This document shows, in pieces, positions 1 to 64,000 of a stretch of DNA of 64,000 nt (position 1 is the first letter of the stretch; each line of letters opens with the position of its first letter). The stretch is from a virus: the IMG/VR virus record IMGVR_UViG_3300027867_000005, positions 1 through 64,000 of that record. The stretch is one strand, 5' to 3'. The notes beneath the pieces are model-generated. The model was not told the origin of the DNA, ran no database searches, and worked only from the letters and a program-made list of their open reading frames with translations. The position numbers and the translations under genes are program-made.

Positions 1-85
1 TCCCGCTGGAGATTTAACCCCTAATCGCCGCTCTCAGCATCTCATTCATAACAGCCTCATTTGTCGTTGGAGATGATATTACCAG

Positions 86-3000
86 ATGACGATCCCGACG
101 ATACAGCCTAATTTTTCTGCCGGTGAGATTACCCCGGAATTGTGGGGTCATGTCGATCTTGGACGGGTACGGGCGGGTGTCGCCACAGGAAGGAATGTCT
201 TCGTAAACTACAAAGGAGGCTTGTACTCCCGCGCCGGCACTGCGCTTGTCGGCCGCTGCAAGCAGCAATATCCCAATCCGCCGCCGCGCGATATCCAGTT
301 CAATTTTTCGATCACGCAGGGTTACGCACTCGAATTCGGCGAGCACTATATGCGCGTGAAGTCGGCCGGCGCTTATGCGCTGGAGCCGGCGCTGACGGTC
401 AGTTCGGCGACCAACGCCAATCCCATCATGCTCACCGCCGCGTCGAGCGGCTTCAGCGCGGCATCGCCCAACAATGCCGGCGTGTTATCGAGCTATTCGC
501 CCGGCGATCTCATCACCCTCGCAGGCGGCGTATATGTGTTGCCGGCGGTTCTGTCGGTCACGAACACGACGCTGGTCGCGCTGCTCCTCAATAATCCGGG
601 GATCGGCAATTACGCGCCTGGAGACACGATCCATCTGGCGGGCGGCACCCAATCGACGCCGGCCTTCGTGACGGTGCAGACCACAAAGGTCGTTTCGGCT
701 ACGGTCGCCGCGGGAGGGACTGGCGGCACCAACGGGACGCAGACGGTCACCGGCACGACGGGCACCGGCACAAAATTCCAGGCATCGGTAACCGTTGCGG
801 GCGGCGCGATAACCGCAGTCCTCGGCATCCTCGTTGGCGGCGACTACACGGTCAACCCGACGACGCCCGCGACGGAACCGGTCACGGGGGCAAGCCTCAC
901 CGGCGCGCAATTGGATATCGTGATCGGCGTGCGCAGCATCACGCTCACCAATGGCGGCGTCTTTACCGCGAACGCTTCCAGCGGCACGTTCACCCAGGCG
1001 TCGAGCTCTGGCACTGGCACGGGCGCAACATTCGTTGGCGGCATCTTCGGTCCGAACGTGCTGGCGATCTCCACCGCAGGCATTTACTCGGTCCTCCCGA
1101 GCAACCCGGTTTCGCAGGCATCGACCACCGGAGCAAGTGGTTTCGGGGCCACCTTCACGATGACCAGCGGGGCCACTGCGGCGTTCAACAACGGCGATTG
1201 GGTATTCTTCCGGAATGTCGGCGGCATGACGCAGTTGAACGGCAACACCTACATCGTTGCCGGTGTCTCCGGGGTCAATTTCAGTCTGACCGATCTTGAT
1301 GGCAATGCCATCGACTCGACGAGCTACGGCGTCTTTACCAGCGGCGGCACCGTCGCGCGCATCTACACGCTGACGACCCCATACGCCGCCGCCGATCTTC
1401 CCTATCTGAAATACACGCAGGACACCGACACGATGTCGCTGACCTGCGTCAATATCTCGACGGGAACAGAATACCCGCCGCAGGAACTGAAGCGTTTCGG
1501 GGCGACCAATTGGACGATCGCGCCGCTTGCGATCGGCGCGGTAGTCCCGGCTCCTACGGGCCTCACCGCCACGGCATCGAACAATCCGGATAGCGGCGCA
1601 AGCCCGCCGACGCAACCCTGCGCCTATGCCTATGTCGTGACGGCGGTCGACCTCGTGACGGGGCAGCAGAGCATCGCTAGCGCGCGCGCCGATGTCGTCA
1701 ACACCGTCGACATGAGCGTGACGGCGGGATCGATCACGCTCCAATGGAACTCGATAAACTGGAACAATCCGGTCGCCTATAATGTCTACCGGACGGCGCC
1801 AGCATATAATACCGGAGGGAGCACGACCGTGGCGCTTCCGGTTCCGGCGGGGGCGCAGTTCTTCTTTGTCGGGCTGTCTTACGGGACGCAGCTCGTCGAC
1901 ACCAACACGGTAACCGACGCCTCGACAACCCCGCCGCTGCACATCGACCCCTTCGCACCCGGCCAGGTGCAAAGCGTCCGTATCACCGCCAGCAGCAACG
2001 ATTGGACGACGGCAACCGCATCAATCACGTCGGGAACAGGCTCGGGTTGGATCGGAGAATGCGTGATCGTCGACGGTTCCATCGTCGCCATCATCGTGCT
2101 CGATCCGGGGATGAACTATACCTCGGCCGATACTCTTTCGGTCTCGGGCACCGGTACCAGCGTCACCGGCGCTCTCAACGTCGGGCCGCAGAGCGGCACC
2201 TATCCCGGCGTGACCGCGTATTTTCAAACGCGCCGGATTTACGCCAACACCCGCAACCAGCCCGACACGTTCTTTACCTCGCAGTCGGAGAACTTCACCG
2301 ATTTCGACTCCTCTAACCCCCCGGTCGCCGATGATGCGATCACGGCATCGCCTTTCAGCCAGACAGTCGACGGCATCCAGTGGCTTTTGCCGACGCTGGG
2401 CGGTCTCGTCATTCTCACCGGCAACGGGGCTTGGCAGGTCACGGGAACGGGCGGAAGCGCATTTGCGCCGGTGCCTATCACGCCGTCCTCGCTCGAAGCA
2501 ACGCCGCAGGCGGTCAACGGCGCCGATGCGGTGTGCATGCCGACCAAGGTCAACAATGATATCCTCTATCTGTCGTCGACCGGCCAATTCTATTACGAAC
2601 TGAACTACACGATCTATTTCAACAGCTTCACCGTCGTCGACATCTCGTGGACATCGGCGCATTTCTTCCTCGGCCAGACGATCAGGCAAAATGCGTGGTG
2701 TCTTCAGCCGTACAAGATCCTTTGGGCGGTGCGCGGAGACGGAGCGTTCCTGTCGCTGACCTGGCTCAAAGAGCAGGAGGTTGTCGGCTGGACGCGGCAC
2801 GATACGCAGGGCGTGGTGCAGGGTGTCTGTACCGTCACCGAGCCGCCCGTCGATGCGCTCTACATGATAGTGCAGCGTTTCGTTCAAAGCCGGTGGCTCT
2901 ATTTCGCCGAGCGGATGGACAACCGCATCTGGAACGATGTCGAGACGACATGGTGCGTCGACTGCGGTCTCTCGACGCTGACGGCCGCTGCCTATCCCAG

Positions 3001-3889
3001 CGGCATTCTGACGGTATCGGCGGCGACGGGCTCGCTCATCACGGTGCAGTCATCACAGGCGAATTTCGCGCCCGCCAATGTCGGCGACATCATCCGGGCC
3101 GGCGGCGGCATCCTCACGATAACCGCCTATTCGACAAGCCAGTTGGTCACCGGCACGTGGACGAAGCCGCTGACCGCGCTCATCCCCAATGATCCCCTCG
3201 GAACGCCGCTCCCCATTCCTGCGGGTCAATGGTCGATGCTTCCGCAGGTCACCGTCGTGACGGGGCTGTCGCATCTCGCCAATAAGCGGGTCGTCGGGCT
3301 GCTCGATGGTATCCCGATCGGCGGCGGCGCGGCCGCCAATCCTAATTTCCCCGGCCCCTACATCGTGAGCAGTACCGGATCGCTGACGTTGCCGTTCGAA
3401 GCGAGCCTCGTCACAATCGGTCTCGCCTTTACCCCGCAAGTGCAATCGCTTTATCTGGACGAAGGACAGCCAACGGTGCAGACGCGGCGCAAGGTCATCA
3501 ACAACGCATCGGCGCGGCTCGCGGCATCGGGATGGCCGTTCGTGTCGATCAACCAGCCGGACGGAAGCTCGCTTGACCCGATGGAAATCGCGCCCCCATG
3601 GGCATTGGGACAGAAGATGCGGCCAACCCCGCCAGGACAGACATCACCAAGCCCGCCCTACCAGACGGCAGCGGGACAGACCGTACAGCCGCTGACGACA
3701 GGCGATGTCTATTCCAATGTCATTGCCACATGGCGCAAGCCGGGCCAGCTTGCCCTGCAACAGCCGCTTCCGCTTCCGCTCAACGTAACGGCCTTTGTGG
3801 TCAATGATGTTCCGGGCGATCTTCCGGAAGCCGGGATTTCGCCGCGGCAACAGCCTCCACCGCGCGGGCCGCAGAGACGGGCGACATGA
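86..3889 (+). CDS. Tail nozzle / tail tubular protein B-like
   Basis: A 1267-residue structural protein. The N-terminus (NFSAGEITPELWGHVDLGRV, then GGLYSRAGTALVG about 40 residues in) is the recognisable opening of the podovirus tail-nozzle family, where a conserved FSxGE-(I/L)-xPxLxGRxD motif is followed by a GGxxxRxGT motif. Residues of about 150-460 are rich in Gly, Thr, Ser and Ala with repeated beta-type segments and may be inserted decoration domains, since the protein is longer than T7 gp12 (about 790 residues). The C-terminus is proline rich. A GGAG ribosome site lies 14 bases upstream of the ATG. The stop overlaps the next start (ATGATG), so it leads a coupled run of ejection-protein genes. 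The four connector genes at the right end of the window are its natural upstream neighbours if the genome is circular. Confidence 0.85.
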   Translation: MTIPTIQPNFSAGEITPELWGHVDLGRVRAGVATGRNVFVNYKGGLYSRAGTALVGRCKQQYPNPPPRDIQFNFSITQGYALEFGEHYMRVKSAGAYALEPALTVSSATNANPIMLTAASSGFSAASPNNAGVLSSYSPGDLITLAGGVYVLPAVLSVTNTTLVALLLNNPGIGNYAPGDTIHLAGGTQSTPAFVTVQTTKVVSATVAAGGTGGTNGTQTVTGTTGTGTKFQASVTVAGGAITAVLGILVGGDYTVNPTTPATEPVTGASLTGAQLDIVIGVRSITLTNGGVFTANASSGTFTQASSSGTGTGATFVGGIFGPNVLAISTAGIYSVLPSNPVSQASTTGASGFGATFTMTSGATAAFNNGDWVFFRNVGGMTQLNGNTYIVAGVSGVNFSLTDLDGNAIDSTSYGVFTSGGTVARIYTLTTPYAAADLPYLKYTQDTDTMSLTCVNISTGTEYPPQELKRFGATNWTIAPLAIGAVVPAPTGLTATASNNPDSGASPPTQPCAYAYVVTAVDLVTGQQSIASARADVVNTVDMSVTAGSITLQWNSINWNNPVAYNVYRTAPAYNTGGSTTVALPVPAGAQFFFVGLSYGTQLVDTNTVTDASTTPPLHIDPFAPGQVQSVRITASSNDWTTATASITSGTGSGWIGECVIVDGSIVAIIVLDPGMNYTSADTLSVSGTGTSVTGALNVGPQSGTYPGVTAYFQTRRIYANTRNQPDTFFTSQSENFTDFDSSNPPVADDAITASPFSQTVDGIQWLLPTLGGLVILTGNGAWQVTGTGGSAFAPVPITPSSLEATPQAVNGADAVCMPTKVNNDILYLSSTGQFYYELNYTIYFNSFTVVDISWTSAHFFLGQTIRQNAWCLQPYKILWAVRGDGAFLSLTWLKEQEVVGWTRHDTQGVVQGVCTVTEPPVDALYMIVQRFVQSRWLYFAERMDNRIWNDVETTWCVDCGLSTLTAAAYPSGILTVSAATGSLITVQSSQANFAPANVGDIIRAGGGILTITAYSTSQLVTGTWTKPLTALIPNDPLGTPLPIPAGQWSMLPQVTVVTGLSHLANKRVVGLLDGIPIGGGAAANPNFPGPYIVSSTGSLTLPFEASLVTIGLAFTPQVQSLYLDEGQPTVQTRRKVINNASARLAASGWPFVSINQPDGSSLDPMEIAPPWALGQKMRPTPPGQTSPSPPYQTAAGQTVQPLTTGDVYSNVIATWRKPGQLALQQPLPLPLNVTAFVVNDVPGDLPEAGISPRQQPPPRGPQRRAT

Positions 3890-4359
3890 TGTCACCCTAT
3901 GTCATCCGCGATTGTCGGCTGGCCGATCTTCGGGCGCTGGTGCCAGCGATGCGTGCCGCCGATCGCAGCGAGATCGAGGGCGCAGGGATGGTGCCCCGGC
4001 ACGCGCTGTTCGACCTCTGGCGGCGCTCGCCCGATCCGCAGATTGCCGAGATACGCGACGGCGCCGGCTGGCGGATCGCTGCGGCATGGGGTGACTGCGG
4101 GACGATGCTCAATCCCATCGGCTCGGCGTGGCTCTTTACCACGGATGCCGTTGAGCTTGCGCCGCTCGCATTCTTCCGGCATGCCCGGTCATGGGCATAT
4201 TCCCGTCTTGATTTCCGCAAAAAGATCGTAAGCTCAGTACGTTCGGACTATACGAGCGCGCTGAGGTTTTTTGCGATGATGGGATTTTCGGTTGGCGAAC
4301 CGCAGGCAATCCCGCCGCACGGCATCGCCTATTCGATGATCGAGTTGAGGCGGCACTAA
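3886..4359 (+). CDS. T7 gp13-like (GNAT-fold) internal virion protein
   Basis: 157 residues. The sequence has the look of the phage gp13-like family (DUF2833). It opens with YVIRDCRLADLRALVPAMR and ends with a YTSALRFFAMMGFSVG segment like the end of an acetyltransferase fold. The start codon overlaps the end of the tail nozzle gene by four bases and the next gene starts one base after its stop. Its place between the nozzle and a gp14-like protein is the same as in T7-like virion clusters, so an assembly or ejection role is more likely than free acetyltransferase activity. Catalytic residues cannot be judged from sequence alone. Confidence 0.75.
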   Translation: MMSPYVIRDCRLADLRALVPAMRAADRSEIEGAGMVPRHALFDLWRRSPDPQIAEIRDGAGWRIAAAWGDCGTMLNPIGSAWLFTTDAVELAPLAFFRHARSWAYSRLDFRKKIVSSVRSDYTSALRFFAMMGFSVGEPQAIPPHGIAYSMIELRRH

Positions 4360-4360
4360 G

Positions 4361-4918
4361 ATGGGCCTTGAGGTACTCGCCCTTGCGGCCTCTGGCATCG
4401 GCACCGGCATTTCGGCGATCGGTGCGATCAACTCGGCCAATGCCACGGCAAAAAACGCGGCCTATCAGGCGCAGGTCGCTCGGAACAACCAGATCACCGC
4501 CGCTCGCAATGCGCAGTACGCGAGCCAAGCGGGTGCTGCCACGACGACTGCCGCACAGTTGAAACAGCGCAGCGAGCTTGCCGACATCACCGCCGCTGCG
4601 GGAGCGAGCGGAGTGGATATCAACAGCGGATCGCCGCTTGCGGTACGCCGGTCAGAGGCTGAACTTGGGCAGTTGAACACCCAAAACACCGCGCAGAACA
4701 CCGCACTCAATATTTACGGCTATCGGGTGCAGGAAAGCAATTTCGGGGCGCAGGCCGGCATCGAGCAGAACATCGCCGCACAGGCTCCGGTTGCCGGGGC
4801 GATATCCGCGAGCGGGACGCTCCTATCCGGCGCCGGGAGTCTCGCAAGCAAGTGGCTCTCGTGGCAGAACCCGAACCCGGCAGGCCCGGCGGCGGAAGGA
4901 ACCGGGGGTCTGTACTAG
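4361..4918 (+). CDS. T7 gp14-like internal virion protein B
   Basis: 185 residues. An N-terminal hydrophobic stretch (roughly residues 3-24, Ala/Gly/Ile rich) is followed by a long helical region full of Ala, Asn and Gln (AYQAQVARNNQITAARNAQY). That pattern, and the SGVDINSGSPLAV segment in the middle, are typical of gp14-like ejectosome proteins, which form a channel component in the host outer membrane after injection. It starts one base after the gp13-like stop and its stop codon abuts the next ATG. The family is called from pattern and gene order, not from an alignment. Confidence 0.75.
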   Translation: MGLEVLALAASGIGTGISAIGAINSANATAKNAAYQAQVARNNQITAARNAQYASQAGAATTTAAQLKQRSELADITAAAGASGVDINSGSPLAVRRSEAELGQLNTQNTAQNTALNIYGYRVQESNFGAQAGIEQNIAAQAPVAGAISASGTLLSGAGSLASKWLSWQNPNPAGPAAEGTGGLY

Positions 4919-7378
4919 ATGGCGAGGACGCTTTTCACGCCATACCCGGAGACGACGCCGACCCTGACGCCGCCGCAGGACTATCAGCATGTCGATACAT
5001 CGCCTGCGGCGTTCGGGGCGTTGCAGGGGCAGGCGCTCGAGCATGCCGGGGCGCAGCTCGCCCAGACCGGCAACGAGCTTACCAACACCTACAGCGAATT
5101 GTCGGCGCAGCAGGCCAATTCAGGGTTTACGGACAAGGTGAACAAAATCCTGTTCGGCGATCCGGATACGCCCGGCGATGTGGGTTATTACGGGATGCAC
5201 GGACAGGCCGCGATGGATAACCGCGGCGCAACGCTGAAGGCGATCGAGGATGCGCGGCAACAGGCGCTCGGCGGTCTCAGCACGACCCAAGCGCAGGTCA
5301 TGTTCAGCAATGAGGCACGCTACTACACAGCGAGGATAACAGCCGAGATCGGGCGGCATTACGATGACGAGTCGAAGGTATGGGCTGGGACGGTACAGAA
5401 GACCCGCTACAGCGATGCGCTGAACGACGCCGCTTTGCGGGGCTGGCAAGACCCGAATGCCCTCTTGACGGCGGAAGGACAGGCCGCGAGCGCGCTGATG
5501 CAGGCCGATCAGTCCGTGGGAATTCTCCCGCCATCGGGGCAGCCCACGACGCCGGAGCAAGACGCCATCATCCTGGCGCATGAGCATCAAGCCAAGGTCG
5601 ACACCGTGGAGGCGGCGATCAAATCGGCTCTCGGACGAAATCAGCCGGGCATTGCCCAATCGCTTTTTGACAGCAACAAGGACGTGCTCTCGGCATCGAA
5701 GAACTTTGATGAGTTGGCGCGGCAGCTCAAAACGAGCGGAAATGCCGCCATCGGCATGGGCATGCTGAACGATGCGCAAGGGCGCGCAGGCAGCGCATCG
5801 ACGCAACAATCGGCTCCCGCCGTAAGCAGCAACGCGGTAAATACTTCCATTCCGCCCGAAGGTCGGGCGCTGCTGGATACGCTTGCAGGCCCCGAGAGCG
5901 GCGGTGCCTACAATGTCCGATGGAATGGATCGCGGGGCGACGCCACATTCTCCAGCTACGCCGATCATCCCCGCGTCTACGCGCCGGGGCCTCAAGGGCC
6001 GAGTTCGGCAGCAGGCCGCTATCAGATCGTCGCGAGCACGTGGGACAAGGTAGCGCCTGAAATTGGGGCGACCGATTTTTCACCGCCCAATCAGGACGCC
6101 GCAGCATGGCAAATCGCCCAGGACGCCTATAAGCAGCAGACGGGCGGCGATTTGCTCACGGCATTACGCCAAGGCCAGACTGCATCGGTTCAGAGCGCGC
6201 TTCGCAACAGCAACCAATGGACGACGGCAAACATGTCGTCCTACGGAGCAAATCTGGCGAAATACCAGAATGCGACGGCCGGACAGACGGGGGCCGGCAC
6301 CCAGGCGCAGCCGATTCCAACTGCATTGCCGCCGGGTCAGCCGCAAACCCCGCCGGTGGCGCAGCCGCCGAGCATCGAGGGGCTATCGCTCGCGCAATCG
6401 GAACTCGCACAGCGGCACGCAGCGACCATACAGCATCTCATCGACGATCCGCGAGCGCAGACAAATCCTGAAGCGCTCCAGCATGCTATCGCCGTTGAGG
6501 ACACGCAGTTTCGCGCCAAGGACGCTGCGCTGGCGCTGCAAAAGCAGGCGATCACCGAACAGCAGGGCTTGGTCGCGGATAATATCGTAAAGCGGCTGAT
6601 GGCTGGTGACAGCGGCCCGGACATGGTCAACCAAATCGCCGCAGCCGAGGTCAGCGAGCCTGTGCGGGCGCATCTGTGGGCGCTCCTCGACGAGCACAAC
6701 AAGAACACGCCTGACGCGGGGCTTCGGGATTTCGGGCCGGGCTATTACGACGTGGTTAAACGCATGGGATTAAAGCCGGACGATCCCAATAGAATTTCCG
6801 ATTATTCGCAACTCCTGGCCATGACGGTTCCTGATCAAACCGGCTTTCGCTGGTTGAGCGAGAACGGGCTGAAACAGGCGTCTCTCGACTTGGCGAGCAC
6901 GAAGAAACCCGAAAGTGCCGCCGATCTTCAGGTCAAGGCCGCGCAGCTCGAAGCGGTGAAGCATTTCCTCGCCTTCGAGGATGACGGGACCAACAAGCTT
7001 GATCCTGTCGGCATGGCATCGTTCGCCCGCTTCATGCCTGTTTTCCAGAAGTATTGGGACTCGCCGCAGCGCCTCATCGACCAAGGTAAGGGCGATCCGA
7101 CAAAAGGCGATAGCCCGATGACCAACGCAATCTATGCGCTGGCCATGCCGTACAAGCGCTCTGCGGCAGAGTTCCAGAAGGATTTCATGACCGCGCCGCA
7201 GCCTGCGCCGGAAGTGAAGATCGAAACCCAGGACGATCTCGCGAAGGCGATCTCCAACGGCACCTTGACCAAGGCGCAAGGCCAGCAGATCGGCATCGAG
7301 CGCGGCTGGATTGTTCCTCGCGCAGCAACGCCGCCGGCACCCGCTGCGCCGGCCGAACCGCAAGCCCCGATGCGCTGA
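4919..7378 (+). CDS. Internal virion protein with lambda-R-like (GH104) transglycosylase domain
   Basis: 819 residues. Residues about 316-415 look like a lambda-R/GH104-type muralytic domain: LLDTLAGPESGG (candidate catalytic Glu near residue 326), FSSYADHPRVY, AAGRYQIVASTWDK and DFSPPNQDAAAW. The flanking parts are long, charged, Ala/Gln-rich helical regions. The C-terminus is Pro/Ala rich. The layout suggests a T7 gp15/gp16-type ejection protein that opens the peptidoglycan locally during DNA entry. It lies between the gp14-like protein and the giant ejection protein and is translated from an ATG directly after the previous stop. It is a virion-borne wall hydrolase, distinct from the endolysin at 12852. 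Confidence 0.8.
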   Translation: MARTLFTPYPETTPTLTPPQDYQHVDTSPAAFGALQGQALEHAGAQLAQTGNELTNTYSELSAQQANSGFTDKVNKILFGDPDTPGDVGYYGMHGQAAMDNRGATLKAIEDARQQALGGLSTTQAQVMFSNEARYYTARITAEIGRHYDDESKVWAGTVQKTRYSDALNDAALRGWQDPNALLTAEGQAASALMQADQSVGILPPSGQPTTPEQDAIILAHEHQAKVDTVEAAIKSALGRNQPGIAQSLFDSNKDVLSASKNFDELARQLKTSGNAAIGMGMLNDAQGRAGSASTQQSAPAVSSNAVNTSIPPEGRALLDTLAGPESGGAYNVRWNGSRGDATFSSYADHPRVYAPGPQGPSSAAGRYQIVASTWDKVAPEIGATDFSPPNQDAAAWQIAQDAYKQQTGGDLLTALRQGQTASVQSALRNSNQWTTANMSSYGANLAKYQNATAGQTGAGTQAQPIPTALPPGQPQTPPVAQPPSIEGLSLAQSELAQRHAATIQHLIDDPRAQTNPEALQHAIAVEDTQFRAKDAALALQKQAITEQQGLVADNIVKRLMAGDSGPDMVNQIAAAEVSEPVRAHLWALLDEHNKNTPDAGLRDFGPGYYDVVKRMGLKPDDPNRISDYSQLLAMTVPDQTGFRWLSENGLKQASLDLASTKKPESAADLQVKAAQLEAVKHFLAFEDDGTNKLDPVGMASFARFMPVFQKYWDSPQRLIDQGKGDPTKGDSPMTNAIYALAMPYKRSAAEFQKDFMTAPQPAPEVKIETQDDLAKAISNGTLTKAQGQQIGIERGWIVPRAATPPAPAAPAEPQAPMR

Positions 7379-7381
7379 GCG

Positions 7382-10300
7382 ATGGCAGGAACCAATCCGT
7401 CAACCGATCCCGGCGTCTCGGCGGGTGCGACTGCCGCGGGGATGGCGCCGCCGCTGCCGGTCACGCCATCGCCGCAGGCCCCGGCTGCCAGCATCGATGA
7501 ACTTCTGGCCCGCCGCGCGCCAGCACCGGAGAACGCCGCCGCTCCCGCCGATATCGACGAATTCATGTCCCGCTACGCGCCGCAGCCGCCGAACTCCTAT
7601 GTGCTGGCTGAGGGCGGCGGGGTCATGCAGGGCGACCAGTGGGACTCCCTCTTCACCGGCGATACTCCCGGCGCGCGCATTCTCGATGCGATGGGTGCGG
7701 GCGCAAAGCATGCCTGGGGCGCACTCCCGATCGATTGGGATGAAAAAACCATCGATTACCTGAAGAAGTCCGGCGTCTTCCAGGATGCGCTCGCAACGAT
7801 CATGGGGCCGGCGCAATCAGTGTCGCGGGCGCTCGGGAGCACCACCGGATCATCGTTCATCAAAGGCTATAACGAGGCCATGCTCCGTCCCTTGGCATGG
7901 GCAATGGGGACGGCGGAAGTTGCCTATCGCGATATCGCCGCCGCGCAGGAAGGGGCCGCGGCCGGGGTCTATCAGACGGGACAGGAGCTTCAGAACGTTC
8001 CGGTCATCGGCGCACTGGCGCCGGGAGAATTGGCCCGAGAAATTGCCGGCTCAATCCAGACCGGAGGCCCGTTCGCCGGGGCACCCGGCATGCTGCGAAT
8101 GCACGTTCCGGAGCCGCCGACGCCGTTTTCGGCGGCAAGCGAAGCAAACCGCGAAGCCGTAAGCGCGCTCAATCCAGAACGCCTGCGTCCCGGCAATCTG
8201 GCGGTTGAACCGGCACCGCGCGGCGAAGTCACCATCGAAAGCATTGAGGCACGCGCGCTCGGGAAACCGTTCCGTCCCGCTTCGATCCCCGAAGCCCGAT
8301 CACTGGCGGCGATCGGCGAAAGCGATGGCGGCTATTTCGATTTGACGACGCCGACGCCGGAAGTTCAAGCCGAACGGGATGCAGCCATTGCCGCCATCCC
8401 GAGCGAACCTCCAACTGTCCCGGCTATTACGCCCGATATCCAATCGGCAGCGCGGGCGGCCAACCCTGATCTGTTCGCGGAATTTGATGCGACAGGTCTT
8501 CGCGCCGACGCACTGCGCCGGCAAATTGATGACCTGCAAGCGCAACGCGAACAGCAATCAAGCCCCGAGATCGCCGCGCTCGATCAGCGCCTCGGCGATC
8601 TGCGGCAGATGCAGGGCCAGGAGCCGGCCACGACCGCCGCCGGTCGACAATTGCGGCGCCAGATCACGGCTGCGGTCAATGACCGGCAACGTCTCGTCGA
8701 CGCCCTGCCGGAAACCGGCGATACCGCGGAGATGGCGGCCGCGCGGCAACAATTGCTGGCCGAAACCCATCGCATGTGGGATTTGAGTCCGCAGGTGCGC
8801 GAAGCCTACCGGACGGCCAGCGAGGCGATGCCGGCTGCCGAAGCAACCCCGCCAGAGGTCGCGCCCGAGCCGCAGCCAGCGCCGGAAGCGACCACGCCCG
8901 CTACGCCTGCAGCCGGAACCGCGCCAGGCGCACCAGCGCCGCCCGCAGCGCCCCCGCTGTCGATGCCCATCGCGCAGGATGTTGCCCGGCAATTGATGGC
9001 GGCAGGGCGGCCGGCGGAAGAAGCCGATGCAGTCGGAGCGATCCAGGCGGCACGCTACGCGGCGCGTTCGGCAAACCTCGAAGGCACGACACCCGAGCAG
9101 CTTTACGCGGAGGAAGCGCCGACGATTGAGGCGGGGCCGGGCGCGAAGCGCGGCGCTATCACAATCAGCGACGCGCGCTCGACGATCCGGCTTCTCGGCC
9201 GCGCGGACGCTTCGACGGCGATCCATGAGTTGGGTCATAGCTGGTTTGAGGAACTGACCCGCGACGCTGCCGACGATCGTGCAACGCCTGCCGTCAAGGC
9301 CGATGCCGACACGGTGCAGAAATGGCTTGGTGTCGACGAAGGCGCGAGCCCGAGCCGGGCGCAGCATGAGAAATTCGCCCGTGGCGTCGAGCGCTACATG
9401 ATGGAAGGCCGCGCGCCGACGCAGGCATTGGCAGGCGTCTTCGCCAAATTCAAGACATGGCTGACCAACATCTACCAGACGGTCGGGCGGCTGCGCTCGC
9501 CGATCAGCGACGATATCCGCCGCGTGTTCGATCGCATGCTGACGGCGCCTGAGAGAACGCTGATCACGCCGGAAGCGGAAGCCGCCGATTTTGCCGCACG
9601 GCACGAGGCGATCGCCGAACGCACGCCGGCAAACGAAGCCGCGGCGGCGGCGGATCATATCACCGACGAGGCGAACGACATCGCCGCGGAACGGAGTCCC
9701 GAAATCCATGCAGAACTCACAAGCACCGGAGAACCCGGACCTGGAGGCGGCGCTGGCGGAGAGCCGGGCGCGGGTCAACAGCCTGATCGTGATGCAGTTG
9801 CGGCCGGGGCAGTCGGTGGAGAACCTGCAGCTCCTGGCCCAGCTCGAGCGGTCGGCGCGGGCGGCGGTGAAGTTGCGCCAGCGGGCGCTCGCAGCACAAC
9901 AGCAACAACAACAGCCGAACGCCCCGCCACCGATATCCCCCGAACCGACACCCGGCTTGTAGACAAGGCCGGGAACATTCGGCTCGACAACATCAACTCG
10001 CCGGAAGAGTGGAAAGAGGCGCTAAGGCAGGCAGCCGAGCGCAACGCTGATTTCACCGAGCGGCGCCGTGGTGTCGTGACCGATGCCCAGCGCAACGCGC
10101 TGGCCAATGTCCTCGGCACGACGCCCGATCGCGTTTTCACGAAGGAGATCGGCGAGAGTTTTACCGACAGCGAAATCAAGCTCCTGGAAAAGACGCTCGC
10201 GGAGTCGACGGCACATGTGACCGAGTTGGGGGCGAAGGCCATCGAAACCGGAAGCGACGCCGATATCGCAACCGCGACTGCGGCGTTGCTGCGTCACGAC

Positions 10301-12382
10301 ATGATCCAGGGGCTGTATTCGCAAGCGACCGCTGAAGCCGGCCGATCGTTGCGCGCGCTTCGACGGAGCCAAGAATTCTGGACGGCCGCGACCACGCAGC
10401 AGAGCGGAATGCTGCGCCAGTCGCTTCAGGATGCCACAGGGCGCACCCCCGAGCAGATGCTGCAGCTTTTCCAGAAGCTCACGGCATTCGACCAGGCGGG
10501 GCCGGCGAACAAATTCCTGCGCGATGCGATGAAGCCGGGACTGTTCGATTGGATACAAGCCGCTTGGACGAATGGGATCCTGTCAAATCCGTTCACCCAT
10601 GCGACCTATTGGGCTGCCGGCCAGGTCTTTGCGCTTTACCGGCAGTTCTGGGCGACGCCGTTTCAGTCCGCAGTCGGTGCGGCGCGGTATGCTTTCGACA
10701 TGCTGCGCGGTCGCCCGACGACGGCGCCCTACGCCTCAATCCGGATGGTCGCCCCGGAAGTCCACGGCTATCTCTTCGGTTCGATCGACGGGATGCGGGC
10801 GGCCTATACGGCGATCAAGGAAAACCAGCAGATCATCCCGGCCGAAGTGACGGCTCTGCGCAAAGAAGCCGGCCAGATGGCGCAGCAAGGTGCCGGCATC
10901 ATCCCCAATCCGACAATCGCGGGCCGCGAGATACCGATCGGGAAAACCCTTGAGATGCCGATGCGGATGGTATCGGCGCTGCACTCGTTCAATTGGACGG
11001 CATTTTACCGCCAAGGGCTTGGGCGCCTCGCGTTCCAGACGGCCCAGAACGAAGGGCTGATCCCCGGCACGCAGGACTTCGCCAAGCGGCTCGCCGATCT
11101 GACGCAAAACCCGACAAAGGGGATCATCGAAGAAGCCAGCAAATACGCCGATGCCGGTGCGCTCGTGACCCGCGCGCCTTACGACTCGGTGATCGGCGCG
11201 GCATCACGGCTGCTCCATCGGGGGCGATATTTTGAGCCGCTGAAAGTCCCCGGCACCAAACTCGAAATCCCGCTCGGGACATTCCGGCCTGGCATGTATG
11301 TCGATCCGTTCGTGCAAATCCAGGGCAACATCCTGCGCACCGCCTACATGAACGGGACGCCGCTCGAAGCCTTCACGGGAGCGGCGCGCGACGATTTGAT
11401 GATGCGCAACGGTGGCTTGGCGTTCGATCTGCGGGCCGGACGGATTTTGGCCGGGACCACGCTCATGCTCGGAGCGGGTGGCCTCTATTATCTCGGGCAC
11501 CTCAATGACTCCGGGCCGAGCGATCCCGTCAAGGCATACTGGTGGCGCCGAACCCATGGCATGCCGCATGGTCTCAACATCGGGCATCTGTCGTTTGACG
11601 TGCTGCGGCTCGGAACCATCGGCATGCAGATCAGCGTTGCCGCCGACTTGGCCAAGATAGCGGGTGATGTTGGCCATGGCGAATTCAGCCAAGCAGCGGC
11701 CGATCTGGTGCATGCGGTCAGCCAGAACATTATCGACGAAAGCGCCTTTTCCGGGCCGCAGCGGATGCTTGAGGCAATCAACAACAATGATCGCTACGGC
11801 GCGGCGTGGATCAGACAGTTCGCATCGAGCCTGATCCCCTATTCGGGGCTTGCGCGCGGCACGACGCACATGATCGATCCCTATACCCGCCGCGTCAGAA
11901 GTACCGTTGACGCCATGAAGGCGATCATCCCCGGTGAGTCCGAAACCCTCTATCCGCGCTATGATTTCTGGGGGCAGCCCGAACCAAACCGGGGCTGGCT
12001 CCTTAGCAATTATGAGCATTTGCGAAACGATCCCGTCGATTTGAAACTTCAGTCCCTCGGGATCACGCCGCGCATGCCGCAGCAATGGATAAGAGGCGTC
12101 GCGTTGACCGAGCAGCAATATGCGGATTATTCGCGGGAAGCGGGACGGCTGGCGCGTCAGCAGGTCGAAAACACCTTGAAGGAACCGGGATTTGACGACA
12201 GACCGCCCGGCGTCCAGATCGACATGATCGACAAGGCCGTTGCGCGCGGCCACCGGGTCGCCGCAAACAGGATCATTCAGCAGAGCCGTTTGTCCGGAGA
12301 CAATTCGATACTCGACATCGCCGCGGAAAGAAAGCGCGCACACCGGGAAACCGGCGCACCGATCAGAGAGCCGGCGCGTTAA
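7382..12382 (+). CDS. Giant internal virion/ejection protein with HELGH metalloprotease-like domain
   Basis: 1666 residues, the largest gene of the window. A zinc-peptidase-type motif, AIHELGHSWFEEL, is at residues about 613-625 (HELGH at 615-619), followed by a helical region with YMMEGRAPTQALAGVFAKF, seen in phage large polyvalent proteins. Residues about 750-860 are Pro/Ala/Gly-rich linker, and the C-terminal half is a long mixed helical part resembling the distal half of T7 gp16-type ejection proteins. It starts 3 bases after the previous stop. Probable role: ejected with the genome, with the protease domain acting in the particle or in the host. Whether the motif is active is unknown. 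A conserved third zinc ligand was not pinned down. Confidence 0.75.
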   Translation: MAGTNPSTDPGVSAGATAAGMAPPLPVTPSPQAPAASIDELLARRAPAPENAAAPADIDEFMSRYAPQPPNSYVLAEGGGVMQGDQWDSLFTGDTPGARILDAMGAGAKHAWGALPIDWDEKTIDYLKKSGVFQDALATIMGPAQSVSRALGSTTGSSFIKGYNEAMLRPLAWAMGTAEVAYRDIAAAQEGAAAGVYQTGQELQNVPVIGALAPGELAREIAGSIQTGGPFAGAPGMLRMHVPEPPTPFSAASEANREAVSALNPERLRPGNLAVEPAPRGEVTIESIEARALGKPFRPASIPEARSLAAIGESDGGYFDLTTPTPEVQAERDAAIAAIPSEPPTVPAITPDIQSAARAANPDLFAEFDATGLRADALRRQIDDLQAQREQQSSPEIAALDQRLGDLRQMQGQEPATTAAGRQLRRQITAAVNDRQRLVDALPETGDTAEMAAARQQLLAETHRMWDLSPQVREAYRTASEAMPAAEATPPEVAPEPQPAPEATTPATPAAGTAPGAPAPPAAPPLSMPIAQDVARQLMAAGRPAEEADAVGAIQAARYAARSANLEGTTPEQLYAEEAPTIEAGPGAKRGAITISDARSTIRLLGRADASTAIHELGHSWFEELTRDAADDRATPAVKADADTVQKWLGVDEGASPSRAQHEKFARGVERYMMEGRAPTQALAGVFAKFKTWLTNIYQTVGRLRSPISDDIRRVFDRMLTAPERTLITPEAEAADFAARHEAIAERTPANEAAAAADHITDEANDIAAERSPEIHAELTSTGEPGPGGGAGGEPGAGQQPDRDAVAAGAVGGEPAAPGPARAVGAGGGEVAPAGARSTTATTTAERPATDIPRTDTRLVDKAGNIRLDNINSPEEWKEALRQAAERNADFTERRRGVVTDAQRNALANVLGTTPDRVFTKEIGESFTDSEIKLLEKTLAESTAHVTELGAKAIETGSDADIATATAALLRHDMIQGLYSQATAEAGRSLRALRRSQEFWTAATTQQSGMLRQSLQDATGRTPEQMLQLFQKLTAFDQAGPANKFLRDAMKPGLFDWIQAAWTNGILSNPFTHATYWAAGQVFALYRQFWATPFQSAVGAARYAFDMLRGRPTTAPYASIRMVAPEVHGYLFGSIDGMRAAYTAIKENQQIIPAEVTALRKEAGQMAQQGAGIIPNPTIAGREIPIGKTLEMPMRMVSALHSFNWTAFYRQGLGRLAFQTAQNEGLIPGTQDFAKRLADLTQNPTKGIIEEASKYADAGALVTRAPYDSVIGAASRLLHRGRYFEPLKVPGTKLEIPLGTFRPGMYVDPFVQIQGNILRTAYMNGTPLEAFTGAARDDLMMRNGGLAFDLRAGRILAGTTLMLGAGGLYYLGHLNDSGPSDPVKAYWWRRTHGMPHGLNIGHLSFDVLRLGTIGMQISVAADLAKIAGDVGHGEFSQAAADLVHAVSQNIIDESAFSGPQRMLEAINNNDRYGAAWIRQFASSLIPYSGLARGTTHMIDPYTRRVRSTVDAMKAIIPGESETLYPRYDFWGQPEPNRGWLLSNYEHLRNDPVDLKLQSLGITPRMPQQWIRGVALTEQQYADYSREAGRLARQQVENTLKEPGFDDRPPGVQIDMIDKAVARGHRVAANRIIQQSRLSGDNSILDIAAERKRAHRETGAPIREPAR

Positions 12383-12534
12383 CTCATTATTGTATCGTTG
12401 GCTTTCGCTTAATAAGAAAAACACAAGATCATCTCAACCGGGGAGCGGGCTTATGCTGGGCGGTAAACCATCCTATAGGCTGAGCCATGCGACGCTCGGT
12501 GCGCATCCTTTTACATCCGCGCGGAGATAGGATT

Positions 12535-12840
12535 GTGGGTTATTTCAGCAGGCGCCAAGATGTTGCCGCGCTCGTCAAGGATGCCGTGGCAAATGCGGTC
12601 GCCGATGCTACCAATGCCGTCACATTGGCCGGGCATATGGCCCAATGCGAGAAGGACAAGGCAGAGCTGAAGGCCGAGCAGTTGCGGATGCACAACGAGA
12701 ACAACATCAAGTTCAAGCTGATCGAGGATCAGAACGCCAAAATTATGCGGATCGTGTATATTGCAACCGGAGTGCTCGCCACCCTGCATCTCGTCGTGTC
12801 GGAAAAGGGAGCGGCGTTCCTCTCGCATTTCGGGCTTTGA
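12535..12840 (+). CDS. Small membrane protein with coiled coil, lysis-cassette leader
   Basis: 101 residues from GTG at 12535, chosen because GCGGAGATAGGATT just upstream is a good ribosome site. An ATG at 12487 in the same frame has no comparable site. Residues about 30-75 are charged and helical (ECKxx-type heptads around QCEKDKAELKAEQLRM), and residues about 77-95 form one membrane segment (IVYIATGVLATLHLVV). A cytoplasmic or periplasmic coiled coil tied to one membrane helix directly before an endolysin suggests a holin or spanin-related part, but the family is not recognised. The 150 bases before it hold no gene. Confidence 0.6.
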   Translation: MGYFSRRQDVAALVKDAVANAVADATNAVTLAGHMAQCEKDKAELKAEQLRMHNENNIKFKLIEDQNAKIMRIVYIATGVLATLHLVVSEKGAAFLSHFGL

Positions 12841-12851
12841 TCGGAGACCAC

Positions 12852-13634
12852 ATGGCAGGGCTACTCGCATTTGACGCCGATCAGCACATCGGAGCCATCG
12901 CGCCGCTGGCGATCAGCAAGGGCGTTCGCATCTTCCTCCCATACTACAAGCTGTTCAGCCCGGCCGATCGGGATGCGATCTTCGCAGCCGGCGCGGCAGC
13001 CGGCGTCGAGGTTGGTATCATTCCGATTTTCGAGACAACCGCTGAGCGCGCGCTTGGTGGCGCATCGGCTGGATCGAACGATGCCGACGCTATCGCGGCC
13101 TACATGAATTCGGTCCGGCAACCTCTCGATACAGCTTTCGTGCTGACCTTCGATTTTGACGAACAGACCGCACAAGATTTGGCCTGCCGTGCTTATGCAG
13201 CCGCGGTGCATGCCGGCGTCGACACACAGCCCATGATCGCCTATGGCAACGGCGCGCTCACTGAGGAACTAAAGGCTGCCGGCATCGCCAAGTTTTCGTG
13301 GGTAGCGGGCGGCATGGGCATGCGCGGCACCCGCGCCGACATCGCGGGCGGCAACGAAGATATGCAACAGGATGTCGGCGACGTACGCGGGCTGCATCTC
13401 GGGATCGAGATCGACAGCGACTTTGCTCCGCATGCGACATCGCCGCGCGATCTGTGCGCATGGATGGCAACGCCACCTCCTGAGCAGTGGCAGCAGCCTA
13501 CGCAACAGACGGGCGTGGATAAAACGGCGCTCCTGAAAACATGGCAAGCCACTCTCGGCGTCACTGCGGACGGCATTTGGGGGCCGAATACCGCCGCCGC
13601 CTTTGCCGCCTATTTTGGAGACGACAATGGCTGA
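12852..13634 (+). CDS. Endolysin: DUF1906-like glycoside-hydrolase domain plus peptidoglycan-binding repeat
   Basis: 260 residues from ATG 12852, preceded by a GGAG site. The first 200 residues resemble the DUF1906 / Rv2525c-like glycoside hydrolase-like fold: GLLAFDADQHIGA near the start, IFLPYYKLFSPADR, and later strands with AFVLTFDFDE, QPMIAYGNGAL and GLHLGIEIDSDFA. The last 50 residues (LLKTWQATLGVTADGIWGP then FAAYFG) match the peptidoglycan-binding type 1 pattern. This combination is found in phage endolysins, so it is the likely lytic enzyme. It overlaps the next gene by 8 bases. The catalytic residues are not certain. Confidence 0.75.
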   Translation: MAGLLAFDADQHIGAIAPLAISKGVRIFLPYYKLFSPADRDAIFAAGAAAGVEVGIIPIFETTAERALGGASAGSNDADAIAAYMNSVRQPLDTAFVLTFDFDEQTAQDLACRAYAAAVHAGVDTQPMIAYGNGALTEELKAAGIAKFSWVAGGMGMRGTRADIAGGNEDMQQDVGDVRGLHLGIEIDSDFAPHATSPRDLCAWMATPPPEQWQQPTQQTGVDKTALLKTWQATLGVTADGIWGPNTAAAFAAYFGDDNG

Positions 13635-13983
13635 TCAACCTTCAGCATCGCTGACCACGACTGCCATCGGTGGCTTGACGATCGCCACGGTACTGCCGTT
13701 CGTCGATTGGGCGTGGACCGGCTTCCACGGCGCTCCGCCGGACTCGCTCAAAGGTCTTGTTGCCGGCGGCATTCTCTTTCTCGGGCATGCCGTTCAGAAG
13801 GGCATTGTCGCGTGGCTCGGCACTCGCAAGACCCCGGCTGCGGAAGCCTTGTTGCAGGCCATTGAGACGGTGCCGGCGCCCGCGCCAGTGCCTACGGTAT
13901 CCCCGCTTCCTACGCCTCCCGCCATCGTCGTTAATCCTGCTGGCGTTATTGCCACTCTGCAAATGCAAGGACAAAACTCATGA
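13627..13983 (+). CDS. Holin candidate, two membrane segments
   Basis: 118 residues from ATG 13627, with GGAG 11 bases upstream. Two hydrophobic segments are visible, about residues 9-28 (TTAIGGLTIATVLPFVDWAW) and 39-62 (LVAGGILFLGHAVQKGIVAW), followed by a Pro/Ala-rich tail. Small size, two membrane spans and a position overlapping the endolysin stop fit a class II-type holin. The family was not recognised by sequence. It overlaps the following lipoprotein gene by four bases (ATGA-type coupling). Confidence 0.6.
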   Translation: MADQPSASLTTTAIGGLTIATVLPFVDWAWTGFHGAPPDSLKGLVAGGILFLGHAVQKGIVAWLGTRKTPAAEALLQAIETVPAPAPVPTVSPLPTPPAIVVNPAGVIATLQMQGQNS

Positions 13984-14471
13984 TCCGCAAACTTCTCGCT
14001 GCCTCGGTCGCCGGCTTCGTTCTTCTCTCTGGCTGTTCGTCGGGCACCACCACGCAGCCGGTCACGGTCTCGACGATCACCACGCAGGCCGCACAGGATG
14101 TGCAGACCCTCGCCATCGGCTTGCCGGCGATCGTCAGCGCGCTCCAGACGGCCGGCGTCTCGTCGACCGCCTTGGCGCAAGTTCAGACCGATCTGTCGAA
14201 GGTCCAAGCCGCAGCCACAGCGCTGGCCGGGATGCCCGCAATCCCATCGAATGCAACCGCGCTCCAGACATTCGAGGTGGCGCTGAACGATGCGCTCTCG
14301 GTCGCCAATGCCGTACTGCCGGGCAACCAGTACGTCGTCGCCGCGTCGCTGCTTGCGCCGCTGGTTGAGGGCGGCATCAATCTCGTCGCGTCGCAGCTCC
14401 CGGCGGCGCCCGCGCCAGCGATGACGCCAGATCAGGCGCGCGCGATCCTGCGCTCTGTGGCTGCGCGGTAG
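13980..14471 (+). CDS. Lipoprotein, 163 residues, lysis region
   Basis: A clear lipoprotein signal is seen: positive N-terminus (MIRKLL), hydrophobic core and lipobox LLSGC around residues 16-20, with the mature chain beginning CSSGTTTQPV. The mature part is Ala/Thr/Val rich and helical without cysteines. It is the fourth gene of the lysis cassette and could be an outer-membrane spanin-like lipoprotein, but o-spanins are normally much shorter and Pro-rich, so this is open. The start overlaps the previous stop. Confidence 0.7.
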   Translation: MIRKLLAASVAGFVLLSGCSSGTTTQPVTVSTITTQAAQDVQTLAIGLPAIVSALQTAGVSSTALAQVQTDLSKVQAAATALAGMPAIPSNATALQTFEVALNDALSVANAVLPGNQYVVAASLLAPLVEGGINLVASQLPAAPAPAMTPDQARAILRSVAAR

Positions 14472-14473
14472 CC

Positions 14474-14629
14474 GTGCGCTGGCTTTTGATGGCGATGGCA
14501 TTAGCTGTCGCCGCTTGCGCCATCGCTCCATCAGTGGCACCCGTTCCGGCACGGCCTGGGCCGAATTACCAGGAGCCGGGGTTTACCGCCTACTGCAACG
14601 CGCATCCGCATATTGGGACGTGCCCATGA
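14474..14629 (+). CDS. Small lipoprotein, o-spanin candidate
   Basis: A 51-residue product from GTG 14474, two bases after the previous stop. It begins MRWLLMAMALAVAAC, an excellent lipobox (AVAAC, Cys at residue 15). The mature part of about 36 residues is Pro-rich (APSVAPVPARPGPNYQEPG) and has two more cysteines near its end (YCNAHPHIGTCP). Length, lipobox and Pro-rich mature chain are what o-spanins look like. Its stop is fused with the next start as ATGA. The i-spanin partner would be expected nearby, with the 101-residue coiled-coil membrane protein at 12535 as one candidate. Confidence 0.6.
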   Translation: MRWLLMAMALAVAACAIAPSVAPVPARPGPNYQEPGFTAYCNAHPHIGTCP

Positions 14630-15498
14630 AAACACTCTGCATCTACCACGGCAATTGCCAGGACGGGTTTGGTGCGGCCTGGGCGGTGCGCCACGCGCTG
14701 GGCGAGGAGAATGTCGAGTTCTTTCCGGGCGTCTACCAGGAAGCGCCGCCAAACGTCGCCTTCCGGGACGTTATCCTGGTCGACTTCTCTTATAAGCGTC
14801 CGGTCCTTGAACAGATCATCGCCGGCTGCAACACGCTCTTGGTACTCGACCATCACAAGAGCGCCGCGGAAGACCTGGAGTTCATGCCCTTCGTCACATG
14901 GCCGTATGAAGAACATCGGCACCACGGGATCGGCGATCCGAAGTTCGGTGCCATCTTCGACATGAACCGCTCCGGGGCTGGCGTGGCCTGGGACTATTTC
15001 CATCCGGGCCGGACGCGCCCGCGGCTCATTGACCACATCGAGGACCGCGATCTGTGGCGTTTCCAGTTGCCCTACACGCGGCTGATCTCCGCGGCGCTGT
15101 TCTCGCATCCTTATGATTTCGAGTTGTGGGCCGATTACATGGCGAAGGACGATCTGTCGTCGCTGATCGTCGAAGGTGCCGCGATCGAGCGCAAGCACAA
15201 GCAGGACATCGCCAACCTCCTGCCCGTCGTGCAGCGCGAGATGGTGATCGGCGGCTTGCGCATGCCGGTCGCCAACCTGCCGCTGACGATGACGAGCGAT
15301 GCTGGTCATAAGATGGCCATCGGTGCTGGTGGGATCGCGGCCTGCTATTGGGACACACCGGAAGGCCGCGTGTTTTCGCTGCGCTCGACGGATGACGGGC
15401 CGGATTGCCAGGCGATCGCGGTCGGTTACGGCGGCGGCGGCCACGCGCACGCGGCCGGCTTCCGCATGCCGCTCGGCTGGGAAGGCGAATGCCCATGA
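14626..15498 (+). CDS. DHH/DHHA1-family phosphoesterase
   Basis: 290 residues from ATG 14626, coupled to the preceding lipoprotein. Motifs of the DHH superfamily are in order: N-terminal YHGNCQDGFGAAW (DHH motif I region), VILVDFSY (the metal-binding Asp), VLDHHKS (the DHH signature, residues about 84-87), a histidine-rich stretch near 100, and the C-terminal DHHA1 motif GYGGGGHAHAAGFRMP. Family members include nanoRNase/pAp phosphatase and oligonucleotide phosphodiesterases with manganese, so recycling of short RNA or DNA fragments or cleavage of nucleotide signals is plausible. It sits in a cassette with a peptidase and a phosphatase rather than with replication genes. The exact substrate cannot be told. 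Confidence 0.8.
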   Translation: MKTLCIYHGNCQDGFGAAWAVRHALGEENVEFFPGVYQEAPPNVAFRDVILVDFSYKRPVLEQIIAGCNTLLVLDHHKSAAEDLEFMPFVTWPYEEHRHHGIGDPKFGAIFDMNRSGAGVAWDYFHPGRTRPRLIDHIEDRDLWRFQLPYTRLISAALFSHPYDFELWADYMAKDDLSSLIVEGAAIERKHKQDIANLLPVVQREMVIGGLRMPVANLPLTMTSDAGHKMAIGAGGIAACYWDTPEGRVFSLRSTDDGPDCQAIAVGYGGGGHAHAAGFRMPLGWEGECP

Positions 15499-15929
15499 CC
15501 GCGACGCCCAAACAACTCGCCCAGCTTCGCGCGGTGAATGACCAGATCAACGCCATTCCCTACCAAGGGCTCGGCGCGGATCAGACGCAAGATGTCTGGA
15601 TCGACGCGCCATCTCCTGGGATGCTTTGGGAATGCCGGGACTATACGATCGCCAAGGCGAAGGCGCTGCGAGAGCAGGGATGGCCGCCAGCGGACATGGG
15701 CGTCGTGCTGTGCTGGACCGAACCGGAACCGCCAGGCGCCGGACAGCCGCCTATTCGCCAGTACCATGCGGTGCTGGGCTGCAATGCCGGCGGCGAGGTC
15801 TGGATACTCGATAGCCGCACAGCGGACATCTACCGCTGGGATCAGTGCCCCTACGATTATCTCTGGGCGCACCAGCAGATTGCCGGGTCGACCGAATTTC
15901 GCGATGCGCGCGGCGGGCTGATCACATGA
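15495..15929 (+). CDS. Transglutaminase-like cysteine peptidase
   Basis: 144 residues from ATG 15495, overlapping the DHH gene by four bases (an in-frame ATG at 15489 is the alternative). The order Cys in LWECRDYTIAKAKALREQG, then QYHAVLGC with a His, then WILDSRTADIY with an Asp matches the Cys-His-Asp triad of bacterial transglutaminase-like cysteine proteinases (BTLCP). Phage copies are known, but their substrates are not established. No signal peptide is seen, so it should act in the cytoplasm. Confidence 0.75.
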   Translation: MTATPKQLAQLRAVNDQINAIPYQGLGADQTQDVWIDAPSPGMLWECRDYTIAKAKALREQGWPPADMGVVLCWTEPEPPGAGQPPIRQYHAVLGCNAGGEVWILDSRTADIYRWDQCPYDYLWAHQQIAGSTEFRDARGGLIT

Positions 15930-16387
15930 CAACCATCACCCCTGCTAATTTCGCCACGGTCGATGCCGTTCTGTGGCGCGGTGCCCGGCCAGATGCCGCG
16001 CAGGCGGGATGGCTGTTCGCAAACGGCGTGCGCGGCGTCATCAATCTTGAACTGTTCGAGGAAGACCGCGCGGCCTGGGACGGACTAGCAGTCGATTATC
16101 GCCATCTTCCCGATTGGGAACCGCTCGCTCTCGGTCCTTCCGGGATCGAGGATCGGCACATCAAAGCAGTGCTCGCCGCCATCCGCGAGATGCCGAAGCC
16201 GATTTATATCCATTGTCGCGACGGGCAGAACCGCACTGGCATCGCGGTCGCGACGTACTGCCTCGTCGAGAAGGGAGAACCGCTCGACGCAGTTCTCGCC
16301 GACATGAAGAGCTACCGGGGAGCTTGGGCGGCTGGGGACGCCAGCTACTTGAGATCGCTGGCTGGGCGCGTGGCCGAGTTCCGTTAA
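15926..16387 (+). CDS. Dual-specificity / tyrosine phosphatase
   Basis: 153 residues from ATG 15926, overlapping the previous stop by four bases. The P-loop IYIHCRDGQNRTGIAVA fits HCx5R with Cys and Arg present. A conserved Asp for the general acid is likely in the preceding loop (HLPDWEPL). The early region (LWRGARPDAAQAGWL, NGVRGVINLE) is the standard start of cysteine-based dual-specificity phosphatases. It closes the lysis/accessory operon and ends 4 bases from a convergent small membrane gene. A role in altering host signalling or in cleaving small phosphorylated molecules is possible, but the substrate is unknown. Confidence 0.8.
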   Translation: MTTITPANFATVDAVLWRGARPDAAQAGWLFANGVRGVINLELFEEDRAAWDGLAVDYRHLPDWEPLALGPSGIEDRHIKAVLAAIREMPKPIYIHCRDGQNRTGIAVATYCLVEKGEPLDAVLADMKSYRGAWAAGDASYLRSLAGRVAEFR

Positions 16388-16391
16388 TGGT

Positions 16392-16580
16392 TTAGTAAAC
16401 GCTCGCATACTTTACAAAGCCACATGCGCATACGACAGCACCAACACCAAGAACGGTAAAGATGCCGACATAGACCAGATCCCTATTCGGCCGTCTGGAA
16501 GCGAGGATCGCTTGTAAGAAGCAAAAATGCCCGGTGAGGAAGGCGAAGAACGCGAGAGCCACGAAGACGGATTGGCGCAT
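16392..16580 (-). CDS. Small membrane protein, last gene of the leftward recT cluster
   Basis: 62 residues when started at ATG 16580. Two hydrophobic segments (VFVALAFFAFLTGHFCFLQA and YVGIFTVLGVGAVVCACGFV) make up most of it. A longer form starting at 16676 would overlap recT by 76 bases and adds an uncharged, unlikely N-terminus. The start has only a weak upstream purine stretch. Function unknown. Confidence 0.5.
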   Translation of the reverse strand: MRQSVFVALAFFAFLTGHFCFLQAILASRRPNRDLVYVGIFTVLGVGAVVCACGFVKYASVY

Positions 16581-16600
16581 GATCGTTTTTATCCCGAAAT

Positions 16601-18145
16601 TTACGCAGGTATCCGCGCCCACTGCGCTTCTATTGCCGCCTTCAGCTCGGCCGCGCACCCAAGCGCATTGCGGCACGTCCCCAGGTTCGCCTCGTTGTCA
16701 CCGAGCAGATGTGCCATGTCCTCTGTTGTCGTGGCGCTGCGCATCCGCGGCAAAAACTGCGCATCCTTCCACGCCGCCCAATCCTGCCGCCCGTTCTTGC
16801 TCCGCGGCTCGATCAGAAGCGACGGGCGATCGAACCATGCGCTGCGCTCGGGAAGCGGCTCCTGCGTGTTGTCGATAGCAAGCGTGGGCTGCGCAGGAGC
16901 GGCTTCAGAGCGGTTTGGTGCATCCTGTGCCGCAGGCTGGCCACTCGCATTGCCAGCCGCCCCAGGGCTCGCCGTTGAGGCGCTCCCTGACGAATATGGG
17001 GGCGTGACCGGCTGAGCAGCGCCAGCCGTCGTAGTAGGGCGTGCCGCAGCCGCCTCTATGCGCTTCACAGCCGCATTGGCCGCGCCCATGATCGCGTTCC
17101 ACGCATCGACATTTCCCGCATCGCGAAGGAACGCGAACATCTCGCCGTTGCTCTCCATCAGCCCGTCGAGAGCCTTGATGCCGCGCTTCTCCGCATCCCC
17201 GATGAGCTCGAGCATTTTCGCCTGGACTTCCGCGACGGCACCGAATTCGTGCTCGACGCCATCCAAATCGATGAGCGCAAAGACCTGCTCCAGCGCAGCG
17301 GATGACTCGGTCACTGCGGTTTCGTCATTGGTGAATTCGGAACGCTGAGGGCGCGCAGGCGGCGGCATCACGGCGCTGCCGTCCGGCATTTCGATTTCCT
17401 CCCCGCGATCCAGCATCGTCGATAGCCGCTGCATCGCTGCGGATTGCGGTGCCGATTTAGCGCAGCGCCGCAAGGCCGTCTTGCGTGCCGCCTCGCCGTA
17501 ATGATCGCGCCACATCGGGCCATCCTTGGCCTTGCTCTGCGCCCGCGCCCGCTCAATGTCGGACTTGCGCAGGACATCCCGCAGCACTTCGCCATTGTTC
17601 AATTTGATGATGGCATAGGAACCGATGATGTCTCCGGGATCGACATCCAGCGCCGCCGGCTCGTGCTCGATGAAGGCATTATCGCCGAGGGCGTAGCGAA
17701 ACCTGTCATGCCGGTAGACGACGTGCGCGTCAGCGCTGGCGACCTCGCCGCTGTTACGCATTCGCTTGCGGATGCCATAGACCATCGGCATTAGCTGCAC
17801 TGCGTCGACCCAGCGCTCGATCGTCCCACCGTTGCCGTTGGGCACTTTCACTTTCGTCTTGTAGATGACCAGCGCGGCCTCGCGACCGTCCGGAACCAAA
17901 CCGTCGCTCGCGCATTTGATGCAAGACATCAGCAGCGTGCGCCGATCGGCCGAGACCAGATCGGGGTTCATGTTGATCGCGGTCATCACGACGCTGCGGA
18001 AATGCTCAGGCGACACATCCGGCGGCAGCGAATTGATGATATCAGGCATATACACGTCGACGGCGCGCTCAACCGGCATCCTCGAAAGCTGATCGAAATT
18101 CGGCTTGTCGGTCGTGGTGACCGCATTGCGCTGGTCAGACATCAC
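16601..18145 (-). CDS. recT: RecT-family single-strand annealing recombinase with long C-terminal extension
   Basis: 514 residues. The first 270 residues follow the RecT family: FRSVVMTAINMNPDLVSADR, the block CASDGLVPDGREAAL, QLMPMVYGIRKRMRNSG, and AARKTALRRCAK. Family members bind single-stranded DNA and anneal complementary strands in phage recombination. The C-terminal 240 residues are unusual for RecT (normally about 270-300 residues in all). They have an Ala/Pro/Thr-rich linker, then a helical end with WKDAQFLPRMRSATTTEDM, possibly a separate small domain. No adjacent exonuclease partner was recognised. It lies at the end of an overlapping leftward operon and its start overlaps the preceding stop. 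Confidence 0.85.
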   Translation of the reverse strand: MMSDQRNAVTTTDKPNFDQLSRMPVERAVDVYMPDIINSLPPDVSPEHFRSVVMTAINMNPDLVSADRRTLLMSCIKCASDGLVPDGREAALVIYKTKVKVPNGNGGTIERWVDAVQLMPMVYGIRKRMRNSGEVASADAHVVYRHDRFRYALGDNAFIEHEPAALDVDPGDIIGSYAIIKLNNGEVLRDVLRKSDIERARAQSKAKDGPMWRDHYGEAARKTALRRCAKSAPQSAAMQRLSTMLDRGEEIEMPDGSAVMPPPARPQRSEFTNDETAVTESSAALEQVFALIDLDGVEHEFGAVAEVQAKMLELIGDAEKRGIKALDGLMESNGEMFAFLRDAGNVDAWNAIMGAANAAVKRIEAAAARPTTTAGAAQPVTPPYSSGSASTASPGAAGNASGQPAAQDAPNRSEAAPAQPTLAIDNTQEPLPERSAWFDRPSLLIEPRSKNGRQDWAAWKDAQFLPRMRSATTTEDMAHLLGDNEANLGTCRNALGCAAELKAAIEAQWARIPA

Positions 18146-18477
18146 GATTTCCCCTGATCTTCGAGGGTGCCACCGCCGACAATATCGGCAAGCGCCGCGA
18201 TGGCGCTCGATAGGTCATGCCATTCGATGCCCGTTCGGGGGAGACGGTAGCGAGCGTCGACAACCCGGCGCGCAGCCGTGCGCAGCTTGTCGTGCTCCCC
18301 AACCGTAGGTCGTGTGATCCCGAGCATTGAGCAAATCTGCTCGGGCGTTTCGCTCACCACGAACGGCATCCAGGCGATGTGCAACAGCGTGCCGCCAGCG
18401 TCTTCGCTGAAGGCAAACGGCGTCGGCACATGGATAGCGCGGCCATCGGTGCGGGTGAGCTTGAGGTATGGCGGCAT
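18142..18477 (-). CDS. Hypothetical protein, 111 residues
   Basis: Not recognised. The chain is compact, with alternating strands at the N-terminus (YLKLTRTDGRAIHV) and a helical end. A segment near residue 45-60 (TPEQICSMLGITRP) is helix-turn-helix-like. It overlaps recT by four bases (ATGA coupling) and follows the 138-residue gene by 18 bases, so it belongs to the recT operon. Confidence 0.65.
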   Translation of the reverse strand: MPPYLKLTRTDGRAIHVPTPFAFSEDAGGTLLHIAWMPFVVSETPEQICSMLGITRPTVGEHDKLRTAARRVVDARYRLPRTGIEWHDLSSAIAALADIVGGGTLEDQGKS

Positions 18478-18495
18478 GGCTACGATCTCTCCCGG

Positions 18496-18912
18496 CTAAA
18501 AGAGGATTTCATCGTCGTCAATTGGCGCGAACTGCTCGCCTTGATCATTTGATATCAATTTATCCTCCGGCTCCTCCGCCGGATAAGGGTCCGGCACCTC
18601 GTATTCCGCGCTTTCATCTTCAAATTCAATTGGCGCAGGAAGTGCTTCGACCGGAAGAATAGCTCGTATTGCGGCCGGCAGTTCCCAGCTCTCAGTTGCC
18701 CCGCGGGCGAAAGCAACTTCCGCAGAGCATGGCGTGAGTCGATAGATCGCTGCACCACCATGAAAAATAGCGGGCAGGAACTCTCCCTCGAACAAGGGTT
18801 CCAGCGCTAACATCTTGGCGCCGAAGCGCTCGACTTCAGCGATGCGGCCGACAAGAGTGGTGTGCCCGAAAAGCTCGACAATGGCATATTCGCCGGGTGG
18901 AAAATCGCTCAT
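18496..18912 (-). CDS. Hypothetical acidic-tailed protein, 138 residues
   Basis: The N-terminal 80 residues look like a small beta-barrel-type fold (EYAIVELFGHTTLVGRIAEV, LPAIFHGGAAIYRLTP). The last 50 residues are very acidic and low complexity (Glu, Asp, Pro). Acidic tails of this kind occur in DNA-mimic or single-strand-binding-associated proteins, but no family is recognised. It is coupled by a four-base overlap to the coiled-coil gene upstream and lies two genes before recT. Confidence 0.65.
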   Translation of the reverse strand: MSDFPPGEYAIVELFGHTTLVGRIAEVERFGAKMLALEPLFEGEFLPAIFHGGAAIYRLTPCSAEVAFARGATESWELPAAIRAILPVEALPAPIEFEDESAEYEVPDPYPAEEPEDKLISNDQGEQFAPIDDDEILF

Positions 18913-19757
18913 GCTCTGACCCTCGTGCGGCTGTCCTCGAAAATCTCAACGCCATCCAGCTTGCGGCCCCCGGCTTTGATAAAGCTGCGCACCGCCGCCT
19001 CAAGCGCGTCGTGCGGCAGATGCGACCGCAGCGCTTCAAGATCGAGCGCCGCCCTGTCGAGCGCGCGGAACGTCCAGAACCGCGTTAGGCTCGACGTGGC
19101 TCCCAAATCGGAGCGAGTACGGCTAAGATCGGCCAGCGGCGCCGCTGCGGCCTTCTCGATGCGGCTAGCATCGGCTTCCGCCTGGCGAGCGGCTGTATCG
19201 CGGTCTATCGCCGCCTGCAGGTCTTTCTCCGTCTGCGCGACCCTCTCAGCTTGCTCGGCCTCGCGCCGGCGCCGTTCGGCTTCTTCCCGCTCGATCTTGG
19301 CCGCTTCCTCTCGTGCCCGGCGCTCGGCATCGGCCTTGGCGCGCTGGTAGAGCGTCATGCGGGTCTCGACGATCTCGCGCGCCTGACCGGCGCGGTCGCG
19401 TCCCTTGGGCGTCCCGAGCTTGTCGACGAGCGCGCCGAAATAGCCATCGACTGCGCGCGACGCCGCCAAGAATGGCGACTTGCGCGCCTCCCTTTCCGCC
19501 TCGATGGCCTTCAATAGCTTGGTGATCATGCCGACGTAATCGGTCGCTTTCTTGTTCCATTCCTCGTCTTCGATCACTGCAGGGATACGATCCAGCGCAG
19601 CAAGCAGCTCGTCTCTGCGGACGATATACGGCTCTGCCCCCTCGGCAAGATACGCGATCAGCGCTTCCGGCTCGATCTGGACATGGCCGTGCTCATCGAG
19701 CCAAATCCAATTGAGACCGTGCGAAGAGGCTACGAGATCGTTTTCTATTCCATCCAT
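18909..19757 (-). CDS. Coiled-coil protein of the recombination operon
   Basis: 282 residues from ATG 19757. Residues about 85-185 form a long charged coiled coil rich in Arg, Glu and Ala (RRAREEAAKIEREEAER). The C-terminal 70 residues (FRALDRAALDLEALRSHL, AVRSFIKAGGRKLDG) are a conserved-looking globular part. Proteins of this layout are common beside recT in alphaproteobacterial phages, without a known activity. The start overlaps the upstream gene by 13 bases. A start 30 codons further upstream is possible but would run deep into the previous gene. Confidence 0.7.
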   Translation of the reverse strand: MDGIENDLVASSHGLNWIWLDEHGHVQIEPEALIAYLAEGAEPYIVRRDELLAALDRIPAVIEDEEWNKKATDYVGMITKLLKAIEAEREARKSPFLAASRAVDGYFGALVDKLGTPKGRDRAGQAREIVETRMTLYQRAKADAERRAREEAAKIEREEAERRRREAEQAERVAQTEKDLQAAIDRDTAARQAEADASRIEKAAAAPLADLSRTRSDLGATSSLTRFWTFRALDRAALDLEALRSHLPHDALEAAVRSFIKAGGRKLDGVEIFEDSRTRVRA

Positions 19758-20194
19758 GATACGCACCCCTCGGTTTCGCATTTCCCATGGATATGCCCGT
19801 TGTAAGCCGAGATAGAAAGATGCAGGCGTCCCTTGCATGCCGGACACTCGACAATCTCGCTGGCCGATCGGCCTTTATGAGCTTTTCGCCACTCGGCAAT
19901 TCCGGTTTGCACTGTGGCCATCTTGCTCATCCGGGCATTAATCCATTTTTCATGGGCCTCGATTTCCTCGGGCGTGGGCAAGCGCAGATTTTCGCAATGA
20001 ACTGCGCCCGGTTTTGATTTCCCATCCTTGGTGAGAAAACGCGGCCTAATATCGAACCTGTGATCGCGAAAGAGACTGTATTTCACGCCCGCTTCGCATG
20101 TATCCGCCGGATCGCCGAGCCGAATATTCCCATTGTAGCGGTAGTGAATGCACCAGCCGGGAGCATAGCCCGGATCACCCTTGCGCTTCGACAT
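19745..20194 (-). CDS. Putative zinc-binding protein, 149 residues
   Basis: Two cysteine groups are visible: Cys15, Cys33 and Cys67 in the first half, and a C-terminal ribbon-like part with ECPACKGRLHLSIS followed by CETEGC. The C-x2-C...C-x4-C arrangement suggests a zinc ribbon. It starts with a basic MSKRKGDPGY. It follows the KTSC-domain gene by a single base and overlaps the next gene by 13 bases. Function unknown. Confidence 0.65.
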   Translation of the reverse strand: MSKRKGDPGYAPGWCIHYRYNGNIRLGDPADTCEAGVKYSLFRDHRFDIRPRFLTKDGKSKPGAVHCENLRLPTPEEIEAHEKWINARMSKMATVQTGIAEWRKAHKGRSASEIVECPACKGRLHLSISAYNGHIHGKCETEGCVSWME

Positions 20195-20195
20195 C

Positions 20196-20432
20196 TCACA
20201 CTTTCCTGTAAGGATATTTCGCCGGGTCGCTGCGGATGTGCTTGCCGAAGTGCGAGCCGATGCTTTTCGCGGACATCAACGCGGCATGATCCTCGGCGCT
20301 CACATTGTCATAATGGTAGACTGCCCCGACAGTCTCGTCTTTTCGCGGATGAAATTCGACTGCGAGCGTCTTGGTCGCGATCTCATAGCCGATCCGGCTG
20401 ATTTGGCTCGATGATACCTGCTTCATGCGCAT
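20196..20432 (-). CDS. KTSC-domain protein
   Basis: 78 residues from ATG 20432, where a near-perfect AGGAGG ribosome site lies 7 bases upstream and decides the start. The sequence SSQISRIGYEIATKTLAVEF, followed by YHYDNVSAEDHAALMSAKSIG, is the KTSC domain pattern: Ser-rich start, GYD/E, L-x-V-x-F, Y-x-Y-x-V, then the SxG helix. KTSC domains are small, common in phages, and of unproven function, sometimes next to RNA or DNA enzymes. Confidence 0.8.
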   Translation of the reverse strand: MRMKQVSSSQISRIGYEIATKTLAVEFHPRKDETVGAVYHYDNVSAEDHAALMSAKSIGSHFGKHIRSDPAKYPYRKV

Positions 20433-20451
20433 GGGGGTTACCTCCTGTTTT

Positions 20452-20856
20452 TCAGAACGGCAATGCGGCTTGCAGCCAGTCCACCGGCTTGTGCGGCTGT
20501 GCCTGGGCCTCGTCGGGCGCATAGCGCTGCGCATATTTCAGGTCAGCAACCCGGAAGGCATACTCGCTCTCGGTAATCGGCGTGGCCTTCATCAGAAGCC
20601 GGCGCACGTCATCAATCCCGACGATCTCGCCCGCTATGAATGCCGCAAGAAATGGGCTGCGCGTGCCCCTCATGTCGTTCTCAGGCTCGCCGGGTTCACT
20701 CGCCGTTTCAATCCGCATGATCGCGACAGGAACAAGCGGCCCTCTGTTGACCAGCGCAACGGCCCAGAACCCGACGCTGGGCGTTTCTCTTTCGCAGTCA
20801 AGGATCGATTGCTCCTTGGCCTGGCGCCATAGCGCTGCCCAATTAATTTCCGGCAT
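20452..20856 (-). CDS. Hypothetical protein, 134 residues
   Basis: Not recognised. Mixed alpha/beta composition with a conserved-looking N-terminal half (INWAALWRQAKEQSIL, GFWAVALVNRG). It overlaps the 63-residue gene upstream by 14 bases and leaves a 19-base gap holding the strong ribosome site of the KTSC gene, so it is part of the leftward early operon. Confidence 0.6.
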   Translation of the reverse strand: MPEINWAALWRQAKEQSILDCERETPSVGFWAVALVNRGPLVPVAIMRIETASEPGEPENDMRGTRSPFLAAFIAGEIVGIDDVRRLLMKATPITESEYAFRVADLKYAQRYAPDEAQAQPHKPVDWLQAALPF

Positions 20857-21034
20857 TTTCCTTGACCGCTTTCAGCGTCTCAAGAACCGACTTCATGCAG
20901 GCGATCTCGTGCTCGGCTTTCTCCTGCGTCATCCGTCGATCGGCAACCCAACGCGGATAGACGCGCAGCCGCATGGCGATCTCACGCTCGACGCTGGCGA
21001 TCTGCTCGTCGATGCTTGGTGGGATGAGATTCAT
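20843..21034 (-). CDS. Small helical protein, 63 residues
   Basis: A short charged, helical protein (DEQIASVEREIAMRLRVYP, RRMTQEKAEHEIACMKSVLE) of a kind often found in phage early regions. It overlaps both neighbours by a few bases, which supports translation. Function unknown. Confidence 0.65.
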   Translation of the reverse strand: MNLIPPSIDEQIASVEREIAMRLRVYPRWVADRRMTQEKAEHEIACMKSVLETLKAVKENAGN

Positions 21035-21447
21035 TCTTCGGCTGCCATCGGCACGGGCGGTGTCGCCCCGCTTCGAATGAATCCGCCATCAACGCCCAAC
21101 ACCTTATCCCCGAGCTTCAGGATCGCAGCTTGCACCTGAGCGGGCCGTGTCCCGCCGATCATCTCAGCCAATGCCTCTATCGTCTGAGGCATGCCGCTCA
21201 GCCGGTAATAGACTTCCTCGGCGATGTTGCGCCGCGGTGCGCGGGCGGATTTCTGTGTCGGACCGAGGTTGGTGGGAGACAGCGGCTCACGGGGAGGATC
21301 GGCTTCGGTCATCGCAGCGACGGCGGCGTCATGCGCGGCAAGAGCCGCACGCGCAATGTCGAATTCCTTTGCCCACCGCTCGACTTCGGCCGCCGCATGT
21401 TCTCTCGATGCGACCAATTCGGCACGCAATTCGGTGGTGTCAGTCAT
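21031..21447 (-). CDS. Hypothetical protein with coiled-coil start and winged-helix-like end
   Basis: 138 residues. The first 50 residues are a predicted coiled coil (TTELRAELVASREHAAAEVE). The last 60 look like a small winged helix: NIAEEVYYRLSGMPQTIEAL, MIGGTRPAQVQAAILKLGDK. The arrangement suggests a DNA-binding or oligomeric regulator. Four-base overlap with the next gene and one-base overlap with the previous one. Confidence 0.6.
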   Translation of the reverse strand: MTDTTELRAELVASREHAAAEVERWAKEFDIARAALAAHDAAVAAMTEADPPREPLSPTNLGPTQKSARAPRRNIAEEVYYRLSGMPQTIEALAEMIGGTRPAQVQAAILKLGDKVLGVDGGFIRSGATPPVPMAAEE

Positions 21448-21683
21448 CAGCTTTTGTCTCCGTTAAAAAAAGAGTTTTTATCGCGGCAAACTCCTACCAT
21501 GTAGGTTTCGAGCGCCGCGCCGACGATCATGCCGAACGCTGCCGACATAAGCGCCAGCACTACGATAAGCGCTATCTGGTTACGCGTGAACTTACGATGA
21601 CGACACGGCGTCTCGCGCACGCGGAGACCGACATTCGCTCGGCCGGCGCGGGTGAAGCGGCCATGCTCGTCCCGCGGGGTCAT
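21447..21683 (-). CDS. Single-span membrane protein, 78 residues
   Basis: A positively charged N-terminus of about 35 residues is followed by one membrane helix (IALIVVLALMSAAFGMIVGA, residues about 37-57) and a short polar tail with one Cys. The charge distribution predicts a cytoplasmic N-terminus. It overlaps its neighbours at both ends. Function unknown. Confidence 0.6.
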   Translation of the reverse strand: MTPRDEHGRFTRAGRANVGLRVRETPCRHRKFTRNQIALIVVLALMSAAFGMIVGAALETYMVGVCRDKNSFFNGDKS

Positions 21684-21892
21684 TGTTTCAGCGTCGTAAG
21701 CGCGGCTGCGACACCGGCGAGATAGGCGCGGGAAAGATTAAAAGCATATTCCTCAGCCTCGTCTTGACTGTGAAAGGTAGTAATAGCAATCTGACCAGGC
21801 CCCACGATATGGTACCGGTGGTAGCCACAGCCGCAATCGTCGATTTCGACAGTGTACGGCAGCTTCGTGGTATCTAGCGTGCCCTCAGCCAT
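21680..21892 (-). CDS. Hypothetical protein, 70 residues
   Basis: Started at ATG 21892, which overlaps the preceding 55-residue gene by 8 bases. An ATG at 21967 would place the whole 5' part inside that gene. Features: YTVEIDDCGCGYHRYHIVG with a Cys-x-Cys pair, then a helix with AEEYAFNLSRAYLAGVAA. Not recognised. Confidence 0.6.
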   Translation of the reverse strand: MAEGTLDTTKLPYTVEIDDCGCGYHRYHIVGPGQIAITTFHSQDEAEEYAFNLSRAYLAGVAAALTTLKQ

Positions 21893-22052
21893 TGACTTGC
21901 TCCTTCGCCGCGATCTCATCCTCGATCCTGACAATGAGCTGCGCAAGCTTGGGTCTGCCAGGATCATTCAGCGACATCGTCTTCAGCATCGCTATCAACG
22001 CATCGCGCCGCTTCTCGAGGCTCAATGTCGGGGTCTCTAGGTATTTCGTCAT
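21885..22052 (-). CDS. Small protein, first gene of the leftward recT operon
   Basis: 55 residues from ATG 22052: a charged helical protein beginning MTKYLETPTLSLEKRRDAL and ending EDEIAAKEQVNG. It is the first reading frame after the divergent promoter region and overlaps the next gene by 8 bases, which argues that it is real. Function unknown. Confidence 0.55.
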   Translation of the reverse strand: MTKYLETPTLSLEKRRDALIAMLKTMSLNDPGRPKLAQLIVRIEDEIAAKEQVNG

Positions 22053-22139
22053 ACCTCAACACTTACGACATTGCGGATGTTCGCGCAACTGATATTTGTC
22101 CGTTGCAACCGAAATTATTTTCTGGCATCGTTCCGCGCC
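22053..22139. promoter_or_regulatory. Divergent control region between recT operon and YdaS-like gene
   Basis: An 87-base gap between the divergent starts 22052 (-) and 22140 (+). It holds several TTG-type hexamers. Examples are TTGCGC with a 17-base spacer to TAAGTG on the - strand, and TTGCGG with a 17-base spacer to ATTTGT on the + strand. Neither is a strong match. The position beside a Cro-like gene makes it the natural operator region. No clear palindrome was found. Confidence 0.4.
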
Positions 22140-22361
22140 ATGAGAAAAGATCGCTCGGACGTGCTGAAGCGCGTCATCTCCGCAGCCGGCGGGATCGGCA
22201 AGATCGCCACTCACATCGGCATCAGACAAAACGTCGTTTCGATGTGGAGCCGGGTGCCTCCAAAGCACGCGGTGGCCGTTGCGAAGCTCACCGGCATTCC
22301 TCTGCATGAGCTGCGCCCGGACATCTTCCCAGCACCACAGCAAGGACAAGGCAATGCCTGA
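22140..22361 (+). CDS. Cro/YdaS-like DNA-binding regulator
   Basis: 73 residues from ATG 22140. A helix-turn-helix is clear: VLKRVISAAGGIGKIATHIG, then IRQNVVSMWSRVPPKHAVAV and a closing helix LTGIPLHELRPDIFP. This is the YdaS/Cro pattern of phage regulators, where the recognition helix precedes a W-x-R-V-P motif. A longer form from 22071 would fill the intergenic control region. It is divergent from the recT operon and overlaps the next gene by 8 bases, so it likely controls both directions. Confidence 0.75.
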   Translation: MRKDRSDVLKRVISAAGGIGKIATHIGIRQNVVSMWSRVPPKHAVAVAKLTGIPLHELRPDIFPAPQQGQGNA

Positions 22362-23109
22362 CGGATCGACGACGGCCAACAGCACCTACAGCCGGGCGCA
22401 ACTGCTCGAAGTCGTCGACAAGCTCGAGGAACAAGGCCAAGCGCTCGTCGAAGCAAAGAAAACCGTCTCGTCGCTGGCGCGCTCGCTGCGCGTCTTCCGC
22501 GACCAAACGGTAAAATCGCTCGGCATCCCGCTCGACATACTCGACGAGGCAATCCGCGACGCGAAAATGTCCGGGACCGAGCGTCAGCGGCGATACGAGC
22601 ATAAGGCCCGCATGATGGCGTTTCTGGACAAGCCGATCGGGTTCCAGGGATCATTCATCATGCCCGAGGAAACCGACGAGGATCGCGCTGCGTTCGCCGT
22701 GCATAATCTCAAGGCGATCGACGTTGCTGGCTATGCGGCCGGGAAAGTCGGGCATGATCGGCACGGGAGCAACACCTATTCGCCGGGTACGGAAGAACAC
22801 GTCAGGTTCGATAATGCCTGGCTCCGCGGCGATGGCGAGAAGCCGGCCAATCCGCCTGCGCCCCCGGAACTGAAGCGCGGGCCGGGGCGTCCGCGAAAGA
22901 CTGCGGTGCCCGTCACCACAAATGGTGCCGCAGGCGAGCCGACGATGAGCATCGATGACATGGCGCGGCGGGACGGACGCCTTGATGCCTCCGAAGGCCA
23001 CGACAACCATGCCGGCCTGTACCCCCAGGGGAATGAAGGTCACAGTTCGTACCTTCTTGGCCGCGCTGAGATCGACCGGGCGCGGCAGGGCGAACACGGG
23101 ACTGCTTAG
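22354..23109 (+). CDS. Hypothetical protein with AT-hook-like motif
   Basis: 251 residues from ATG 22354. An N-terminal coiled coil (residues about 12-50) is followed by a charged middle. Near residue 175 comes a basic KRGPGRPRKT stretch of the AT-hook type. The C-terminal third is polar and His/Gly rich (GYAAGKVGHDRHGSN in the middle, HAGLYPQGNEGHSSYLLG near the end). The product may bind AT-rich DNA, but no family is recognised. Coupled to the regulator upstream and followed directly by the RusA gene. Confidence 0.6.
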   Translation: MPDGSTTANSTYSRAQLLEVVDKLEEQGQALVEAKKTVSSLARSLRVFRDQTVKSLGIPLDILDEAIRDAKMSGTERQRRYEHKARMMAFLDKPIGFQGSFIMPEETDEDRAAFAVHNLKAIDVAGYAAGKVGHDRHGSNTYSPGTEEHVRFDNAWLRGDGEKPANPPAPPELKRGPGRPRKTAVPVTTNGAAGEPTMSIDDMARRDGRLDASEGHDNHAGLYPQGNEGHSSYLLGRAEIDRARQGEHGTA

Positions 23110-23598
23110 GTGCAAATCGTCATAGAGCTGCCAGGTCCGGTTCGCGGCAAGGGCGCAGGCCGTGCCTTCGTCGTGCGCGGACCTGGCCAAAGTGGTGGCC
23201 TGAGAGCGGCCATCTTCACGGACAGCAAGACGCGATCCTACGAAGCGCAGCTAAAGATGCTCGCAAGGGATGCAATGAACGGCCAGCCACCGACCGAGGA
23301 GTCGGTGATCGTCACGATCGAGGCGCGGTTTGCGGTTCCGAAGTCATGGTCAAAGCGCGATCGAGCGGCTGCGCTCGCCGGTCATATCTGGCCGACGACC
23401 AAGCCCGACACAAACAATATCAGCAAAACTTTAGACGGGCTCAACGAGATCGTCTGGCGCGACGACAGCCAGATTGGCGAGGAGCGTGTCATCAAGCGGT
23501 ATAGCGAGCATCCTGGCCTCACGATCATCGTGGAGACGCGGGATCAGCAGCGGTCGGTTGCGGCCGCCCCGCAGGTGTTGCCGCTATTTGGTGGCTGA
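23110..23598 (+). CDS. rusA: RusA-like Holliday junction resolvase
   Basis: 162 residues from GTG 23110, directly after the previous stop. The RusA core is visible: FAVPKSWSKRDRAAALAG, TTKPDTNNISKTLDGLNE, IVWRDDSQIGEERVIKRYSE. The Asp residues of KPD and WRDDSQ correspond to the metal-binding acids of RusA. RusA enzymes resolve four-way junctions by paired nicks, which would complement the RecT-type annealing protein. It faces the tRNA genes and is the last gene of the short rightward cluster. Confidence 0.85.
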   Translation: MQIVIELPGPVRGKGAGRAFVVRGPGQSGGLRAAIFTDSKTRSYEAQLKMLARDAMNGQPPTEESVIVTIEARFAVPKSWSKRDRAAALAGHIWPTTKPDTNNISKTLDGLNEIVWRDDSQIGEERVIKRYSEHPGLTIIVETRDQQRSVAAAPQVLPLFGG

Positions 23599-23601
23599 GT
23601 T

Positions 23602-23677
23602 TGGTAGACCCGGCAGGATTCAAACCTGCGCCCTCCGGCTGCGGATGCCGGCGCTCTATTCACTGAGCTACGGGCCT
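23602..23677 (-). tRNA. tRNA-Arg (anticodon CCG)
   Basis: A 76-base cloverleaf can be folded by hand: acceptor AGGCCCG/CGGGTCT (one G-U pair), D stem GCTC/GAGC, anticodon stem CCGGC/GCCGG with loop ATCCGCA, 5-base variable loop, T stem GCAGG/CCTGC with loop TTTGAAT, discriminator A, and encoded CCA. Anticodon CCG would read CGG. Odd points: the D loop (AGTGAATA) lacks the GG pair, and position 37 is a C rather than a purine. Confidence 0.8.
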
Positions 23678-23684
23678 ATCATAT

Positions 23685-23758
23685 TGGTCGGGGCGGCAGG
23701 AGTTGAACCTGCGGCCTTCTGTTCCAACACAGACGCTCTATCACTGAGCTACGCCCCT
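23685..23758 (-). tRNA. tRNA, identity uncertain (possible Pro TGG), atypical loops
   Basis: A 74-base cloverleaf with encoded CCA, 7 bases upstream of the tRNA-Arg in the same direction. Acceptor pairs GGGGCG with CGCCCC, but the first pair is A-G. D stem GCTC/GAGC, T stem GCAGG/CCTGC with loop TTCAACT. The anticodon stem TCTGT/ACAGA leaves only six bases (GTTGGA) for the loop, so the anticodon is ambiguous; TGG is the best reading. The D loop lacks GG. It may be a degenerate tRNA. Confidence 0.6.
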
Positions 23759-23765
23759 CACAAAC

Positions 23766-25361
23766 TCAATCCCAACGATCGATGTTGTAGCGGTTCCACG
23801 CGCCATTTAAGAACGCGCGCAAGGTACAATTTGGTACAGAACGAGACAAATCCAATCCCGAAGCAAGCTGACAGTCTGCAGGCCCAATCGATGCTCGCTT
23901 GGAATAAGCCTCAATGGTCGCGCGTATCGGAAATAGGTCACCGCGCAAACACTCAGGGAACAGCGCGTTTCCCTGATCAGTACCGCTATCGCAGGCATTT
24001 TCCAGAACCAACAGCAGACGATCGCCAGATAGGTAATGTGCTTCGTCATTTTCTTGCTGGCTCGGATCATTGACGATGGCAACGACCGGAACCCAGCCAC
24101 CCGAAGGCAACCCCCAACGAGATGCCAGAGAACCATTGTGGTAGACGTATCCACTGATCGGATTGTTCCATTTAAAGATCAGAGGGGCATCGGCGTGCTG
24201 CGCGGTCAATAATGCACGGTAATTACCGCGTGCCGGCGCCAATACCTCAATCCGTTCGGCATTGGGTAGGACTGCGCGAGAGAACTTCTCCCATGTCATT
24301 GTAATGGCAGGAAGATCAACAACCGGGATCGGCTCGCGTCCTTTGGCCACTATGTGTCCGAACACTCCATGGGTCTGCGCAGCGTTAACTGGAGCGCACG
24401 AAAGCCAGATTGCCGGCACTTCATCGAGACGCGCGAAACGGCGCTCCAGAGAACGCGCGATCCCGAGCTTCTCGACGATTGCCTCGGCCGCTTTGATGTT
24501 GCCCGGAGTGGGCGCGCTCTGCGGACGCTGGTAGCGTAGCCCGTGCGTCATCTCGTCGAATTTTGCCTTGATAGCCTCGAACGGCAAACCGGCCTCGATC
24601 GCTTCGAGCAACGGCGCCGCAACCGAAGTGCGAGGATGGCAGAACCCCTCCGGTGCTGTGGCGATGGCGCGCCACAGCAAATTTTCTCCCTTGCGCCCCT
24701 TTGGATGCCCGTATAGAGCGCGCAACCACTTGATTGGTCCGGAGAACTTTTCAGCGCCGCGCAAAGCCTCGGCATCGAACAGCCTTATGAGCTGGTCAAG
24801 AGCCGCTGGCTTGTAGACGGCTAACGCGCGAGCGACGGTCTCAAAATTCTCTCGCTTTGCGGCCATCGCCTGCCCGGCAGTTATGGCGCGTTCACGATAA
24901 ACTATTCCTTCCGGCGGAATTACGGCAGGATGAGACCATTCCCCTGTAAGGGGTGTTCCCCATATCCTTTCTTTCGAGAAGAACGGTGCCACAATGCGGG
25001 CTTTCTCGACGCGCGCTCGCAGCTTCGCAAATGCGTCTGCATAGAAATCAGCTACATCATCGGACGACCAAAGAGCAGAGCGCAATGTGCCATCATCGTT
25101 GGTGGTCGCAAGAAAACCGTAAGATCGAAAGAATCGAGCGCAGGCATGACAAGTATGCGTCTGCCGTTCCTGCGGCAGACTATCGAGATAAATTTCGTAG
25201 AGACCATCGGCGTCGGTCTTGAACAACGGCCCCCTATGCCCATCGAAACTCTCGCGCACCTTCAGCAAGAGGGCAGAGTAGTCGTGTTCATGATCATGAG
25301 CGATGATTGATGCCGCTGCTATTTTGGTTGCGGCACGGTTGCGACCTCGGTGCGTCGCCAT
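23766..25361 (-). CDS. Hypothetical protein, 531 residues
   Basis: Not recognised. A long, well-mixed globular sequence with a CHACARFFRSYG zinc-like Cys pair near residue 70, several Trp residues, and no membrane segment or known ATPase motif. It begins MATHRGRNRAATKIAAAS. An N-terminal HDHEHD cluster and the Cys pair suggest metal binding. The ATG at 25361 has a GGAG site and directly upstream carries one of three copies of a repeated leader element (25376-25402). It lies between the helicase gene and the two tRNAs. Confidence 0.7.
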   Translation of the reverse strand: MATHRGRNRAATKIAAASIIAHDHEHDYSALLLKVRESFDGHRGPLFKTDADGLYEIYLDSLPQERQTHTCHACARFFRSYGFLATTNDDGTLRSALWSSDDVADFYADAFAKLRARVEKARIVAPFFSKERIWGTPLTGEWSHPAVIPPEGIVYRERAITAGQAMAAKRENFETVARALAVYKPAALDQLIRLFDAEALRGAEKFSGPIKWLRALYGHPKGRKGENLLWRAIATAPEGFCHPRTSVAAPLLEAIEAGLPFEAIKAKFDEMTHGLRYQRPQSAPTPGNIKAAEAIVEKLGIARSLERRFARLDEVPAIWLSCAPVNAAQTHGVFGHIVAKGREPIPVVDLPAITMTWEKFSRAVLPNAERIEVLAPARGNYRALLTAQHADAPLIFKWNNPISGYVYHNGSLASRWGLPSGGWVPVVAIVNDPSQQENDEAHYLSGDRLLLVLENACDSGTDQGNALFPECLRGDLFPIRATIEAYSKRASIGPADCQLASGLDLSRSVPNCTLRAFLNGAWNRYNIDRWD

Positions 25362-25375
25362 TCGTCTTCTCCAAA

Positions 25376-25402
25376 CCCCTGGGATAGCCCCGAGGCGCGG
25401 GC
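25376..25402 (-). repeat. Repeated leader element, copy 1
   Basis: Reads, on the - strand, a 15-base core GCCCGCGCCTCGGGG, a 6-base spacer, then CAGGGG, ending 15 bases before the ATG at 25361. The core is identical in copies 2 and 3 (32019-32044, 33797-33822). CCCG-CGCCT-CGGG can form a 4-bp hairpin with a 5-base loop. Confidence 0.7.
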
Positions 25403-25440
25403 AGCGGAATGGTTATCCCATCCGCAGCAGCGATGTCAAT

Positions 25441-26610
25441 TCATATCGCCATCCACGGCATTTCGTTTGGCAGCTTAATATCGCTCGGCCGGAGGATGCA
25501 ATTGCCGCGGATTTCCACCTTCACGATACGGCCATCCGCGACAAGCCGCTCGACGCTGTCGGCGAGCACGAGCAAGGGCAAGTCCCGATATTCGGGCGTG
25601 CTCCGCTTGGCACGCTTCGGGAGCGAGCGATCGAGCTCGGGGTCGGCGGGGATCAGTGTTCCGTTGCCGCAGAGCCGGCGCAGCGCCGCCAGCATCCGGT
25701 AGTCCAGGTCCAGGCGCTCAGTGTGGCTCAGCGCCCTCTTGCGCTCGGGCATTTCCTCGGTGACGAAAACGCCGTCCTGCCATCGCAGCTTCGTTGCATT
25801 GAGCTTGGAGCCGTAGTTGCTCCCCATTCCGTAGAGAATGCGCACATCCTCGTCGGTGCCTGTCTCGCGGTTGTAAGTCTTCGGGCGCTCGAGCGAGATC
25901 GTGATACGCACCGTCGACTCCCATGCCGACGAACCGCTGTACCACCCGCCGCTACGGTTCGGGTGCGCATTGAGCAGGATGGCCCCACCCAGCGTATCGG
26001 CGAGCCAAGCCAGCTTTTCGACATAAGCCGTGACCTGGTTGCGGTTCACTTCATCGCCACCGAATGTTCGTGCGCTGGTGTCGATCGGCACCACGCGCAC
26101 GCCAGTATCCTTGCAGAAATTGACCATCTGATCCCACCGCGGCGTCATCTTGGGGATCGCGCTGAACCGCTCGAACTCGCAGAGCCGCGCATTGCCGCCG
26201 TTCGCCCCGATCTGGTCGCGCGACAGCCACGACACTTCCGTCTCGAGATCGGCGTGGCTGATGTCGTAATGGCGGTTGATGTTGATCTGCCTGTGCGCAA
26301 GTGCCTGCTCGCGATCCTCGGCGAAGTATCCGAAGCTGCGAAACTGGCCGATATCCCGCCCGAGCCAGCGGCGCCCCAGCGCAGCGGCCGTCATCATGTC
26401 CTGGCACAGAAAGGTCTTGCCGAGCTTCGTGGCGCCCGCAAATAGCGTTACCTCGCCCCTCAGCAGCACGCCAGGGACAAGCCAATCGAGCGGGGGCGGT
26501 ACTTTCCCCTCGAGCGACGCGGCGTAAGTAGGGACGAACGGCGCGATCGTCGGCGCCCGCTGCTCGCGATTGAGCGGGACGACGTTGGCACCAGGACCGC
26601 GCCCTTGCAT
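25441..26610 (-). CDS. RepA-like hexameric helicase / AAA_25 ATPase
   Basis: 389 residues. Walker A is LFAGATKLGKTFLCQDMMTA at about residue 56-75, with the preceding LLRGEVTLF strand. Walker B is likely VRVVPIDTSARTFGG near residue 171. A later LGGAILLNAHPNRSGGW strand carries the sensor His/Arg region. This is the pattern of RepA/RecA-fold replicative helicases carried by plasmids and phages. It should unwind DNA at the replication fork with the primase encoded at 28967. It ends 79 bases before the 531-residue gene and follows the methyltransferase by 6 bases. Confidence 0.8.
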   Translation of the reverse strand: MQGRGPGANVVPLNREQRAPTIAPFVPTYAASLEGKVPPPLDWLVPGVLLRGEVTLFAGATKLGKTFLCQDMMTAAALGRRWLGRDIGQFRSFGYFAEDREQALAHRQININRHYDISHADLETEVSWLSRDQIGANGGNARLCEFERFSAIPKMTPRWDQMVNFCKDTGVRVVPIDTSARTFGGDEVNRNQVTAYVEKLAWLADTLGGAILLNAHPNRSGGWYSGSSAWESTVRITISLERPKTYNRETGTDEDVRILYGMGSNYGSKLNATKLRWQDGVFVTEEMPERKRALSHTERLDLDYRMLAALRRLCGNGTLIPADPELDRSLPKRAKRSTPEYRDLPLLVLADSVERLVADGRIVKVEIRGNCILRPSDIKLPNEMPWMAI

Positions 26611-26616
26611 GACCCG

Positions 26617-27585
26617 TTACTCGGCGACAGCGGAAAAAAGATCGCCCTCTTGTCGCGGTCGTTCGGCCATGTCGAGATTAGAAATCGCCTGTCGGTAATA
26701 GGTCGGCTTCAATTCTATACCGATGCCGCGCCGTCCGGAACGAATAGCGCAATAGACCTCTGAACCAACCCCCATGAAAGGCGTGAGCACCGTCTCGCCA
26801 GGATTGCTCCACAGCACCAAAATGCGATCGATCACGTCCAATTGCAGCGGGTGAACATGCCGTTCGTCATCCTCATCTCGCGCCCTCTTAAAGGGCAGCA
26901 CGCGATCGATCCGCACATCATCCCAAAAGGCCGAGGCATATTGCCTCCAAATCCAGTGTGAAAAGCGGTTTTCGATCTGATTTCCCGTCCAGCCACGATA
27001 TTTCAGAAGTTCGGCCGGCATCTGGCGCTCGCCGGCGTATTCCATCAGGCCAGTTGCATGCGTTATCGGAACCGGGTTCTGACCTTTGCGGCGGAAGACC
27101 AGAAGATAATCGGCAGAGGCAACGCTGCATCTCGAGCTGTCCTCGACGAGCGAGCGATGAGCCAGGTTCTTCGCCATCGTCCGGTTGCGGACGGCGAGAG
27201 GCTCTTTCCACACCGCATAGCGCGCTATGAATTGCCACCCTTCCCGCTCATGCAGACGGATGATGTCTCCGGGGAAATCGATCAGGTGATCGGTTCCGGT
27301 GTTGCCGCTTGGCACATCCATGCAGTGCACGGCCGTCATACGCCCCGGCATCGTCAGCCGTGCCAGTTCATGCACAACGAAAGCGTAGTGCTCAAAAAAC
27401 TGATTGTAGTCGGTGCAATTTGACAGATCTTGATCGGACGATGAATAACAAAACAACCCGCCAAACGGGGGTGAATATACACTGAGATGAATTTTCCCGT
27501 CAGGCAGGTCGCGCATCACATCAATGCAGTCCGCGTTATAAGCCGCGTATTCCTTCGTGATCTTTTGGTCGAGCACTAAAGCCAT
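26617..27585 (-). CDS. Site-specific DNA methyltransferase (beta-class, SPPF motif)
   Basis: 322 residues. Catalytic motif IV SPPFGG is early (residues about 38-43), followed by a recognition region. The SAM-binding motif FMGVGSEVYCAIRSGRRGIG comes late (residues about 267-286), so the order is the beta class of amino-methyltransferases. SPP-(F/Y) is more typical of N4-cytosine enzymes, although N6-adenine enzymes are not excluded. It overlaps the SNF2-type helicase gene by 10 bases, a pairing seen in several phages. No cognate restriction enzyme is in the window, so protection from host restriction or effects on methylation-sensitive transcription are the likely roles. Confidence 0.85.
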   Translation of the reverse strand: MALVLDQKITKEYAAYNADCIDVMRDLPDGKIHLSVYSPPFGGLFCYSSSDQDLSNCTDYNQFFEHYAFVVHELARLTMPGRMTAVHCMDVPSGNTGTDHLIDFPGDIIRLHEREGWQFIARYAVWKEPLAVRNRTMAKNLAHRSLVEDSSRCSVASADYLLVFRRKGQNPVPITHATGLMEYAGERQMPAELLKYRGWTGNQIENRFSHWIWRQYASAFWDDVRIDRVLPFKRARDEDDERHVHPLQLDVIDRILVLWSNPGETVLTPFMGVGSEVYCAIRSGRRGIGIELKPTYYRQAISNLDMAERPRQEGDLFSAVAE

Positions 27586-28970
27586 GATGGGATGACCTCG
27601 CTTTGGCGAAAATTAGAAGTGCGGTTAATGCTCTCGGCTTCGTGCATTTGTTCGACCAGATAGGCGAACATCCGATCGGACGCGGCAGCCTTGCGCTGCA
27701 GGTTAGACAGCACGCTTTTCTCACCCTGCGTGGTGACGATATCAGATGTCACCGGCCGCTGCTGACCGAAGCGCCAAAAGCGTCGAATGCTTTGGTAGTA
27801 GCCCTCGAAGCTGTGCGTCGGGAAACTGACGGAGTGAGCACAATGCTGGAAATTAAGACCCCAAGCCCCGATCTTTTCCTTGGTGATAAGACCGCGGGCT
27901 TGTCCCTCGCAGAATGCGAGGAATTTTTCTTCCTTAGCATCGTCCCTGTCGGCTCCGCTGACCTGCACGAAGTCGGGCAACATCCGGTCGAGCAAGTCGC
28001 CTTCGTTGTTGAGATGGCACCATATTGCCGCCGGCTCGCCGGTGTCTGCGACCAATGCCGCAGCACGTTCGCACCGCTCGACAATGGTTCGGCGCCGCTC
28101 TTCGCGCTGCTCGGTCAGGCCGATTGCCGGCAACGCAAACAATGCGCCATCGGGTAACGTGCGCGCCTCGACCTCGTGAACACGTTCCGATAACGGGGGC
28201 AACACGAAGCGATCATCTTCAAAACCTAGATCGGATGGCTTGCGGCAGGCTCGCGCCCAAGAGCACACCCAGCGCCAGAAGGGCATTTCGGCGTGGCCCT
28301 TGAAACGCCATTTGCCCGCTTCGTCAAGATTTGCGTAATTGCGGCCCTTGTCTCTATACCGAAAAGGCTTGATCGAGTTTCCTTGGTCATTTTTGAAAAA
28401 ACGGCTCAACATGTCCATATGGCCGAGATAGCCAAGAGCTTCGCTGCTGGTGCCGAGCTCGACATACTCGTTCGGCGATGGTGTAGCGGTGCATAGAAGG
28501 CGGTATTTCAGCCGCCGCATGAACTCGGTTATCTCGGCACGCCTAACACCGTCGAAAGATTTGAGGATCGCACTTTCATCGCAGATCGCGCCCTCGAAAT
28601 CCTCCGCGTCGAATAGACGCAGACGCTCGTAATTGGTAACGGTAATCGCGGTCTTGGGTCTTCCGTCCGATGACCTTGCGCACTCAACCCCAAACTTCGC
28701 ACCCTCGCGAACGGTTTGAGCTGACACTGCTAATGGGCAGATGATCAGCACGCGCCCGCCTGTGTGCTCAACCACAGCATCGGCAAATGCCAATTCCATT
28801 GCGGTTTTCCCCAAGCCGCAATCGGCAAATATGGCGGCTCGTCCCTTGCGCAAAGCCCATTCCACAAGATGCGCTTGGAAATCGAAGAGCCAAGACGGGA
28901 GTTTTCCAGGTGAAAAACCGTCATCCGTACCGATCTGAGACTTGGCCGCGAGAAATTCCTCATACGTCAC
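27576..28970 (-). CDS. SNF2-like superfamily 2 helicase
   Basis: 464 residues. Motif I is AIFADCGLGKTAMELAFAD (residues about 46-64), with RVLIICPLAVSAQ as motif Ia. The DEAH-type box is EGAICDESAIL. Motif III is LLCTATPSPNEY. Motif VI is YYQSIRRFWRFGQ. The protein is short for SNF2 (usually longer than 600 residues) but has both RecA-like lobes. It overlaps the methyltransferase gene by 10 bases and the primase gene by 4, so the three are translated together. A role in fork remodelling or displacement of bound protein is probable. Confidence 0.85.
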   Translation of the reverse strand: MTYEEFLAAKSQIGTDDGFSPGKLPSWLFDFQAHLVEWALRKGRAAIFADCGLGKTAMELAFADAVVEHTGGRVLIICPLAVSAQTVREGAKFGVECARSSDGRPKTAITVTNYERLRLFDAEDFEGAICDESAILKSFDGVRRAEITEFMRRLKYRLLCTATPSPNEYVELGTSSEALGYLGHMDMLSRFFKNDQGNSIKPFRYRDKGRNYANLDEAGKWRFKGHAEMPFWRWVCSWARACRKPSDLGFEDDRFVLPPLSERVHEVEARTLPDGALFALPAIGLTEQREERRRTIVERCERAAALVADTGEPAAIWCHLNNEGDLLDRMLPDFVQVSGADRDDAKEEKFLAFCEGQARGLITKEKIGAWGLNFQHCAHSVSFPTHSFEGYYQSIRRFWRFGQQRPVTSDIVTTQGEKSVLSNLQRKAAASDRMFAYLVEQMHEAESINRTSNFRQSEVIPSWL

Positions 28971-29911
28971 GCCATCACCTCGCGCCCAAGGAGCATCGAA
29001 CCGAAGTCGTCGTAGCTCTCGTCCGGGAGCACGACATCACATTGCCGCTGCTGGCTGTGCTCGCGCCAGGCGGCATCAGCCATGCGCTCGCCGACTTCAC
29101 CGCGATCGCCGAAGATGTACAACTGGTCGACGCAATCGGGCACCCAAACGGAGCCGAGCCGCGCAGCCCCGCATACTGCCCATACGGGGAACCGGAACAG
29201 CATAGCAGCAGCTATGGCAGTCTCGACACCCTCTGCAAGTCCCAGCGCCGGGCCTGCGGCCGCCAGTCGTACGGCACCGTCGCCCATGCTGCCCAGCACC
29301 TTCTTGCGGGCCTGCAGCGGCGCGCGGCTGTCCCTGGCTGTGGCAAGCTCCACCCGCGGCAGGCACCATATCCGCTGACAGGCGATGACATGACCATCGC
29401 TGTTTTTGATCGGGGCAACGAGTGCCGGCAGCCGTTCGTTAGTCTCGGCGACATAGAGCCCGGGATGAGCCCGGAGCGCCGGCTGATCGGTCGACAGCCC
29501 GCGAGACCAAAGGTACAGCCAGGCAGCCGTAGTGCTCGCCACCTGCTCGCTCTCATGGATGATCCGATGCACGCGCTCGATGTCGGTCGACTGGCTTGAT
29601 CGACACTTTGTCGATCGAGATACCGCCGCTGCCTGCGGCGCCGTTTCCGGAAGCTCGAGCAATTCCCGAATTGCTTCGTGGAATTTCAGCCCGCGCTGTT
29701 TCATCACATATTCGATCGCATCACCGCTTCCGCAGCCGGCGAAACATTTCCAGCGATCTCCGGTGATGCCGAATGACGGGCTGCTGTCATCGTGGAAAGG
29801 GCATTGGCCGACATACCAAGTGCCGGAGCGTTTCAATGCCACATCTCGCCCGATGAGCTGGACGAGGCCAATCCGGTTGCGTGCCGCCGCTATTTCGGTG
29901 TCGCTGAACAT
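28967..29911 (-). CDS. DNA primase (CHC2 zinc finger and Toprim)
   Basis: 314 residues. The N-terminal zinc finger reads QCPFHDDSSPSF then KCFAGCGSGDAIE, giving Cys, His, Cys, Cys ligands. The Toprim part follows, with GLAEGVETAIAAAML near residue 228 carrying the conserved Glu, and the next acidic pair in YIFGDRGEVGERMA. This is a compact primase of the type fused or paired with RepA-like helicases. It forms an operon with the SNF2 helicase, methyltransferase and helicase. The usual C-terminal helicase-interaction domain was not obvious. Confidence 0.85.
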   Translation of the reverse strand: MFSDTEIAAARNRIGLVQLIGRDVALKRSGTWYVGQCPFHDDSSPSFGITGDRWKCFAGCGSGDAIEYVMKQRGLKFHEAIRELLELPETAPQAAAVSRSTKCRSSQSTDIERVHRIIHESEQVASTTAAWLYLWSRGLSTDQPALRAHPGLYVAETNERLPALVAPIKNSDGHVIACQRIWCLPRVELATARDSRAPLQARKKVLGSMGDGAVRLAAAGPALGLAEGVETAIAAAMLFRFPVWAVCGAARLGSVWVPDCVDQLYIFGDRGEVGERMADAAWREHSQQRQCDVVLPDESYDDFGSMLLGREVMA

Positions 29912-29914
29912 TTT

Positions 29915-30193
29915 TTAGGTTCGGCTTCTATTCGGATGCCGAGCGGTGGGCTTGCCAATGATTGCACAAACGCTTTCACGGATACGCCATTTGCTGTTGT
30001 TTCGATTGAGAAACGGCGCTCCAGGCTGACCGTGAAAGCTGATCTTCAATTGCGACGCTAGGTTCCGGACGGTGTTCGGTGATCGCCCCATGACTAGAGC
30101 CGCTTCCGTAGTAGAAAACCCTCTCTCAGCATACCATCGTAAATGGAGAATGTCCGCTGGAGACCATGTCGTCGGGCGTCCCTTAACGGCCAT
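29915..30193 (-). CDS. Helix-turn-helix protein, GcrA-like start
   Basis: 92 residues from ATG 30193. It begins MAVKGRPTTWSPADILHLR and continues FSTTEAALVMGRSPNTVRNL, a helix-turn-helix like the N-terminal domain of GcrA-type and other short phage regulators. The C-terminus is basic. It lies one base after the previous gene and 3 bases before the primase. Probably a transcription factor or DNA-organising protein. Confidence 0.65.
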   Translation of the reverse strand: MAVKGRPTTWSPADILHLRWYAERGFSTTEAALVMGRSPNTVRNLASQLKISFHGQPGAPFLNRNNSKWRIRESVCAIIGKPTARHPNRSRT

Positions 30194-30194
30194 C

Positions 30195-30365
30195 TCACAC
30201 CTTATCGCGCAGATGTTTCGGAATCGGAAGATCGCCGATCTTATAGAGGCGCTCGCCTGTTTTCGGATCAATCGAAACCGTCACACGCGGCAAGCGAGAA
30301 TTGCGCGGCACCCATGTTTTTTTGATGGTATCGCTAACGCCATGAGCTTCGTCATCCGAGTTCAT
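30195..30365 (-). CDS. Small hypothetical protein, 56 residues
   Basis: From ATG 30365, which overlaps the stop of the previous gene as ATGA. The N-terminal extension seen further upstream is in the wrong frame for that gene and is unlikely. It has an acidic start (MNSDDEAHGVSD) and a basic end (LPIPKHLRDKV). Not recognised. Confidence 0.6.
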   Translation of the reverse strand: MNSDDEAHGVSDTIKKTWVPRNSRLPRVTVSIDPKTGERLYKIGDLPIPKHLRDKV

Positions 30366-30697
30366 CTCGCGCGCCCCAGACGTTGCCGATACCGTTTCAA
30401 CGATTGCAGCGATACGAGCCGCGAGACTTGGCCCAGCGGCTGCCATGCAGCAAATGAGAGAGGCTCGTTGCGGGGATTTTCCAGCGCGCGGATTGCGGCA
30501 TCGACGCGGGCTATTTCGGCGGCGATCTGCGTCGATCGCCATTTAGAAACAGGCGACTTGAAATTGTCACCGGCGGGAATTATAAATTGCTCAGCCATTT
30601 GAGCGACGCCTCCAACGTCGTTGGCTTGAACCGCTCGAGAAAGTTGCGCTTCTCGGGCGGTTCGCTTTTTCGTCTGGCTACGATAGGCGCGTTTCAC
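30362..30697 (-). CDS. Hypothetical basic protein, 111 residues
   Basis: Start taken at GTG 30697. The ribosome site is poor and an ATG at 30598 (MAEQFIIPAGD) is an alternative. The protein is rich in Arg, Gln and Ala, with helices such as STQIAAEIARVDAAIRALEN. It is coupled to the 56-residue gene by ATGA. Not recognised. Confidence 0.5.
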   Translation of the reverse strand: MKRAYRSQTKKRTAREAQLSRAVQANDVGGVAQMAEQFIIPAGDNFKSPVSKWRSTQIAAEIARVDAAIRALENPRNEPLSFAAWQPLGQVSRLVSLQSLKRYRQRLGRAR

Positions 30698-30730
30698 CGT
30701 CTATCGCAAGAGAGAACGAAGCGAGATTGA

Positions 30731-30826
30731 TCATGTCACCCACCAGAAGCCGGCCGCGGCGATCAGCATGGCGACGATCCATATCCAGCCTATCGGTGGC
30801 GCTCGGTCATCGGGGAGCATGATCAT
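30731..30826 (-). CDS. 31-residue single-span membrane peptide
   Basis: ATG 30826 overlaps the stop of the preceding gene (ATGA). It encodes a peptide of about 31 residues whose end is one membrane helix (GWIWIVAMLIAAAGFWWVT). The coupling and strong hydrophobicity suggest that it is translated, but it is very short. Its stop in turn overlaps another ATG. Confidence 0.4.
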   Translation of the reverse strand: MIMLPDDRAPPIGWIWIVAMLIAAAGFWWVT

Positions 30827-30999
30827 CTGGGCGGGAACAGGATAATAACGAGCCAAAATACCAGGGTAATAACACCGATAAACCACGTCCACGAGAGGAT
30901 CATCAGTCCGTGACTAGCGGCATACTCGGCACCCTTCAATGCGATTAGAGTACCAACCGCTGCACAGACAAAACATAAGATCGGACTAATGTCAGGCAT
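30823..30999 (-). CDS. Small membrane protein, 58 residues, two spans
   Basis: ATG 30999 is preceded by AGAGGGGACT, a strong ribosome site that decides the start. The peptide has two membrane segments (ILCFVCAAVGTLIALKG and ILSWTWFIGVITLVFWLVII) and a short basic end. Function unknown. It lies after the repeat-containing gene and is coupled to the 31-residue peptide. Confidence 0.6.
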   Translation of the reverse strand: MPDISPILCFVCAAVGTLIALKGAEYAASHGLMILSWTWFIGVITLVFWLVIILFPPR

Positions 31000-31035
31000 A
31001 GTCCCCTCTGGTTTGAACAGCCTCATATGGCGGGG

Positions 31036-31725
31036 TCATGGGATCGAGCAGACCGCGTCAAGCAGTTCGCGCACCACGTGCTCCCAGGCGGCAGCACGAT
31101 CGGCGAGGGCGAGGGCGAGGTCGAGGGCGAGGTCGAGGGCGAGGGCGAGGTCGAGGGCGAGGTCGAGGTCGAGGTCGAGGGCGAGGTCGAGGGCGAGGGC
31201 GAGGTCGAGGGCGAGGGCGCGGGCGAGGGCGCGGTCGCTCTGCTCTATCGCGTTTTTGGCGGCGGCCGGATCGCCGATCGGCGCCAAGGCGCGCAACCGC
31301 GCAGCCTCTTCCGGCAGCTGCAGCAGGTCGAGCAGCGCCGGCGCCATTTTACGGTAGGCGTGATCAAGCAGCGCGTAAACCCGGCGATCGTCCTGCGCCG
31401 GGTCAAGACCGCCGAGCGCGGGCGGCAGGAATCTCGGCAGATAGGGCCGCAATACCGCCGTGCGGTGGTCGTCGTCGCGCCACGGCCCGTCATTGAGCGC
31501 CGGGAGCAAATCGGTGAGCCGGGTCACTCCCGGCGGCGTCGCATCGGCATGAACGCCGGTCACCACCTCGTGCAGCAATTCGCGCGCGCAATGCTCGCAG
31601 TCGGGACCGCCAGTCCTGCCCTGATGCGCACCGCGGAACAGCGTTAGCCTCTTCAGGAGCGCGAGCCGCTCGGCCGGAATGATCGATGATGCAGGCTCGG
31701 GCAATAATTCCCTAATTTTACTCAT
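31036..31725 (-). CDS. Protein with long LALD-type repeat tract
   Basis: 229 residues from ATG 31725, coupled (ATGA) to the upstream gene. Residues 1-160 have ordinary composition with one CEHC Cys pair (GPDCEHCARELLHEVV). Residues about 164-212 are a near-perfect alternation of Leu, Ala and Asp from a hexamer repeat (GCCCTC/GACCTC units on this strand), then AAAWEHVVRELLDAVCSIP. The + strand frames across the repeat are also open, but only the - strand frame has ordinary flanking sequence and coupling at its start. The tract would form an amphipathic or acidic helix of about 50 residues. Function unknown. Confidence 0.65.
   Translation of the reverse strand: MSKIRELLPEPASSIIPAERLALLKRLTLFRGAHQGRTGGPDCEHCARELLHEVVTGVHADATPPGVTRLTDLLPALNDGPWRDDDHRTAVLRPYLPRFLPPALGGLDPAQDDRRVYALLDHAYRKMAPALLDLLQLPEEAARLRALAPIGDPAAAKNAIEQSDRALARALALDLALALDLALDLDLDLALDLALALDLALDLALALADRAAAWEHVVRELLDAVCSIP
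31101..31230. repeat. Hexanucleotide repeat tract, GAGGGC/GAGGTC units
   Basis: About 130 bases made almost only of GAGGGC and GAGGTC hexamers in irregular order (+ strand), inside the 229-residue - strand gene. Because the unit length is a multiple of three, unit gain or loss keeps the frame. All nearby frames are open across it. Confidence 0.9.
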
Positions 31726-32006
31726 TGGAAAAGCCTCGCGTAAACAGAAGTCCATACCCTCGCCGCGGACTTCGCCACCTCAACATCCCGCTCGCACTGG
31801 CGATAAAAGCCGAGGTTCGAGCGGCCGGATAACATGTTGTCCCATTCGGCTTCGAGCCACAGGGATAGCATGTGCGGGTTCATTGCGCCGGCAATATAGG
31901 GATGCGACTGCCACCGTCCGCAGAAGTCTTCATAGCGCCACCCACCATGCTTGCTGAGCAGTTGGCGATACTCGTAGGTGTCGCCGGTCAGGATCATTAT
32001 TGCCAT
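31722..32006 (-). CDS. Hypothetical protein, 94 residues
   Basis: From ATG 32006. The start MAIMILTGDTYEYRQLLSKH followed by GGWRYEDFCGRWQ resembles the short TGNTY...LKxLGGxWdxxxxxW module seen in some phage and helicase proteins. The rest is helical. One copy of the repeated leader element lies 12 bases upstream of the start. Function unknown. Confidence 0.65.
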   Translation of the reverse strand: MAIMILTGDTYEYRQLLSKHGGWRYEDFCGRWQSHPYIAGAMNPHMLSLWLEAEWDNMLSGRSNLGFYRQCERDVEVAKSAARVWTSVYARLFQ

Positions 32007-32018
32007 CTTCTGTCTCCA

Positions 32019-32044
32019 CCCCTGATTGGCCCCGAGGCGCGGGC
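32019..32044 (-). repeat. Repeated leader element, copy 2
   Basis: Same 15-base core as copies 1 and 3 with a 5-base spacer before CAGGGG, 12 bases upstream of the ATG at 32006. A GGTGGAGACAG purine stretch that can serve as the ribosome site follows it directly. Confidence 0.7.
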
Positions 32045-32056
32045 TACGGACATAGA

Positions 32057-32263
32057 TCAGGTTTCCTCCAACGGTGTCCGGCAATGCTCGGGCAATCCCC
32101 GGCAACCGCATCGGTAGCCGAGAATACAGCTACCATCATCGGCGTGGTAGCCCTCGTGATGCCCGCAAGGACACATCTTTGGGCCTTTCGCGTAGCACCA
32201 CGACGGCACATAAGGGCCGTCGTCCGGCGGACCTTCGTAGCTATCGCTCACCGGACCAGGCAT
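32057..32263 (-). CDS. Small Cys-rich protein, 68 residues
   Basis: Six cysteines in the last 45 residues, in CYAKGPKMCPCGHHEGYHAD and CILGYRCGCRGLPEHC, plus histidines, look like a small zinc-binding fold. The start is 3 bases from the upstream stop. One of a run of tiny leftward genes. Function unknown. Confidence 0.6.
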   Translation of the reverse strand: MPGPVSDSYEGPPDDGPYVPSWCYAKGPKMCPCGHHEGYHADDGSCILGYRCGCRGLPEHCRTPLEET

Positions 32264-32266
32264 GAC

Positions 32267-32461
32267 TCAATCATTCCTGGCGTGCGGATATTCGCATTGG
32301 CGCGGATTGCCGATGACGCACGACTTTTTGCCATCAAGGCATTTCCAGCAAGAGTGATCGCGGAACATACCGTTTGCTGCCGCTCGCTTGGTTGCGAAGC
32401 GTGCATTGCGCTCATCTTCACTCTCGGCGAATTGATCGTCCCAAGATGGTCGATTGCTCAT
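32267..32461 (-). CDS. Small Cys-containing protein, 64 residues
   Basis: An acidic N-terminus, then HSCWKCLDGKKSCVIGNPRQ with a C-x2-C...C...C spacing that could hold zinc. Its start overlaps the stop of the upstream zinc-ribbon gene by four bases. Function unknown. Confidence 0.6.
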   Translation of the reverse strand: MSNRPSWDDQFAESEDERNARFATKRAAANGMFRDHSCWKCLDGKKSCVIGNPRQCEYPHARND

Positions 32462-32658
32462 TCAAATTCTCCCGTTCCTTCGCAAGCTGGACACGTCGTT
32501 GTGCTGACACAGAAATACCAACTTGGCGTCGTCAGCGGGTTTACCGTGCCGCGACCCTTGCAGGTCGGACAGGGAATGGATTCGAACTCAGGGTCGGGCT
32601 CCATTCCGTCATCGTCAATCTCTTCCTCTGGCTCATAGCATTCCCACAAGTCGCTCAT
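32458..32658 (-). CDS. Small zinc-ribbon protein, DnaJ-type repeats
   Basis: 66 residues. Two Cys pairs of the DnaJ central-domain type, PCPTCKGRGTVNP and TCPACEGTGEFE, after an acidic N-terminus (YEPEEEIDDDGMEPDPEFES). It probably binds zinc and may contact protein or nucleic acid. Coupled to the next gene by ATGA. Confidence 0.65.
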   Translation of the reverse strand: MSDLWECYEPEEEIDDDGMEPDPEFESIPCPTCKGRGTVNPLTTPSWYFCVSTTTCPACEGTGEFE

Positions 32659-32668
32659 GGCGCTTTCC

Positions 32669-32848
32669 TCAAAATTCGATATCGCGCAGACGCGCTAACG
32701 CGCGCCCTTGCTCAAATGAAATACGAAGTGCACCCGCGATACGTTCTTTAATTCGGTCTGGATGCGGGACCATGCCATAGCATTCAATATGGTCCTCGAC
32801 TATCTTCCGCGCGATTAACATCGCATCGTCGTCTTCGTCGTTGATCAT
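32669..32848 (-). CDS. Small acidic protein, 59 residues
   Basis: From ATG 32848, overlapping the previous stop by one base (TAATG). The sequence starts MINDEDDDAMLIARKIVEDH and is helical, ending ALARLRDIEF. The tight overlap on one side and a 10-base gap on the other support translation. Not recognised. Confidence 0.55.
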   Translation of the reverse strand: MINDEDDDAMLIARKIVEDHIECYGMVPHPDRIKERIAGALRISFEQGRALARLRDIEF

Positions 32849-33081
32849 TACAACGCCTCTCTGGCTTTGATCTGCGTTTCCGCCTTTTTAGTGGTGATCG
32901 CTTGCCGCTGTAGCCGCTCATAGTCGGGCAGCTTCTTGAACGACCGGACAATCTCGCGACGCATCCCTGGGGATAGCTGAAACCACTGCGCCTCAGTGCC
33001 GCCGAAACAACCCTCTGGCAATTCCTCAAAAGACGGCGTGGGAAAGGACGACTGATACGTCCAGTATTTTTCGCCGCTCAT
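32848..33081 (-). CDS. Hypothetical protein, 77 residues
   Basis: From ATG 33081 (ATGA overlap with the upstream gene). It begins MSGEKYWTYQSSFPTPSFEE, has a Trp/Phe-rich middle (GGTEAQWFQLSPGMRREIVR) and a basic helical end. Not recognised. Confidence 0.6.
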   Translation of the reverse strand: MSGEKYWTYQSSFPTPSFEELPEGCFGGTEAQWFQLSPGMRREIVRSFKKLPDYERLQRQAITTKKAETQIKAREAL

Positions 33082-33248
33082 GCGTCGATCTCCCGCTTGA
33101 TGTGCGTCGTGCGCCACGGGATTTCGTTCCGGTCATACTCAGTCGTTGTTTCGTCTTCCGACCAATTGACCGCCTGGCTATCCCAGCCATACGGCATACC
33201 GATGCGCGACAACTGGCCGATGGACTGCACGAGCGAGCGATAGCCCAT
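33078..33248 (-). CDS. Hypothetical protein, 56 residues
   Basis: From ATG 33248, starting MGYRSLVQSIGQLSRIGM and ending THIKREIDA. An alternative frame from ATG 33273 (31 residues, coupled by ATGA to the upstream gene) covers the 5' part. The coupled start therefore leads into a different frame, which could mean a lost or programmed frame change. Confidence 0.5.
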   Translation of the reverse strand: MGYRSLVQSIGQLSRIGMPYGWDSQAVNWSEDETTTEYDRNEIPWRTTHIKREIDA

Positions 33249-33269
33249 ACAGAGCGATCTTGATTTGGA

Positions 33270-33491
33270 TCATGCCGTTGCTCCTTTGCGCTCTCGATGC
33301 CGAGCTTCGACCAGCACGCGTTGGCCAAACTCATGTATCTGTCGCGTCACGACCCCCGGACCACCCTCGTTCGGTTCACACACCTGCTCTAGCGCGGCCA
33401 AGACCTCGATTTGGCCGAGCGCTTGGTATAGCGCGAGCATCATTTCCTCCCATAGGCGTCGCGGGACGCGTATTTGATCGTGCGGCATCAT
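33270..33491 (-). CDS. Hypothetical protein, 73 residues
   Basis: A helical protein (RRLWEEMMLALYQALGQIEV) with a charged C-terminus. One base separates it from the upstream 96-residue gene. Not recognised. Confidence 0.55.
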   Translation of the reverse strand: MMPHDQIRVPRRLWEEMMLALYQALGQIEVLAALEQVCEPNEGGPGVVTRQIHEFGQRVLVEARHRERKGATA

Positions 33492-33492
33492 C

Positions 33493-33783
33493 TTACTCCC
33501 CGAGAAGCCGGTTGATCTCGGCGAGCCGTGCCAGCAACTGCTCCCGCTCAGTCAACAGCCTTACGCGATTGGCGTCTTCTGCCTCTACGGCGTCGGCCTT
33601 GATACCAATGAGCCGGTCGCGCGCATTAAAGAATGCGGGGATGCCGGCGCTCTTGATCTCGCCAACGATCTGTTGCATCCAGGGCCGGGAGCCGAACTGA
33701 TCCCAGACCAGCCAGTCTCCGCTGCGCTTCGGAGTGCCCATGTCGCGCTGGAAGATTTCGTTTACTTGCTGCATCGTCGCCAT
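33493..33783 (-). CDS. Hypothetical protein, 96 residues
   Basis: The first 55 residues are globular (ATMQQVNEIFQRDMGTPKRS, GSRPWMQQIVGEIKSAGIPA). The last 35 residues form a coiled coil (RVRLLTEREQLLARLAEINR). Copy 3 of the leader element sits 14 bases upstream, followed by a GGAG purine run as the ribosome site. Function unknown. Confidence 0.6.
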   Translation of the reverse strand: MATMQQVNEIFQRDMGTPKRSGDWLVWDQFGSRPWMQQIVGEIKSAGIPAFFNARDRLIGIKADAVEAEDANRVRLLTEREQLLARLAEINRLLGE

Positions 33784-33796
33784 TTCCCTTACTCCG

Positions 33797-33822
33797 CCCC
33801 TGAAAAACCCCGAGGCGCGGGC
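33797..33822 (-). repeat. Repeated leader element, copy 3
   Basis: Identical 15-base core GCCCGCGCCTCGGGG, 5-base spacer of T residues, then CAGGGG and GGAG, ending 14 bases before the ATG at 33783. Same placement as copies 1 and 2. Confidence 0.7.
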
Positions 33823-33831
33823 TGCGGGAGC

Positions 33832-34101
33832 TTAATGTAGCGTGATGGCCGGATGGGGCAGAAAACCGGCGGCGATCAGAGGGGATGTCCAGCCCTTCCC
33901 CGGCATCCACTCAGCTACCACCCGGTATTCGTCGGCGGTTTCCTCGATCAGTTGCACGAACGGCTCGTTGGTGTAGCCAGGCTGATAGCATTCTTCGATT
34001 TGGCGAGCTTTTTTCGCCATATCCGTTGTCCATCCCCGCACGGGACGGGAGTAATCGAATGATTGCCGGGGGAACTTCGCCCAATACCGAGGGTAGCTCA
34101 T
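33832..34101 (-). CDS. Hypothetical protein, 89 residues
   Basis: Start taken at ATG 34101 because GGGAGATACCAA lies just upstream; an ATG at 34134 in frame lacks a site. The middle has KKARQIEECYQPGYTNEPF and the end EYRVVAEWMPGKGWTSPLIA, a pattern that may be a small mixed fold. Not recognised. Confidence 0.6.
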   Translation of the reverse strand: MSYPRYWAKFPRQSFDYSRPVRGWTTDMAKKARQIEECYQPGYTNEPFVQLIEETADEYRVVAEWMPGKGWTSPLIAAGFLPHPAITLH

Positions 34102-34137
34102 TTGGTATCTCCCGCTAAATCGATGATTGACCATGTG

Positions 34138-34335
34138 TCAGCCCTCCCACTGCTTAATAAGCAGGGCCAAGCGATCCCGTTCGGTGCGCGCCCAGATAAG
34201 CGCAAAGTAAGCGTATGTATAGCCTTTGGCGTAAGCCTTGGCTGATTCCGCCATCAAAATCAGAGCACCCAAAGCGTCATGTGCGCGATTTATGTCTTCA
34301 ATGGTGATAGTGTGGTTTTTGTAATCCTTTTGCAT
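34138..34335 (-). CDS. Small helical protein, 65 residues
   Basis: Starts MQKDYKNHTITIEDINRAHD and is mostly helical (LGALILMAESAKAYAKGY). A GGAAGAAAGG purine run precedes the ATG. Not recognised. Confidence 0.6.
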   Translation of the reverse strand: MQKDYKNHTITIEDINRAHDALGALILMAESAKAYAKGYTYAYFALIWARTERDRLALLIKQWEG

Positions 34336-34392
34336 AAGATTGAGCCTTTCTTCCAGGGTTAACAGTTCATCGATCTAACCGAGGGTCATTTG

Positions 34393-34641
34393 TTAAAGGT
34401 TGAGCGAGCGAACGAAGCGCAGCGCGCCATTCTGGCGCGGGCCGAACGCGACATAATTGCCGTATTCGTCGATCCTCAAGCCAGCCGGCGCACGATCAAG
34501 GATGATCGCCGCATCCTCAGCGGTAAGCGGCGCGGCGCCGCAATTTGCCTGCCGGCGGCAACCGACCGCCAATGCGATCAGATTGTCGATGCAATTGGGA
34601 TTGTCTTGCGTCTGTGCGAGCCGCAGCGTTTGCATGTCCAT
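34393..34641 (-). CDS. Hypothetical protein, 82 residues
   Basis: From ATG 34641, with ACGGAGGTAGC as a strong ribosome site deciding the start. Features: NPNCIDNLIALAVGCRRQAN, APLTAEDAAIILDRAPAGLR. Not recognised. The region up to 34901 upstream of it has no gene and is AT-rich. Confidence 0.6.
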   Translation of the reverse strand: MDMQTLRLAQTQDNPNCIDNLIALAVGCRRQANCGAAPLTAEDAAIILDRAPAGLRIDEYGNYVAFGPRQNGALRFVRSLNL

Positions 34642-34901
34642 CGCGCTACCTCCGTTTGACCAACGCACAATGCGCCCTTTCCCGATGTCGTGCAAGCTGA
34701 ATTATCGTAAAAAATGACATCGGCTGAATTTCCCCGTTAAGACATTGCAATCGCATGCCGTTTTGATTGTTTTGATTTCATCCCCTAAAACAGCCCCGGA
34801 AATCACCGTTTTCGCCCCTAATTTGATTTCCCAAATCCCAAAACCGCCAGTTTCCGCTTTACTTGCAGAGACTTGGAGGAAATCAAAAAATTTGGCTCAT
34901 T
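34642..34901. other. AT-rich non-coding gap
   Basis: About 260 bases with no supported gene. The composition drops towards AT, with short repeated words (TTGATTTC twice, GCCCCGG/GCCCCTAA twice). It could hold the promoter of the small-gene run to its left or an origin element, but no clear iteron, palindrome or promoter pair was found. Confidence 0.4.
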
Positions 34902-35336
34902 TCAGCGGAAAAACTCATCGTCAGTCACGGCGCGCGAACCTGATCGAGCTCGAGCCGGCCGTTGCTTCCAGTTGAGCCGGCGCATAACATCTTCGGCCAC
35001 GGCGCGATGGTACAGCCTGCCATCCGAGCACAGAACCCAGCCCTTCATGATGCCTGCGCGCGCTTGCTGGAACGATCGCATCGTCCCGTATCGGGCCAGC
35101 CTCACCAATGCTCTATCATCGTTTGGCAGGCTCCCCGCAGGTCTCTGGTGCCAGCTCGCGATCATGAGCCGCAGAGCCATGTATCCCGCGTAAGCAGTCT
35201 CATATTCGTAAGCCGGATCAGTAAAGTAGACGGCTGGATCAATCGCCATCCCAATCGAATGGCGCAGATTGGCATCTGCCGGAACAAATGGCTCTGGCAG
35301 CAATTGCGTAAATGCATCGTCGATGCTATTTTCCAT
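34902..35336 (-). CDS. DUF1376-like protein, possible replication-related
   Basis: 144 residues from ATG 35336, with an AGGAGGGG ribosome site 8 bases upstream. The core (YETAYAGYMALRLMIASWHQ, GSLPNDDRALVRLARYGTM, then GWVLCSDGRLYHRAVAEDVM) matches the DUF1376 pattern: a Trp-containing helix, a SLPND/DPA segment, and DGRxYHxR/A. Such proteins often lie in phage replication modules and are suspected replication or DNA-binding factors. The leader of this gene is fully covered by a candidate antisense RNA (35338-35439). Confidence 0.65.
   Translation of the reverse strand: MENSIDDAFTQLLPEPFVPADANLRHSIGMAIDPAVYFTDPAYEYETAYAGYMALRLMIASWHQRPAGSLPNDDRALVRLARYGTMRSFQQARAGIMKGWVLCSDGRLYHRAVAEDVMRRLNWKQRPARARSGSRAVTDDEFFR
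35304..35332 (+). promoter_or_regulatory. Candidate promoter for antisense RNA
   Basis: TTGCGT at 35304-35309, a 17-base spacer, and TATTTT at 35327-35332. The start would be near 35338-35340, at the beginning of the first hairpin. The -10 part CTATTT is close to the alphaproteobacterial CTATAT. The -35 is only a partial match. Confidence 0.45.
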
Positions 35337-35337
35337 G

Positions 35338-35439
35338 GGTGTTGCCCCTCCTATCGGGCAGCATCCCGAGGTCAATTCCGCCCCACGCGGAATGCCTCCT
35401 TGACGGCCGGCAAGCCCAAATCTTGCTGGCCGTTTTTTT
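35338..35439 (+). ncRNA. Candidate antisense RNA over the leader of the DUF1376-like gene
   Basis: Three hairpins in a row on the + strand. Hairpin 1: TGCCC/GGGCA (35343-35360) with an 8-base loop holding CTCCT, complementary to the ribosome site of the opposing gene. Hairpin 2: ATTCCGC/GCGGAAT (35375-35393). Hairpin 3: a 12-bp stem with one G-U pair, followed by seven T residues (35403-35439). Length about 100 bases. The layout resembles the copy-control antisense RNAs of plasmids. Inferred only; expression is unproven. Confidence 0.5.
35403..35439 (+). terminator. Strong intrinsic terminator, + direction
   Basis: ACGGCCGGCAAG pairs with CTTGCTGGCCGT (one G-U pair) around a 7-base loop and is followed directly by seven T. 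No + strand protein gene lies shortly upstream, so it probably ends a short RNA that starts near 35338. Confidence 0.8.
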
Positions 35440-35466
35440 ATGCCGCAGCGATGCCGCGAGTGTCAA
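35437..35466 (-). promoter_or_regulatory. Leftward promoter for the DUF1376-like operon
   Basis: On the - strand: perfect TTGACA (35466-35461), 18-base spacer, CATAAA (35442-35437). A start near 35430 gives a leader of about 95 bases that is complementary to the candidate antisense RNA. A 7-bp dyad CGCTTGC/GCAAGCG (35468-35487) lies directly upstream and may be an operator. Confidence 0.6.
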
Positions 35467-35759
35467 GCGCTTGCTTTTTTGCAAGCGAAAAACACGTGCG
35501 GGGCCGAAAAAATCGCCCCGCAATGGGTATAAGCTATTGAAAATAAACAACACACGCAGCGCAGATAGTTAACAGATAGTTAGCGTTAAGGGTAAGGAAA
35601 GGGTAATCAGAGACTCCTACGGAAAAGTCACAGTCTCCAACCCCGACAAAATCGTCATGGCGTTGCGTGCAAATTCGACCCCATCCCATCAAGGCAATTC
35701 TCCGACCCGGCCGAAACTCCTGCGTTGACAAACCCGCTCCGTCCGTGACAACAATTGCT
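35440..35759. other. Non-coding control region
   Basis: About 320 bases with no gene, between the leftward and the late rightward blocks. Contents: the leftward promoter; inverted repeat CGCTTGC-T6-GCAAGCG (35468-35487); inverted repeat TGCGGGGC/GCCCCGCA (about 35496-35521); two direct copies of AGATAGTTA (about 35563-35582) in an AT-rich stretch; two copies of AAGGGTAA; GAGACT/AGTCTC; and a perfect TTGACA on the + strand at 35725-35730 with no good -10. It is a plausible site of replication origin and switch. Confidence 0.5.
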
Positions 35760-35984
35760 ATGCCCGATCGCAAGCCGCCGAAGCCCATGCCCCAGATCAC
35801 CGAGCACATGCTCAAGGCCGGCGAAGACGTACTGATCGGATATATCGGTGCCGCCGACGCGCTGCCATCATGGGTTTCGTATCGTCGAGTAATCGCAGAG
35901 ATTTTCTCGGCGATGCAAATAGCTCAGTACGAAATGCTCCGGGAAATGAAATCATCTCCGCAAACAACCAGCGAAAATGGCTGA
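35760..35984 (+). CDS. Hypothetical protein, 74 residues, first late-strand gene
   Basis: From ATG 35760 (MPDRKPPKPMPQITEHMLKA), a Pro-rich basic start followed by VLIGYIGAADALPSWVSYRR and a helical end. It has no clear ribosome site, and an ATG at 35790 is possible. Some members of phage late operons start like this, but the family is unknown. Confidence 0.5.
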   Translation: MPDRKPPKPMPQITEHMLKAGEDVLIGYIGAADALPSWVSYRRVIAEIFSAMQIAQYEMLREMKSSPQTTSENG

Positions 35985-36007
35985 GTTCGCGGCATGGCTG
36001 GCCGCTA

Positions 36008-36196
36008 ATGGCACGAATCACGGTCATCTACGAGAAAGACCAACGCCCGCCGTTGCAAGTTCACGCGCCAGCCGACATGGTGCGGATCGCATCAATTGAC
36101 ATCGGACAAAACTCTGTCGCTGATCTTAATGTTTATGCCGTGGCGCAAAAACTCGCCGAGTTATTGCTCGAACAATTGGCGGTGTGCGAAAAATGA
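36008..36196 (+). CDS. Hypothetical protein, 62 residues
   Basis: From ATG 36008, MARITVIYEKDQRPPLQVHA, then helices ending LAELLLEQLAVCEK. Its stop overlaps the next start (ATGA). An upstream start at 35870 would overlap the first gene heavily. Not recognised. Confidence 0.5.
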   Translation: MARITVIYEKDQRPPLQVHAPADMVRIASIDIGQNSVADLNVYAVAQKLAELLLEQLAVCEK

Positions 36197-36372
36197 TGGC
36201 CGATTTCGTCGCGAACGCCGATCACACAGCGCGGATCAAGGAAATCCGTGCGGCGGAAACGCCAAAGTGCGAGTATAGCGGGATGACGCTGTACGCTTGT
36301 CTGCGGTCGCCGGCCAGGTGTAGGGAAGGCTGCGAACGGCGCGGAGATTGGATCGGACCAGATGTCAAGTGA
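36193..36372 (+). CDS. Small Cys-containing protein, 59 residues
   Basis: From ATG 36193, coupled to the previous gene. Helical start (MMADFVANADHTARIKEIRA), then four cysteines (KCEYSGMTLYACLRSPARCR and EGC). A small metal or disulfide fold is possible. Overlaps the GcrA-like gene by 11 bases. Confidence 0.55.
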   Translation: MMADFVANADHTARIKEIRAAETPKCEYSGMTLYACLRSPARCREGCERRGDWIGPDVK

Positions 36373-36727
36373 CCGGAACATGTGGCCTCTGGAGCGCACG
36401 GACATGCTGATTGCGATGTGGAGAAACACGGACCTTGCGACAGATGCGATGGCCGCGCAGCTCGGGCTGACGAAGAACATGGTGATCGGCAAGCTTCATC
36501 GGCTGGGCTTGAGCGCTGCCGAACGGCCGTACAAGTCGAAGAGGCGGCGATCAAGGGCGCGGACGAGCGCGCCGGCGCCGAGCCGGCGATGGAAGAAGCT
36601 CGAGCCGCTCGAGCCGCTCGAGCCGCTCGAGCCGCTCGAGCCGCGGTCGACAAAGCCGGTGGCGCAGGCATTGCCTTGGGAGCCGATCGCCGCCCCGTCG
36701 CGCGCCAGGCTCATGGCAGGACGGTAG
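36362..36727 (+). CDS. GcrA-family regulator with LEP repeat
   Basis: 121 residues. The N-terminus WPLERTDMLIAMWRNTDLAT, then MAAQLGLTKNMVIGKLHRLG, is a clear GcrA-type domain. GcrA is an alphaproteobacterial sigma-70 co-activator acting at methylated promoters. A basic linker follows (KSKRRRSRARTS), then five tandem Leu-Glu-Pro units made by an exact GCTCGAGCC repeat (about 36598-36642), and a Pro-rich end. The full-length C-terminal domain of cellular GcrA is missing. A role in redirecting host transcription is likely. Confidence 0.75.
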   Translation: MSSDRNMWPLERTDMLIAMWRNTDLATDAMAAQLGLTKNMVIGKLHRLGLSAAERPYKSKRRRSRARTSAPAPSRRWKKLEPLEPLEPLEPLEPRSTKPVAQALPWEPIAAPSRARLMAGR

Positions 36728-36728
36728 G

Positions 36729-36893
36729 ATGGATCACTTAACCGATGCGCAGCGTCTGGCGATCGTGCAGTTGCTGATCGACATCAAGCACCTGATCATC
36801 GATACCCACGGCACTGAGAGCGAGCGGAACGCTGCAGCCCGCGTGGTCACGCGGATAGAGACGCTGGTCGCTCGGATGGAGGAAGAGGCATGA
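36729..36893 (+). CDS. Small helical protein, 54 residues
   Basis: From ATG 36729, one base after the GcrA-like stop. MDHLTDAQRLAIVQLLIDIK and later ARVVTRIETLVARMEEEA form two helices. Its end overlaps the next start. Function unknown. Confidence 0.5.
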   Translation: MDHLTDAQRLAIVQLLIDIKHLIIDTHGTESERNAAARVVTRIETLVARMEEEA

Positions 36894-37039
36894 GCCGTTT
36901 CCAAGACCCTAATCGCGGACGCCCTGACGGGCTGGGACACCACACCGCCGTGAGTTACCAAGCCCGCATCAAGGGCGGGGCTCGAGCTACCCTGCGGCGC
37001 TTGGCCAGATTGTGCCGGCACCAGCGTCGTCGTCCATGA
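36890..37039 (+). CDS. Small basic protein, 49 residues
   Basis: From ATG 36890 (ATGA coupling), ending in an Arg-rich tail (TLRRLARLCRHQRRRP). Its stop overlaps the NusG-like start as ATGA. The tight coupling on both sides is the main support. Confidence 0.5.
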   Translation: MSRFQDPNRGRPDGLGHHTAVSYQARIKGGARATLRRLARLCRHQRRRP

Positions 37040-37563
37040 CATCCTGGGTCGTTGTCATCACCAAGCCTGCAGCCGAGGAGATCGCCGAGCGCGATCTGCG
37101 GCGCGCCGGCTACCGCGTGTATCTGCCGCGGTATCGCAAGCTGCTGAGCCCGCATGGCCGCGATCGGCGACCGGTAACTTCGATGCGGCCGCTGTTCACG
37201 GGCTACTTGTTTGCCGAGGACTGGCGCGGATGGCCGCGCGAGACTGTGCACGGCGTCGAGGGTTTGCTGCACCGCAGCGGCTCGAGCCGGCATGCGCTCT
37301 TCAGCGGCGCCGATATCCAAGCCATTCGCGACCGCGAAAGCTCATTCGACGAAATGCGTTACGCTGCGGGCCAAGGCCGGGCGATGATCCGCGAGGATGT
37401 TTCCGTTGGCGATGTCATGACCGTAGACATTGGGAGCATTCCGATGCAAGCTGTGCTCCGCGAGCTTAGCGCCGATGGGCGCGCCCTAGTCGAAGTGATG
37501 ATTTTCGGCCGCGTGACGCCGATGCGTGTTGAGCAAGAGGCGCTACTGGCCGCAGGAGGGTGA
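37036..37563 (+). CDS. NusG/RfaH-like transcription factor
   Basis: 175 residues from ATG 37036. The N-terminal part (SWVVVITKPAAEEIAERDLR, RAGYRVYLPRY, RPLFTGYLFAE) is the NGN domain that binds RNA polymerase in NusG and RfaH. The C-terminal part (IREDVSVGDVMTVDIGSIPM, then VEVMIFGRVTPMRVEQEAL) is KOW-like. A phage copy placed before the terminase and late virion genes would fit an antitermination or processivity factor for the 28-kb late operon. Confidence 0.75.
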   Translation: MTSWVVVITKPAAEEIAERDLRRAGYRVYLPRYRKLLSPHGRDRRPVTSMRPLFTGYLFAEDWRGWPRETVHGVEGLLHRSGSSRHALFSGADIQAIRDRESSFDEMRYAAGQGRAMIREDVSVGDVMTVDIGSIPMQAVLRELSADGRALVEVMIFGRVTPMRVEQEALLAAGG

Positions 37564-37567
37564 CGCG

Positions 37568-38374
37568 ATGCGTTGCAAGGGATGCGGTAATCAGATGCAG
37601 GATCCCCCGGCCGAGGAGCAGCGCCGCACGCAGATGGAGCAACTCCGCGCCGCAGTGCTGACCGGCCTTCGCGAGCGCGGATGGCCGGAGCCGCGATTAC
37701 GGGAGCCAAATGGCGAGCATCTCGATCCATGGCACGTATGGGGCGACGACAAACCAAGCGTCTGGATGACGGATTGCTGCTCCTCGAGCGGCTACACCAC
37801 CGCCGATGGCTACGAAAGCGGCTGGACTGAATTCGACGAGTGCGTCGATGCCCAACGGATCGTCGAGGCGATCGACCGGCTCCGCTGGGTGATCGGGCTG
37901 TCCGACGTAGGAGGACACGCTGTTGGCTTCTCGTCTCATGCTGGTCAGCTCATTCAGCACGGATGGCGAACCGTAGACGCATGGGCTTGTGATCCCGACA
38001 GCGGTTTGCAGCATGGTTTAAAGGGTTGCGTCCCTGATGGCTGGCTATGGAAATTCGGCAATCGGGTGATGCAGTTCGACGCCAAGATTGGCGGGTGGCT
38101 GGAAATAAAGCCGGGGCCAACGTCAGAGCGCTGGGACGCAACCACCTGCCGAGACTCGGGTACGCCATGGATTTATGGCCGTAGTCCCGGCATGGACGCG
38201 CTGACGGCTGAAATAGCTCGGCACAAGGAAAAACTTGCGCACATGCGAAATGTCGTCTCGCGCTCAATGGGGGCACACCAGGACGCCGCTGCCGGTCTCG
38301 TCCCGCTGCCCGCGAAGCCGCAGCTGCCCGAGCCGGCGCCGTTCGTTCCGCGCAAGTTCGGGGAGCACGGCTGA
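37568..38374 (+). CDS. Hypothetical protein, 268 residues
   Basis: From ATG 37568. It starts MRCKGCGNQMQDPPAEEQRR with a Cys pair and goes on to a Trp- and Asp-rich body (VWGDDKPSVWMTDCCSSSGY) and a Pro-rich end. The pattern YTTADGYESGWTEFDECVDA is distinctive but unknown to me. Its stop overlaps the next start. Located between the NusG-like and the small DNA-binding genes of the late operon. Confidence 0.6.
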   Translation: MRCKGCGNQMQDPPAEEQRRTQMEQLRAAVLTGLRERGWPEPRLREPNGEHLDPWHVWGDDKPSVWMTDCCSSSGYTTADGYESGWTEFDECVDAQRIVEAIDRLRWVIGLSDVGGHAVGFSSHAGQLIQHGWRTVDAWACDPDSGLQHGLKGCVPDGWLWKFGNRVMQFDAKIGGWLEIKPGPTSERWDATTCRDSGTPWIYGRSPGMDALTAEIARHKEKLAHMRNVVSRSMGAHQDAAAGLVPLPAKPQLPEPAPFVPRKFGEHG

Positions 38375-38670
38375 TGGCGCTGATGGCTTCGAGCGACCCA
38401 ACGCTGGACGATCGCCTCTACGAGCTAATCGCCGCCGGCAAGACATCGGCCGAGTGCGCGGCTATTTTGGGAATAACCCGTAACGCAGCGATGGGTAGGG
38501 CGCGTCGCCGCGGTTTCAAATGGCATACACCGCCATTAGCCCAACGATGGCGATATCCACGCACGCTTGAGGACCGCCTCGACGCCATACACACCAAGTT
38601 CGACGCCACAATTGCGGAAATTCGCAAGCGCGCCGAAAAATTTCCGTTGACTTACCGTGCCCAATTGTGA
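38374..38670 (+). CDS. GcrA-like short DNA-binding protein
   Basis: 98 residues, starting at ATG 38374 inside the previous stop. A helix-turn-helix is visible: LDDRLYELIAAGKTSAECAA, ILGITRNAAMGRARRRGFKW, resembling the N-terminal part of GcrA. The C-terminal half is helical (LDAIHTKFDATIAEIRKRAE). Possible second transcription modulator of the late region. Confidence 0.6.
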   Translation: MALMASSDPTLDDRLYELIAAGKTSAECAAILGITRNAAMGRARRRGFKWHTPPLAQRWRYPRTLEDRLDAIHTKFDATIAEIRKRAEKFPLTYRAQL

Positions 38671-38682
38671 GGGGAACGCCGC

Positions 38683-38859
38683 ATGGCGAACATATTTGGG
38701 CTGGCAACGAGCCGCCGTGTTTGGTCGAGGACAGATCGCACCACGCCTGCCGAGCGCGCCCAAATAGAGGAATTCATGCGAACGCGCGGGGCAACAAAAT
38801 GCGATCCTGCGCCAAACGTGCTTGTTCCGAAATCGGCTTTTGCCGAAAAAAAAGATTGA
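38683..38859 (+). CDS. Small hypothetical protein, 58 residues
   Basis: ATG 38683 with GAGGGG upstream. Sequence starts MANIFGLATSRRVWSRTDRT. The end SAFAEKKD is reached through a run of A residues (GAAAAAAAAGATTGA), which is a possible slippage site. Not recognised. Confidence 0.5.
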   Translation: MANIFGLATSRRVWSRTDRTTPAERAQIEEFMRTRGATKCDPAPNVLVPKSAFAEKKD

Positions 38860-38961
38860 CGAATTGCCAAATGGGGAGTTATCAGCCAATTCATGAATTG
38901 CATTGGGGGCCACACACGTTCGGTGTAGGCCCTCGAAAGCTTTCGGGAAGCTGGTAATTCG

Positions 38962-39399
38962 ATGGCCAAATCAGGCGGTTTCCGACCGGGCGCGGGTCGC
39001 CCCAAGGGGGCAAAGAGCCGCTCCCTCGAAGATCGCATCCTCAGCCGTGACCACGTCGGCCGGCGCGCCAACAAGCGCTTTCCGATCCTGACTGCGGCCG
39101 TCGCCAAGAAGATCATTTCCGAGGCCATCCTCTGCGGACAGACGCCGCTCGAGGTGATGCTGTTCACGATGCGGTGGCATTTCACCGATGGCCGGTTCGA
39201 CGACGCAGCGCGTGTGGCGAAGGACGCCGCGCCCTACATGCACCCGCATTTGACTTCGACGAAGGTCGAAATTCGCCGCCCCGAAGACATGACCGATGAC
39301 GAGCTGGCAGCACACCTTGCCGCAGCAGAGGCCGCGCTCGAAAATGGCGGCGGACTGGGCGAAGATACTCCGCCAGGAACAAGCCAGACGCGCCATTGA
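38962..39399 (+). CDS. Terminase small subunit
   Basis: 145 residues. It begins SGGFRPGAGRPKGAKSRS, the basic start seen in many phage small terminases, followed by LTAAVAKKIISEAILCGQTP, PLEVMLFTMRWHFTDGR and AARVAKDAAPYMHPHLTSTK. Small terminases recognise packaging-start DNA and regulate the large subunit. The gene overlaps the large-subunit start by 56 bases, as usual in this type of phage. Confidence 0.85.
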   Translation: MAKSGGFRPGAGRPKGAKSRSLEDRILSRDHVGRRANKRFPILTAAVAKKIISEAILCGQTPLEVMLFTMRWHFTDGRFDDAARVAKDAAPYMHPHLTSTKVEIRRPEDMTDDELAAHLAAAEAALENGGGLGEDTPPGTSQTRH

Positions 39400-40936
39400 C
39401 GCCGATCGGGCGCGTGAGGTTTATCTGACACAGGCAGAGCGTCGCACACGGCTGTACCGGCTGTACCCTGAAACCGGACCGTTGCGCCGCGAGCTCTACC
39501 CGAAGCACATGGAGTTCTTTGCGCTAGGCGCAGTACACAGCGAACGCGCGTTCATAGGCGGCAATCGCTGCATTACCCCATGGACGCCCATTGAAATGGC
39601 GCGGTCCACGCGCCTGCCCGCAGAAATTCTCGGCGAGCGTAGCCTAGATGTTCGATCGTGGGCTGATGGATCGCGATGTGGTGCTCAAGCCTCCGGCGTA
39701 TTTCTGAAGGGCATAGAGCCAGCGTTTCGAGTTCACTTGGACAACGGACAAGCTTTTGATTGCTCGGGTGCGCACCGGGTATTGAGCGTCGCGGGCTGGA
39801 TTGAGTTCGGCCTGTTAATGTCGCTCTCAGATGGTCTGCGTTTGAAGGATAGAGCGCTAGATTATCCGGCCAATTGTGCCACGGCACATTGTCGAGATGA
39901 TCGGGCACCTCAGAGCGATCGAGATAACGGCCAAGCACAACCTCCATCACCAGGCGATGCTCGCCAACGCGCCCTGTCGATGATCGAGCGTGCTGGTGAA
40001 GAGGAGCAAAAATTCCGATATATCCATGCTTATCCAGGGATCGGCGGCCCCTCCATTCTTGACGACCCGGACCAGCTCGCGGACCTGATCGGGCAGTTTG
40101 AAGACCCCATTTCAGTACCCGGCGCTCTATTGACCGAATATGAACGCCGAGAATATCAGCGGCTTGTCGCTGAGTTAGGCCCTCTTGCAGCAGAAGCATC
40201 TGGAGGTGATCTCGATCGATCAAGTTGGCAGCCAGATTGTCGGCTCTTTTTCCCATTTCGGCACATCCCATTGATTGGTGGGAATAGGATTGTATGCGCC
40301 GAGGCGCTAGGTTTCCAGCCAATCCTCGACATCGAGGTCTACGGCACGCACTGCTACGAAACTGGCGGCGTGATCCATCACAATACTGGGAAAAGTTTTT
40401 GCATCGGGTATGAGGGCACGTGCCACCTGATCGGCTGGTACCCCGATTGGTGGACCGGCCGCCGGTTCAATCGGCCTGTCATAGGTTGGGCGGCGGGCGA
40501 AGATGCGAAGGCTGTGCGAGAGTCCTTGCAGCCGACGCTCTGCGGGCCAGCCGAGGCGCGCGGGACGGGGCTGATCCCTGGCGAAATGATTTTACGCTCC
40601 CCAACGCGCAGCGGCATCCCCGACGCGATCGATTTCGTCGAGGTGAACCATTCATCCGGCGGTCGCAGTCGCTTGGTCTTCAAGGCTTACGAGCAGGGGC
40701 GAGAGAGCTTCCAGGCTTCGCGGATCGATTTCGCCCTGCTCGACGAGGAGCCACCGTTGCACATCTACACCGAGACGCTGACACGAACGCTATCGACGGT
40801 GCCGGGAGAGGCAAACGGCTTGGTGCTGTGTGCCTTCACGCCCCTGAAGGGTGTCAGCGAGACGGTGCTGCAATTCCTGCCAGGTGGCGCTTACCCTGCG
40901 ACGGAGGAATTACGCAAGCAAGCCTGGGGGTGGTGA
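39344..40936 (+). CDS. Terminase large subunit, ATPase part, with intein in Walker A
   Basis: 530 residues from ATG 39344. N-extein (RREL YPKHMEFFALGAVHSE region) leads to FIGGNR, the first half of the Walker A P-loop. A 272-residue intein follows (39569-40384), then TGKSFCIGYEG completes GGNRTGKS. Walker B is IDFALLDEE near the end, with the C-motif in LCAFTPLKGVS. The stop at 40934-40936 cuts the protein before the nuclease domain, which lies in another frame from 40938. With the intein removed, the extein ATPase part is about 258 residues. Self-splicing must restore the P-loop for packaging to work. Confidence 0.85.
   Translation: MAADWAKILRQEQARRAIDADRAREVYLTQAERRTRLYRLYPETGPLRRELYPKHMEFFALGAVHSERAFIGGNRCITPWTPIEMARSTRLPAEILGERSLDVRSWADGSRCGAQASGVFLKGIEPAFRVHLDNGQAFDCSGAHRVLSVAGWIEFGLLMSLSDGLRLKDRALDYPANCATAHCRDDRAPQSDRDNGQAQPPSPGDARQRALSMIERAGEEEQKFRYIHAYPGIGGPSILDDPDQLADLIGQFEDPISVPGALLTEYERREYQRLVAELGPLAAEASGGDLDRSSWQPDCRLFFPFRHIPLIGGNRIVCAEALGFQPILDIEVYGTHCYETGGVIHHNTGKSFCIGYEGTCHLIGWYPDWWTGRRFNRPVIGWAAGEDAKAVRESLQPTLCGPAEARGTGLIPGEMILRSPTRSGIPDAIDFVEVNHSSGGRSRLVFKAYEQGRESFQASRIDFALLDEEPPLHIYTETLTRTLSTVPGEANGLVLCAFTPLKGVSETVLQFLPGGAYPATEELRKQAWGW
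39569..40384 (+). other. Intein in terminase large subunit (Walker A insertion)
   Basis: 272 residues, Cys1 to Asn272. Block A: CITPWTPIEMA. Block B: FDCSGAHRVLS, with the His in place and Ser-Gly-Ala in the usual T-x-x positions. Block F/G: ILDIEVYGTHCYETGGVIHHN, ending His-Asn, with Thr as the +1 residue. Junctions: FIGGNR before and TGKSF after, which rebuild GGNRTGKS. The centre (about 84-225) is not a LAGLIDADG endonuclease; its opposite strand encodes an HNH endonuclease. The whole reading frame has no stop. Confidence 0.85.
39573..40256 (-). CDS. HNH endonuclease nested antisense inside the intein
   Basis: 227 residues from ATG 40256 (an upstream ATG at 40322 is also in frame). A helix-turn-helix LTQRQAADILGVHIRSIERR is near the start. 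The HNH part is VGEHRLVMEVVLGRYL, then VPDHLDNVPWHNWPDNLALY and SNADHLRATLTG, giving the His, Asn/Asp and His pattern of phage HNH enzymes. The HNH core (about 39818-39968) sits in the central part of the intein. Its 3' end runs antisense to the N-terminal splicing block up to the intein border. Probably the homing endonuclease of this intein, encoded on the other strand. Confidence 0.7.
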   Translation of the reverse strand: MGKRADNLAANLIDRDHLQMLLLQEGLTQRQAADILGVHIRSIERRVLKWGLQTARSGPRAGPGRQEWRGRRSLDKHGYIGIFAPLHQHARSSTGRVGEHRLVMEVVLGRYLDRSEVPDHLDNVPWHNWPDNLALYPSNADHLRATLTGRTQSSPRRSIPGAHPSNQKLVRCPSELETLALCPSEIRRRLEHHIAIHQPTIEHLGYARREFLRAGAWTAPFQWASMG

Positions 40937-40937
40937 G

Positions 40938-41732
40938 GTGACCAAGGCCGTCGTTCAGGCCGGCTGGGATGAAACGCCACATCTGAGCGAAGAAGCCCGC
41001 CAGCAGCTCATCAACTCCTATCCCCCGCATGAGCGCGACGCACGCACTCGCGGGGTGCCCCAGCTCGGTTCGGGGGCGATCTATCCGGTTCCTGAGACGG
41101 AGATCGTCGTCGAGCCATTCGAGTGGCCGCATTTCTGGAAGCAATGCTACGCGCTCGATGTCGGATGGAATCGTACTGCAGCGCTTTGGGCTGCTTATGA
41201 CAGCGAGCACGATGTCGCCTATCTGGTGAGCGAGCATTACCGGGCGCAAGCCGAACCGCCGATCCATGCACAGGCAATTCTCGCGCGCGGCAAGTGGATA
41301 CCGGGCGTCATTGATCCGGCGGCACGGGGCAGGAGCCAACGCGATGGCCAAGACCTCTTCGGCATCTACACCGACCTCGGGCTCAGGCTCAGCCCTGCCG
41401 ATAACGCCGTCGAGGCTGGCATTTATGAGGTTTGGACGCGCCTCTCGACCGGACGGCTCAAGGTCTTTTCGACGCTCACGAATTGGCGGGCGGAATATCG
41501 GCTCTATCGTCGAGACGAGAAGGGGCGCGTCGTCAAGGAGCACGATCATTTGATGGACTGCTGCCGCTATCTCGTGATGACCGGTCTCGACATCGCGGCA
41601 TTCAAGCCGCGCGAGCAGCGCTCTGGCCCACAGATGAAGGCCGACTACCGCCCGATCGAAGCCTGGGACCAGTCGCGCGGCGGTGGCCGCAACGTCGCCA
41701 ACGGACCGTATCGTCCGTATGGAGCAGGCTGA
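40938..41732 (+). CDS. Terminase large subunit, nuclease part, in +1 frame
   Basis: 264 residues if started at GTG 40938, one base after the ATPase stop, with GGGGGTGGTGAG as a possible ribosome site. It continues the terminase with VVQAGWDETPHLSEEARQQL, PPHERDARTRGVPQLGSGAI, ALDVGWNRTAALWAAY (nuclease Asp), VIDPAARGRSQRDG and DHLMDCCRYLVMTG (last acidic residue). Relative to the ATPase frame it needs a +1 step within or near the G5 run at 40926-40930. Either two separate chains are made, or a frameshift joins them, or the sequence has a one-base error. Confidence 0.8.
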   Translation: MTKAVVQAGWDETPHLSEEARQQLINSYPPHERDARTRGVPQLGSGAIYPVPETEIVVEPFEWPHFWKQCYALDVGWNRTAALWAAYDSEHDVAYLVSEHYRAQAEPPIHAQAILARGKWIPGVIDPAARGRSQRDGQDLFGIYTDLGLRLSPADNAVEAGIYEVWTRLSTGRLKVFSTLTNWRAEYRLYRRDEKGRVVKEHDHLMDCCRYLVMTGLDIAAFKPREQRSGPQMKADYRPIEAWDQSRGGGRNVANGPYRPYGAG

Positions 41733-41733
41733 C

Positions 41734-42018
41734 ATGGGTTTCCTGTCGCCAGCGCCGGTACCGGCCCCGCCGCCTCCGCCACCGGCACCACCACCGCCGC
41801 CGACAATCGCCAACGCTAGCACCCAGGCCGCAGGTGCGGCGGCAGGGGCCAGTGCTGCGGCTGCAGGGGGCGCGTATGGGGGGACGTTGCTCACCTCCGG
41901 GCAGGGTGTGCCCGCGCCAGCCACGGCGACCAAAGAGTTACTCGGGCAAAGTATTTTGTTGGCGATGATCTTTGGTAAGGTTATCTTCGCTGCATGCCAT
42001 TCGCACGGATTGATCTGA
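41734..42018 (+). CDS. Proline-rich small virion-cluster protein, altered C-terminus
   Basis: 94 residues from ATG 41734. MGFLSPAPVPAPPPPPPAPP, an Ala-rich middle and a conserved-looking TLLTSGQGVPAPATATKELLG are typical of a short protein found between terminase and portal in such phages. The remaining residues after KELLG (ending CHSHGLI) look foreign and overlap the start of the HNH gene by 25 bases, so the HNH insertion probably changed its end. Function unknown. Confidence 0.65.
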   Translation: MGFLSPAPVPAPPPPPPAPPPPPTIANASTQAAGAAAGASAAAAGGAYGGTLLTSGQGVPAPATATKELLGQSILLAMIFGKVIFAACHSHGLI

Positions 42019-42509
42019 TTGGGCTTCGCTTCGGGCGACTTTGCGTTAAAGCCCTCGTGAGGGTTACGCCTAGTGGAAGTCTCTGGCACTGTGAATGCGA
42101 CTGCGGTGGTTCATGCGAGGCCACAACTTCGCGACTGAAGCGCACGCCAAATGTAGGCTGCAAAAGTTGTGAGACCGAGCGCCGCGCCGCCGTACAGTCA
42201 AAGCACGGCGAGAGCAGGGGCAACTCGAACGGCGGTAAAACAAAACTCTACATGATCTGGAAAGGCATGCATAGTCGATGCCGCGACCCAGGCAACACGA
42301 GTTGGAAGTATTATGGCGGGAAGGGCATTACCGTTTGTACCGAGTGGGCAACTTACGTGCCGTTTCGTGATTGGGCGCTCGCTAATGGTTACAAAGAGGG
42401 GCTGAGTATCGAGCGTGAAAATCCCCAACTCAATTATGTGCCCGAGAACTGCGAATGGATTACTCGCGGTGAAAACAGCCGAAGGGCTCATCTGCGCACA
42501 AGATGCTGA
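41994..42509 (+). CDS. HNH-type homing endonuclease (free-standing)
   Basis: 171 residues. It starts with ARIDLIGLRFGRLCVKALV and has a CDCGGSC...CKSC zinc-like part. Then follows YMIWKGMHSRCRDPGNTSW, YYGGKGITVCTEW, FRDWALANGYKEGLSIEREN and YVPENCEWITRGENSRR. This is a known mobile endonuclease layout in phages (YGGxGIxVC/D...YxPENCxW). It is inserted between the proline-rich gene and the portal. No intron core could be found around it, so it is taken as free-standing. Confidence 0.75.
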   Translation: MPFARIDLIGLRFGRLCVKALVRVTPSGSLWHCECDCGGSCEATTSRLKRTPNVGCKSCETERRAAVQSKHGESRGNSNGGKTKLYMIWKGMHSRCRDPGNTSWKYYGGKGITVCTEWATYVPFRDWALANGYKEGLSIERENPQLNYVPENCEWITRGENSRRAHLRTRC

Positions 42510-42585
42510 GACATCGGAGCGCCTTACCGAGATTTATCCGCTAAGCAACCCGAACGCACTCAGACGGATCGACAGGTCAATTTGA

Positions 42586-44412
42586 ATGCCCCTCGACGGG
42601 ATATCAGTAGGGAGCGAGCCGGGTACGATCGGGCCGATGTTTCTGGCGCGGCAGCCAGTCTCTGCCCCTGCACCGAAGCGCATTGAGCCGTGGCCGGCCT
42701 ATTATGCTCACTACACCGCGCGCTTGGGGGCGCTCCGGGTATGGAGATACTCGTGGTGGGTGCATTGGGCTCGCTGCGCCGAGTTCATCCTGCCCTACCG
42801 TTACCGGTGGCTTGTCACCGCGAATACCTTCAATCGCGGCTACCCGGTCAACGATCGCATCATCGACGAGACCGCGCTTCTGGCGATGCAAGTCTGCGGG
42901 CATGGGTTGCTCGCAGGGCTCATGGGCGGGGAGTGGTTCAAGCTCGGTCTCGGGCTTGCCGGCGAGGAACCGCCTGACGCTGCGGCGCGTGAGTGGCTGA
43001 AGACCGTTCAGGACCGGCTCTATGCGGTGCTCGACGGCTCGAACTTCTACACGATCATGGCGCAGGCGATGCGCGACGTGGCGACGTTCGGAACGGCTCC
43101 CGTGCTTATCAACGAGGATTTCGAGGACGTAATCCGCTGCTATCTGCCGTGCGCCGGGGAGTATTACCTCGCAGTGGGCGGCCGGCTCGCAGTCGACACG
43201 TTCTATCGCGAATTCACATTTACCGTTGCGCAGATCGTCGATCGCTTCAAACTTGAGAACTGCCCCGAGGAAGTCCAGCAGTTTTGGCGCACCGGTGGTG
43301 CTTCGCTTGAGCGCGAGTTTGTGATTTGCCACGCCATTGAGCCGAATTTCCCGATCGCCGGCAAAGGCACGCGGGGGAATGCGGTTTATCTGGTGCCGAA
43401 GGGTTTCACCTGGCGCTCGGTCTACTGGATACGCGGCGAGCAGAATATGGCGCCGCTGGAAGCTCGTGGGGAGCACGATCAGCCATTTGCGGTAGCGGCG
43501 TGGACGCGCACGAGCAACGATGCCTACGGCCGCGGTCCTGGGATGGACGCATTGGCTGCCACCCGGCAGTTGCAGCATGAGCAGGAGCGGAAGGGCGAAT
43601 TTATTGACAAGGGTGTTCGGCCGCCGATGGGCGCGCATCCGCAGCTCGAGCATAAGCCGGCATCGATCCTTCCCGGTGAATTGACCTTCGTCAACACGAG
43701 CACAGGCGAAAAGGGCTTCTGGCCGCTATTCGAGGTCAACCCGGCGCACCTGGCTCCGATGATCGAGGACATCAAGGAAGTTCAGGAGCGTATCAATCGC
43801 TGCTTCTATACCGATGTTTTCCTGATGATTACGCAGATGGAGGGCATCCAGCCGCGGAACGAGCTTGAGCTTGCGGAGCGCAAGGGTGAGAAAATTCAGC
43901 AGCTTGGCCCGGTCATCCTGCACTTTCAGACCGAATTCGCGCCAACGGTCATTCACCGCGTGCTGGGGATCATGCAGCGGCGCCGGCTCTTTCCGCCACC
44001 GCCCCCCTCGGTACGCAACAAGCCGCTCAACATTGAGTTTCTATCGATGATGGAACTGGCCCAGCGTGCGGCCGAGACGGCAAGCATGGAGCGAGGTTTC
44101 TCGGTGCTGGGCTCACTGTCCGAAGCCTCGAAAGCCGCGCAGCAGCCAGATCCGATCCGTACCGTCAATTTGGACAAGGCGTGGAATTTCTATGCTGAGC
44201 GTGTCGGGTTCCCGATGACGGTGATGCGTTCGGCCCGCGAGGTCGCGGCGATCGACAAGGCCAACGCGCAAGCCGCGCAGCAAGCGCAGGCGGCGCAAGC
44301 CGGGATGGCCGCAGTGTCGGCGGGTCAGGGCCTCAGCAATATACAGGTCGGGGGCGGCCAGAATGCGGTGAGTGCGTTGCTCGGCAATGGTCCGGTCGCA
44401 GGGAGCGCATGA
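42586..44412 (+). CDS. Portal / head-to-tail connector protein (T7 gp8-like)
   Basis: 608 residues. The portal family pattern is visible: WVHWARCAEFILPYRYRWLV near the start, LAGLMGGEWFKLGL, FYTIMAQAMRDVATFGTAPV, then NDAYGRGPGMDALAATRQLQ, RINRCFYTDVFLMITQMEG and ELAERKGEKIQQLGPVILHF. This is the head-tail connector of T7-like podoviruses, a dodecameric ring through which DNA is packaged. The C-terminus is Ala/Gln-rich. The stop overlaps the next start. Confidence 0.85.
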   Translation: MPLDGISVGSEPGTIGPMFLARQPVSAPAPKRIEPWPAYYAHYTARLGALRVWRYSWWVHWARCAEFILPYRYRWLVTANTFNRGYPVNDRIIDETALLAMQVCGHGLLAGLMGGEWFKLGLGLAGEEPPDAAAREWLKTVQDRLYAVLDGSNFYTIMAQAMRDVATFGTAPVLINEDFEDVIRCYLPCAGEYYLAVGGRLAVDTFYREFTFTVAQIVDRFKLENCPEEVQQFWRTGGASLEREFVICHAIEPNFPIAGKGTRGNAVYLVPKGFTWRSVYWIRGEQNMAPLEARGEHDQPFAVAAWTRTSNDAYGRGPGMDALAATRQLQHEQERKGEFIDKGVRPPMGAHPQLEHKPASILPGELTFVNTSTGEKGFWPLFEVNPAHLAPMIEDIKEVQERINRCFYTDVFLMITQMEGIQPRNELELAERKGEKIQQLGPVILHFQTEFAPTVIHRVLGIMQRRRLFPPPPPSVRNKPLNIEFLSMMELAQRAAETASMERGFSVLGSLSEASKAAQQPDPIRTVNLDKAWNFYAERVGFPMTVMRSAREVAAIDKANAQAAQQAQAAQAGMAAVSAGQGLSNIQVGGGQNAVSALLGNGPVAGSA

Positions 44413-45086
44413 TGGATGACGGATTTCTATTTGAACCATGCGATCCGCGCGAATGCTCGTGGGTGGCGGATGCTCCCTGGGTCAAGGCCAACCATCGGCA
44501 CCGGCACGAATATTACGTCCGTGCTCCAGGCTGGAGCCTTCCCCGGTGCCACACCTATTTAAGCGCTCCATCGGGGAAAGACACGCTTCGCCAGCTTTTT
44601 TACGGCGTCACGCCCAAGGAATTGGGTGCCGCACGAGAAATGTTGGGGCTATCGGAGATGTTCTGCACGACCGACGCAACCCAACGGCAAAACACCGTCA
44701 ATGTTTTTGATGCCAAAGGCGATGGCGGCGCTTCCGGGTGGTTGATCGCTTGGTCATTACGCGGATGCTACATGGTGTCGCCCGATGGCGAGCCAGCATC
44801 ATATGGCTCGGAGAGCGCGATTGTTGTCGCCGATTGGCGGATGGTTGCTCGGATCGCGAATATCGATGTGCATCGGTCGCGCGATTTTTCGCTTATGACG
44901 CTTTTTCTGACGGCATTAGGCTCTGTTCCGTACCGCGGAAAAGGAACGCGGCCAATGTTTTACGTCAATCGCGATGTCTTCAATGCCTTGGTCGACGAAG
45001 GACTTGACCGCGACAGGCCGCTCATTCATGGCGTCTGGGTTCGCGTCGTCGACGAACTTCACAATGACGAGCCGCGCGTGACCTGA
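44409..45086 (+). CDS. Partial major-capsid-like paralog
   Basis: 225 residues. The segment NTVNVFDAKGDGGASGWLIA, then AIVVADWRMVARIANIDVHR and PMFYVNRDVFNALVDEGLD matches the order of the capsid protein at 48754: NVIDAKGVGSSNTSFWGIGW, VPQDWRNGVRIANIDTTAAG and AVIYVNRTGRHWMDIQATRD. It lacks most of the capsid N-terminal arm. It lies next to the portal, so it may be a minor capsid or portal-vertex component, or a decayed capsid copy. Four-base overlap with the portal and one-base overlap with the next gene suggest real translation. Confidence 0.7.
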   Translation: MMDDGFLFEPCDPRECSWVADAPWVKANHRHRHEYYVRAPGWSLPRCHTYLSAPSGKDTLRQLFYGVTPKELGAAREMLGLSEMFCTTDATQRQNTVNVFDAKGDGGASGWLIAWSLRGCYMVSPDGEPASYGSESAIVVADWRMVARIANIDVHRSRDFSLMTLFLTALGSVPYRGKGTRPMFYVNRDVFNALVDEGLDRDRPLIHGVWVRVVDELHNDEPRVT

Positions 45087-45550
45087 TGAGCAGCGGGCTC
45101 ACAGAAATCGAGATTTTCGCGAAGATCGCCGAGCTGAAGGGCGCATCGGAGATTTGCGGGAAATTGGCTTGGCACCCACGCCGCGGCCCGGAATACCGCA
45201 AGCTGCTCGCGATCCTCTCGGAAGCCGCCGGCGCGATGCGGCAAGCCTATTACTGGCGGAACTACGATGCGCGCTGGCTCTACATCGCCGAGGGGCTTGA
45301 GCAAGTGAGGCTGATGGCCGGCCGATGGCTCAGAGACTCGGCCAGCAAGGACGCCCGCACCATGGCGCATCCGCAGTTCGTGGCGCTGGCCGATATGTTG
45401 GGCAAGTTGGCGGGAGATGCACAGATCACCAAGACGGCGAAGACAGGCCGTCTCGGGCCTATCCTGCCGAAGCCGCTCCCCGAGCCGGAAATCCGCGTCG
45501 GGCGCCCGGTACAGGTCATTTCGCCCGGCGGGGTTTTGCTGCCGGCATGA
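45086..45550 (+). CDS. Hypothetical protein, 154 residues
   Basis: Mostly helical (EIFAKIAELKGASEICGKLA, YRKLLAILSEAAGAMRQAYY), with a Pro-rich C-terminus (GPILPKPLPEPEIRVGRPVQ). It starts at the last base of the capsid-like paralog. Head-cluster position suggests a structural or assembly part. Not recognised. Confidence 0.6.
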   Translation: MSSGLTEIEIFAKIAELKGASEICGKLAWHPRRGPEYRKLLAILSEAAGAMRQAYYWRNYDARWLYIAEGLEQVRLMAGRWLRDSASKDARTMAHPQFVALADMLGKLAGDAQITKTAKTGRLGPILPKPLPEPEIRVGRPVQVISPGGVLLPA

Positions 45551-45575
45551 GCCGACGAGGCGGCTGTTCTGAACA

Positions 45576-45953
45576 ATGGCCGCGCTCGGAAATGGCCGAT
45601 GGGGCCTCATCGCTTCCCTGCTTGGTGCCGGATTAGGGCTGGTCGCGGCCGTTGCGGGATACGGCGCGCTGACGGCTCAGGTGCAGGGAAGCGCCCAGGC
45701 GATCAGCGAGATGCGTAGCCGCAGCGCAGAGATGGAAGCGAAACTTTCGCTGCAACAGCAGCAGATAACCGAATTGACGGCGGCGCAGAAAGAAATCGAG
45801 ACGCAGTTCTGCTCATCCGACATCGTGCGCAATCTGATGCACGCGAACGAATTGAGGATCGTGTCGATGCTGTGGAACAGGGTGTTCCCGCGGTCGATCT
45901 ATCCCACCGACAACGCCTATTATCCGCGCGTCTGCAATCGTGGGCCACAGTGA
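45576..45953 (+). CDS. Membrane protein with coiled coil, 125 residues
   Basis: One N-terminal membrane helix (GLIASLLGAGLGLVAAVAGY, residues about 10-29) and then a coiled coil (SEMRSRSAEMEAKLSLQQQQ) with two cysteines further on. The topology resembles an inner-membrane spanin, yet it lies in the head cluster far from the lysis genes. Function unknown. Confidence 0.6.
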   Translation: MAALGNGRWGLIASLLGAGLGLVAAVAGYGALTAQVQGSAQAISEMRSRSAEMEAKLSLQQQQITELTAAQKEIETQFCSSDIVRNLMHANELRIVSMLWNRVFPRSIYPTDNAYYPRVCNRGPQ

Positions 45954-46369
45954 GCGATGATCGTCCTGTACCGGAAACCGCCGATGATGATGCCGCGCCC
46001 AATGCCGTTGGCACTGGTGCCATCAACGTTGCTGACCCGGTTCAAATCCGAAGGGCGCGCCGCCGCGGCAAACGGCTGGTCGACGAAAGCGCCGAATTCT
46101 GGAAGCGGGTCTTCGCCGACAAGATTGGCCGCCGCGAAATGTGGGGCTTGCTTGCGTCCGGAGGCGCGTTCGAGCAGCGCTACGGCACGACGGCCAACGG
46201 CTCGTCGGAGCCGATCGAGACGCAGCGCCAGGAAGGCGAGCAACGGCTGGCGTTCAGGCTTTATCTGTCGTGGATGAAGCTCGATCCGGAGGGGGTGGCG
46301 CTGATGCTGCAGGAGAACCATCCGCAGATTGCGGCAGCATCAGCGGTTCGGCCAACCCGAAGTTACTGA
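45950..46369 (+). CDS. Bbp19-like phage protein
   Basis: 139 residues from GTG 45950, overlapping the previous stop. FWKRVFADKIGRREMWGLLA, then SGGAFEQRYG and QEGEQRLAFRLYLSWMKLDP fits the Bbp19 family, a short helical protein found in the head cluster of Bordetella phage BPP-1 and many podoviruses. An earlier start at 45872 would run over the membrane-protein gene. The precise role in head assembly is not known. Confidence 0.65.
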   Translation: MSDDRPVPETADDDAAPNAVGTGAINVADPVQIRRARRRGKRLVDESAEFWKRVFADKIGRREMWGLLASGGAFEQRYGTTANGSSEPIETQRQEGEQRLAFRLYLSWMKLDPEGVALMLQENHPQIAAASAVRPTRSY

Positions 46370-46371
46370 AT

Positions 46372-46743
46372 TCATAGGACGGCCTCTTTCAGCGCCCATT
46401 CAAGAGCTTTACGCACCTCTTCGTTACGCTCCGGGATTGTCTCTGGTCGCGTCATGTCAAACACCATGTACGCATTGGCATGGTCGCCACCGTAAACCCG
46501 AAATCTCATTACGATCGACGAATGGTATTCTGGAGGCACCTCTTTCTCGATGTCGGCGAGTAGTTGGCGGAAATCAGCGATAGACCATACATCGCCGTCT
46601 CTGATTTCTAAACTTTTCAGTTCCACTTCTGCCATCCGTGGTTCACGCGGCTCTCGGCCGAAGTATTCGGCAATGCGGTCGCCGCAATATTCGAAAATCC
46701 GCCGATCAGCTTCAGTGCAGATCGTGTTGCCCTTATCGCCCAT
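46372..46743 (-). CDS. Inserted - strand hypothetical gene (moron candidate)
   Basis: 123 residues from ATG 46743, preceded by AGAGGGG. It reads opposite to the late operon between the Bbp19-like and scaffold genes. Features: EADRRIFEYCGDRIAEYFGR, IADFRQLLADIEKEVPPEYH, MRFRVYGGDHANAYMVFDMT. Single, opposed gene in a block of + strand head genes is typical of a moron acquired later. Function unknown. Confidence 0.65.
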   Translation of the reverse strand: MGDKGNTICTEADRRIFEYCGDRIAEYFGREPREPRMAEVELKSLEIRDGDVWSIADFRQLLADIEKEVPPEYHSSIVMRFRVYGGDHANAYMVFDMTRPETIPERNEEVRKALEWALKEAVL

Positions 46744-46754
46744 AGGAACCCCTC

Positions 46755-47591
46755 TTGGCTGATCCTGACATTGTACCACAGGCAGACGGCGGCGGCACGC
46801 CTGTAGCGGATGTGCCGGCGGTCGTAGAGCCGGTTGAGCCGGCAGGTGCGGTCCCGTCGCTGCTGAGCGAGGCCATGACTGCGGCTGTCCCGGCGACACC
46901 CGCTGTTGAGCCGGAACCTGCGGCAGCCGCCGTCGATGCTCCGGCGTCGCCTGAACCGACACCCTTACCGGCGGCAGAACCCGCAACCCCGGCAGCCGCC
47001 GCAGAGCCGGCCGCAGCAACGCCGCCCGCCACGCCACCAGGGCCGGCACCTGCTCTCGAGCCGATCATTTACGAGCCGTACCAACCACCGGAAGGGTTCA
47101 CGCTCGACGCGGAACGCGTCGCGGCGCTCGACGGGAAGATGGCATCGGCGCGCGTTACCAACGAATTGAGGAACGAGCTCTACAGCGAGCACATCGCCGA
47201 GATGCAGCGGCTCGACAAGCATTATCGGGATGAGCAATGGCGCGTCTTCAACAATCAGCAGCGCGCCGAGCAGGAAAAGGTTCAGGCTGACCCCGAGCTA
47301 TGGCGGCCGGGCCTCCAATTGCCCGATCAGCCCGCGCTCGCCGCAGCGGTGCGCATGATCGACGAATTCGTTCCGGCATCGCAGCGCGACGACTGGGATC
47401 AGATGATGTCGGATACGGGCGTAGGTAACCGGCACATTTTCATCAAGTTTCTGACCAATCTCGCCAAAAAGTTCGATGCGCCGGCAACCCCGCTCGTCCC
47501 CGTGGCACCGCCGCGCGATATCGGTCGGGCCGCAGGCGGCGGCCGCCGCCTGCGTGATCTCTATGACAACCCGCGGTCCAAGGTCAGTTAG
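46755..47591 (+). CDS. Scaffolding protein
   Basis: 278 residues from TTG 46755. A long Pro/Ala/Glu-rich, disordered first half leads to the helical region PPEGFTLDAERVAALDGKMA, EHIAEMQRLDKHYRDEQWR and AAVRMIDEFVPASQRDDWDQ. The C-terminus RRLRDLYDNPRSKVS is basic and may bind capsid. Position between portal and capsid and composition fit scaffold proteins of podoviruses. A YDxPxSK tag is shared with small proteins downstream. Confidence 0.75.
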   Translation: MADPDIVPQADGGGTPVADVPAVVEPVEPAGAVPSLLSEAMTAAVPATPAVEPEPAAAAVDAPASPEPTPLPAAEPATPAAAAEPAAATPPATPPGPAPALEPIIYEPYQPPEGFTLDAERVAALDGKMASARVTNELRNELYSEHIAEMQRLDKHYRDEQWRVFNNQQRAEQEKVQADPELWRPGLQLPDQPALAAAVRMIDEFVPASQRDDWDQMMSDTGVGNRHIFIKFLTNLAKKFDAPATPLVPVAPPRDIGRAAGGGRRLRDLYDNPRSKVS

Positions 47592-48679
47592 GTTTTCGCA
47601 AATTCACCATGATAACGCAGGCATGCGCGCTCATAGGCGTCAGACGCTTCTTTCTTCGTCCGAAAACGACCAACGATCCGCTGCTTGCCGTCGACGACGA
47701 TCTGAACCCGGTAAAGACCTCGCGCCGCTTCAAAGCGGACGCCCTTGAGACCTAAAGCATTGTTGCTTTGCGCTCCTCTGTTTCGCGCATTTTCAGCGAT
47801 TGAGGCAAGACGGAGATTGATCGCTCGGTTATCGTGTGGGTTGCCATTGATGTGGTCAACATGCTTGTCGGCTGGCGGCCATGTGCCGTGTGTCAGCAGC
47901 CACGCCAGCCGCGTTGCTTGATAGGTACAGAGTTTGTTTATCCGAATTACCCGGTAGCCGGCATTTAGGTAGCCAGCTTCGCGGCCAGCAAATTCGGCGT
48001 TCCATGCCTCAGTTCTGTCGGGTCTGCGCCGCCACAGGAATATGCCGGTATCTGGATTGTAGTCGAGGACCGAGCGCACCAAGTCGGCGGTGTCATAGTT
48101 GACGGGGGCGCGGATCAAAGAAGTCGTTGGTTTGCATGGGCGATCGCTTTCAGGCTTTAACCGACCGAAGCCGCTATGCAACTCTACGACAGCGCGCTCA
48201 TAGGCCAAGGCGGCCAATTCCGCCGTTTCGTGGCGACCCAAATCGTAATGCTTGCCGCTTACTGATATTTTGGCTCGCCACTTTTTATTCTTTTTGTCGT
48301 ACGTGACGCCCTTAAATCCGCTCGAATTATTCTTTTGGGCTCCTCTGTTCTGACCATTTTGGGAGTGATCGGCTAGCCGAAGATTAACAATCCGATTGTC
48401 ACCTGGGTCGCCATTAATATGATCAATCCCACTGACTGGCCATTCACCATAATGATGTAGCCAAGCGACCCGATGCGCTAAGTATAAACGATCATTGATC
48501 CGTACTTGCTTCGCGCCGTACTGATAACTGGTTCCGGTTTCTCTGCCGACAAATCGACTATTCCATGCTCTTAAGCGATCAGACCGAAGCCGCCAAGTAA
48601 GGCGACCTGTTACGGGATCATAATCCAACACAGATCGAACGAAAGCGGCCGACAAATTAGCCGATACACCAACTCTCAT
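47588..48679 (-). CDS. Tandem duplicated HNH-AP2 homing endonuclease
   Basis: 363 residues with two copies of the same unit. Copy 1: FVRSVLDYDPVTGRLTWR, HRVAWLHHYGEWPVSGIDHI, NGDPGDNRIVNLRLAD, then an AP2-like SGFKGVTYDKKNKKWRAKI. Copy 2: LVRSVLDYNPDTGIFLWRRR, TRLAWLLTHGTWPPADKHVD, HINGNPHDNRAINLRLAS, then LGLKGVRFEAARGLYRVQI. HNH residues are kept in both. It is opposite in direction to scaffold and capsid and lies exactly between them, as mobile genes do. The scaffold and this gene converge with 4 overlapping bases. Confidence 0.85.
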   Translation of the reverse strand: MRVGVSANLSAAFVRSVLDYDPVTGRLTWRLRSDRLRAWNSRFVGRETGTSYQYGAKQVRINDRLYLAHRVAWLHHYGEWPVSGIDHINGDPGDNRIVNLRLADHSQNGQNRGAQKNNSSGFKGVTYDKKNKKWRAKISVSGKHYDLGRHETAELAALAYERAVVELHSGFGRLKPESDRPCKPTTSLIRAPVNYDTADLVRSVLDYNPDTGIFLWRRRPDRTEAWNAEFAGREAGYLNAGYRVIRINKLCTYQATRLAWLLTHGTWPPADKHVDHINGNPHDNRAINLRLASIAENARNRGAQSNNALGLKGVRFEAARGLYRVQIVVDGKQRIVGRFRTKKEASDAYERACLRYHGEFAKT

Positions 48680-48753
48680 GTCTACGGTCTCCTGTCCTTA
48701 CGCCTGGGAGAGACTGTAGCAGCCCATTAGGCGAAAATCTAGGAGATTGTAGC

Positions 48754-49800
48754 ATGGCTACGGGCGCCTGGCCAACATTGTTAGACGTAGCCCAAAGGGA
48801 GGGTCCGGATGGCAAACAGCTATTCCTCGCGGAAATGCTGTCGCAGACCAACGAAATCCTCGACGACACGCCGTTTGTCGAGGCAAACGAAAAGACCGGG
48901 CATGAGTTCGGTTTCCGTGACAGCATCCCCGCTGGTGCATGGCGCTCGTACAACATGGGCGTCGGCTACTCGAAGTCGACCGCAGGCAAGTCGCGGGTCG
49001 GCATCGGCACGCTCGCGGCATGGAGCCAGGTCGACCGCGATCTCGCGGAAGACAGCGGCGACCCGGAAGCATTCCGCGAGAGCGAGGATATCGCCTTCAT
49101 GGAGGGGCTGTCGCAGACCTGGGCGGAAGCCTTGATCTACGGCAATACGGCAGCCATACCGTCGCAGTTCATGGGGCTGGCTCCGTTCTACAACACCGCC
49201 AGCACCGGTACGGCGAAAAACGCCGCCAATGTCATCGATGCGAAAGGCGTCGGAAGCTCCAATACGAGTTTCTGGGGCATCGGCTGGAACGAGGGCACGT
49301 TCTATTGCGTGTTCCCGCGCGCCGGCAAAGCCGGTCTCGACATGTTCGACCGCGGCGACACGGTTCCGGCCTACGACACGCTCGGCAACCCGTTTGCGGC
49401 GTTTACGACCGAGTTCCGCTGGCGCGGCGGCCTTGTCCCGCAGGACTGGCGAAACGGCGTCCGCATCGCCAACATCGACACGACTGCTGCGGGGTTGCAG
49501 GGGCCGAATGCGCCTGACCTGTTCTCGCTGCTGGCGCAGATGATGTATCTCTTCCCGGCGCTCGGGAAGCGCAACAGCGGCATCGGCAGCACCGATGCGC
49601 CGCGCGACCGCTCAGTTGGCGTCCGAGCCGTCATCTATGTCAACCGCACCGGCCGGCATTGGATGGACATCCAGGCCACGCGTGACCGCAACGTCCTGCT
49701 GTCGATCGACGATTATGCGGGCAATCCGACGATGGGTTACCGCGACGTGCCGATCCGCATCGTGGACCAAATCGTCAATTCGGAAAGCCGCGTGACCTGA
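48754..49800 (+). CDS. Major capsid protein
   Basis: 348 residues from ATG 48754 with an AGGAGA site. Pattern of podovirus capsids: N-terminal arm (WPTLLDVAQREGPDGKQLF, MLSQTNEILDDTPFVEANEK), AAWSQVDRDLAEDSGDPEAF, a central FMGLAPFYNTASTGTAKNAA, then NVIDAKGVGSSNTSFWGIGW and QDWRNGVRIANIDT. HK97-fold is expected. The partial paralog is at 44409. A CCGCG-ACAG-CGCGG hairpin lies in the 58-base gap before the next gene. Confidence 0.85.
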   Translation: MATGAWPTLLDVAQREGPDGKQLFLAEMLSQTNEILDDTPFVEANEKTGHEFGFRDSIPAGAWRSYNMGVGYSKSTAGKSRVGIGTLAAWSQVDRDLAEDSGDPEAFRESEDIAFMEGLSQTWAEALIYGNTAAIPSQFMGLAPFYNTASTGTAKNAANVIDAKGVGSSNTSFWGIGWNEGTFYCVFPRAGKAGLDMFDRGDTVPAYDTLGNPFAAFTTEFRWRGGLVPQDWRNGVRIANIDTTAAGLQGPNAPDLFSLLAQMMYLFPALGKRNSGIGSTDAPRDRSVGVRAVIYVNRTGRHWMDIQATRDRNVLLSIDDYAGNPTMGYRDVPIRIVDQIVNSESRVT

Positions 49801-49858
49801 TCGGCGCCTATCTCTCCCTTGCTAATCACACCGCGACAGCGCGGCTCAGGAGACCACA

Positions 49859-50407
49859 ATGCAGCTTGATGCGCTCCTCAATTTCGTTCAGCCGAACGCC
49901 ATGCCGGTGTCATTGGTGGGGGCGGCTGGCGCTTCCATTTCGATCGGCGGCGTCATCGATTTGCTCGGCAGCGGTGTCGGCACGGCCCCGCAAGGCATCA
50001 TCGGCAATACGACCCTATGGGGTGACGATCCCGGCATTGGGCGCGTCAAGCCCGACATTCAGATCACGATCGGCACGGCGGTCGCCACGGGCAACGGCGC
50101 GACCACCGCATTTGCGCTGCAGTATGCGGCGGACACCGGAGCGGCGGGCGGTTATCAGCCCGGAACCTGGTACACGTCATCGCAGACGAACGCGCATGCG
50201 GCCGCAGCGCTCGCGGCGAATACCATCATCCGCATGGACCTGACGCCAGCACCGCCGGAAGTTCCGGCACCGCGCTATGTGCAGCTCATCGCGATCGTTC
50301 CGGCCGGCGAGAACAACAGCGCTGGCACCGTGTCGTTTGCGGGCCTCACGATGGTGCGCGACGATCAAACGAACCGCCAAATCCCGAACAATTTTACGGT
50401 CGCTTAG
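49859..50407 (+). CDS. Bbp16-like capsid cement protein
   Basis: 182 residues, with AGGAGACCACA before the ATG. MQLDALLNFVQPNAMPVSLV, then ASISIGGVIDLLGSGVGTAP and TLWGDDPGIGRVKPDIQITI is typical of the Bbp16 family of capsid cement or decoration proteins that follow the capsid gene. The rest is beta-rich. Its product probably trimerises on the capsid surface. Confidence 0.7.
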   Translation: MQLDALLNFVQPNAMPVSLVGAAGASISIGGVIDLLGSGVGTAPQGIIGNTTLWGDDPGIGRVKPDIQITIGTAVATGNGATTAFALQYAADTGAAGGYQPGTWYTSSQTNAHAAAALAANTIIRMDLTPAPPEVPAPRYVQLIAIVPAGENNSAGTVSFAGLTMVRDDQTNRQIPNNFTVA

Positions 50408-50411
50408 CCCT

Positions 50412-51296
50412 ATGGGCTGGCCCAAGGGCAAGCCACGGAAACCACAAGCGGAGCGTTCAATGTCAGAGGAACGGCCGGCGGAAACGCATGTCTCCCACGA
50501 AGCCGGCGAAAGCTTGCGGCTGGCTCCGCGCTATAGCGATGCGGAGTTCGATGCCCGCGTCGATGCTGCGGTCAAGGTGCAAGTCGAAAACCTGCTCCCC
50601 GAGCTTATGGCTCGGCTGGCGGCGGCGCAGGCGCAGACGGCAGCACCCGGCAGCGACAAACCGGGCGATTTCGTTTCCGCGCTCGCGCTGCAGCTTGCCG
50701 AGCTTACGGGCCAGGGCACTGGTCGCATCTACGTGGCGCCGGAGATTGTCGAGAAACGCCGCCGGGCGCTCGGCCGCTTGCAGGAGTTGATCCTTGACCT
50801 CTGGTCGCAGAGCGATCGCGGTCGCAACAAGGAATACGTCCCGGCCTACAAGCTGATCGGCAAGGTGTACCTCAATCTCGGGATGCCATTGGGCGAGGTG
50901 CTGATCGATCCGCTCTACCGCGACAATCAGAAACTCGTGCAGTCGACTGAGATCGATTGGCCGGGCATTCCCAATCCTCTTATGGAACCGATCAACGAGC
51001 CAGCTAAAGCTGTCTACAAGATCTTTTGCGAGTGGACCGGGATTAATGGCCCGGCTGAAGCCGATCCGTTGCAGGCACTGACGGCACAGGGTGCCGTCGT
51101 GCGCGGCAAGGCTGCGAGCGTGCTGCTGAAGGGGGGCGCGCGCAATATGGGCGCTGGAGACCAGGAGCCTACCGCGCCGGAATTCACCGAGGATGGCGAT
51201 ATGGTGCCGACTGCGGCGATTCGCCGTCACGATCGCGCACCGACCACCAAGGTTCAGGTGCTCGGGACGCTGACCAAGCCGGTCGAGGTCAGCTAG
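50412..51296 (+). CDS. Hypothetical head-cluster protein, 294 residues
   Basis: From ATG 50412. A basic GWPKGKPRKPQAER start resembles an AT-hook-type or capsid-binding tag. A helical middle (FDARVDAAVKVQVENLLPEL), EIVEKRRRALGRLQELILDL and a conserved block YVPAYKLIGKVYLNLGMPLG follow. Homologs of this layout sit after capsid cement genes in podoviruses. Function unknown. Confidence 0.6.
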   Translation: MGWPKGKPRKPQAERSMSEERPAETHVSHEAGESLRLAPRYSDAEFDARVDAAVKVQVENLLPELMARLAAAQAQTAAPGSDKPGDFVSALALQLAELTGQGTGRIYVAPEIVEKRRRALGRLQELILDLWSQSDRGRNKEYVPAYKLIGKVYLNLGMPLGEVLIDPLYRDNQKLVQSTEIDWPGIPNPLMEPINEPAKAVYKIFCEWTGINGPAEADPLQALTAQGAVVRGKAASVLLKGGARNMGAGDQEPTAPEFTEDGDMVPTAAIRRHDRAPTTKVQVLGTLTKPVEVS

Positions 51297-51297
51297 T

Positions 51298-51555
51298 ATG
51301 TGTGAGCATAAGAATTTCTCAGTCGCCGCGACCGTGAACAGGCTCGAAGATACACGCCAGTTCATCATGGATGTGACGGTCAATTGCATCGATTGCGGGC
51401 TGCCATTCCAGTTCATGGGGTTAGAGCCGGGTCTCGACCTGCAAGGCGCAAAAGTCGACCTAGATGGCACAACCGCTAGGTTGGCGATCCATCCACAGGG
51501 CGCTCGCCCATCGCCTCTGCAACGAATGGCCTTTGGCGTTTCCCGGTCTCATTAG
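51298..51555 (+). CDS. Small Cys-pair phage protein
   Basis: 85 residues. Starts MCEHKNFSVAATVNRLEDTR, has VTVNCIDCGLPFQFMG with a Cys pair, and ends SRSH. This short C-x-x-C protein with PFQF/FxG and GL motifs is common after head genes. A metal-binding structural role is possible. Its stop abuts the next ATG. Confidence 0.65.
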   Translation: MCEHKNFSVAATVNRLEDTRQFIMDVTVNCIDCGLPFQFMGLEPGLDLQGAKVDLDGTTARLAIHPQGARPSPLQRMAFGVSRSH

Positions 51556-51969
51556 ATGGCCATCCCTAACCCAAACGTTTCACAGACCCCGCCAGCCGGC
51601 GATCGCGCGAACGCCGTCGTCACTGGCGCGTTCAGTGCTGCGACGCAGGTCAGCGCGGTCTTTTCCCCAATGGGCGCATTCAACGTTGCGATCTGGGGAA
51701 ACAGCGGCCCGAACGGAGCCTGGACCGGTTCCGTGCAGCTCGAGCGCTCGTTTGACGGCGGAACGACGTGGATCGTCTGCGGGATCGGCGGGGCGGGACA
51801 GCAGGCGATTTGGGCGACGGGCACCGACGTGTCGTTTGCCGCTGGTGAAGTCGAGTTCGGCATGTCCTACCGGCTGCATTGCACGGCGCTTTCCGCCGGC
51901 CCGATCAATTACCGCCTCTCGGCATCAGGCCCGGCGGCGATGTCGATTTCCATTCCGACCGCGCTTTAG
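51556..51969 (+). CDS. Beta-sandwich structural protein, 137 residues
   Basis: A Gly/Ala/Thr-rich sequence with AVFSPMGAFNVAIWGNSG, GSVQLERSFDGGTTWIV and VEFGMSYRLHCTAL. The pattern suggests an immunoglobulin-like or jelly-roll head decoration protein. The family is common in phages next to fibre genes, but no name is certain. Confidence 0.6.
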   Translation: MAIPNPNVSQTPPAGDRANAVVTGAFSAATQVSAVFSPMGAFNVAIWGNSGPNGAWTGSVQLERSFDGGTTWIVCGIGGAGQQAIWATGTDVSFAAGEVEFGMSYRLHCTALSAGPINYRLSASGPAAMSISIPTAL

Positions 51970-51981
51970 GAGCACGACAAG

Positions 51982-53241
51982 ATGAAACAGTTTCGCTTGG
52001 TCGGCACCGCAGCGCTGCTGATCGTGATGATCGGCATAGCGGCGACGCGAGCCGGCGTCTTCACGCTGTATTCGACGCTGACCAATGGCGAGATCGTCAT
52101 CGATCAGGCAAATCCGACCGGCGCGCAGTTCACGTCTGGTCTTTTGCACGGCACCTCGAACGGCATCAACGCACAGACCGGGACGAGCTACACGATCGTC
52201 GGCAGTCCTGGCGCACAAACCGGCAGCCCGCTTTATACCGGCGACATGGGGGCGCTGGTCACTTTCAACAACAGCAGCCCGGTCGCCGTTACGTTGCCGC
52301 AAGCGGGCACCAGCGGGTTCGAGACGAACAAATGGTTTGATGTCGAGAATATCGGGGCCGGCGCGGTCACGATCACGCCCACCGTATCGACGATCAACGG
52401 GTCGGCCACCCTGACCATTGACCAAGGCCGCGGCACACGGATTTATTCGGACGGCACCAATTGGCAGATCATGGCCGGCGGTGTCGGGCTTGCCGGAACG
52501 CCGTTGACGGTGCCGGAGGGCGGCACCGGTGACAGCACGCTTACTGCGCATGGTGTATTGCTCGGGCAGGGCACGTCGGCGGTTACTGCTGTCGGCCCGA
52601 CCACGACGGGCATTCCGCTCATCGCCAAGGGCGCGACCTCGGACCCGGCCTACGGCACCGCTGTCGTTGGCGGCGGCGGCACTGGTGCGACAACCCTCAC
52701 GTCGCACGGTGTCCTTGTAGGCGAAGGAACGAGCGCGGTTGTCGCCACGACCGCAGGCACCGCAGGGCAATTGCTGATCGGCACCGCAAGCGACCCGGCA
52801 TTTGCAACGCCCGCATCGGCACTCACCCTCCCCGGTAACCCGTCAGCGATCAGCCCCGGCACATCGACGGCACAGGCATTCGGGCTTGGCGCGAATAGCA
52901 ACCCGTCAGTTCTGACGCCGGTAGCGACCGGGCGCGTCTATTACTCGATCACCTTCACCGTTCTCATCGCCAGCACCAGCAACGGTGCCACGTTCTCATG
53001 CCATCACGGCACCGGCTCGGCACCGGCGAATGCTGCGACAACCGGGCTCGGCACCGCAGACAGCGCCGCCGTGGCCTATCTCGCCGGGGCGACCACGGAA
53101 AAAGCGGTCATCACCTGTTCCGGCATCGTGACCGGGGCGACGCTCAGCACCGCGCTGTGGTTCGATGTGATCGCCCTCAACACCACCGGTTCACAGTCGA
53201 TCACCCCGACTCTCACCACCTTTACCGCGTTCGAGTTCTAA
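51982..53241 (+). CDS. Tail-fibre-like protein with N-terminal signal sequence
   Basis: 419 residues. The first 25 residues (MKQFRLVGTAALLIVMIGIA, then ATRAG) look like a signal peptide or membrane anchor. A beta-rich region follows, then two copies of a fibre repeat: PEGGTGDSTLTAHGVLLGQG and GGGTGATTLTSHGVLVGEGT, which are typical of tail-fibre shafts. The C-terminus (about 290-419) is Thr-rich and may be the tip. No chaperone gene is adjacent. It is the first of four signal-bearing fibre or spike genes. Confidence 0.65.
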   Translation: MKQFRLVGTAALLIVMIGIAATRAGVFTLYSTLTNGEIVIDQANPTGAQFTSGLLHGTSNGINAQTGTSYTIVGSPGAQTGSPLYTGDMGALVTFNNSSPVAVTLPQAGTSGFETNKWFDVENIGAGAVTITPTVSTINGSATLTIDQGRGTRIYSDGTNWQIMAGGVGLAGTPLTVPEGGTGDSTLTAHGVLLGQGTSAVTAVGPTTTGIPLIAKGATSDPAYGTAVVGGGGTGATTLTSHGVLVGEGTSAVVATTAGTAGQLLIGTASDPAFATPASALTLPGNPSAISPGTSTAQAFGLGANSNPSVLTPVATGRVYYSITFTVLIASTSNGATFSCHHGTGSAPANAATTGLGTADSAAVAYLAGATTEKAVITCSGIVTGATLSTALWFDVIALNTTGSQSITPTLTTFTAFEF

Positions 53242-53266
53242 ACCGCTCTCATCGGAGACAGGCACC

Positions 53267-54592
53267 ATGAAAATTCCGCGCTTCGGGTTCGTTGGCGCCC
53301 TCGCCGCAGCGGTGACGCTCGCCGCGGCTGCCGCCCATGCCCAGCAGCCGACGCCGATCCTCGTTCCGTCGATCGGCGCCAACGACATCATCTGCAATGA
53401 TATCGTGAATGGTCAGGCGACGCCGCAGGACCATTGCATTACCGCAGCGATCCTCGGCAATTTCGCCGGCACGGTGCCGAGCGGAAACATGGACAACGCG
53501 CTGATCGGCGGCGATTTCACGACCAATCTCTTTCAGCGCGGCACGACCGGAAGCAATGTCACCACCACCCTGACCTACGGCGCGCCTGACCGCTTTTTTG
53601 CGTGGGACGGCGGCACCGGCACGCAGGCGACCAGCACTCTCAGCCGCGACACGACTGCGGCCGATATCCCGGCCGACTACAAATACGCGGTGAAGCACCA
53701 GCGCACTTCCGCGCAGACCGGCTTGGCCCAGCTTTGCATCGGCCAGGTTGTCGAGAGCTCCAACGCGTACCAGTTCCAGAGCCAGACCGCGGAATTCGAT
53801 TTCCACGCGGCGCCCGGCGGCAATTTCAGCGCCGCAGGCGACAATGTGACGGCATACATCATCACTGGCACCGTTGCCGATGAGGGTGCCGTCAACATGG
53901 CTTACGGCATCAATACCGGCGGCGGCGGTTCCGGGGGCTGGACGGGGCAAGTCAATTGGGGCGTTACCGTCCCGGTCACCTCGCTCAACCGCTTCACCAT
54001 CGCCGCCCCGGTACCGGCTGCGGCAGCCGAGATCGGCGTGGCTTTGTGCTGGACGCCTGTCGGCACCGCCGGGACCAATGATTACGTCGCCTACAGCGGG
54101 CTGCAGTTGACGCGCAACAGCGCCTTGACGCCGCTTGTGGCAAGCAATGCCAGCGGCACCGCGACCCTGCTCAACAGCTATCAGCAGCCGGCCGCAAGGT
54201 CTTTCGCGCGCCGTTCCCAGGCCGTCGAAATCGCGTTGCAGCAGCGCTACTACTACGAGGTGGACGAGGTCGCGTCATCCACTGCGGCACTGCCGGGCAT
54301 ATGCGAAGCGCAAAGCACGACCGTGGCGGTTTGCAGCATCCCGCTCAAGGTCTCGATGCGTGCGGCACCCACCGTTGCCTGTACCTTCGGCACGCTGAAA
54401 CGCCAGGTCGCGGGTACGGATACGGCCCTCACCGCCTGCGCTGCGGCAGCCACCACAAACGGCGTTTCCACGCCCGAGACGGTATTCATTACCGCAACGG
54501 TCGCGAGCGGCGATACGGCGGGTCTTGCCGGCGTGTTGATGAGCGGCAATTCCACCGGTGGCGGAAAGATCACGGCCAGCGCCGAGGAATAG
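53267..54592 (+). CDS. Exported fibre/spike-like protein
   Basis: 441 residues. A typical Sec signal is present: MKIPRFGFVGALAAAVTLAA, cleaved after AHA before QQPTPIL. The mature part is beta-rich (FTTNLFQRGTTGSNVTTTLT, AWDGGTGTQATSTLSR, AVKHQRTSAQTGLAQLCIGQ) and resembles phage carbohydrate-binding or receptor-binding modules with YYEVDE near residue 328. Paired cysteines in the C-terminal third could form disulfides if exported. Its role in the virion is inferred from location. Confidence 0.6.
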   Translation: MKIPRFGFVGALAAAVTLAAAAAHAQQPTPILVPSIGANDIICNDIVNGQATPQDHCITAAILGNFAGTVPSGNMDNALIGGDFTTNLFQRGTTGSNVTTTLTYGAPDRFFAWDGGTGTQATSTLSRDTTAADIPADYKYAVKHQRTSAQTGLAQLCIGQVVESSNAYQFQSQTAEFDFHAAPGGNFSAAGDNVTAYIITGTVADEGAVNMAYGINTGGGGSGGWTGQVNWGVTVPVTSLNRFTIAAPVPAAAAEIGVALCWTPVGTAGTNDYVAYSGLQLTRNSALTPLVASNASGTATLLNSYQQPAARSFARRSQAVEIALQQRYYYEVDEVASSTAALPGICEAQSTTVAVCSIPLKVSMRAAPTVACTFGTLKRQVAGTDTALTACAAAATTNGVSTPETVFITATVASGDTAGLAGVLMSGNSTGGGKITASAEE

Positions 54593-54596
54593 CCGA

Positions 54597-54800
54597 ATGC
54601 CGTGGACGGCGAAGCAATTCGCCACCCGCCACAACAAGAAGCTGAAGGGCGCGGCGGCCGAGGCTGCCGCACGCCAAGCGACTGCGATGGTCAAGGCCGG
54701 CGTTCCCGAGGGCATCAGCATCGCGACGGCGAATAAGCACGCAGACAAGATGAGGCGCCGTCGCGCTCTCTACGACCACCCGAGCAGCAAGCGTGGCTGA
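54597..54800 (+). CDS. Small basic helical protein with YDHPSSK tag
   Basis: 67 residues from ATG 54597. MPWTAKQFATRHNKKLKGAA and AARQATAMVKAGVPEGISIA form helices, ending RRRRALYDHPSSKRG. The same end occurs in the gene at 55004 and, in modified form, in scaffold and in the gene at 55439. Probably a DNA- or capsid-binding accessory. Overlaps the next gene by 8 bases. Confidence 0.65.
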   Translation: MPWTAKQFATRHNKKLKGAAAEAAARQATAMVKAGVPEGISIATANKHADKMRRRRALYDHPSSKRG

Positions 54801-54999
54801 AAAAGTCTCGAAGCACAGCGTAGGCTACGAGCGCCCGGCTCAGGGGCCGCACCACTGCGCCCAATGTGGGCATTTCCAGCGCCCGCGCGGCTGCGAGATC
54901 GTCGCAGGCATTATCCGTCCGGAAGACTGGTGTCGACGTTTCAAGCGGAAGAGCGCGAATGCCGTCTCCCACCATGATCGACGTAGCGCAACGGAGTAG
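54793..54999 (+). CDS. Small Cys protein, HiPIP-like pattern
   Basis: 68 residues from GTG 54793. YERPAQGPHHCAQCGHFQRP, then RGCEIVAGIIRPEDWCRRF gives four cysteines spaced as in small high-potential iron-sulfur-like phage proteins. Metal binding is likely, but the ligand (Zn or Fe-S) is not known. Confidence 0.6.
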   Translation: MAEKVSKHSVGYERPAQGPHHCAQCGHFQRPRGCEIVAGIIRPEDWCRRFKRKSANAVSHHDRRSATE

Positions 55000-55003
55000 G
55001 CCC

Positions 55004-55279
55004 GTGGCGAAATTCTGGACACCGAAGGGCAGCGTCAGCACGGCCGGGCGGCGTGAGGCCGAAAACAAAGGCCAGACTATGCGCGGAGGTTCATTCCCGA
55101 TACGAAATGCCGCCGATCTTGCGCGGGCCAAGCATGATGTTGGTAGGGCGAAAGACCCGGCCGCCGCTCGCCGATGGATCAACAGGCGCGCTAAAGAACT
55201 CGGCGAACCCAGCCTTGGTCAGAGCAAGGAGAAGCGCCGGCGCACCCTCTACGATCATCCCTCGTCAAAGCGCTCGTAG
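55004..55279 (+). CDS. Small basic protein with YDHPSSK tag
   Basis: 91 residues from GTG 55004, with ACGGAGTAGGCCC as ribosome site. AKFWTPKGSVSTAGRREAEN, SFPIRNAADLARAKHDVGRA and WINRRAKELGEPSL, then KRRRTLYDHPSSKRS. Two possible upstream ATGs at 54959 and 54974 would overlap the previous gene. The tag suggests a partner shared with the 67-residue gene. Confidence 0.65.
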   Translation: MAKFWTPKGSVSTAGRREAENKGQTMRGGSFPIRNAADLARAKHDVGRAKDPAAARRWINRRAKELGEPSLGQSKEKRRRTLYDHPSSKRS

Positions 55280-55438
55280 GAAATTGCTGCGGGCCGGGCG
55301 CTACTCCGGCGGCGTCTCGGGCGTTGGCCCAGTTTGGGGCCGCTTCTTAAGCTGCACCCCTCGCTCGTATCGCTTTCTGATAATCCAGAGCTTCCTAGCG
55401 CGATGTCTCGCGCCGCCACAGCGTAACGAGGATACCAC
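55280..55438. repeat. Leader with repeat partner at 61349
   Basis: A 159-base gap. Its first part (ATTGCTGCGGGCCGGGCGCT, then ACTCCGGCG) matches about four of five bases with 61349-61378, and a later CGC(TCGT)ATCGCTTTCTG segment also recurs before the gene at 61538. A processed leader or regulatory RNA is possible. A GAGGATACCAC site precedes the next ATG. Confidence 0.45.
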
Positions 55439-55849
55439 ATGGCTGAGACTGAGAAAAAGCCCGAACGCAAGAGCCGCCGGGAAGCGATGTACGACCATGA
55501 GGACAGCAAGAAGCGGCGCGAGGCCAGCGCCCAGCCGAAGCGGGCGGCATCTGGCGGCGACGGCGAGGGTGTCGGCAAGATGACCGGTACGGAGCGGTCC
55601 CATGCCGAAATGCTGATGCGCCACCGCAACGAACGCCGAGCCATGCATGGCCGTCACCGGGCCGAGCATGATGCGATCGACAAAGAAGAAGGGCCGAAGG
55701 CTCACAAGAAGATCGCCGCGCATCATCGCCACCGTGTCGAGATGGACCAGATGCATGGCAACCACGAGAACGAACTGATGGCGGCCGAGCAGGCCCAGCC
55801 CGGCAGCGCCACAGCGCCCGAGGCCGTTCCTACAGCGGCAGCGGCGTAA
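55439..55849 (+). CDS. His/Arg-rich charged protein, 136 residues
   Basis: N-terminus with KKPERKSRREAMYDHEDSKK, carrying a YDHxDSK variant of the shared tag. The middle is rich in His, Arg, Met and Glu (HAEMLMRHRNERRAMHGRHR, KKIAAHHRHRVEMDQMHGNH), a helical charge-patterned region. The end is Ala/Pro-rich. It could bind nucleic acid or metal. Phage structural or assembly role inferred from position. Confidence 0.6.
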   Translation: MAETEKKPERKSRREAMYDHEDSKKRREASAQPKRAASGGDGEGVGKMTGTERSHAEMLMRHRNERRAMHGRHRAEHDAIDKEEGPKAHKKIAAHHRHRVEMDQMHGNHENELMAAEQAQPGSATAPEAVPTAAAA

Positions 55850-55863
55850 AGGAGCGCAAGGAC

Positions 55864-56175
55864 ATGGCATGGAGTCGCATGATCGACATGGAGCTCGACG
55901 ATGAGGACAAAGTCGAGACGATGTGCCCGCCAGCCCTTGAGAATGTGCCCGATTACCCATGGGGTCTGCGGATCACGCTGACGCACCGCGAGCTTGAAAA
56001 GCTTGGCCTCGACGATGATTGCTCGGTTGGCGACGTGATCGATCTGCGAGCCTTCGCCCGCGTGTGCTCGATTTCGAGCAACGAGACGGCGATGGGACCG
56101 GAGTGCCGCATCGAGCTGCAGATAACCCAGCTCGCGGTAGAGAACGAAATGGATGAAGAGGACATGCCGGGCTGA
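55864..56175 (+). CDS. Capsid staple-like protein
   Basis: 103 residues. MAWSRMIDMELDDEDKVETM, YPWGLRITLTHRELEKLGLD, then CSVGDVIDLRAFARVCSISS and CRIELQITQLAVENEMDEED. The pattern (W-x-x-M start, DYPWG/YG, L-x-L-D-D-D, G-D-x-V/I, ELQIT) is that of a conserved small phage protein annotated as capsid staple. The role is inferred from that family. Confidence 0.6.
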   Translation: MAWSRMIDMELDDEDKVETMCPPALENVPDYPWGLRITLTHRELEKLGLDDDCSVGDVIDLRAFARVCSISSNETAMGPECRIELQITQLAVENEMDEEDMPG

Positions 56176-56233
56176 GGCGTTTGCCTCTTACGGCTCCGAT
56201 TGCCGGCGCCGGCATAGACAGGGATTACCGATC

Positions 56234-56842
56234 ATGAGCGACGCGCGCGATACCGCGATGGTACCGAACCCGAACCGCGACGAAACCGATTACGGACGCG
56301 CCAGCCACATCGAGCGCATCAATCCTGGCGACAACCCGGCGGCTGCGCCGTGGGCTGCAGGAACTTTCCCGGTTCCTCCCGAGCCACCGCAGGAACGCGG
56401 CATAAAGCGGCTTTACCGCATGCTGATGAAGGGCACCCACGATGGCGTTCTTCACCGTGCGGGCTCGACGGTGATGCTCTACGACGACGAGGTAGGGCCG
56501 CACCACCAGTTGACGCCGGAGGGGACGCAGCCGCTTCCGGCGGCTGCGGTGGGCAGCGTGCGCGATCCGCGGGACGAAGAGATCGCGAAGCTGCGCGGTG
56601 TGCTGGCGTCACACGAGACGGCACTGTCGGGGCTGACAGCCATCGCTGAGCACGCCGATGAATTGGCGCGACTGCATGATGTCATCGATGCCCTCACCCG
56701 CGAGCGCGACGAAGCGCGGGCCGAGATCGATCGTCTGAAGGCTGAGATGGCCGCTATGGCGCCTGCGGTAGAGGTGATACCCGCTACCGATGCCGCGCCG
56801 ATGCCAGTTCCCGATGCTCCTGCGCCACCGCCTGCGGTCTGA
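56234..56842 (+). CDS. Hypothetical protein with coiled coil, 202 residues
   Basis: From ATG 56234 with CAGGGATTACC upstream; an earlier start would overlap the staple gene. A central block (RGIKRLYRMLMKGTHDGVLH, STVMLYDDEVGPHHQLTP) is followed by a coiled coil (LARLHDVIDALTRERDEARA, EIDRLKAEMAAM) and a Pro/Ala-rich end. Probably structural; not recognised. Confidence 0.55.
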   Translation: MSDARDTAMVPNPNRDETDYGRASHIERINPGDNPAAAPWAAGTFPVPPEPPQERGIKRLYRMLMKGTHDGVLHRAGSTVMLYDDEVGPHHQLTPEGTQPLPAAAVGSVRDPRDEEIAKLRGVLASHETALSGLTAIAEHADELARLHDVIDALTRERDEARAEIDRLKAEMAAMAPAVEVIPATDAAPMPVPDAPAPPPAV

Positions 56843-56870
56843 TGGCGATGCTTATCTGGAGGGAAGGTTC

Positions 56871-58874
56871 TTGATCTGCTCATTCAGTTTTCGATCGCTG
56901 CTGGCAGCGGCCGCCGTTCTCCTAGCGGCGGCCGTTTTCGGTTGTGCCGATGCCGATGCGCAAGGTGCCGTACAGGCGTACCAGCCGCAGGTCTACGGCC
57001 ACGGCGCGATGTTCGGGCCGCAGAGCAACTACATCATGGATGCCGGCGGTCCGACGCAGAACGGGTTGCCGCCGACGAACCTGACAAACCCCGGCACGTC
57101 GCCGCTGGGTTACCAGTGGGTCAATTCCGGTCTCGGCACTTGCGGGTTCAGCGCCTATGCCAACCAGACGGCATGGTCGTCTTTCTGCATGGGATTTGAC
57201 GGCTCGGGCAACGCTTTGCTGTCGATCAGCGGCGTCAACCAGACTCCCAGCGCCTATGTGAACCTGAACGGGGTGCGCTATCCGCTGGTCGCGGGCGGCG
57301 GCAACATGGTCGGGCCGTCGCTCAGCGTTGCGGACGATCTGCCGTCATTCACTGACACGACGGGGAAGCTCATCAAGGATAGCGGCTTTCCCTCGGCTGG
57401 TGTTCCGGCAGGGACGATGCTGGCGTTTCCGCCCGCCAATTGGTCGCCGGCCGCACCGAGTGCATGCTGGACATGGGTATCGCCGCCTGGTGTGCCGTCA
57501 GTCAATTGCGCGTCAACGGTAAGCGCGGGCCTTGCGGAAGCGATGGCGATCCGCGCGCAATATGGCCTCTCGATGCGGATTTACGGACCGGGCGAGAATC
57601 TGTTGGGCGGCGGGGGAGGCAGCAGCACCTACCCCTATATGAGTTCGACGGTCGCTATCAACACCGGCCAGATGGCGCAGCAATCCATCATTGCGCAGGG
57701 CGTGAACCTGACGATCGCCGGGGTGACGGGTTGCGCCTTCACCATCAACACGATGAATGACGGATCGAATTTCTATTGGGGCGGTCTCATCGTCGACGGC
57801 AACAATGCCCCGACATCATCGAGCCACGCCGTCTGCATTCAGCCGACGAGCAACGCACCGGTGGAAGGTTTCCCGATCGTCGTTGCGGTGCCGATCTACA
57901 TCGGCGGCATCGCCTTTGGCACCGGTGGCGCGCCATCCGTCGCTGCGGGCGATGACCTCTTTATCGACCCGTCGACCGCCAGCGTGCAGCGCGCCGACAT
58001 CACGGTTGGTGAGATCAACTGCAATGGTCCAGGGGCCGGAGCGGTGTCAAATGCCGGCATTCGGATAGGCCCATCGACGCTGAACACGGCTATGTTCAGC
58101 ACGCATGTGCGTGTGTTTGATCTGCATAATTGCGTGAACGGCGTTATCGATGGGGGAACGGTCGTCAATCCTGGCCCATTCGCCAATGATTTTCGGCTCG
58201 ATAACGTCAGCCTGTCAGCAGACGTTTCCGGGAACAAAGGCATCGCCTTTGACGAGTTCGGCTATAACAACGACATAACCATGCCGACCGTCAACACGTT
58301 CGAGGGTCCCTACAACACCGCGATCAAATTCGAGACCGGATCAGGGGCGTCGGCGCGCGCGGGCGCGATTGGCGATCGTGTTCACATCGAAGCGGAAGGC
58401 TATTCAGTCGGGATAGGTTGGATCGATGTCACCGCCGGAGCTGCCGGTCATGACATGGAGTTCAACGGCAACCATGTGCTGGGCCGGCTTCTTGTGGCTT
58501 GGACACCAGCGCTTAATTTCAGCTCGGCGTCGACGGGGATCACCTATTCGCTGCAGAGCGGCGCGATCCTGCAGAACGGCAAGGAGATCACGGCGGATTT
58601 CAATCTGACGCTCACGTCAAAGGGTAGCGCGAGCGGCGTCGCGACGATTGCCGGCCTTCCTATCGAGCCGCAAGGCACATATCCCGGCGTCTGTAGCATC
58701 AATGACTATAGCAATATGGCCTCACTAACGGGACAGCCATTTGGTTCCATTCCAACAGGAACAACTTCTATCGCACTTTACCTTCCTGGGTCAGCCGGCC
58801 AATTTAACATCGCTGACACCAATTTTACCAATACGACGCTGATCACCGGCACCTGTCACTATCTGACCAATTGA
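56871..58874 (+). CDS. Exported tail-spike-like protein, 667 residues
   Basis: TTG 56871 follows GGAGGGAAGG and starts ICSFSFRSLLAAAAVLLAAA, a signal peptide with a likely cut at ADA before QGAVQ (a weak FGC lipobox is also present). The mature part is Gly/Asn/Thr-rich beta structure (PQVYGHGAMFGPQSNYIMDA, GNSWN-type repeats; NTGQMAQQSIIAQGVNLTIA) that may be a parallel beta-helix. A tail spike with polysaccharide-binding or -cleaving activity is plausible; catalytic residues were not identified. Confidence 0.6.
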   Translation: MICSFSFRSLLAAAAVLLAAAVFGCADADAQGAVQAYQPQVYGHGAMFGPQSNYIMDAGGPTQNGLPPTNLTNPGTSPLGYQWVNSGLGTCGFSAYANQTAWSSFCMGFDGSGNALLSISGVNQTPSAYVNLNGVRYPLVAGGGNMVGPSLSVADDLPSFTDTTGKLIKDSGFPSAGVPAGTMLAFPPANWSPAAPSACWTWVSPPGVPSVNCASTVSAGLAEAMAIRAQYGLSMRIYGPGENLLGGGGGSSTYPYMSSTVAINTGQMAQQSIIAQGVNLTIAGVTGCAFTINTMNDGSNFYWGGLIVDGNNAPTSSSHAVCIQPTSNAPVEGFPIVVAVPIYIGGIAFGTGGAPSVAAGDDLFIDPSTASVQRADITVGEINCNGPGAGAVSNAGIRIGPSTLNTAMFSTHVRVFDLHNCVNGVIDGGTVVNPGPFANDFRLDNVSLSADVSGNKGIAFDEFGYNNDITMPTVNTFEGPYNTAIKFETGSGASARAGAIGDRVHIEAEGYSVGIGWIDVTAGAAGHDMEFNGNHVLGRLLVAWTPALNFSSASTGITYSLQSGAILQNGKEITADFNLTLTSKGSASGVATIAGLPIEPQGTYPGVCSINDYSNMASLTGQPFGSIPTGTTSIALYLPGSAGQFNIADTNFTNTTLITGTCHYLTN

Positions 58875-58886
58875 GCGGTGCACGCC

Positions 58887-60713
58887 ATGTTCTCAAGCAT
58901 CAGATCATTGCTGGCTGCGGCGGCGCTGCTTGTGCTGTCGGCACCGGCGCATGCCCAAGTGCCGCCGTCGCCGCCATTCCTCAATCCGCCAATCACTGCC
59001 GGCGACTGTCTCAAGGCCGGGTCGTCGTTCGGGGCGATCAGCGATGCGGGATTTTCCTGCACGGGGAGCGGGGTTCTCCCGACACTGGCCGCGAACAGCA
59101 TCCTCGAAACGAACGGCACACCAACGGCGTCGTGGCAGACAAAGCTTTTCGGCTGGACGCCACAACTCGGCATCGCTGACAATTCGACGACGACAGTCGG
59201 CGGGACGAATACGGGCTTTGCCGTTGGCGATCAACTGACGCTGAATGACGGCTGCGCGACGCACGGGGTCATCATCGTCAGCATTGTGTCAGGCGGCGCC
59301 ATCCAGGCTAACGGCTGGGTCATCTCGAACAAGGGCGTGTGCGCACAAGCACCGGCCAACCCGGCCGCAGTCGGCATCCTGTCATCGACCGGTGGAAGCA
59401 CCAATGCGACATTCAATTTGACCTATGTGCCGGTCAACATGGGCAGCCTATCCATAGCCGGATCGTCTTCGATCAACAACGGCAATCTCCTGATTTCACC
59501 GACCGTCTTCAAGTCAATCGGTACCGAGACGACGATCATAGCTGGGGGCTTTACTGGCCAGTACTGGTCGCAGGGGAATTTCAATACCTTCCTCGGCCTT
59601 GGCGTGGCGCAGAGCGGTGCGAACTGCGCCGGCAGCGTTACGGCCGTCGTGTTCGACACCGACACGCTCGGCGGCACCGATGCGGCGCGCAACTCCTGCG
59701 GCATGGAGCGGGTCACGCTTTGGGGTTCCGGCGCGATGAAGAACTATACCGGCGTCGAGACCACGCCGGGCAGTCACATGGCGTTCGGCACGGTTGCGGT
59801 CGGGGCCAATGCGCTTTTGAACTGGAACGGCACGACATTCCCGTGGAATACAGCGGTTGGCGACAGCGCGTGCCAAGGCGCGAGCGGCGCCACCTTCACC
59901 AATGCTTCGTGCTTTGGCTCGAACACCGGCAAGAACCTGACGAGCGCGAGCAATGTGCTCATCCTGGCCGGCGGCGGCAACGGGCGGGACACATGCTCAT
60001 CGTGCAGCGGCGTCATCGATATACTGAGCGGATCGCAGGCCAGCACGCTCTCGGCGACCGCGACCAACACCATCAACTTCGACAACTCGCTGCGGATCAC
60101 CGGCACTAACACGCCGAGCACATCGGTAACGACGGCCGAAGGCAGCCTGACCGTTGCCGGCGGCGCGCTCACGGCGACGAACGGCAGTTCGACGGTACCC
60201 GCGATTACGTTCGCCGCCGGTGACAGCACCGGGCTGTCAGAGACCTCGGCCGGGACGGTGGCACTCTTGGCCAGTGGGGTCACCAATGCCAGCTTTACCA
60301 GCACGACCACGGCATTGACTATGACCGCGACCAGCGCCGCGCAGGCCGGAACGCTCTGCGGATCGACCTCGACGGGCGGCACGATCACGATCGATACTAC
60401 TCTCGGCTGTCTTTCGTCAGATGAGCGCTTGAAGCAGATCGGCACCCCGCTCGCCGATCCTACGGAGACGCTCATGCGTCTGGAGCCGATTGTGTACCGG
60501 TGGCGTCCCGACGCCCCGCGGGCGAAGGATGATCCCGGCGACCATATCGGACTTGGTGCCTTTGCGACGGCTTATGCCGATGAAAGGCTGATTGCCCGCG
60601 GCGCCGATGGGCAGCCGAGGGCATGGCGCCAGGATGCGATGATCGCGCTGCTGGTCGCCGTGGTGCAGCGGCAACAGAGCGAGATCGAGGCGCTCCAGAA
60701 AGCGCGGCAATAA
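58887..60713 (+). CDS. Fibre/spike with C-terminal S74 intramolecular chaperone and signal peptide
   Basis: 608 residues from ATG 58887. Signal peptide FSSIRSLLAAAALLVLSAPA, cut at AHA before QVPPSPP. A beta-rich body includes MGSLSIAGSSSINNGNLLIS and NTINFDNSLRITGTNTP. The last 100 residues are the peptidase S74 domain: SSDERLKQIGTPLADPTETL (Ser/Lys dyad), LEPIVYRWRPDAP and a helical end QRQQSEIEALQKA. S74 domains help trimer folding and cut themselves off, so this is a trimeric fibre or spike. Confidence 0.75.
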   Translation: MFSSIRSLLAAAALLVLSAPAHAQVPPSPPFLNPPITAGDCLKAGSSFGAISDAGFSCTGSGVLPTLAANSILETNGTPTASWQTKLFGWTPQLGIADNSTTTVGGTNTGFAVGDQLTLNDGCATHGVIIVSIVSGGAIQANGWVISNKGVCAQAPANPAAVGILSSTGGSTNATFNLTYVPVNMGSLSIAGSSSINNGNLLISPTVFKSIGTETTIIAGGFTGQYWSQGNFNTFLGLGVAQSGANCAGSVTAVVFDTDTLGGTDAARNSCGMERVTLWGSGAMKNYTGVETTPGSHMAFGTVAVGANALLNWNGTTFPWNTAVGDSACQGASGATFTNASCFGSNTGKNLTSASNVLILAGGGNGRDTCSSCSGVIDILSGSQASTLSATATNTINFDNSLRITGTNTPSTSVTTAEGSLTVAGGALTATNGSSTVPAITFAAGDSTGLSETSAGTVALLASGVTNASFTSTTTALTMTATSAAQAGTLCGSTSTGGTITIDTTLGCLSSDERLKQIGTPLADPTETLMRLEPIVYRWRPDAPRAKDDPGDHIGLGAFATAYADERLIARGADGQPRAWRQDAMIALLVAVVQRQQSEIEALQKARQ

Positions 60714-60745
60714 TCGCCGCCGCAACCAAAGACAGGATTTAGCCC

Positions 60746-61348
60746 ATGCCAACGCAAGCCGGGATCGTCAACGAAGCATTGGCGATGATCGATAGCCAAG
60801 CGACCATCACCGCCCTCAACGATGGCAGTGTCGAGGCAAATGCCGCGACGCAAATTTATACCCCGACGCTGCAAATGCTGCTCCGCCAACTCGATCCGGA
60901 CTTCGCCCGCACGACGAATGCTCTGGTCGCCGCTGCCGCATCGTCGCCGTTGCCCCCCTTCCAGTATGAGTATGCCTATCCGGCCGATTGCCTGCGGGCA
61001 CGGCAGGTAGCGCCCCCTCCCACCGGGACGGGATCATTGGCCGATCCTTTCGACCCGAGGCCCATCCCCAGCGAGATCGCCTACGATCCGAACGGCGGCG
61101 GCGTCAGCACGCCCGAAAAGGTGATCCTGACCAACCAGCAGAATGCGTGGCTCAGCTACACCACGAGCAACGTCACCGAGGCGATGTTTGACGCCGCGTT
61201 TGTCGAAGCCTTTGCGCGCCGTATCGCCAGTCCGCTCGCGATGGCTATCGCCGGCCGCCCGGATTTCGCACGCGAGTTACTCGAAGAAGCCGAGCGTTAT
61301 GCTGCCCTAGCCGAGTTGGTTGATGAAAGAGCGGATGGTAGTGCGTGA
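60746..61348 (+). CDS. Tail tubular / connector paralog 1
   Basis: 200 residues. Pattern QAGIVNEALAMIDSQATITA, LQMLLRQLDPDFARTTNALV, EYAYPADCLRARQV and KVILTNQQNAWLSYTT is shared with the three following genes. It resembles head-tail connector and tail tubular protein A families (gp11-like). This copy lacks the W in the usual HW/DWxFA. Product likely forms a ring at the portal. Confidence 0.7.
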   Translation: MPTQAGIVNEALAMIDSQATITALNDGSVEANAATQIYTPTLQMLLRQLDPDFARTTNALVAAAASSPLPPFQYEYAYPADCLRARQVAPPPTGTGSLADPFDPRPIPSEIAYDPNGGGVSTPEKVILTNQQNAWLSYTTSNVTEAMFDAAFVEAFARRIASPLAMAIAGRPDFARELLEEAERYAALAELVDERADGSA

Positions 61349-61537
61349 ATTTGCTGAGGGTCGGTCGCTACTCCGACGCGGGTGATCTTTTGGCGCCACC
61401 CTGGCACTGCCGGCGAAAAGGAGCTAACTCCCGAAACCCTCCGGACAAGCTATCTTCCCGAGGTCGCTAGCCCTCGCATCGCTTTCTGTTGCGCGTCTGC
61501 ATTCCGCGCTGCCTCAGCAAAATCAGGATAAGCTACA
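61349..61537. repeat. Leader with repeat partner at 55280
   Basis: A 189-base gap. TTTGCTGAGGGTCGGTCGCT, then ACTCCGACG matches the start of the leader at 55282, and CCCTCGCATCGCTTTCTG recurs near its end. An in-frame GTG at 61345 could give a 41-residue peptide (MNLLRVGRYSDAGDLLAPPW) across the repeat, but the function is unknown. Confidence 0.45.
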
Positions 61538-62164
61538 ATGGCCCAGAGTGTCGAGGACATTTGCAACCAAGCGCTCCGTGCGGCCGGTAGCCGCAAACGT
61601 ATTGGTTCTATTTACGACGGTTCTCCGGAAGCGCGCGCGTGCCTTGATTTCTACGGGCAAGTGCGAGACGAGGTGCTGCAGGAGCAGGATTGGCCTTTCG
61701 CAATGCGCGAGGCTGCGCTGACATCGGCATCCCCTGCGCCACCGTGGCCATGGATCGCCGAATACATCTACCCATCGGACGCCTTGCGCATTCACTACGT
61801 ACAGCCCTCGCAATCCCAAGTGCCAGATCCTTTCGACCCACAGGCGGTGCAATTCCAGGACTTCAACGATCCGCGCATACCGGGGCTGGCGCTGCTGTGC
61901 AGCCTGCCGGCAACACCGTCGCCGCCGATCGCCATCTATGTCGGGCGCGTGACCAACCCCTCGCAATGGCTGCCTGAGTTCACCAACACCTTCATCGCGA
62001 GGCTGGGAGCCAAGATCGCTCTGTCGCTCTCGCAAAACATCGATGTCAGCAAGCAGGCATGGGCGATCTCGGACATCACCGAACAGAACGCCGCGTCAGT
62101 CAATGACACGACGCCGCCGCGGCTGCCGATGACGACGGGCATGGAAAACCAGCGGAGCCGCTGA
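61538..62164 (+). CDS. Tail tubular / connector paralog 2
   Basis: 208 residues. VEDICNQALRAAGSRKRIGS, IYDGSPEARACLDFYGQVRD, VLQEQDWPFAMREAAL and YIYPSDALRIHYVQP. The DWPFA motif and YG-x-x-RDEVL are the hallmark of gp11-like head-to-tail adaptors. One base overlaps the next start. Later part NPSQWLPEFTNTFIARLGAK. Confidence 0.75.
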   Translation: MAQSVEDICNQALRAAGSRKRIGSIYDGSPEARACLDFYGQVRDEVLQEQDWPFAMREAALTSASPAPPWPWIAEYIYPSDALRIHYVQPSQSQVPDPFDPQAVQFQDFNDPRIPGLALLCSLPATPSPPIAIYVGRVTNPSQWLPEFTNTFIARLGAKIALSLSQNIDVSKQAWAISDITEQNAASVNDTTPPRLPMTTGMENQRSR

Positions 62165-62829
62165 TGGCGACGACAGTCGAGCAGATCGTCAACCAAGCGC
62201 TCTACGCGATCGGCTATCCCCGGCGCATCGGTAATATCTATGAGGGCACCGCAGCGGCGCGGGCAGCGCTCGAAGTCTACGGCCAGACGCGCGACGAGGT
62301 GCTGTCGGCGCAAGACTGGCCATTTGCTCGGGCTGGCGGCGCACTCCCGCTGACGTTGCTGAAAGGGCCGCCGCCACCCGGAGGCTACAGCCCGTTGCAG
62401 CCGTGGTCGCCGATCTATCCGGCTGCCGGTTTCCTCTATGAATACGCCTATCCTGCAGACTGCCTCGAACTGCGCGCTGTGATTGCGCCGCCGCTGGCTC
62501 TCCCGAACCTTGACCCGAAGGCCGTATCGTGGCGGCTCGACAACGATGCAACGCCCGTCCTTTCCGGGCCATATACGCAATTCCCGGCCGCGCCTCCTAC
62601 GGTCTCAGGGCCGCCGCAGAAAGTCATTCTCACCAACCAGGGGAGCGCCCTCGCCGTCTATCGGCGCCGGATCACCAATCCGTCGCTGTGGACCGATCAG
62701 CTTTTTGTCGCGATGTTCATCGCTGCACTGGCGAGCAAGCTGTCATTGGTGCTGACCGGACGCCCCGGCGATGACCAAGCCAAGATGGCCGCAGCGACGG
62801 GCGCACTGGCTGATCTCACGAAGGGCTGA
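62164..62829 (+). CDS. Tail tubular / connector paralog 3
   Basis: 221 residues. VEQIVNQALYAIGYPRRIGN, IYEGTAAARAALEVYGQTRD, VLSAQDWPFARAGGALP, YEYAYPADCLELRAV and KVILTNQGSALAVYRRRITN. Closest to paralog 2 in its first 60 residues. Starts on the last base of the previous gene and is followed 2 bases later by paralog 4. Confidence 0.75.
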   Translation: MATTVEQIVNQALYAIGYPRRIGNIYEGTAAARAALEVYGQTRDEVLSAQDWPFARAGGALPLTLLKGPPPPGGYSPLQPWSPIYPAAGFLYEYAYPADCLELRAVIAPPLALPNLDPKAVSWRLDNDATPVLSGPYTQFPAAPPTVSGPPQKVILTNQGSALAVYRRRITNPSLWTDQLFVAMFIAALASKLSLVLTGRPGDDQAKMAAATGALADLTKG

Positions 62830-62831
62830 CG

Positions 62832-63776
62832 ATGGCCTTTTACACGCCTGCTGACATTGTGAACAGGTCCTTGAACGCTCTCGGGGTGCCGTTCGCGATC
62901 GGGAGCCTTGAAGACGGCACCGATATCAGCGAGACGGCGCGGCGTGCGTATGGGCCGATGCTGCGCCAGCTTTTGCGCGCAGCTCACTGGAACTTCGCGC
63001 GAGCGGTCGCCAAGCTGGAACTGCTAGGCGACGCCAGCGGCAACTCGCAGGCTCCCCAGGGCTATCCGACCGGGCAATCACCGCCGCCGGGACCGGGGGT
63101 GCCGATCTCCAATATCGTCGAACCGCCATGGGTCTATGCCTACGCATGGCCGGGCGACGGCGTTGCCGCCCGCTGGCTGCCGTGGCGGCTCGAGCCCGTT
63201 CCGAGCAACAACCCGCCGCTCTATACCGGGCAGCAGAACAGCAACCAGTTGCTCATCAACCAGCATCCGGCGCGGTTTCTCGTGTCGTCCAGCAACCAGT
63301 ATCCGACGATCGTCGACCCGGTAGATTGGGATCGGTTTCCCGATTTCGAGAGTACTGAAGGCGTCGGCCCGATCGGGCGCCGCATCATCCTCACTAACGT
63401 TCCGTTCGCTCACCTCGTCTACACCCGGCTCGTTCTCTCGATCGAGGAATGGGATCCGATGTTCGAGGAAACCATGGTTGCCTTCATGGCCCAGCGGCTT
63501 GCGCTGGTCGCATGCAAGGCGGCGAAGATGTCGGACGCGGAGGCGATCAAGCTGCGCAACGATCAGATCGGCATCGTCAAGGAGCAGCTGATGGAGGCGC
63601 GCACCCGCAACGCCAACGACGCCGGTTTCCCGCAGACGCCTGACCATATTGCGCCGTGGACGCGGGCACGGCGGTACGGCGGCTCACGGTGGGGCGCTGG
63701 CGGTCTCGGCATCGGGCCGGGAGTGCTCGGCTACGGGTGGGATACGCTCAGCATGGGTTCGGGAAACGTGTTCTAG
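62832..63776 (+). CDS. Tail tubular / connector paralog 4
   Basis: 314 residues, the longest of the four. Starts PADIVNRSLNALGVPFAIGS, has AHWNFARAVAKLELL and PWVYAYAWPGDGVAARWLP, RRIILTNVPFAHLVYTRLVL and a Gly-rich end (GGSRWGAGGLGIGPGVLG). Probably the main tail tubular protein A. Its stop overlaps a convergent - strand gene by 3 bases. The tail nozzle gene at 86 would follow on a closed genome. Confidence 0.75.
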   Translation: MAFYTPADIVNRSLNALGVPFAIGSLEDGTDISETARRAYGPMLRQLLRAAHWNFARAVAKLELLGDASGNSQAPQGYPTGQSPPPGPGVPISNIVEPPWVYAYAWPGDGVAARWLPWRLEPVPSNNPPLYTGQQNSNQLLINQHPARFLVSSSNQYPTIVDPVDWDRFPDFESTEGVGPIGRRIILTNVPFAHLVYTRLVLSIEEWDPMFEETMVAFMAQRLALVACKAAKMSDAEAIKLRNDQIGIVKEQLMEARTRNANDAGFPQTPDHIAPWTRARRYGGSRWGAGGLGIGPGVLGYGWDTLSMGSGNVF

Positions 63777-63937
63777 CGATCGTAAAGCCATTCCTGCGGA
63801 TAATACCACGGGGTTTGAGAAGTACGCGTCGCACCGCATGCACGGCACTCATCTAGCCAAATTGGCATCCACGGACAGATAACCGGTTTTACCTTCCAGT
63901 CATGGCCGCCGAAAATCCAGCAGATCAGCCGCCTCAT
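63773..63937 (-). CDS. Small Cys protein, 54 residues
   Basis: From ATG 63937, coupled to an upstream frame by ATGA. RRLICWIFGGHDWKVKPVIC, then WLDECRACGATRTSQTPWYY holds a Cys pair. It is similar in layout to short phage proteins with HDW and CRxCG motifs. Function unknown. Confidence 0.55.
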   Translation of the reverse strand: MRRLICWIFGGHDWKVKPVICPWMPIWLDECRACGATRTSQTPWYYPQEWLYDR

Positions 63938-64000
63938 TCCGTCTCTGCCTTCTGATCCGCCAGTGCGGCGTCGATCATCATCATCCACGCAGTCTTAGTG
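63934..64000 (-). CDS. 3' end of a - strand gene running off the window
   Basis: The open frame ends MMMIDAALADQKAETE and its stop overlaps the start of the 54-residue gene. It could start at one of three adjacent ATGs (63978-63984, giving about 16 residues) or continue past the window end. Confidence 0.35.
   Translation of the reverse strand, partial: TKTAWMMMIDAALADQKAETE

Follow-up and report, generated by a model that had tools for sequence, protein, structure and literature searches.

The window (the whole 64,000-nucleotide stretch analysed here) comes from an IMG/VR virus record that is 64,505 bases long. On its + strand, an open reading frame (ORF) of 546 amino acids (39296..40936) encodes the ATPase of a terminase large subunit, intein included, with matches to Terminase_6N (9.7e-12) and phrog_31467 (2.7e-40) at residues 364–528. 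The frame runs through the terminase to GGNR, continues as CITPWT...HHN and resumes with TGKSFCIGY.... The Walker A motif is therefore split between GGNR and TGKS by an intein of 272 amino acids (39569..40384, +), which extends from Cys1 to Asn272 and is followed by Thr at +1, as the original prediction had it. The nuclease domain of the terminase occupies a separate downstream ORF (40938..41732, +; Terminase_6C 3e-8, phrog_5653 3e-19), which is listed from a GTG at 40851 and has a further in-frame GTG at 40938, immediately past the ATPase stop. The terminase is thus split in the window (40934–41732), the ATPase ORF stopping ~183 amino acids past the intein. A stop 171–187 amino acids past the intein also occurs in seven relatives (L058, L059, L061, L062, L076, L102 and L111); in L061 and L111 this stop is immediately followed by a nuclease-like ORF, and none is visible in the other split-terminase relatives. 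Just 3′ of the terminase lies a second, free-standing HNH endonuclease gene (41994–42509, +; phrog_374 8e-47).

Cys1 supplies the required N-terminal nucleophile of the intein, and the block B histidine (H69) and the C-terminal His-Asn pair (H271, N272) are present. Together with D254, Y263 and G267, these residues are invariant across 26 relatives. The +1 residue, Thr in the window, is Ser, Thr or Cys in every distinct relative counted. A rule for the +1 serine codon in enterobacterial alleles (TCC when empty, AGY when occupied) was dropped, as both kinds are found in occupied alleles family-wide. The Pfam Intein_splicing profile matches 14 of 24 relatives and gives no match to the window intein. 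An AF2 model of the latter matches the Ssp DnaB, Mtu RecA and Npu DnaB mini-inteins in Foldseek (E 8e-8 to 6e-7), indicating a HINT fold.

In the model, both HINT halves are well ordered and the linker between them is disordered. The N-terminal splicing domain (residues 1–92; 39569..39844, +) has a pLDDT of ~90 or more save for the last few residues, and from 39576 onward it is dual-coded with the C-terminal tail of an HNH gene on the opposite strand. The linker (39845..40210, +) faces the HNH core, and its residues 95–161 have a pLDDT mostly below 50. The C-terminal splicing domain, as delimited in the structure model, spans residues 215–272 (40211..40384, +); the HNH gene starts 128 nt from the intein 3′ end, and the final 42 intein residues fall outside it. 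No endonuclease profile matched the + frame, which agrees with the earlier view that the central region has no LAGLIDADG motif in the intein frame. Together with the disordered linker, this rules out a canonical bifunctional intein with an in-frame endonuclease domain. A mobile group I intron is likewise ruled out: positions 38900–42600 gave no Rfam match up to E 0.1, hence no intron RNA match, and the host ORF is open through the insert.

The HNH gene on the − strand (39573..40256) encodes 227 amino acids plus stop and most likely begins at ATG 40256 (MGK). The longest ORF on this strand has 249 codons and begins at TTG 40322. We consider the ATG the likelier start because window-type relatives also begin with MGK, nearly all of them at exactly the same 128-nt offset. 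The original prediction of a 227-codon complementary frame with a helix-turn-helix (HTH) and an HNH motif was borne out (40256–39576): the HTH lies at about residues 15–50 and the HNH core, DHLDNVPWHNWPDNL, at residues 119–133. In profile searches, the antisense ORF (39573–40322, −) matched phrog_10730 (1.3e-17), phrog_7545 (1e-13) and Pfam HNH_3 (3.6e-4, below the gathering score). HNH_3 matches 37 of the 39 family members, and H100, R101, R110, E116, H120, D122, N128, N132 and H142 are invariant across the 39 aligned. The structure model has a mean pLDDT of 84 and gave no significant fold match, the best being I-HmuI (E 0.96). Shine-Dalgarno-like motifs precede many members (for example AGGAGG in L007 and L008); the window gene has only a weak GGGA and one promoter-like match, near chance level. 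Window-type relatives (L052, L054 and L056 in this comparison) have an extra N-terminal HTH-like segment, absent from the window, with the start position unchanged.

Searching IMG/VR with HNH queries returned 78 loci, 51 with a query of the type found in Pseudoalteromonas phage PHS3 and 27 more with a window-type query. In 78/78, the HNH gene lies antisense within a long terminase ORF and in one phase. A C terminus with its splice site can be seen in every locus but L034, which is cut by its contig end. Many of these loci are near-duplicates, so they represent fewer independent lineages; 39 divergent members, comprising the window and IMG/VR loci only, were aligned. To guard against circularity, we also used as query the C-terminal splice region alone, which lies mostly outside the HNH gene. 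This gave 111 loci, partly overlapping the 78, and an antisense HNH in 109 of them. The two exceptions are L188, at a contig edge, and L120, a mini-intein of 132 amino acids. Homologous inteins in which the antisense frame is conserved, as the original prediction had proposed to look for, are thus common, and the relatives keep that frame open. Intein lengths are given only where pattern-based detection of the start worked, many loci having been missed by the pattern.

The pair extends to cultured phages and bacterial genomes. In Pectobacterium phage Ymer, the HNH gene is antisense within a 754-aa intein-bearing terminase and annotated merely as "hypothetical protein"; in PHS3, it is antisense within a Terminase_3-type terminase. 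Host terminases match both Terminase_3 and Terminase_6 profiles. Scanning viral contigs with the window HNH alone found no relative, nor did a genome-contig scan with a three-sequence alignment; a second genome scan led to the Enterobacter cloacae DSM 26481 prophage, and E. coli MEI003 likewise carries the pair. In MEI003 (L202, 2017–4304), RefSeq keeps the antisense HNH and calls the intein-containing terminase an N-terminally truncated pseudogene. The arrangement described here accounts for this misannotation, which is possibly systematic for this family. PaP3-like terminases, considered as carriers because their matches started within the intein, were dropped, since the annotated terminases are of ordinary length.

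The phase of the overlap allows selection on the two strands to be told apart, as the HNH wobble base pairs with intein codon position 2, and HNH position 2 with intein position 3. Exteins vary at codon position 3, whereas this pattern is inverted in the HNH overlap of those close pairs tested that were informative (HNH overlap against C-extein, Fisher P 1e-11 to 1e-31). Differences at intein positions 2/3 were 66/20 in the overlap versus 54/208 in the C-extein for L005/L008, 47/10 versus 34/164 for L025/L032, and 49/10 versus 54/236 for L041/L042. Between E. cloacae and E. coli, differences at positions 1/2/3 were 7/37/2 in intein codons 120–280 and 101/71/243 in the C-extein. The linker thus diverges fastest in relatives at intein codon position 2. 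Where the HNH tail overlies the N-terminal splicing blocks, changes are suppressed at each of the three codon positions in window-type relatives and in the PHS3 group, one example having 5/1/6 differences per 40 codons versus 4/3/20 in an extein bin. Comparison of the window with 15 relatives gave differences at HNH positions 1/2/3 of 0.33/0.27/0.59 in the core and 0.36/0.37/0.40 in the tail. Read as substitution patterns, these data show a linker under − strand selection, purifying for the HNH frame, and splicing blocks under selection on both strands, not the exclusive + strand selection that would have spoken against the original prediction. On the + strand, the linker's sole demand is apparently freedom from stops.

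Freedom from stops is itself not expected by chance. Synonymous shuffling of the window HNH predicted 5.0 stops in the intein frame (P 0.0005), or 3.2 with extein codon usage (P 0.021), and none is observed. Intein-frame stops are avoided in 29/29 loci tested. By comparison, 2–17 stops occur in the equivalent phase of free-standing HNH relatives; for the window HNH itself, the two remaining antisense phases contain 11 and 14. The shuffles and the free-standing controls led us to reject a chance antisense ORF.

Empty and occupied sites allowed terminases with and without the intein to be compared. The terminase of EBPR podovirus 1 reads ANRVGKT at the insertion point, and AGFGSGKT is uninterrupted in E. 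coli ET729 and in Escherichia phage PHB10; all three are clean empty sites. The Enterobacter terminase has 1,008 bp inserted exactly at the AGFGSGKT site, with flanks ~90% identical to PHB10. Its intein is 92% identical in DNA to that of E. coli, against ~65% for the C-exteins, and the HNH-overlap regions of L054/L055 and L012/L014 are identical despite 47 and 57 extein differences. On this sequence evidence, the intein has been transferred between diverged terminases. Dual-coding constraint could account for part of the 92% identity, but it lacks the power to explain 92% against 65%, as wobble sites are free to change. Loss is also visible. The terminases of L147, L150 and L158 are nearly identical, but an in-frame deletion has removed most of the HNH region from the latter two, a loss that gives mini-inteins. 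In eight relatives (L011, L059, L060, L061, L068, L070, L082 and L089), stops interrupt the HNH frame and the intein-terminase frame is open. This is consistent with decayed endonucleases, so some copies would be inactive.

On this evidence, the element is very probably a mobile intein served by a homing endonuclease that has its own gene on the opposite strand. The proposal that one DNA segment provides an intein linker on one strand and an endonuclease on the other is supported by phase, position and coding constraint. Everything functional about the pair (splicing, expression of the HNH, cleavage, homing) is inferred from sequence. In the terminase precursor, the HINT domain would fold, its halves joined by a disordered, stop-free linker, and the intein would splice itself out and restore the P-loop. 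The probable targets of the HTH-HNH endonuclease from the − strand are terminase genes that lack the intein, which it would cut or nick close to the Walker A codons, and repair would copy the whole element into them.

The original prediction had offered an alternative, in which a mini-intein was invaded in reverse by an independent HNH gene and the + frame was kept open by luck. In its full form, the HNH gene would be unrelated and free-standing, and the two would be neighbours that form no functional unit. HNH genes are common in phages and HNH-free mini-inteins of the same type exist (L120), and such an invasion may well be how the element originated. As a present-day description it is very unlikely, because phase, position and coding constraint are conserved across many phages: phase, position and start offset are the same in every case, and stops are avoided against expectation. 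Moreover, divergence of the HNH core correlates with that of the non-overlapping C-terminal splice region (Spearman 0.71, Mantel 0/999), above the correlation of either one with the extein (0.59 and 0.52).

A real antisense gene might instead now serve another role, in competition between phages or in antisense control of terminase, and not homing. HNH proteins can act in phage–phage exclusion, and modulation of terminase by antisense transcription is conceivable. Nevertheless, a homing cycle fits the presence of both empty and occupied alleles, the movement of the intein between diverged terminases and the loss that leaves mini-inteins, and we regard a role other than homing as highly improbable. 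A reading in which the HNH frame is only the non-coding shadow of a conserved linker domain on the + strand has a negligible probability. Chance can leave an antisense frame open, and the intein frame does sit in an essential gene, yet the inverted periodicity refutes a conserved linker: changes fall at intein position 2, where they always alter the intein and seldom the HNH. In addition, the linker is disordered in the model, and the invariant HNH residues are shared by all 39 divergent members.

Inteins are usually pictured as a splicing domain fused to an in-frame endonuclease. The mobile intein with an opposite-strand endonuclease adds a large group whose endonuclease is encoded antisense, with members in cultured phages as well as in prophages of Enterobacter and E. 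coli, and an unusually clear natural example of antisense overlapping genes with both strands under selection. We lean, with some reservation, towards a broader view, in which phage inteins include a widespread class of dual-coded selfish element with an opposite-strand overlap, selection on both parts, an entrenched endonuclease, its own expression schedule and movement across families. The overlap would entrench the endonuclease because a frameshift in the HNH gene also breaks the essential terminase, which offers a testable idea for why endonuclease loss is rare in these inteins. If this broader view holds, the HNH gene would follow an expression timing of its own, and an element aimed at P-loop codons could cross between unrelated terminase families.

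Searches of one open-access library turned up no intein with an antisense endonuclease, subscription papers and outside preprints lying beyond that coverage, and the arrangement is likely, though not certainly, new. A 1997 paper by Dalgaard, cited in PMC8966425, reportedly concerns an HNH-family intein, going by its title. The Ssp DnaB, Mtu RecA and Npu DnaB mini-inteins share the HINT fold with window residues 1–92 and 215–272, and L120 is of mini-intein size without an HNH; the window intein, by contrast, retains a long linker because the opposite strand needs it. I-HmuI is intron-encoded. As the top nuclease match (PDB 1u3e), a weak one (profile E 0.05 and the fold score above), it shares an HNH motif and a DNA-binding region with the window HNH, whose clade differs in its N-terminal HTH and its position antisense in inteins. 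Mobile inteins with in-frame endonucleases, such as PhoVMA and TliVMA (PMC8966425), have in common with the window type a HINT splicing domain, a conserved insertion site, empty and occupied alleles and evidence of lateral transfer; in the window type, however, the endonuclease is a separate opposite-strand polypeptide outside the precursor, and the splicing domain is partly dual-coded. The nearest precedent is the antisense homing endonuclease genes of myxomycete group I introns, for example Dsq.L2066 / I-DsqI of Didymium squamulosum (PMC9548176). There too, a splicing element carries a homing endonuclease gene antisense to its host gene. Group I introns, however, splice as RNA, which leaves the strand opposite their endonuclease free of protein coding, whereas the pair in the window needs open reading frames on both strands.
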